From contig JAQXNP010000077.1 in assembly GCA_029098065.1 (NCBI GenBank), positions 1 to 17,408 of the forward strand: 17,408 nt of DNA, read 5' to 3'. A model generated the notes under the pieces. It was not told where the DNA came from, searched no databases, and worked only from the letters and a program-made list of their open reading frames with translations. Source of the DNA: Clostridiales bacterium. Lineage in GTDB: Bacteria > Bacillota > Clostridia > Oscillospirales > Oscillospiraceae. This document shows, in pieces, positions 1 to 17,408 of the stretch. Made by a program: the position numbers and the translations under genes. The stretch's first letter is position 1; each line of letters starts with the position of its first letter.

Positions 1-396
1 ACCTAAAAATCTGACCTTTCATAGCGACAGAGGAAAGCAGTACACATCGGGTGCGTTCATACAACTGCTTCAGGCCAATGGTGTCAAGCAATCCTTTTCC
101 GCTACCAGCCATCCTCATGACAATGCCGTAGCAGAAACTTTCTTCGGCACGTTCAAAAAAGAAGAGGCATACCGCAGAGAGTACACCTCAGAGCAAAGCT
201 TCCGCAAAAGCGTGGAGCAGTATATTCAGTTTTACAATGAGGTCCGACCGCATCAAACTTTGAAATACCAGACACCACAGGCGTTTGAGGACAAGCATTA
301 TGCCAAGTTTATCGAAAACCGGTGTTCAAATGACGTCATGGAGTAGAAATAATACTTTTGCGTTTTCTGGAGTTTTGAAATATCCGTCCCAAAACA
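1..396 (+). mobile_element. Right end of an IS3-family insertion sequence (partial)
   Basis: The window opens inside an IS3-family element; only its 3' part is present. The transposase C-terminus ends at 346. The proposed outer end at 396 is an inference: read from the minus strand, the sequence starting there is TGTTTTGGGACGGATATTTC, and IS3-family elements begin with TG and end with CA. The left end and the target-site duplication lie outside the window, so the exact boundary cannot be confirmed. The element sits just beyond the terminator of the tRNA-Ala gene. Confidence 0.5.
2..346 (+). CDS. IS3-family transposase (OrfB, integrase core), 3' part
   Basis: This is the C-terminal 114 residues of an IS3-type DDE transposase, open at the left edge and ending with TAG. 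The visible part holds the second catalytic aspartate in the motif HSDRGKQYTS and the catalytic glutamate in DNAVAETFFGTFKKE. Exactly 35 residues separate them, the DD(35)E signature of this family. The tail contains the usual IS3 ending YIQFYNEVRPHQTLKYQTP. The enzyme would cut and join the IS ends during transposition. The first catalytic aspartate and any OrfA lie outside the window, so it is unknown whether the copy is complete or active. Base composition is clearly more A/T-rich than the housekeeping genes to the right, which fits an acquired element. Confidence 0.93.
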   Translation, partial: PKNLTFHSDRGKQYTSGAFIQLLQANGVKQSFSATSHPHDNAVAETFFGTFKKEEAYRREYTSEQSFRKSVEQYIQFYNEVRPHQTLKYQTPQAFEDKHYAKFIENRCSNDVME

Positions 397-431
397 CGAA
401 ATCGGAAAAACCTAACGCTGCAAGGCTTTCT

Positions 432-475
432 GAAAAGAAGAAACCCGTTTTTCGAAAAAATTGTTCGAAAAACGG
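432..475 (-). terminator. Probable terminator of the tRNA-Ala gene
   Basis: A perfect inverted repeat with 12-nt arms (445-456 and 464-475, arm TTCGAAAAACGG) and a 7-nt loop lies 12 nt beyond the tRNA 3' end. Reading on the minus strand the second arm is followed by a T-rich tail (GTTTCTTCTTTTC), while the plus-strand side has no T run. That orientation fits termination of the minus-strand tRNA transcript. Confidence 0.6.
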
Positions 476-487
476 ACTTCATTCATA

Positions 488-563
488 TGGTGGACCCGAA
501 GGGATTCGAACCCTCGACCTCTCGGATGCGAACCGAACGCTCTCCCAACTGAGCTACGGGCCC
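488..563 (-). tRNA. tRNA-Ala (anticodon CGC)
   Basis: The minus strand folds as a complete 76-nt tRNA. The acceptor arm GGGCCCG pairs with CGGGTCC, the D arm is GCTC/GAGC, and the anticodon arm TTCGG/CCGAG carries loop TTCGCAT. The T arm has the TTCGAA loop, and the 3' CCA is encoded (plus-strand positions 488-490). The anticodon CGC, at plus-strand positions 528-530, reads GCG alanine codons. The acceptor stem has the G3-U70 wobble pair that is the main identity element for alanyl-tRNA synthetase, plus an A discriminator, so sequence and anticodon agree. GCG codons should be common in this G/C-rich genome. The gene is transcribed leftward, away from the SRP RNA gene. Confidence 0.95.
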
Positions 564-693
564 ATATTCAAATGGATGGATGGAAAAGAAAGTCGCAATT
601 TTTACCATTTTCCAGATACGGACGCTGCGTTTCGCGGCGTATTGTGGGAAGAATTCCGCCCGCACTGTATCCCGGTAGAATCGGGACTTTGAT

Positions 694-722
694 ATTATAG
701 CAACTTCCGGCCGCACTGTAAA
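694..722 (-). promoter_or_regulatory. Promoter for tRNA-Ala
   Basis: On the minus strand a -35 box TTTACA (717-722) and a perfect -10 box TATAAT (694-699) are separated by 17 nt. Transcription would start near 687, giving a leader of about 124 nt before the tRNA, which would be removed by tRNA processing. A short repeat (TCCCG/CGGGA, 670-686) lies at the predicted start. Confidence 0.7.
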
Positions 723-750
723 GAGTTTTTTAAAAATATTTGTTTCCCCG

Positions 751-779
751 TTGATAATTTCAGAAAAATGTTGTATGAT
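751..779 (+). promoter_or_regulatory. Promoter for SRP RNA
   Basis: The -35 box TTGATA (751-756) and the -10 box TATGAT (774-779) have an exact 17-nt spacer, predicting a start near 786. It faces away from the tRNA-Ala promoter; the two -35 boxes are separated by 28 bp. Confidence 0.75.
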
Positions 780-813
780 ACATTGTAACTCAGCCTGCCT
801 GGGTCCGGAAAAC

Positions 814-1112
814 TCCGGCCTGAGGCAAGGCCGCGCTAATCGGGGAGATAGCGGTGCCCTGTACCTGCAATCCGCTACAGCGGGGATGAATCCCGGCCCC
901 CGGAAGCGTTCTGTGCCGTCTGACCCTGGTAAGCAGCGATGATGGATCGGTCCCACGCAACGGACACCCGTGAACCGTGTCAGGCGGGGAACCGAGCAGC
1001 ACTAAGCGGATCCGTCCGTGTGCCGTGGGGGTCCCGCTCCTGAGCCGGCTGCCGGGGTAACGGGCATAGCGCGTCTTTCAAAGGCCGGTGCGCGGTCTTG
1101 CCGCAGGCCGGA
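814..1112 (+). ncRNA. ffs: Signal recognition particle RNA, large (Bacillus-type) form
   Basis: This is the RNA scaffold of the signal recognition particle, which binds Ffh and targets nascent membrane and secreted proteins. The Alu domain is recognisable (GGTGCCCTGTACCTGCAATC, about 852-872), almost identical to Bacillus scRNA. The S domain carries the Ffh-binding hairpin around 981-999, with CAGG, a CGG/CCG stem closed by a GGAA tetraloop (988-991), and AGCAG. The ends close in a terminal helix: 814-836 pairs with 1090-1112 over 23 positions with one mismatch. That helix sets the boundaries given here. In Bacillus a longer precursor is trimmed by RNase III, so the mature ends may lie a few bases inside. 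A strong promoter lies upstream and a terminator starts at 1117. SRP RNA directly before dnaX is a conserved Firmicute gene order. Confidence 0.93.
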
Positions 1113-1116
1113 ATCG

Positions 1117-1155
1117 GGAAGAAGGGCCCAGCGCCTTTCTTCCTTTTCCATTTTT
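1117..1155 (+). terminator. Terminator of the SRP RNA gene
   Basis: GGAAGAAGGGC and GCGCCTTTCTTCC form a stem with a small bulge (1117-1143), followed by a T-rich tail TTTTCCATTTTT ending at 1155. It lies just after the SRP RNA terminal helix and before the dnaX ribosome binding site, so dnaX expression would depend on readthrough or on an internal promoter that I cannot locate. Confidence 0.6.
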
Positions 1156-1176
1156 ACAACTGTCTGGGGTGAAGAC

Positions 1177-2907
1177 ATGTACCAGGCCCTTTACCGAAAA
1201 TGGAGGCCCCGCACGTTCGATGACGTGGTGGGCCAGAGCCATATTACTGATACGCTCAAGCGGCAGGTTCAGGAGGGGCGGCTTTCCCACGCCTATCTTT
1301 TCACCGGGACCCGGGGCACGGGCAAGACTACCTGCGCCAAGATCCTGGCGCGGGCGGTGAACTGTGAACATCCGGTGAACGGGAATCCCTGCAATGCCTG
1401 CCCGTCCTGTCTGGGCATTGAGAACGGGTCCATTCTGGATGTCCTGGAATTGGATGCCGCCTCCAACAACGGGGTGGACCAGGTTCGGGCTCTCCGGGAT
1501 GAGGCCGTTTACTCCCCGGCGGCAGTCCGCAAACGCGTCTATATTGTGGATGAGGTCCATATGCTTTCCACAGCCGCCTTCAACGCCCTTCTGAAGATCC
1601 TGGAGGAACCGCCGGAGCACCTGATGTTCATCCTGGCCACGACCGAGCTCCACAAGGTCCCCGCCACCATCAAGTCGCGGTGCCAGCAGTTCGCCTTCAA
1701 GCGCATTTCTCCCACCGATATCGCCGGACGGCTCAGATATGTAGCGGGGGAGGAGAAGATTCCTCTCACCGCCGATGGGGCGGCCCTCCTGGCCCGCCTG
1801 GCTGACGGAGGGCTGCGGGATGCCCTGTCTCTGCTGGACCAGTGCGCCACGGGAGCGGAGGGCGGAGATCTGGGAGAACAGGAGATCCTGGACGCGCTGG
1901 GGCTGGCGGGAAATGTGGAGACCGCCGCTTTGATGGGAGACATTGCCGCCCATGACGCCGCCGCCGCTCTGGAGCGGCTGGACCGGCTTTACTCCGGGGG
2001 CAAGGATGTGGGGAGCCTGCTGAATGAACTCTCTTCCCTGGCCCGGGATCTGCTGATCCGAAAGACCGCGCCCAGGGGCGGGGCGGCCCTTCTGACCGGG
2101 GGATATGACGAGACCACCCTGCGGGGTCTGTCCGAGGCCCTGACTGCCCCCCGTCTGGCTCAGATCCTGGGGCGGCTCCAGGCTGTCTCCGCCGATCTGG
2201 GCCGCAGTACCAACCGGCGGGTGGACGCGGAGCTGTGCCTGATCCGCCTGTGCGATGAGACGCTGGATGACTCGCCTGCCGGACTCAGCGCCCGGCTTTC
2301 CCGATTGGAGGAGCGGCTGGCCCGGGGGATTCCTGCTGACCCATCGGTTTCGGAGGCCGGACAGGAGGGGCGGCCCCGGATCCGCCGGACGGTTCCAAAG
2401 CAGCCGTCTGCTCCTCCGGAGGACGAGATGCCCCCCTGGGATCTGGAACCTCCGCCCGAGCGGGAAGAATACAGGGAGTTTCCGGCTGACAGGGCGCCGT
2501 CCGCTCCGGTGAAGCGGAGAGAAGCGGCGAAAACGGCGCCCGCCGCCGCGCCGGTTTCTCCGTCCGGCGCTGCTCCGGCGGGAGACTTCTGGCCCGGCCT
2601 GGCGGCGTCGCTGAAGGGCAGAGTGCCCCAGTCGGAGTACCCCTATCTGTCCAATCCCGCAATGGTGCAGGGGACCATTGATGGTCACGTGCTCACCCTG
2701 TGGGCGCAGAATGATTTTGTCAAAAAGATGATTTCGAAGCCAAAGACCCTGGCGGCAGTGGAGGAGGCCGCCAGGGTGCTGCCCGGCGGTCCGTACCGGG
2801 CGGCGGTCACGGTGGGAACCCCTCCGGCATCCGCCCCGGCCCACGACCGGCTGGATGACTTGCTGGCCCTGGGGCGGCAGTTCGGCGGTATCATTACCGA
2901 GGAGTAA
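1177..2907 (+). CDS. dnaX: DNA polymerase III subunit gamma/tau (clamp loader ATPase)
   Basis: The 576-residue protein is the ATPase of the clamp loader that puts the sliding clamp on DNA at replication forks. The AAA+ domain starts with MYQALYRKWRPRTFDDVVGQ. It has Walker A GTRGTGKT (44-51), a zinc-binding cysteine set (C63, C72, C75, C78), Walker B VDEVHML (124-130), and the SRC motif with its arginine finger (167-169). Domain III follows, then a proline/alanine-rich linker and a C-terminal domain. The start at 1177 is chosen because homologues begin at MYQALYRKW and GGGGTG (1166-1171) is a well-spaced ribosome binding site; the frame is open further upstream only because it runs through the SRP RNA. 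There is no clear A-AAA-AAG slippage site, so a separate frameshifted gamma form is not supported. The gene is followed 13 nt later by ybaB. Confidence 0.97.
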   Translation: MYQALYRKWRPRTFDDVVGQSHITDTLKRQVQEGRLSHAYLFTGTRGTGKTTCAKILARAVNCEHPVNGNPCNACPSCLGIENGSILDVLELDAASNNGVDQVRALRDEAVYSPAAVRKRVYIVDEVHMLSTAAFNALLKILEEPPEHLMFILATTELHKVPATIKSRCQQFAFKRISPTDIAGRLRYVAGEEKIPLTADGAALLARLADGGLRDALSLLDQCATGAEGGDLGEQEILDALGLAGNVETAALMGDIAAHDAAAALERLDRLYSGGKDVGSLLNELSSLARDLLIRKTAPRGGAALLTGGYDETTLRGLSEALTAPRLAQILGRLQAVSADLGRSTNRRVDAELCLIRLCDETLDDSPAGLSARLSRLEERLARGIPADPSVSEAGQEGRPRIRRTVPKQPSAPPEDEMPPWDLEPPPEREEYREFPADRAPSAPVKRREAAKTAPAAAPVSPSGAAPAGDFWPGLAASLKGRVPQSEYPYLSNPAMVQGTIDGHVLTLWAQNDFVKKMISKPKTLAAVEEAARVLPGGPYRAAVTVGTPPASAPAHDRLDDLLALGRQFGGIITEE

Positions 2908-2920
2908 AGGAGAGAGTGTA

Positions 2921-3268
2921 ATGGCGAAAGGTTACAACAGCCGCGGCGGCTTCGGCATGGGCGGCGGAATGAACATGAACATGATGAAACAGGTTCAGAA
3001 GATGCAGCAGGATATGGCCAGGATGCAGGAAGAACTGGCCAACAAGACCTATACCGCGGCGGCGGGCGGCGGAGTGGTCTCCGCCGAGGTCAACGGACAC
3101 CGGGAGCTGGTTTCGGTAACCATTGATCCCGAGGCGGTGGATCCCGATGACGTGGAAATGCTTCAGGATCTGGTGGTGGCGGCGGTGAACGAGGCCCTGC
3201 GCGCCGCCGAGAGCGATGCGGCCAATTCCATGAAGAGCATTACCGGCGGCCTGGGACTGGGCCTGTAA
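2921..3268 (+). CDS. ybaB: YbaB/EbfC family nucleoid-associated protein
   Basis: The 115-residue protein belongs to the YbaB/EbfC family, small dimeric DNA-binding proteins found next to dnaX in most bacteria. The N-terminus is a glycine- and methionine-rich tail of about 20 residues. A predicted long helix follows (MKQVQKMQQDMARMQEELAN), then the family's central strands (GGVVSAEVNGHRELVSVTID) and a C-terminal helix (VEMLQDLVVAAVNEALRAA). Length matches the family norm of about 100-115. A good ribosome binding site (AAAGGAGAG) overlaps the end of dnaX, so the two are almost certainly co-transcribed. Its precise role in Firmicutes is not settled. In Bacillus the next gene is recR; here it is a DUF362 protein. 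Confidence 0.93.
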   Translation: MAKGYNSRGGFGMGGGMNMNMMKQVQKMQQDMARMQEELANKTYTAAAGGGVVSAEVNGHRELVSVTIDPEAVDPDDVEMLQDLVVAAVNEALRAAESDAANSMKSITGGLGLGL

Positions 3269-3324
3269 TACCGGTGCGGACCGTTCCGGCGGATCAAGAT
3301 CAGAAGAAAAAGGAGTCAAATGAC

Positions 3325-4449
3325 ATGCCCGCATCCAATGTTTACTTTACGGATTTCCACTGCCCCGTGGGCACCAGCCAGCTGGTGAAGCTCCGCCGCC
3401 TGATGGAGAAGGCCGGAGCGGGGGAGATCGATTTCGAACGCAAGCTGGTCTGCATCAAGATGCACTTCGGCGAGCCGGGGAATCTGAACTTTCTGAGACC
3501 CAATTATGCGAAAACGGTGGCCGATTTTGTGAAAGAGCGGGGAGGAGTGCCCTTCCTGTGCGACTGCAACACCCTGTACGCCGGCCGGCGGAAAAACGCG
3601 CGGGAGCATCTGGACGCCGCCTATGAAAACGGCTTTTCGCCGCTGTCTACCGGCTGTCAGATCCTCATCGGAGACGGACTCCGGGGTCTGGACGATGTGG
3701 AAGTTCCCGTATCCGGCGGGGAGTACATCAAAACGGCCAAGATCGGCCGGGCGGTGATGGACGCCGATGTCTTCATCTCTCTGACCCACTTCAAGGGGCA
3801 TGAGCAGGCGGGAATTGGCGGAGCGATCAAGAACATCGGCATGGGCTGTGGGTCCCGGCGGGGGAAGATGGAGCAGCACAACTCGGGCAAACCCCGGGTC
3901 AGCACCCGCCGCTGCAAGGCCTGTAAGGCCTGTGCCAGGCACTGCGGCCAGGACGCCATTTCCTATGGGGAGAACGGACAGGCGGTCATTGACCATGACA
4001 AGTGCGTGGGCTGCGGCCGGTGCATCGGGGTCTGCAACTTCGACGCCATCAGCAACCCCAGCTGGGACACCGTCCAGATGCTCAACTGCAAGATGGCGGA
4101 GTACGCCAAAGCGGTAGTGGACGGGCGGCCCTGTTTCCATATCAGCCTGGTGCGGGACATCTCCCCCAACTGTGACTGCCATGGGGAAAACGATGTGCCG
4201 ATCCTGCCCGACGTGGGTATGTTTGCCTCCTTTGATCCGGTGGCTCTGGATCAGGCCTGCACAGACGCCTGCCTGAAGCAGGCCCCTCTGCCCGGCGGCC
4301 AGCTGGCCCGGCGGATGATGACGGAGGGATTCATCGATCACCGCGACCACTTCATGAACACCACCGAGGGCTCCGAGTGGCGCAGCTGCCTGGAACACGC
4401 GGAGAAGATCGGCCTGGGCAGCCGGGAGTACGAGCTGGTAGAGGTGTGA
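3325..4449 (+). CDS. DUF362 domain protein with two [4Fe-4S] ferredoxin clusters
   Basis: The 374-residue protein has a DUF362 domain (roughly 1-190 and again 260-350) interrupted by a bacterial-type ferredoxin insert. The insert has two classic CxxCxxCxxxC motifs: C197, C200, C203, C207 and C227, C230, C233, C237, so two [4Fe-4S] clusters are expected. Motifs typical of the family include KMHFGEPGN near the N-terminus, [25 protein letters not shown] before the clusters (split here: HFKGHEQAG, then [10 protein letters not shown]) and [11 protein letters not shown] near the end. No signal peptide or membrane segment is seen, so it should be cytoplasmic. The start at 3325 has AAGGAG (3310-3315) nine bases upstream. 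Its biochemical role is unknown; an electron-transfer or redox-maturation function is inferred from the clusters only. It probably belongs to the dnaX-ybaB transcript (56-nt gap). Confidence 0.9.
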
Positions 4450-4520
4450 GCGCAGGAGCGGCTCTGCCCGGCGGTGTGGAAGAACGTATTTTTGATGGAT
4501 TGAGGAAAGGAAGAGAGCAT

Positions 4521-5186
4521 ATGGAACTCCGTGAGATCCTGTCTCACTGCGACCACACTCTGCTGAAACAGGAGAGCACCTGGGAGCAGATCAAAGAGAT
4601 CTGCGATGACGGATTAAACTATAACTGCGCCAGTATCTGCATTCCGGCGAGCTATGTAAAGCGTGCCGCCGAATATGTGGGGGACAGCCTGAAAATCTGT
4701 ACGGTGATCGGTTTCCCGAACGGTTATTCCACGACAAACGTCAAGGTTTTTGAGACGGAGGACGCCATCCGCAACGGCGCCGATGAGATCGATATGGTCA
4801 TCAATATCGGTTGGGTCAAGGACCGGCGCTGGGACGATGTGCTCAATGAGATCAAGGCGGTAAAGGCCTCCTGCCAGGGCCGCATTCTCAAGGTCATTGT
4901 GGAGGCCTGCCTGCTGACGGAGGATGAGAAGATCAGGATGTGTGAGATCGTCACCGCCGCCGGCGCGGATTATATCAAAACCTCCACCGGCTTTTCCACC
5001 GGCGGAGCCACCCGGGAGGATGTGGCGCTCTTCAGGAAACACATCGGCCCTGATGTGAAGATCAAAGCGGCGGGCGGAATCGCCACCCTCCAGGACGCGG
5101 AGGACTTTCTAGCCCTGGGCGCCGACCGGCTGGGGACTTCCCGCCTGGTGAAGCTGGCCAAGGGCCAGCAGGGCGAGGGCTATTAA
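4521..5186 (+). CDS. deoC: Deoxyribose-phosphate aldolase
   Basis: The 221-residue enzyme cleaves 2-deoxy-D-ribose 5-phosphate to glyceraldehyde 3-phosphate and acetaldehyde, the last step of deoxynucleoside breakdown. Catalytic residues match the DeoC family: D91 in [11 protein letters not shown], the Schiff-base lysine K153 in DYIKTSTGF, and the proton-relay lysine K182 in KIKAAGGI. Length is typical (about 220). The start at 4521 is set by a purine-rich ribosome binding site (GAGGAAAGGAAG, 4502-4513) and by the family N-terminus; the frame is open upstream into the DUF362 gene but without family similarity. A 71-nt gap separates it from DUF362 and no promoter is visible there. A strong terminator follows. 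The next gene encodes a nucleoside-binding lipoprotein, which fits nucleoside salvage. Confidence 0.96.
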
Positions 5187-5201
5187 ACCGGATACAGATG
5201 A

Positions 5202-5232
5202 AGCGGGCGGGGAAAATCCCGTCCGCTTTTTT
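5202..5232 (+). terminator. Terminator after deoC
   Basis: A 10-bp stem AGCGGGCGGG / CCCGTCCGCT with one G-U pair and a 6-nt loop (GAAAAT) is followed directly by six T residues (5227-5232). This is a textbook rho-independent terminator ending the dnaX-ybaB-DUF362-deoC stretch. Confidence 0.9.
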
Positions 5233-5296
5233 GACGGAAACAGGAGCCACGGATTGGGTATTTTTATAGTTTTTTCTCGGAAGAGGAAAAAAGTGA

Positions 5297-5325
5297 TTGC
5301 TCTTTTCAGAGAGGGACGGTATAAT
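5297..5325 (+). promoter_or_regulatory. Promoter for the BMP-family lipoprotein
   Basis: A perfect -10 TATAAT (5320-5325) lies 17 nt after a partial -35 TTGCTC (5297-5302). Predicted start is near 5332, leaving a leader of about 65 nt. An A/T-rich imperfect inverted repeat (TTTTTTCTC 5270-5278, GAGGAAAAAA 5283-5292) ends five bases before the -35 box and could be a regulator or UP-type element. Confidence 0.7.
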
Positions 5326-5397
5326 AAAGTCATGCCAGTCCGGGAAGATACAGGCGATCAGGTCTTTGTCACCCGGACATTGATATGAAAGGAAGGT

Positions 5398-6567
5398 ATG
5401 ACTGAAATGAAGAAGTCCAGCAAGCTCCTTGCACTGCTCCTCTCCGGTGCCATGGTCTTTGGCCTGGCCGCCTGCGGCGGCGGAGATTCCACTGCCAGCG
5501 AGGCTCCCACCGAAAGCGCGGCCGTGGAGAGCGCCGCCCCTGAGGAGAGCGCCGCCGCCGGCCTGACCGCCGACCCCGCCGCCAAGATCGCCATGATCAC
5601 CGATAAGGGCGACATCAACGACAAATCCTTCAACCAGGGGACCTGGGAGGGAATCCAGGCCTGGTGCGCCGAAAACGGCAAGGAGTGCCAGTACTACAAG
5701 CCTGTGGAGGCCACCACTGACGCTTACACCGCTATGATCGAGCAGGCCATCGGCGATGGCTACAAAGTCATCGTTACCCCCGGCTTCCTGTTTGAGGAGC
5801 CCATCTACAACGTCCAGGACAAGTATCCCGACGTGGCCTTCATCCTGATCGACGGCAATCCCCACAACGCTGATTACAGCAATTACAAGACCGCTGACAA
5901 CACTGTCGGCATTCTCTTCTCCGAGGAGCAGGTGGGCTATCTGGCCGGCTACGCCGCCGTCAAGGACGGCTACACCAAGCTGGGCTTCCTGGGCGGTCAG
6001 GCCGTCCCCGCCGTGGTCCGCTACGGCTACGGCTTTGTCCAGGGCGCTGACGCCGCTGCCGCTGAGGCCGGTGAGACCGTGGACATGATGTATTATTACA
6101 CCGGCGGATTTGACGCCACTCCCGAGGCACAGGCTCTGGCCGCCAGCTGGTACAAGGCCGGTACCGAGGTCATCTTCGGCTGCGGCGGTTCCGTGGGCAA
6201 CTCCGCCATGGCCGCTGCCGAGCAGAACAACGGCAAGGTCATCGGCGTGGACGTGGACCAGTCCGGTGAGTCCGAGACCGTCATCTCCTCCGCGATGAAG
6301 GGTCTGGCCGAGGCCGTTTCCCAGATGCTGGACGCCTACTATGCCGGCGAGTTCCCCGGTGGTCAGAACCTGACCCTGGGCGCTGACAGTGAGGCCGTGA
6401 AGCTCCCCATGGAGAGCTCCAAGTGGAACACCTTCAGCCAGGATGACTATGACGCCCTGTATGCTCAGCTGGCCGATGGCTCCATCGCCCCCAAGAAGGA
6501 CGACGCCGCCGAGTCCCCCGTGGATCTGGGCTGCGCCAACGTCAACGTGACCTTCGTCGAGCAGTAA
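5398..6567 (+). CDS. BMP-family (PnrA-like) substrate-binding lipoprotein
   Basis: The 389-residue protein is an extracellular solute-binding lipoprotein of the basic membrane protein family, whose known members bind purine nucleosides for ABC import. It has a lipoprotein signal peptide (KK, hydrophobic LLALLLSGAMVFG, lipobox LAAC with C26), then an Ala/Glu/Ser-rich linker to about residue 58. The family motif is AMITDKGDINDKSFNQGTWEG (65-85, written here in part: ITDKGDINDKSFNQ). Most members read GG where this has GD. Two starts fit: 5398 (AGGA four bases upstream) and 5407 (MKKSS, AGG ten bases upstream); mature protein is the same. Codons are very uniform (GCC, CTG, AAG), suggesting high expression. 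No permease or ATPase genes lie beside it, so its transporter partner must be elsewhere. Nucleoside binding is inferred from family and from adjacent deoC. Confidence 0.92.
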   Translation: MTEMKKSSKLLALLLSGAMVFGLAACGGGDSTASEAPTESAAVESAAPEESAAAGLTADPAAKIAMITDKGDINDKSFNQGTWEGIQAWCAENGKECQYYKPVEATTDAYTAMIEQAIGDGYKVIVTPGFLFEEPIYNVQDKYPDVAFILIDGNPHNADYSNYKTADNTVGILFSEEQVGYLAGYAAVKDGYTKLGFLGGQAVPAVVRYGYGFVQGADAAAAEAGETVDMMYYYTGGFDATPEAQALAASWYKAGTEVIFGCGGSVGNSAMAAAEQNNGKVIGVDVDQSGESETVISSAMKGLAEAVSQMLDAYYAGEFPGGQNLTLGADSEAVKLPMESSKWNTFSQDDYDALYAQLADGSIAPKKDDAAESPVDLGCANVNVTFVEQ

Positions 6568-6580
6568 GGCTTACATCCCT

Positions 6581-6617
6581 GAGAGCCGCCGGGACTCCGG
6601 CGGCTCTCTTCTTTTCC
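6581..6617 (+). terminator. Terminator after the BMP lipoprotein gene
   Basis: A perfect 12-bp stem GAGAGCCGCCGG / CCGGCGGCTCTC with loop GACT is followed by TTCTTTTCC. It isolates the lipoprotein gene from addB. Confidence 0.88.
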
Positions 6618-6637
6618 GGCGGGGCGGCCCGGCCCGG

Positions 6638-6666
6638 TTCCACGCCGGCGGAATGTGTGTTATAAT
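6638..6666 (+). promoter_or_regulatory. Extended -10 promoter for the addB cluster
   Basis: A perfect TATAAT (6661-6666) is preceded by TGT, giving an extended -10 (TGTTATAAT). The -35 region 17 nt upstream (TTCCAC, 6638-6643) matches poorly, as is usual for extended -10 promoters. Predicted start is near 6673, about 32 nt before the addB start codon. Confidence 0.65.
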
Positions 6667-6704
6667 GGGCCCATCAATCCATGTGACGGAAAGGAGACAC
6701 AGCC

Positions 6705-9700
6705 ATGCTCAAGCTGCTCTTGGGCCGGGCCGGAACCGGTAAGACCAATGGGATCCTCCGGGCCATTGCGGACTCCCGGGGTATCCGCCCGCAGCTCCTC
6801 ATCGTGCCGGAGCAGCACTCCCACGATGCCGAGCGCAGGCTGTGCGCCGCGGCGGGCAATTCGGTGAGCCTTTACGCCGAGGTGCTGTCTTTTACCCGCC
6901 TGGCCAACCGGGTCTGTTCCGTCACAGGCGGTCTGGCCGCCCCGGCGCTGGACGGAGGCGGGCGGCTGCTGCTGATGGATGTGGCCCTGAAATCGGTCTC
7001 CGATCAGCTGAAGCTCTATGCCCGGCCCTCCCGGAAGCCCCAGTTCCTCGCCCAGCTGGCCGCCACGGTGGACGAGTGCAAGGCGGCCGGCATCACTCCG
7101 GAGAAGCTGTTTGAGCTCTCCCGGGCGGCGGCGGGGGAGACGGGGGACAAATTCCACGACCTGTCCCTCATCTGCGGCGCCTATGACGCGCTGACCGCCC
7201 AAAGGGGGATGGACCCCCGGGACCGGCTTACCCGTTTGGCCGAGGGGCTGGAGCTGAGCCGCTGGGCGGAGGGGATGGATATCTATCTGGACAGCTTCAC
7301 CGACTTCACCGCCCAGGAGCGGGGCGTGCTGGAACAGCTTCTGGAGCAGGCCCGCTCGGTCACCGTGGCGCTGACCTGCGACAGCCTGACGGGGGAGGAG
7401 GACGACGTTTTCGCCCCTGCCCGGCGGACGGCCCGGAAGCTGATGGATCTGGCCCGCCGGAAAGGCGTGGACGCCCGGGCGGAGGTTCTCCCGCCGCCGG
7501 GGGGGATGGGGGCGGCGGGGCACAGACTGTTTGAGCCCTTCTGGCCGCCCTTCCGCGCCGGAGAAGGGCTGGAGCTGTATCGGGCCCCCTCTCCCTACGC
7601 AGAAGTGGAGCGGACGGCGGCGGAGCTTCTCCGCCTGGCCCGGGAGGGGGGATACCGCTGGCGGGAGATGGCGGTCACCGCCCGGAGCATGGAGGTATAC
7701 GGTCCCCTTATCTCGCTCATTTTCCCCCGGTACGGGGTACCCGTTTTTCTGGCCCGTATGGATGACATCCTGCAAAAACCCATTCTCGCTCTGGTGGTCT
7801 CCGCTCTGGACACGGTGGCGGGAGACTATGCCTACGAGGACGTGTTCCGCTACCTCAAGACCGGCCTGACCGGGCTGACTCATGACGAGGTGGACCTGCT
7901 GGAGAATTATGTGCTGAAGTGGAATCTCCGGGGGCGGAACTGGACCCAGAAGGCCCCCTGGACCTTCCATCCGGAGGGCTATGGCCGGCCCTGGACCGAT
8001 CGGGACCGGGAGCGGGTGGCCAGGCTGGACGGCCTGCGCCGCCGGGTGTCCGAGCCGCTGGAGCTGCTGCGGAAGGCGGAGAGCCGTACCGGGGCGGGAC
8101 TTGCCCTGGCCCTCTATGCCTTCCTGGAGCGGATCGGTCTGGCCCGGCGCCTTTCCGATCGCGCGGAGGAACTGCGGGCGGACGGGGAGGCGGAACTGGC
8201 CGCCGAGTATGAACAGCTCTGGGAGATCCTGTGCTCCGCTCTGGAGCAGTGCGCCGGTCTGCTGGGGGAGGTCCCCATGGAGTGGGAGGAGTTTGCCCGG
8301 CTGTTCCGGCTGGTGCTCTCCCAGTACCATGTGGGGACCATTCCCGTGTCGCTGGACCAGGTCACGGCGGGGGAGATGCCCCGGCTGGCCCATAAGCACT
8401 GCAAGGTGCTGTTTCTTCTGGGGGCGGATGACGGGAGCTTGCCCGCCGCCGTGCCCTCCCCCGGACTGCTGGCCGACGCTGACCGGGCGGTGCTGGCGTC
8501 CTTCGGGCTGGAGAGCGCCCCGCGGCTCACCGACAAGCTGTGGCGGGAGATGACCATCGTCTATGAGACCTGTTCCCTGCCCACGGAGCGGCTGAGCGTG
8601 AGCTGGCCCGCTGCCGGGACAGCGGGGGAGGAGAAGCGGCCTTCTTTCCTGGTGAAGCGGCTCCGGGAGGCATTTCCCGGGCTGCCGGTCCTGGATGGGG
8701 GGGCGATGGGAGACAGCTTCCGGCTGACGGCCCCCGGACCCGCTCTGGAGCTGGCGGGACGGTATCCCGGGGCGGAGGCGGCGCTGCGGAATATCCCGGA
8801 GTACCGCCCTGTGATGGAGCGGATGGACCGGGCCCGGACGCTGGAGCGGGGGCGCCTCACCCGGGCATCGGTGGAGGCGCTGTACGGCGGACGGGTGCCC
8901 ATGTCCGCCTCCCGGATGGATCAGTTCCAATCCTGCCATTTTTCCTATTTTATGGAGTACGGCCTGCGGGCCAAGGCCCGGAAGAGCGCCGGGTTTCAGG
9001 CTCCGGAATACGGCACCTTTGTCCATTACGTTCTGGAACATGTGCTCCGGGAGAGACAGGGAGAGGAGATCCCCACCCGGGCACAGGTTTCGGCGGTGGT
9101 GGAGCGGTATGTCCGGGAGGAGCTGGGCGGTCTGGAGAAGGAGACGCCCCGGTTCCGATATCTCTTCCGGCGGCTGGAGCGGTCGGTCTACGCCGTGGTG
9201 GAGAACGTGTGTCAGGAGCTGGCCCGGTCCGACTTTGAGCCGGTGGCCTTTGAGCTGGGGTTCGGCGCCAATCAGGATCTGCCCCCGGTGGAGCTGACCG
9301 TGGACGGCCTTACCGTGTCGGTGTCCGGCTTTGTGGACCGGGTGGACGGCTGGGTGAAGGACGACAAACTCTACCTGAGGGTAGTGGACTACAAGACCGG
9401 CAGGAAGGCTTTCGACCTCACCGACGTCTGGAACGGCCTGGGACTCCAGATGCTGCTGTACCTGTTTACCCTGAAGGACAAGGGGAAAGCCCTGTTCGGC
9501 CGGGAGATTCTGCCCGCCGGGGTGTTGTATCTGCCCGCCCGGGACGCCGTCATTGCCGGGAGCCGCTCCATGAGCGAGGAGCAGCGGCAGAGAGAAGTGG
9601 ACAGCGAGCTGCGGCGAAAGGGCCTGGTGCTGGATGATGAGGCGGTCCTCGCCGCCATGGAACACACTGAAGAGGGGCAGTCCCCCCGGTTTTTGCCGGT

Positions 9701-10016
9701 GAAGCTCAGCAAAGCCGGAGCCTTTACCGGGGAGGCCCTGGTGTCCGCCCAGCGGCTGGGCCGGCTGGAACGGCACACCGAGCAGATCCTTCAGGATATC
9801 GCCGGAGAACTGGCGGCGGGGAATATCGCCGCCGATCCCTTCTGGCGGGGGCCGGAGCACAACGCCTGCCGGTGGTGCGATTATGCCGCCGCCTGCCAGT
9901 TCCGGGAGGGTGTGGGCGGCGACCGCCGCCGGTGGCAGCCGAAAGTGAAAGCCAAGGAGTTCTGGGAGACACTGGAGCGGGAAGAGGGGCCGGAAGATCC
10001 GGCCGTCCCGGGATAG
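6705..10016 (+). CDS. addB: ATP-dependent helicase/nuclease AddB
   Basis: The 1103-residue protein is the AddB subunit of the AddAB enzyme, the Firmicute counterpart of RecBCD, which resects double-strand breaks and responds to Chi. It starts with MLKLLLGRAGTGKTN, a Walker A-like motif (7-14). The C-terminal RecB-type nuclease domain shows H774 (FVHYVLEH), D878 (GFVDRVDG), D895 and K897 in VVDYKTG, and LQMLLYLF. The iron-sulfur cluster that clamps this domain is supplied by C744 (FQSCHFSYF) and the triplet C1055, C1058, C1064 (CRWCDYAAAC). All AddB hallmarks are present and length is normal (about 1100-1170). AAAGGAG lies well placed before the start. It ends in TAG, with the amidohydrolase gene 60 nt further on and addA after that. 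Confidence 0.96.
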   Translation: MLKLLLGRAGTGKTNGILRAIADSRGIRPQLLIVPEQHSHDAERRLCAAAGNSVSLYAEVLSFTRLANRVCSVTGGLAAPALDGGGRLLLMDVALKSVSDQLKLYARPSRKPQFLAQLAATVDECKAAGITPEKLFELSRAAAGETGDKFHDLSLICGAYDALTAQRGMDPRDRLTRLAEGLELSRWAEGMDIYLDSFTDFTAQERGVLEQLLEQARSVTVALTCDSLTGEEDDVFAPARRTARKLMDLARRKGVDARAEVLPPPGGMGAAGHRLFEPFWPPFRAGEGLELYRAPSPYAEVERTAAELLRLAREGGYRWREMAVTARSMEVYGPLISLIFPRYGVPVFLARMDDILQKPILALVVSALDTVAGDYAYEDVFRYLKTGLTGLTHDEVDLLENYVLKWNLRGRNWTQKAPWTFHPEGYGRPWTDRDRERVARLDGLRRRVSEPLELLRKAESRTGAGLALALYAFLERIGLARRLSDRAEELRADGEAELAAEYEQLWEILCSALEQCAGLLGEVPMEWEEFARLFRLVLSQYHVGTIPVSLDQVTAGEMPRLAHKHCKVLFLLGADDGSLPAAVPSPGLLADADRAVLASFGLESAPRLTDKLWREMTIVYETCSLPTERLSVSWPAAGTAGEEKRPSFLVKRLREAFPGLPVLDGGAMGDSFRLTAPGPALELAGRYPGAEAALRNIPEYRPVMERMDRARTLERGRLTRASVEALYGGRVPMSASRMDQFQSCHFSYFMEYGLRAKARKSAGFQAPEYGTFVHYVLEHVLRERQGEEIPTRAQVSAVVERYVREELGGLEKETPRFRYLFRRLERSVYAVVENVCQELARSDFEPVAFELGFGANQDLPPVELTVDGLTVSVSGFVDRVDGWVKDDKLYLRVVDYKTGRKAFDLTDVWNGLGLQMLLYLFTLKDKGKALFGREILPAGVLYLPARDAVIAGSRSMSEEQRQREVDSELRRKGLVLDDEAVLAAMEHTEEGQSPRFLPVKLSKAGAFTGEALVSAQRLGRLERHTEQILQDIAGELAAGNIAADPFWRGPEHNACRWCDYAAACQFREGVGGDRRRWQPKVKAKEFWETLEREEGPEDPAVPG

Positions 10017-10076
10017 AAGCCGCCGGAACTCACAAGATAGACAAGGCAGAAAATCAGATTAGGAGGAATTTGGATC

Positions 10077-11165
10077 ATGTTCACATCCGATTGTACCGCA
10101 CTGAAGCTGACCTCCGCCTCCGGGCGGCCCTACTGGTTTCGCACCTGCGACATCGGCGGGAATATCTGGGCCGATGGAGCCCATGTGGTCTCATTCCCGG
10201 CGGGGGCGGAGGTCACCCTGGCCCGGCGGGAGACGCCGCTGAAGGTCAAACACGCCCTGGTCGGAATGACGGACAACAGCCTGGACACCTGGCTGCTGGA
10301 CGGCGTCAACGACGCCGGAATGGTGGGCGGGCTGCTGGCCCTCTATGAGGCTGTCAGCGCGGACCGCTCCGATCCCGGTTTTGAGGGGATTGTGGGCATG
10401 GAGATGATCACCGCCCTGCTGGCTACCTGCGGCTCCGTGGCCGAGGTGGTGGAGGCGGCCCGGCGGGTGCAGGTGCTGAGCATCCCCACGCCCGACGGCA
10501 GAGTAAACTGCACCATGCACTATATGTTCACCGACCCCACCGGGGCCTGTGTCATTTTGGAGGCCGCCGATCCGGAGCGGCCGGGAATGCTCACCATCTA
10601 TCAGGAGAATCTCGGTATGATGACCAACTCTCCCCCGTACCCTGAGCAGCTCCGGAATCTGGCCTGGTATCTGTCCCAGTCTCCCGAACTGCGCTTCGGC
10701 GTGGAGGGAAAGCGCATCGACTCCATCACGCTGAACGGCATGACGGTGCAGGGGGATGACGCCGCCCCCCACTTTACCCGGACCGACGCCTTCCCCGGCT
10801 CTTACGCCGCCTGTGACCGGTTCATCCGGACGGCGGTGCTCAGCTGCCTCAACAGGGAGGGGAAGGACATCTCCGACGAGCAGATGCTCCCTCTGGGCAG
10901 CAATCTGATGAGCGCCGTCTTTGAGCCTCACAATCAGGGGGTGTACCACTATATCCGGCTGGATGAACAGGACGCGCCGGTTGGGCAGCATGAGAGCTAT
11001 ACTCAGTATCTGGTGATGTACGATCTGACTCAGAGGGCCCTCTATCTCCGGCCCTACGACACCACCGCCTGGACCAGAATCACGCTGGCCGGGTGCTCGG
11101 ACACTGAGATCCAGCGCCATCCCGTGTGTCGGGAGGCCCTGGGCGGTGTGATCAGGAACAACTGA
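10077..11165 (+). CDS. Ntn-hydrolase, choloylglycine hydrolase/linear amide C-N hydrolase family
   Basis: The 362-residue protein is a cysteine Ntn-hydrolase related to bile salt hydrolase and penicillin V acylase, which cleave linear amide bonds. The likely nucleophile is C6, which must be exposed by removing a five-residue leader (MFTSD). R22 and D25 in WFRTCDIG stand at +16 and +19 from it, the same spacing as C2, R18, D21 in characterised enzymes. Further matches are N78 (DGVNDAGM), N184 (MTNSPPYPEQL) and the DRFIR motif (247-251). No signal peptide, so cytoplasmic. A strong AGGAGG (10061-10066) precedes the start. The substrate cannot be read from the sequence: bile salt, penicillin, acyl-homoserine lactone or acyl-amino acid hydrolysis are all possible. 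It lies between addB and addA in the same direction and probably shares their transcript. Confidence 0.88.
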   Translation: MFTSDCTALKLTSASGRPYWFRTCDIGGNIWADGAHVVSFPAGAEVTLARRETPLKVKHALVGMTDNSLDTWLLDGVNDAGMVGGLLALYEAVSADRSDPGFEGIVGMEMITALLATCGSVAEVVEAARRVQVLSIPTPDGRVNCTMHYMFTDPTGACVILEAADPERPGMLTIYQENLGMMTNSPPYPEQLRNLAWYLSQSPELRFGVEGKRIDSITLNGMTVQGDDAAPHFTRTDAFPGSYAACDRFIRTAVLSCLNREGKDISDEQMLPLGSNLMSAVFEPHNQGVYHYIRLDEQDAPVGQHESYTQYLVMYDLTQRALYLRPYDTTAWTRITLAGCSDTEIQRHPVCREALGGVIRNN

Positions 11166-11184
11166 CCGAAAGGGGGCCGCCGGC

Positions 11185-14100
11185 ATGGCCGTCCAGCTCA
11201 CAAGAGAACAACAGGCGGCAGTGGAGAACCGGGGCGGCGGACTTCTGGTGTCAGCCGCCGCGGGGTAGGGCAAGACACGGGTCCTGGTGGAGCGGCTGCT
11301 GAACCGGGTGGAGGCCGGGGCGGATATCGACCGTTTTCTGGTCATCACCTATACCAAGGCCGCTGCCGCCGAGCTGCGGGGCCGGGTGGTGGCCGAGCTG
11401 GCCGACCGGGCGGCGGCCCGGCCGGGGGACGCCTTCCTCCGGCGGCAGACCACTCTGGTCTATCAGGCCCAGATCTCCACTATCGACGCCTTCTGCGCCC
11501 AGTTCCTGCGGGAGGAGGGCTACCGGCTGGAGCTGGACCCGGATTTCCGCCTGAGTGATGAGAATGAGGCGCAGATGCTCATGGAGGATGTCCTGCAGGA
11601 GGTGCTGGAACAGCGGTATGAGACCATCGAGCCGGGGGGAGACTTTGCCTTTCTGGTGGACACCATGTCCGCCGGGCGGGACGATTCCCGGCTTATGCAG
11701 ATCGTGCTGGACATCCGGGGCCGGATCCAGAGCCACCCGGATCCGGCGGCCTGGCTGGACCGGCAGGAGCGCTCCTTCGCGCTGGAGGGCGTGACCGACG
11801 CCGGGGCCACCCCCTGGGGCGCGCTGCTGCTGGAGGATGCCCGGCGGCAGGCCGATTACTGGGCGGAACGGATGGAGGAGCTGCTGGATCTGGCCGGCGG
11901 GGATGACAAGCTGCGGGAGTGCTACGCCCCCAGCCTGGAAGTCACGCGGCGGGAGCTCCTGGATCTGTCACGGGCCGCCGGGGAGGGCTGGGACGCCGCG
12001 GCCCTGTGTGCCGAGATCGATTTTCCCAGGCTGAAGACGGTGCGGAACTGCGGGGACCCCGCCGCGCAGGAGCGGATCAAGACCCTGCGGGATCACTGCA
12101 AGAAGCGGATGGGAAAGCTGGCGGAGCTGTTTTCCGACGACAGCGCCGGGCTTCTGGCCGACATGCGGGCGGTGTATCCCGCCATTCGGGGGCTCTTCGC
12201 CCTGGTGCGGGACTTCGAGGCGGCCTATACGGCGGAAAAAAACCGCCGGGGCGTGCTGGACTTTTCCGATCTGGAGCACATGACAGCCAGACTGCTGACC
12301 GGGGCGGATGGCAGGCCCACTGAGATCGCCCTCCGGTGGGGAGAGCGGTTCGACGAGGTGATGGTGGACGAGTATCAGGACACCAACGCCGTCCAGAACA
12401 CCATTTTCGACGCCCTGACCCGGGGCGGGCGGAACCTCTTCATGGTGGGGGACGTGAAGCAGTCCATCTACCGGTTCCGGCTGGCGGACCCCACCATTTT
12501 CCTCTCCAAGTACCGCAGCTACCGGCCCTGGGATGAGGCGGCGGAGGGGGAGCCCAGGCGGGTGCTCCTCTCCCGGAATTTCCGCTCCCGGCCCCAGGTG
12601 CTGGAGGGCTGCAATGATTTCTTCCGCAGCGTGATGAGTGAGACCTTCGGCGAGATGGATTACACCAGTGCCGAGGCGCTGATTCCCGGCGGGACCTTCC
12701 ACCCGGGGCGGGAGGAGGACTACCGGGTGGAACTGAACGCGCTGGACTGCTCGGCGGGGAGCGATGACGGCGGGGAGAAAGCGCCCCGGGATCTGTTGGA
12801 GGCCCGGTTCGCCGCCCGGCGGATCCGTAGAATGCTGGATGAGGGCTTCCCGGTCTCTGATGGAGAGGGGGGACTCCGACCGGTGCGGCCGGGAGACATC
12901 GTCATTCTGCTCCGGTCTCCGGGAACGGTGCTCCGCCACTACGCCGGGGCTCTGGGAGAGCTGGATGTGCCGTGGACGGCGGAGGGGGCGGAGGACTTTT
13001 TCGGCGCCGCCGAGATCCAGGTGGCCCTCTCCCTGCTGCGCATTGTGGACAATCCCCGGCAGGACGTGCCTCTCATCGCCGTGCTGCGGTCGGCGGTGTA
13101 CGCCTTTTCCGCCGACCGTCTGGCGGAGATCCGGGCCGCCGCGCCCGGGGAGGACTTCTATACCGCCCTGAGGGCCGACGAAGGGGAGGACTCCCGGGCC
13201 TTTTTGAGCGAGCTGGACGCCCTGCGCCGGCAGGCGGAGGACGAGAGCTGCGATCAATTCCTCTGGCAGCTCTATGACCGGACCAATCTGCTGGGCATCT
13301 ACGGGGCCATGGACGAAGGGGAAAAGCGGCGGGGCAATCTGCTGACCCTGGCCCGCCTGGCCCGGGAATTTGAGTCGTCGGGACACAAGGGGCTGTTCGG
13401 TTTCCTGCGCAGCCTGCAGCGGCTGGAGGAGTCGGGGCGGCTGACGCTGTCCGGCGCTGTGGGCAGCGAGGGCGGCGTGAGGATCATGAGTATTCACAAG
13501 TCCAAAGGACTGGAATTCCCGGTGGTGCTGCTCTGCGGCCTGGCCCGGCAGCTCAATCGGACAGACCTTCAGAGGCCGATCCTGTTCCATCCGGATCTGG
13601 GCGTGGGCCCCAAGCGGCTGGATCTGGATCGGATGGTGGAGTACCCCACTCTGGCCCGGATGGCAGTGGCCCGGCAGATGGACCGGGAACTGGCGGCGGA
13701 GGAGCTGCGGCTTCTCTACGTGGCCATGACCCGGGCCCAGGAGAAGCTCATCCTGACCTGCGCCCTCGCCGGGGGACGGGAGGAGCTGGAGAAGCTGCTG
13801 CCCTTCGCCGGGGCGCCGGTGGAGCCCCAGGCCCTGCTGGACTGCAGAAGTCCCGCCCAGTGGGTGCTGCTCTCCGTGCTGGCCCGGCCAGAGGCGGAAG
13901 CCCTCCGGGGGGGCGGATTCCCGCCTCCCGCGGCGGCGGGGTTTTCTTTCGGCCCGGAGTGGGACCTGCGGTGGGAGGATGCCGCCCCCTATCAGGAGGT
14001 TCCCCGGCGTCCGGCCCCGGCTGCCGGAGAGCGGGAGGCCGGCGGCCCGGACCCGGAGGAGCTGTCCGCCCGGTTCGCCTGGACCTATCCCCACGCCGGG

Positions 14101-14751
14101 GACGTGGACCTGCCCTCCAAGCTCACCGCCACTCAACTAAAGGGCCGGACGCTGGACGATGAGGCGGCGGAGGAGACGCCCCGGCCCGCCCGGCCGTTCC
14201 GGTTCGACCGCCCTCGCTTTGCCGCCGGGAAGCTGGGCCTGACTCCGGCCCAGAAGGGCACCGCCCTCCATCTGGTGATGCAGTACATCGACTTTGACCG
14301 CTGCGGCAGCAGGGAGGGGATTGCCGCCGAGATCGCCCGGCTGGTGGAGGAGGAGTTCCTCACCAAAGAGCAGGGGGAGGCGGTGGACCCGGCCAGGATC
14401 TGCGCCTTCTTTGCCTCTGATCTGGGGCGGGAGGTGCGGTCTGCCCCCACCCTCCGACGGGAGTTCAAGTTCTCCATCCTGGTCCCTGCCGGCCGGTATT
14501 ATTCCCGGGCGGGGGCGGGAGAACAGGTGCTCCTTCAGGGCGTGGTGGACTGCTTTTTTGAGACGGAAGAGGGTCTGACGGTGGTGGACTTCAAGACGGA
14601 TCGGGTGAGGGGAGAGGCCCTCCTGGCCCGGGCGGAGGAATACCGGCCCCAGATCACCGCTTATGCCCAGGCCCTGACGGAGATCACCGGCCGGCCGGCG
14701 GCGCGCCGGGTGCTGTGGTTCTTTTCCGAGGATCGGGCGGTGGAACTCTGA
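11185..14751 (+). pseudogene. addA: ATP-dependent helicase/nuclease AddA, interrupted by an in-frame TAG in Walker A
   Basis: The frame encodes AddA, the UvrD-like helicase and nuclease partner of AddB, over 1188 codons (family about 1200). It opens with MAVQLTREQQAAVEN, a good start with AAAGGGGG (11169-11176) upstream. Codon 28 is TAG, exactly where AAAG-S-GKT needs serine; a single C-to-A change from TCG would produce it. Everything after is intact: DEYQDTN (395-401), VGDVKQSIYRFR (421-432), IMSIHKSKGLEF (767-778), LLYVAMTRA (843-851), and nuclease residues H1029, D1122, D1135, K1137 (VVDFKTD). The normal product would be a 27-residue peptide. Restart at the GTG at 11287 would give 1154 residues without Walker A and so no helicase motor. 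A recent nonsense mutation or a sequence error is most likely; suppression is possible but unsupported. Confidence 0.9.
11266..11268 (+). other. In-frame amber codon inside addA Walker A motif
   Basis: The codons around it read GCC GCC GCG GGG TAG GGC AAG ACA, that is A-A-A-G-stop-G-K-T. The serine expected at this position is invariant or nearly so in AddA Walker A (GSGKT). Downstream context is G, a base of intermediate leakiness for UAG readthrough. Confidence 0.95.
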
Positions 14752-14764
14752 GTCCGGTTTTCAC

Positions 14765-14800
14765 GGCCCTCTCTCCCGGGGGAGAGGGGGCCGGAATTTT
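14765..14800 (+). terminator. Weak terminator-like hairpin after addA
   Basis: CCCTCTCTCCC (14767-14777) and GGGGGAGAGGG (14778-14788) form a near-perfect hairpin just after the addA stop codon, followed only by GGCCGGAATTTTA rather than a clean T run. It may end the addBA transcript or simply separate it from the padR unit. Confidence 0.4.
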
Positions 14801-14804
14801 ATCC

Positions 14805-14833
14805 TTGACATACCTCGGATATCTATGTATACT
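14805..14833 (+). promoter_or_regulatory. Promoter of padR
   Basis: A perfect consensus -35 TTGACA (14805-14810), a 17-nt spacer, and -10 TATACT (14828-14833) predict a start near 14840. The spacer and -10 box lie wholly within the 43-bp inverted repeat, so a bound repressor would exclude RNA polymerase. Confidence 0.88.
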
Positions 14834-14853
14834 ATACATAGATATCCGAGGTA
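14811..14853 (+). promoter_or_regulatory. 43-bp perfect inverted repeat, likely PadR operator
   Basis: Positions 14811-14831 are the exact reverse complement of 14833-14853, with one central base (C14832): 21-nt arms with no mismatch. The core ATGT-N7-ACAT (14825-14839) resembles known PadR-family operator dyads. It covers the spacer and -10 box and runs past the predicted start. Autorepression by the adjacent PadR is an inference, but the arrangement is typical. Confidence 0.88.
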
Positions 14854-14902
14854 TTTGCTGTTCGGTCCGAAGGGGACGAAAACCGGGGAAAGGCGGGAGA
14901 CC

Positions 14903-15235
14903 ATGAAAAAAAAGACCATTGACCACACCGAGCTGCTGGTGCTGTCTCTGCTGGCGGGAGAGGACATGTACGGCTATCAGATCATCACCGAGCTGGCCCG
15001 GCGCAGCGACCACACCTTTGATATGAAAGAGGGGACGCTCTACCCGGTGCTCCACGCCCTCTGGAAGGAGGGGACGGTGGAGTGCTATGAGGCGGAGGCC
15101 CCCACCGGGCGGAAGCGGAAGTATTATCACCTGACCAGACGCGGGCGGGAGGCCCTGAAGACCGAGACGGAGGAGTGGCAGCGCTATGCCCATGGGATGA
15201 ACGCGGTACTCTCCTTTGTCCCGGCGATGGGGTAA
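14903..15235 (+). CDS. PadR family transcriptional regulator
   Basis: The 110-residue protein is a short PadR (subfamily 2-like) repressor consisting of a winged-helix domain and a C-terminal dimerisation helix. Diagnostic stretches are LLVLSLLAGEDMYGYQI (helix 1-2), FDMKEGTLYPVLHALWKEG (recognition helix, with the highly conserved GTLYP) and the wing GRKRKYYHLTRRGREAL. PadR proteins bind operator dyads and usually leave DNA on binding a small ligand or after an upstream signal. The ATG at 14903 gives the standard PadR N-terminus; AAAGG (14889-14893) lies nine bases upstream. The promoter sits in the perfect inverted repeat described separately, suggesting autoregulation. The next gene starts five bases after its stop and encodes a HAAS-domain membrane protein, a frequent PadR partner. 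Confidence 0.95.
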   Translation: MKKKTIDHTELLVLSLLAGEDMYGYQIITELARRSDHTFDMKEGTLYPVLHALWKEGTVECYEAEAPTGRKRKYYHLTRRGREALKTETEEWQRYAHGMNAVLSFVPAMG

Positions 15236-15240
15236 GCGCC

Positions 15241-15966
15241 GTGGCGGATTTTTATGACCAGGTCCTCGCCCAGCTCCGCTACGCCACGGCGGAGGAGAAG
15301 GCGGCCATCCGCGCCGAACTGGAGGACCACGTGGAAGATCACACAGAGACCTTTCTGGATATGGGCTGCACCGAGGAGGAGGCCGGGCGGCGGGCGCTGG
15401 AGGCCATGGGGGATCCCGGTGAGATCGGAAAGGCGCTGAGCCGCCAGTACACCGCTTTCTGGCTGGTGATGAGGCGGATCGTCACGCTGCTGCTGGCCTT
15501 TTTGTGCGTGAGCATCCTCCTCTCCACGCCGTTTCACCGGCTCTACCTGCTGAGCGGAAATCTGACCGCCCGGCTGGCCCCGGAACGGTCCGGCTTTGCC
15601 TCCAAAAGAGAGCTGGAGGGAACTGCTCAGGCGCTGGATATCCGGGCGGAAGTCGGCTCCGATGTGGTGTACATCTACAAAGTCGTTCTGGACACGGACG
15701 CCTGTGAGGCGGCGGTCTATCTGTGCAACTACGATAAAAATCCCTTCGGCATTGCCTCCAGCCTGCTGCTGAACGATATCGAGATTGTCAGCCCGTCGGG
15801 GGAGGAGTCCCGCAGCGGAGGCGGAGGCGGGAACGCGGGCGCCTATTACTGGTGTGCCCGGGGAATTTCGGTGGAGCCCGGGGACAGCTGCCTGTATCTG
15901 AAGTATGACAGCTATGGGGAGCGGATCTCTCTGGAGATCCCGCTGGAATGGGGGGATGAGGCATGA
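15241..15966 (+). CDS. HAAS-domain single-pass membrane protein, PadR partner
   Basis: The 241-residue protein begins with an amphipathic helical region resembling the HAAS/DUF1700 signalling domain that is often encoded beside PadR regulators: AAIRAELEDHVEDHTETFL, then GCTEEEAGRRALEAMGDPGEI (residues 21-62). A single transmembrane segment follows (about 77-98, IVTLLLAFLCVSILLS). The remaining 140 residues would lie outside the cell and contain a Gly-rich loop (SGGGGGNAG) and several aromatic/Cys residues. I do not recognise a domain in this part. The start is GTG at 15241, with GGGG (15229-15232) eight bases upstream and only five bases after padR; the nearby ATG is out of frame. It overlaps the next gene by four bases (ATGA), so the three are translationally coupled. 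A role as sensor or modulator of PadR is inferred from context. Confidence 0.82.
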   Translation: MADFYDQVLAQLRYATAEEKAAIRAELEDHVEDHTETFLDMGCTEEEAGRRALEAMGDPGEIGKALSRQYTAFWLVMRRIVTLLLAFLCVSILLSTPFHRLYLLSGNLTARLAPERSGFASKRELEGTAQALDIRAEVGSDVVYIYKVVLDTDACEAAVYLCNYDKNPFGIASSLLLNDIEIVSPSGEESRSGGGGGNAGAYYWCARGISVEPGDSCLYLKYDSYGERISLEIPLEWGDEA

Positions 15967-16634
15967 CCGGACCGAAAAAGCAGCGCTCCCCGAAGGCGCG
16001 GACGCTCCGCCGGGCGGCAGCCCTCCTTCTGCTGCTGGCGGTGTGCTGGGCCACGGGGCTCTATGGGCTGCTGCCCCGTCAGGGCATCTATTATTCGGAG
16101 GAGACGGCCAACATGGGACGGACCTCGGTGATCCTGGATATGGGGCGCATCCCCTTGAAAAAGACCGGTTACAGCCGGGCCTATCTGTGCGCCAACGACA
16201 ACGGGATGCTGGTGGCCCTCACCCGGTTCTATCTGCTGTACGGCTGGATGGACTACGGCTTCAACGCCCTGGACTGCTCACGGGAGGAGCCGCTCCACGT
16301 GTCCACATACAGTATCTCCAAGCGGACGGAGGATGGATATGGCCAAATCTGGTATCTCTACGGTCGGGTGGATGCGGCAGAGGGTGAGTCGCTCCGGGCC
16401 AGCGTGGGCTATGAGGACAGCGGCGGTCAGTGGGTGAGTGCGGAGGAGCTGGAGCTGACCCGCGGGGAGGACTGGTTCGAGGCCGGCGGACGTACCTATT
16501 TCATCGCCCCGCTGCCGATGGGGACCAAAGAGGATGAATCGGTGTCCGCCCAGGTCCGGGTGGAGCTGCTGGACGGACAGGGCGATTCTCTCTGGGAGGG
16601 CCGCGTCATCGGGGGCGGCACCGGTCTGGGGTGA
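15963..16634 (+). CDS. Unrecognised single-pass membrane protein
   Basis: I do not recognise this 223-residue protein. It has a basic N-terminus (KKQRSPKARTLRR), one hydrophobic segment at about 17-36 (AAALLLLLAVCWATGLYGLL), and a 185-residue part predicted to lie outside the membrane, rich in Tyr, Trp and acidic residues (for example LYGWMDYGFNALDC, GRTYFIAPLPMG). No lipobox is seen, so the segment is either an anchor or an uncleaved signal. The end (LDGQGDSLWEGRVIGGG) looks like beta structure. The ATG overlaps the stop of the preceding gene by four bases, so it is co-translated with the HAAS protein. The two ectodomains are of similar size and may form a pair, but I see no convincing sequence similarity between them. 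Confidence 0.8.
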   Translation: MTGPKKQRSPKARTLRRAAALLLLLAVCWATGLYGLLPRQGIYYSEETANMGRTSVILDMGRIPLKKTGYSRAYLCANDNGMLVALTRFYLLYGWMDYGFNALDCSREEPLHVSTYSISKRTEDGYGQIWYLYGRVDAAEGESLRASVGYEDSGGQWVSAEELELTRGEDWFEAGGRTYFIAPLPMGTKEDESVSAQVRVELLDGQGDSLWEGRVIGGGTGLG

Positions 16635-16651
16635 AAAAATCCAAAAAAGGC

Positions 16652-16680
16652 TTGCTTTTCACGGAATCACATGATATAAT
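16652..16680 (+). promoter_or_regulatory. Promoter of rpmE
   Basis: A -35 box TTGCTT (16652-16657), a 17-nt spacer and a perfect TATAAT (16675-16680) with extended TGA just upstream make a strong promoter. Predicted start is near 16687, leaving a leader of about 66 nt. The leader contains a short hairpin GGCG/CGCC (16698-16718) that could be an L31 autoregulatory leader, but this is unproven. Confidence 0.85.
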
Positions 16681-16752
16681 ACCACCTGCGTTTATAAGGC
16701 GTGGAGGTTTGCTGCGCCGCTTCATCCGGAACGAGAAAGAGGTGAATCCAGC

Positions 16753-16959
16753 ATGAAGGAAGGCATGCATCCCAAGTACTATCACACGACCATTACCTGC
16801 GCCTGCGGCAATGTGATCGAGACCGGCTCCACCAAGGAGAACATCCGTGTCGAAGTCTGTTCCAAGTGTCACCCCTTCTTCACCGGCAAGCAGAAGATGG
16901 TGGACTCCGGTGGCCGTGTCAGCCGCTTCAACAAGAAGTACGGCCTGGACAAGAAGTAA
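16753..16959 (+). CDS. rpmE: 50S ribosomal protein L31, zinc-binding type
   Basis: The 68-residue protein is ribosomal protein L31, which bridges the large and small subunits. It begins [19 protein letters not shown], the family's usual start, and has the zinc-site cysteines C16, C18, C36 and C39 (CACG and CSKC), so it is the C+ form that needs zinc. The family signatures HPFFTGKQK and [11 protein letters not shown] are present. Length is normal. AGAGGTG (16737-16743) is the ribosome binding site. It is a single-gene unit with its own promoter and terminator. Confidence 0.97.
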
Positions 16960-16981
16960 AACGGGATTTTTTGCAATTGGG

Positions 16982-17015
16982 AGGGCTCGTGCCGGTTTAC
17001 GGTACGGGCCCTTTT
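16982..17015 (+). terminator. Terminator after rpmE
   Basis: AGGGCTCGTGCCG (16982-16994) pairs with CGGTACGGGCCCT (17000-17012) over 13 bp with two G-U pairs, loop GTTTA, followed by TTTT (17012-17015). The T run is short, so some readthrough into the next gene is likely; no separate promoter for that gene is visible. Confidence 0.8.
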
Positions 17016-17065
17016 GCATATCATGAAGACAGCGCGTCTCGATTTGAACGATGGAGGGAAAAGCC

Positions 17066-17408
17066 ATGTTTCAGACTCTGGATCCCAAGGAATTAAACGT
17101 CAATTTCTTCTCCCTGCTCTCCGGCCGGTGGGGCCTGGTCACCGCGGCGGACGGGAAGGGATGCAATCCCATGACCGTCAGCTGGGGCGGTACCGGCATC
17201 CTCTGGAACAAGCCGGTCTGCACCGTTTATATCCGTCCCCAGCGCTACACCTTCGGCCTGATGGAGAAAAACAGCCACTACTCCCTGTCCTTCCTGCCGG
17301 AGGACCGCCATGATGCGGTGGTCCTGTGCGGCTCTAAAAGCGGCCGGGATCTGGATAAGGTGAAGGCCTGCGGCCTGACAGTGTGCGGTGATCAGAACGC
17401 CCCCTATT
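17066..17408 (+). CDS. Flavin reductase family protein (flavoredoxin-like), 5' part
   Basis: The first 114 residues of a flavin reductase-like (split-barrel, FMN-binding) protein are present, running off the right edge with no stop. The region typical of the family is RWGLVTAADGKGCNPMTVSW (21-40), followed by GGTGILWNKPVCTVYIRPQR (41-60), FGLMEKNSHYSLSFL (63-77). This part normally contacts the FMN phosphate and isoalloxazine ring. Members transfer electrons between NAD(P)H or other donors and flavin, or act as flavoredoxins in anaerobes. The start at 17066 has a strong GGAGGG (17053-17058) seven bases upstream. It lies 106 nt after rpmE. Full-length domain content cannot be judged. Confidence 0.88.
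   Translation, partial: MFQTLDPKELNVNFFSLLSGRWGLVTAADGKGCNPMTVSWGGTGILWNKPVCTVYIRPQRYTFGLMEKNSHYSLSFLPEDRHDAVVLCGSKSGRDLDKVKACGLTVCGDQNAPY

Follow-up and report, generated by a model that had tools for sequence, protein, structure and literature searches.

The addA gene of this Clostridiales bacterium, encoding subunit A of the helicase-nuclease AddAB, carries an in-frame amber codon inside its Walker A motif, and the remainder of the gene is intact and under normal selection. We lean towards the reading that an ordinary addA was hit very recently by one substitution that created the amber stop at codon 28, in which case the cell would lack an ATP-driven AddA motor while AddB would still be encoded. 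The amber codon amounts to an isolated lesion or an artefact in one draft genome, not to a decoding system, and is ordinary.

The window (the whole stretch of 17,408 nucleotides analyzed here) constitutes contig C77 of G000, a draft genome of 1.71 Mb in 221 contigs that is 89.7% complete and 2.6% contaminated and was probably assembled from a metagenome. Among named organisms it matches Pseudoflavonifractor sp. Marseille-P3106 best (78% at the protein level) and, judged by its nearest relatives, the window groups with Pseudoflavonifractor-like Oscillospiraceae.

The addA frame and its neighborhood

The addA reading frame spans positions 11185..14751 of the forward strand. It starts with an ATG at 11185 and is broken at codon 28 by a TAG (11266..11268, forward strand; 11267 is its A), at a residue that is serine in nearly all relatives. 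The translation reads MAVQLTREQQAAVENRGGGLLVSAAAG before the stop and GKTRVLVERLLN after it, placing the amber codon in the context AAAG-stop-GKT, within the Walker A motif, just where the original prediction had located it. Exactly two stops lie in frame between 11185 and 14751, the internal and the terminal one, and the 1160 codons that were said to follow the TAG without a break are indeed all sense codons. The claim that the helicase and nuclease parts are kept was likewise upheld: the post-stop portion alone reached 847.6 bits against the AddA model TIGR02785 (cut-off 707.65), a score that rose to 896.3 bits when the search read through the stop, and the domains UvrD-helicase (PF00580), UvrD_C (PF13361) and PDDEXK_1 (PF12705) were all found above their cut-offs in it. 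The uninterrupted Walker A motif expected of an AddA of the TIGR02785 family is missing from this gene owing to the TAG at codon 28; with exactly one disabling lesion and no relaxed selection, addA has the features of a recent nonsense allele.

Mechanical gene calls place the start of a truncated AddA at the CTG and GTG codons at 11284..11289 (forward strand), giving predicted products of 1155 or 1154 amino acids without Walker A. The nearest downstream GTG is at 11287 and the first in-frame ATG past the stop is at 11575. The entry for this AddA in the protein collection has 1155 residues and begins past the Walker A motif.

We extracted the addAB locus from 15 relatives, 13 of the same genus and two of the same family. 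Since the AddA frame is open in all 15 (in G008 as far as the contig end) and the proteins are 63-78% identical to that of the window, addA reads as a genuine gene and not as a chance open frame. In its length, its domains, the addB-before-addA order and its identity to these relatives, it resembles the AddA of Gram-positive AddAB systems (TIGR02785), from which it differs by the amber codon inside Walker A.

The addB gene (6705..10016, forward strand) is complete, as originally predicted: it is a full, intact frame with ADDB_N and PDDEXK_1 domains, though the score of its product, 694.3, falls short of the AddB equivalog cut-off of 903.7. Between addB and addA lies a choloylglycine-hydrolase-family gene (10077..11165, forward strand; PF02275 match). 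The cargo of this slot varies among relatives. Judged by the likeness of the first residues, a choloylglycine-hydrolase-family gene also occupies it in G002, G003, G005, G006 and G012, other frames are found there in G007, G008, G001 and G036, and the slot measures just 4-190 bases in G009, G010, G011, G013, G015 and G033. At the start of the contig, positions 2-346 are the final part of a transposase gene with an integrase core (rve), and a tRNA-Ala(CGC) lies nearby at 488-563 on the minus strand.

The Walker A residue among relatives and the age of the lesion

A motif scan of 111 loci, pooled from several searches and not de-duplicated, found the Walker A motif 100 times (11 loci yielded none). 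The two TAG cases among these 100 were both the window itself, and the site in the other 98 matches was occupied by serine in 95, by alanine in three and by a stop in none. Serine was also present in the motif of 234 of 240 AddA proteins (the best 120 of each of two protein searches); the remaining six were the window's own protein, one with AAAGSGKN and four in which residues 1-160 do not show the motif. As anticipated for sister genomes, all 15 extracted relatives encode serine at this position, with the codons TCG (10), TCC (2), TCA (2) and TCT (1). The commonest of these, TCG, is one substitution away from TAG, the change that had been proposed.

A search of the family with the AddA model gave a match in 144 of 150 genomes, and among the matches listed that of the window was the only one with an internal stop. 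All 96 genomes of the family with completeness of 90% or more and contamination of 5% or less had an AddA match, so a real addA null should be rare. A probable single addA lesion of another type was seen in G175, where AddA lies in two adjoining pieces in different frames (contig C74:3421-6043), a split that suggests a frameshift; thus, single lesions in addA are rare yet not unheard of in such drafts.

The dN/dS on the branch leading to the window, measured against G009 and G010, was 0.293 for addA (95% 0.235-0.361) and 0.266 for addB (95% 0.208-0.340), and the addA values for G009 and G010 themselves were 0.235 and 0.297, respectively. Of 392 columns that do not vary among the 15 relatives, five are changed in the window, namely those of the stop, H113Y, A406T, I595V and L1157I, and leave-one-out counts of such changes for the relatives ranged from 2 to 22. 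Neutral evolution of addA over the full length of the branch would predict 33.6 additional stops and roughly 317 amino-acid replacements at invariant codons; we observed no additional internal stop and four non-stop changes at invariant positions. The lack of further stops limits the neutral share of the branch to less than 0.089, and the four changes (95% Poisson limit 9.15) limit it to less than about 0.03. Apart from its stop, addA is therefore under normal selection. From a dN/dS near that of addB, together with only four of 392 invariant positions changed, it follows that the lesion would date from the last few percent of the lineage or else not be real, and that addA would have been functional until very recently, if it is not so still. 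The view that addA is an old pseudogene in a lineage that lost AddAB long ago has the stop itself as its only support; it is hardly credible in the face of a full-length alignment in one frame with no additional internal stop and of the selection and invariant-site figures just given, which bear out the argument originally raised against it.

Origin of the amber codon

Two accounts of the TAG were retained, as had been proposed from the outset: a young null allele, which we favor, and an error of base calling or assembly, or a strain-mixed consensus, in the draft, under which the addA of the organism would be ordinary. The division between them is a matter of judgement and not of measurement, and we regard the error as a serious, if somewhat less probable, contender. 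It is in keeping with a probably metagenome-assembled draft of this many contigs and this completeness, and with the absence of decay in addA. Furthermore, addA is not the sole case of an isolated stop in this assembly. A TAA at L159:9444 (contig C37; also covered by locus L143) interrupts a potA-like ABC ATPase gene, at an otherwise readable position that is a tyrosine codon, TAC, in G010. Downstream of this stop the gene matches models of spermidine/putrescine ABC ATPases, with scores under the whole-protein cut-offs as expected of a fragment, and the stop was the only one among the ABC matches listed over 16 genomes of the genus; in domain surveys of G000, a stop was found in 1 of 67 ABC, 0 of 25 permease and 0 of 9 aminotransferase matches. 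This second nonsense codon would fit a raised consensus error rate, as would the finding that none of the 19 candidates for in-frame stops that the survey gave in G009 and G010 (360 kb) was judged real by eye. However, in 394 kb of G000 (window included) the final detector of in-frame stops flagged 29 candidates, and only that in potA was judged real by eye, which argues that the error rate is not high. The detector recovered 1120 of 1345 (83%) stops placed randomly in called frames, the first 30 codons of each frame being exempt; the addA stop itself escapes it, so early stops are under-counted. The other 28 candidates were taken by eye as boundaries of neighboring genes in one frame or as chance. 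The potA contig was sampled because it had already been flagged in the ABC listing, so the stop count is biased. An earlier survey of 237 kb of G000 flagged seven places, potA included, and a variant that passes over stops closely followed by an ATG flagged five and missed potA. Also against an error, addB lacks an error signature: the protein collection holds an AddB 99% identical to that of the window, from a 4717-base contig, and all eight differences in 1103 positions fall at variable columns. As both its sequence and its contig differ, we take this AddB to be probably from another strain. No other AddA of this species appeared among the best 120 matches of a full-AddA protein search, nor among the best 120 of a search that used an N-terminal part of 360 residues and covered proteins of about 198-630 residues (top identity 81%). 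The potA-like stop would fit a moderate rate of consensus error and also ordinary young nonsense alleles. Both stops are possible C-to-A changes, but a pair of cases cannot establish a mutation bias. Recent nonsense alleles and draft consensus errors share with the window an isolated stop in a gene otherwise under purifying selection and a second such stop in the assembly, with no difference in the evidence at hand.

A further account, that the UAG is read through by means of a suppressor tRNA, pyrrolysine or a programmed context to give low amounts of full-length AddA, seems to us improbable and gained no support from the data, on a tRNA list that is incomplete. The window does share with programmed read-through and UAG recoding a frame that stays open and conserved past the stop. 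The base after the UAG is G and not the +4U that has been reported to lower read-through (PMC5289835). Suppression would moreover be cheap here, TAG being a normal if rare terminator in this genome: it terminates 9 of the 200 called genes whose stop was identified in 237 kb of G000, and for G009 and G010 (360 kb) the figure is 13 of 274. Unlike recoded genes, however, the window has a stop that is shared by no relative examined (neither in the 98 other motif matches nor in the family matches listed), and both RF1 and RF2 are present in the genome, above their model cut-offs and free of internal stops. ARAGORN recognized 26 tRNAs in 20 loci covering 27 Rfam tRNA matches, none with a stop anticodon, in a draft from which several isotypes are missing; a scan of sampled stretches of the genome also gave no stop-reading tRNA, the set being incomplete, so that a suppressor could sit in the unassembled part. 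Matches to PylS reached 25.4 and 19.2 bits, far under the cut-off of 178.15, and the fold of the 100 bases after the stop was unremarkable (z = -1.16, a value matched by 25 of 200 shuffled sequences). The potA-like stop is a UAA, and an amber suppressor does not read UAA. Less probable still is a regulatory version of this idea, in which inefficient decoding of the amber P-loop codon, through near-cognate misreading or a tRNA that escaped detection, would let termination efficiency set the level of the AddA motor and hence of DNA-end resection.

On the minus strand of contig C158 of G000, a weak tRNA match of 33.5 bits was seen (L204:4141-4217; locus L138) that ARAGORN does not recognize as a tRNA; on visual inspection the 3' half corresponds to a tRNA-Ala(GGC) and the 5' half is disrupted, and another tRNA-Ala(GGC) lies 2.6 kb away.

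Consequences of losing the AddA motor

Under the favored young null allele, one base substitution would have turned the serine codon of an ordinary addA into the amber TAG. Translation would then end after 27 residues, or restart downstream of Walker A, and the cell would make no ATP-driven AddA motor, with AddB remaining encoded. The B. subtilis AddAB is described as having a single helicase motor, located in AddA (PMC4824097, PMC4027173). We infer that the base at 11267 is real and the product inactive: neither a 27-residue peptide nor a protein restarted past Walker A should bind ATP normally, and therefore DNA-end resection by AddAB should be lost.

If the stop is instead an error, it illustrates how one draft base can strip the helicase motor from an annotation, as in the 1155-residue AddA entry. 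If it is real, the window holds a naturally occurring null allele of a DNA-break-repair motor retained by the family, and the strain carrying it should be deficient in repair and perhaps short-lived.
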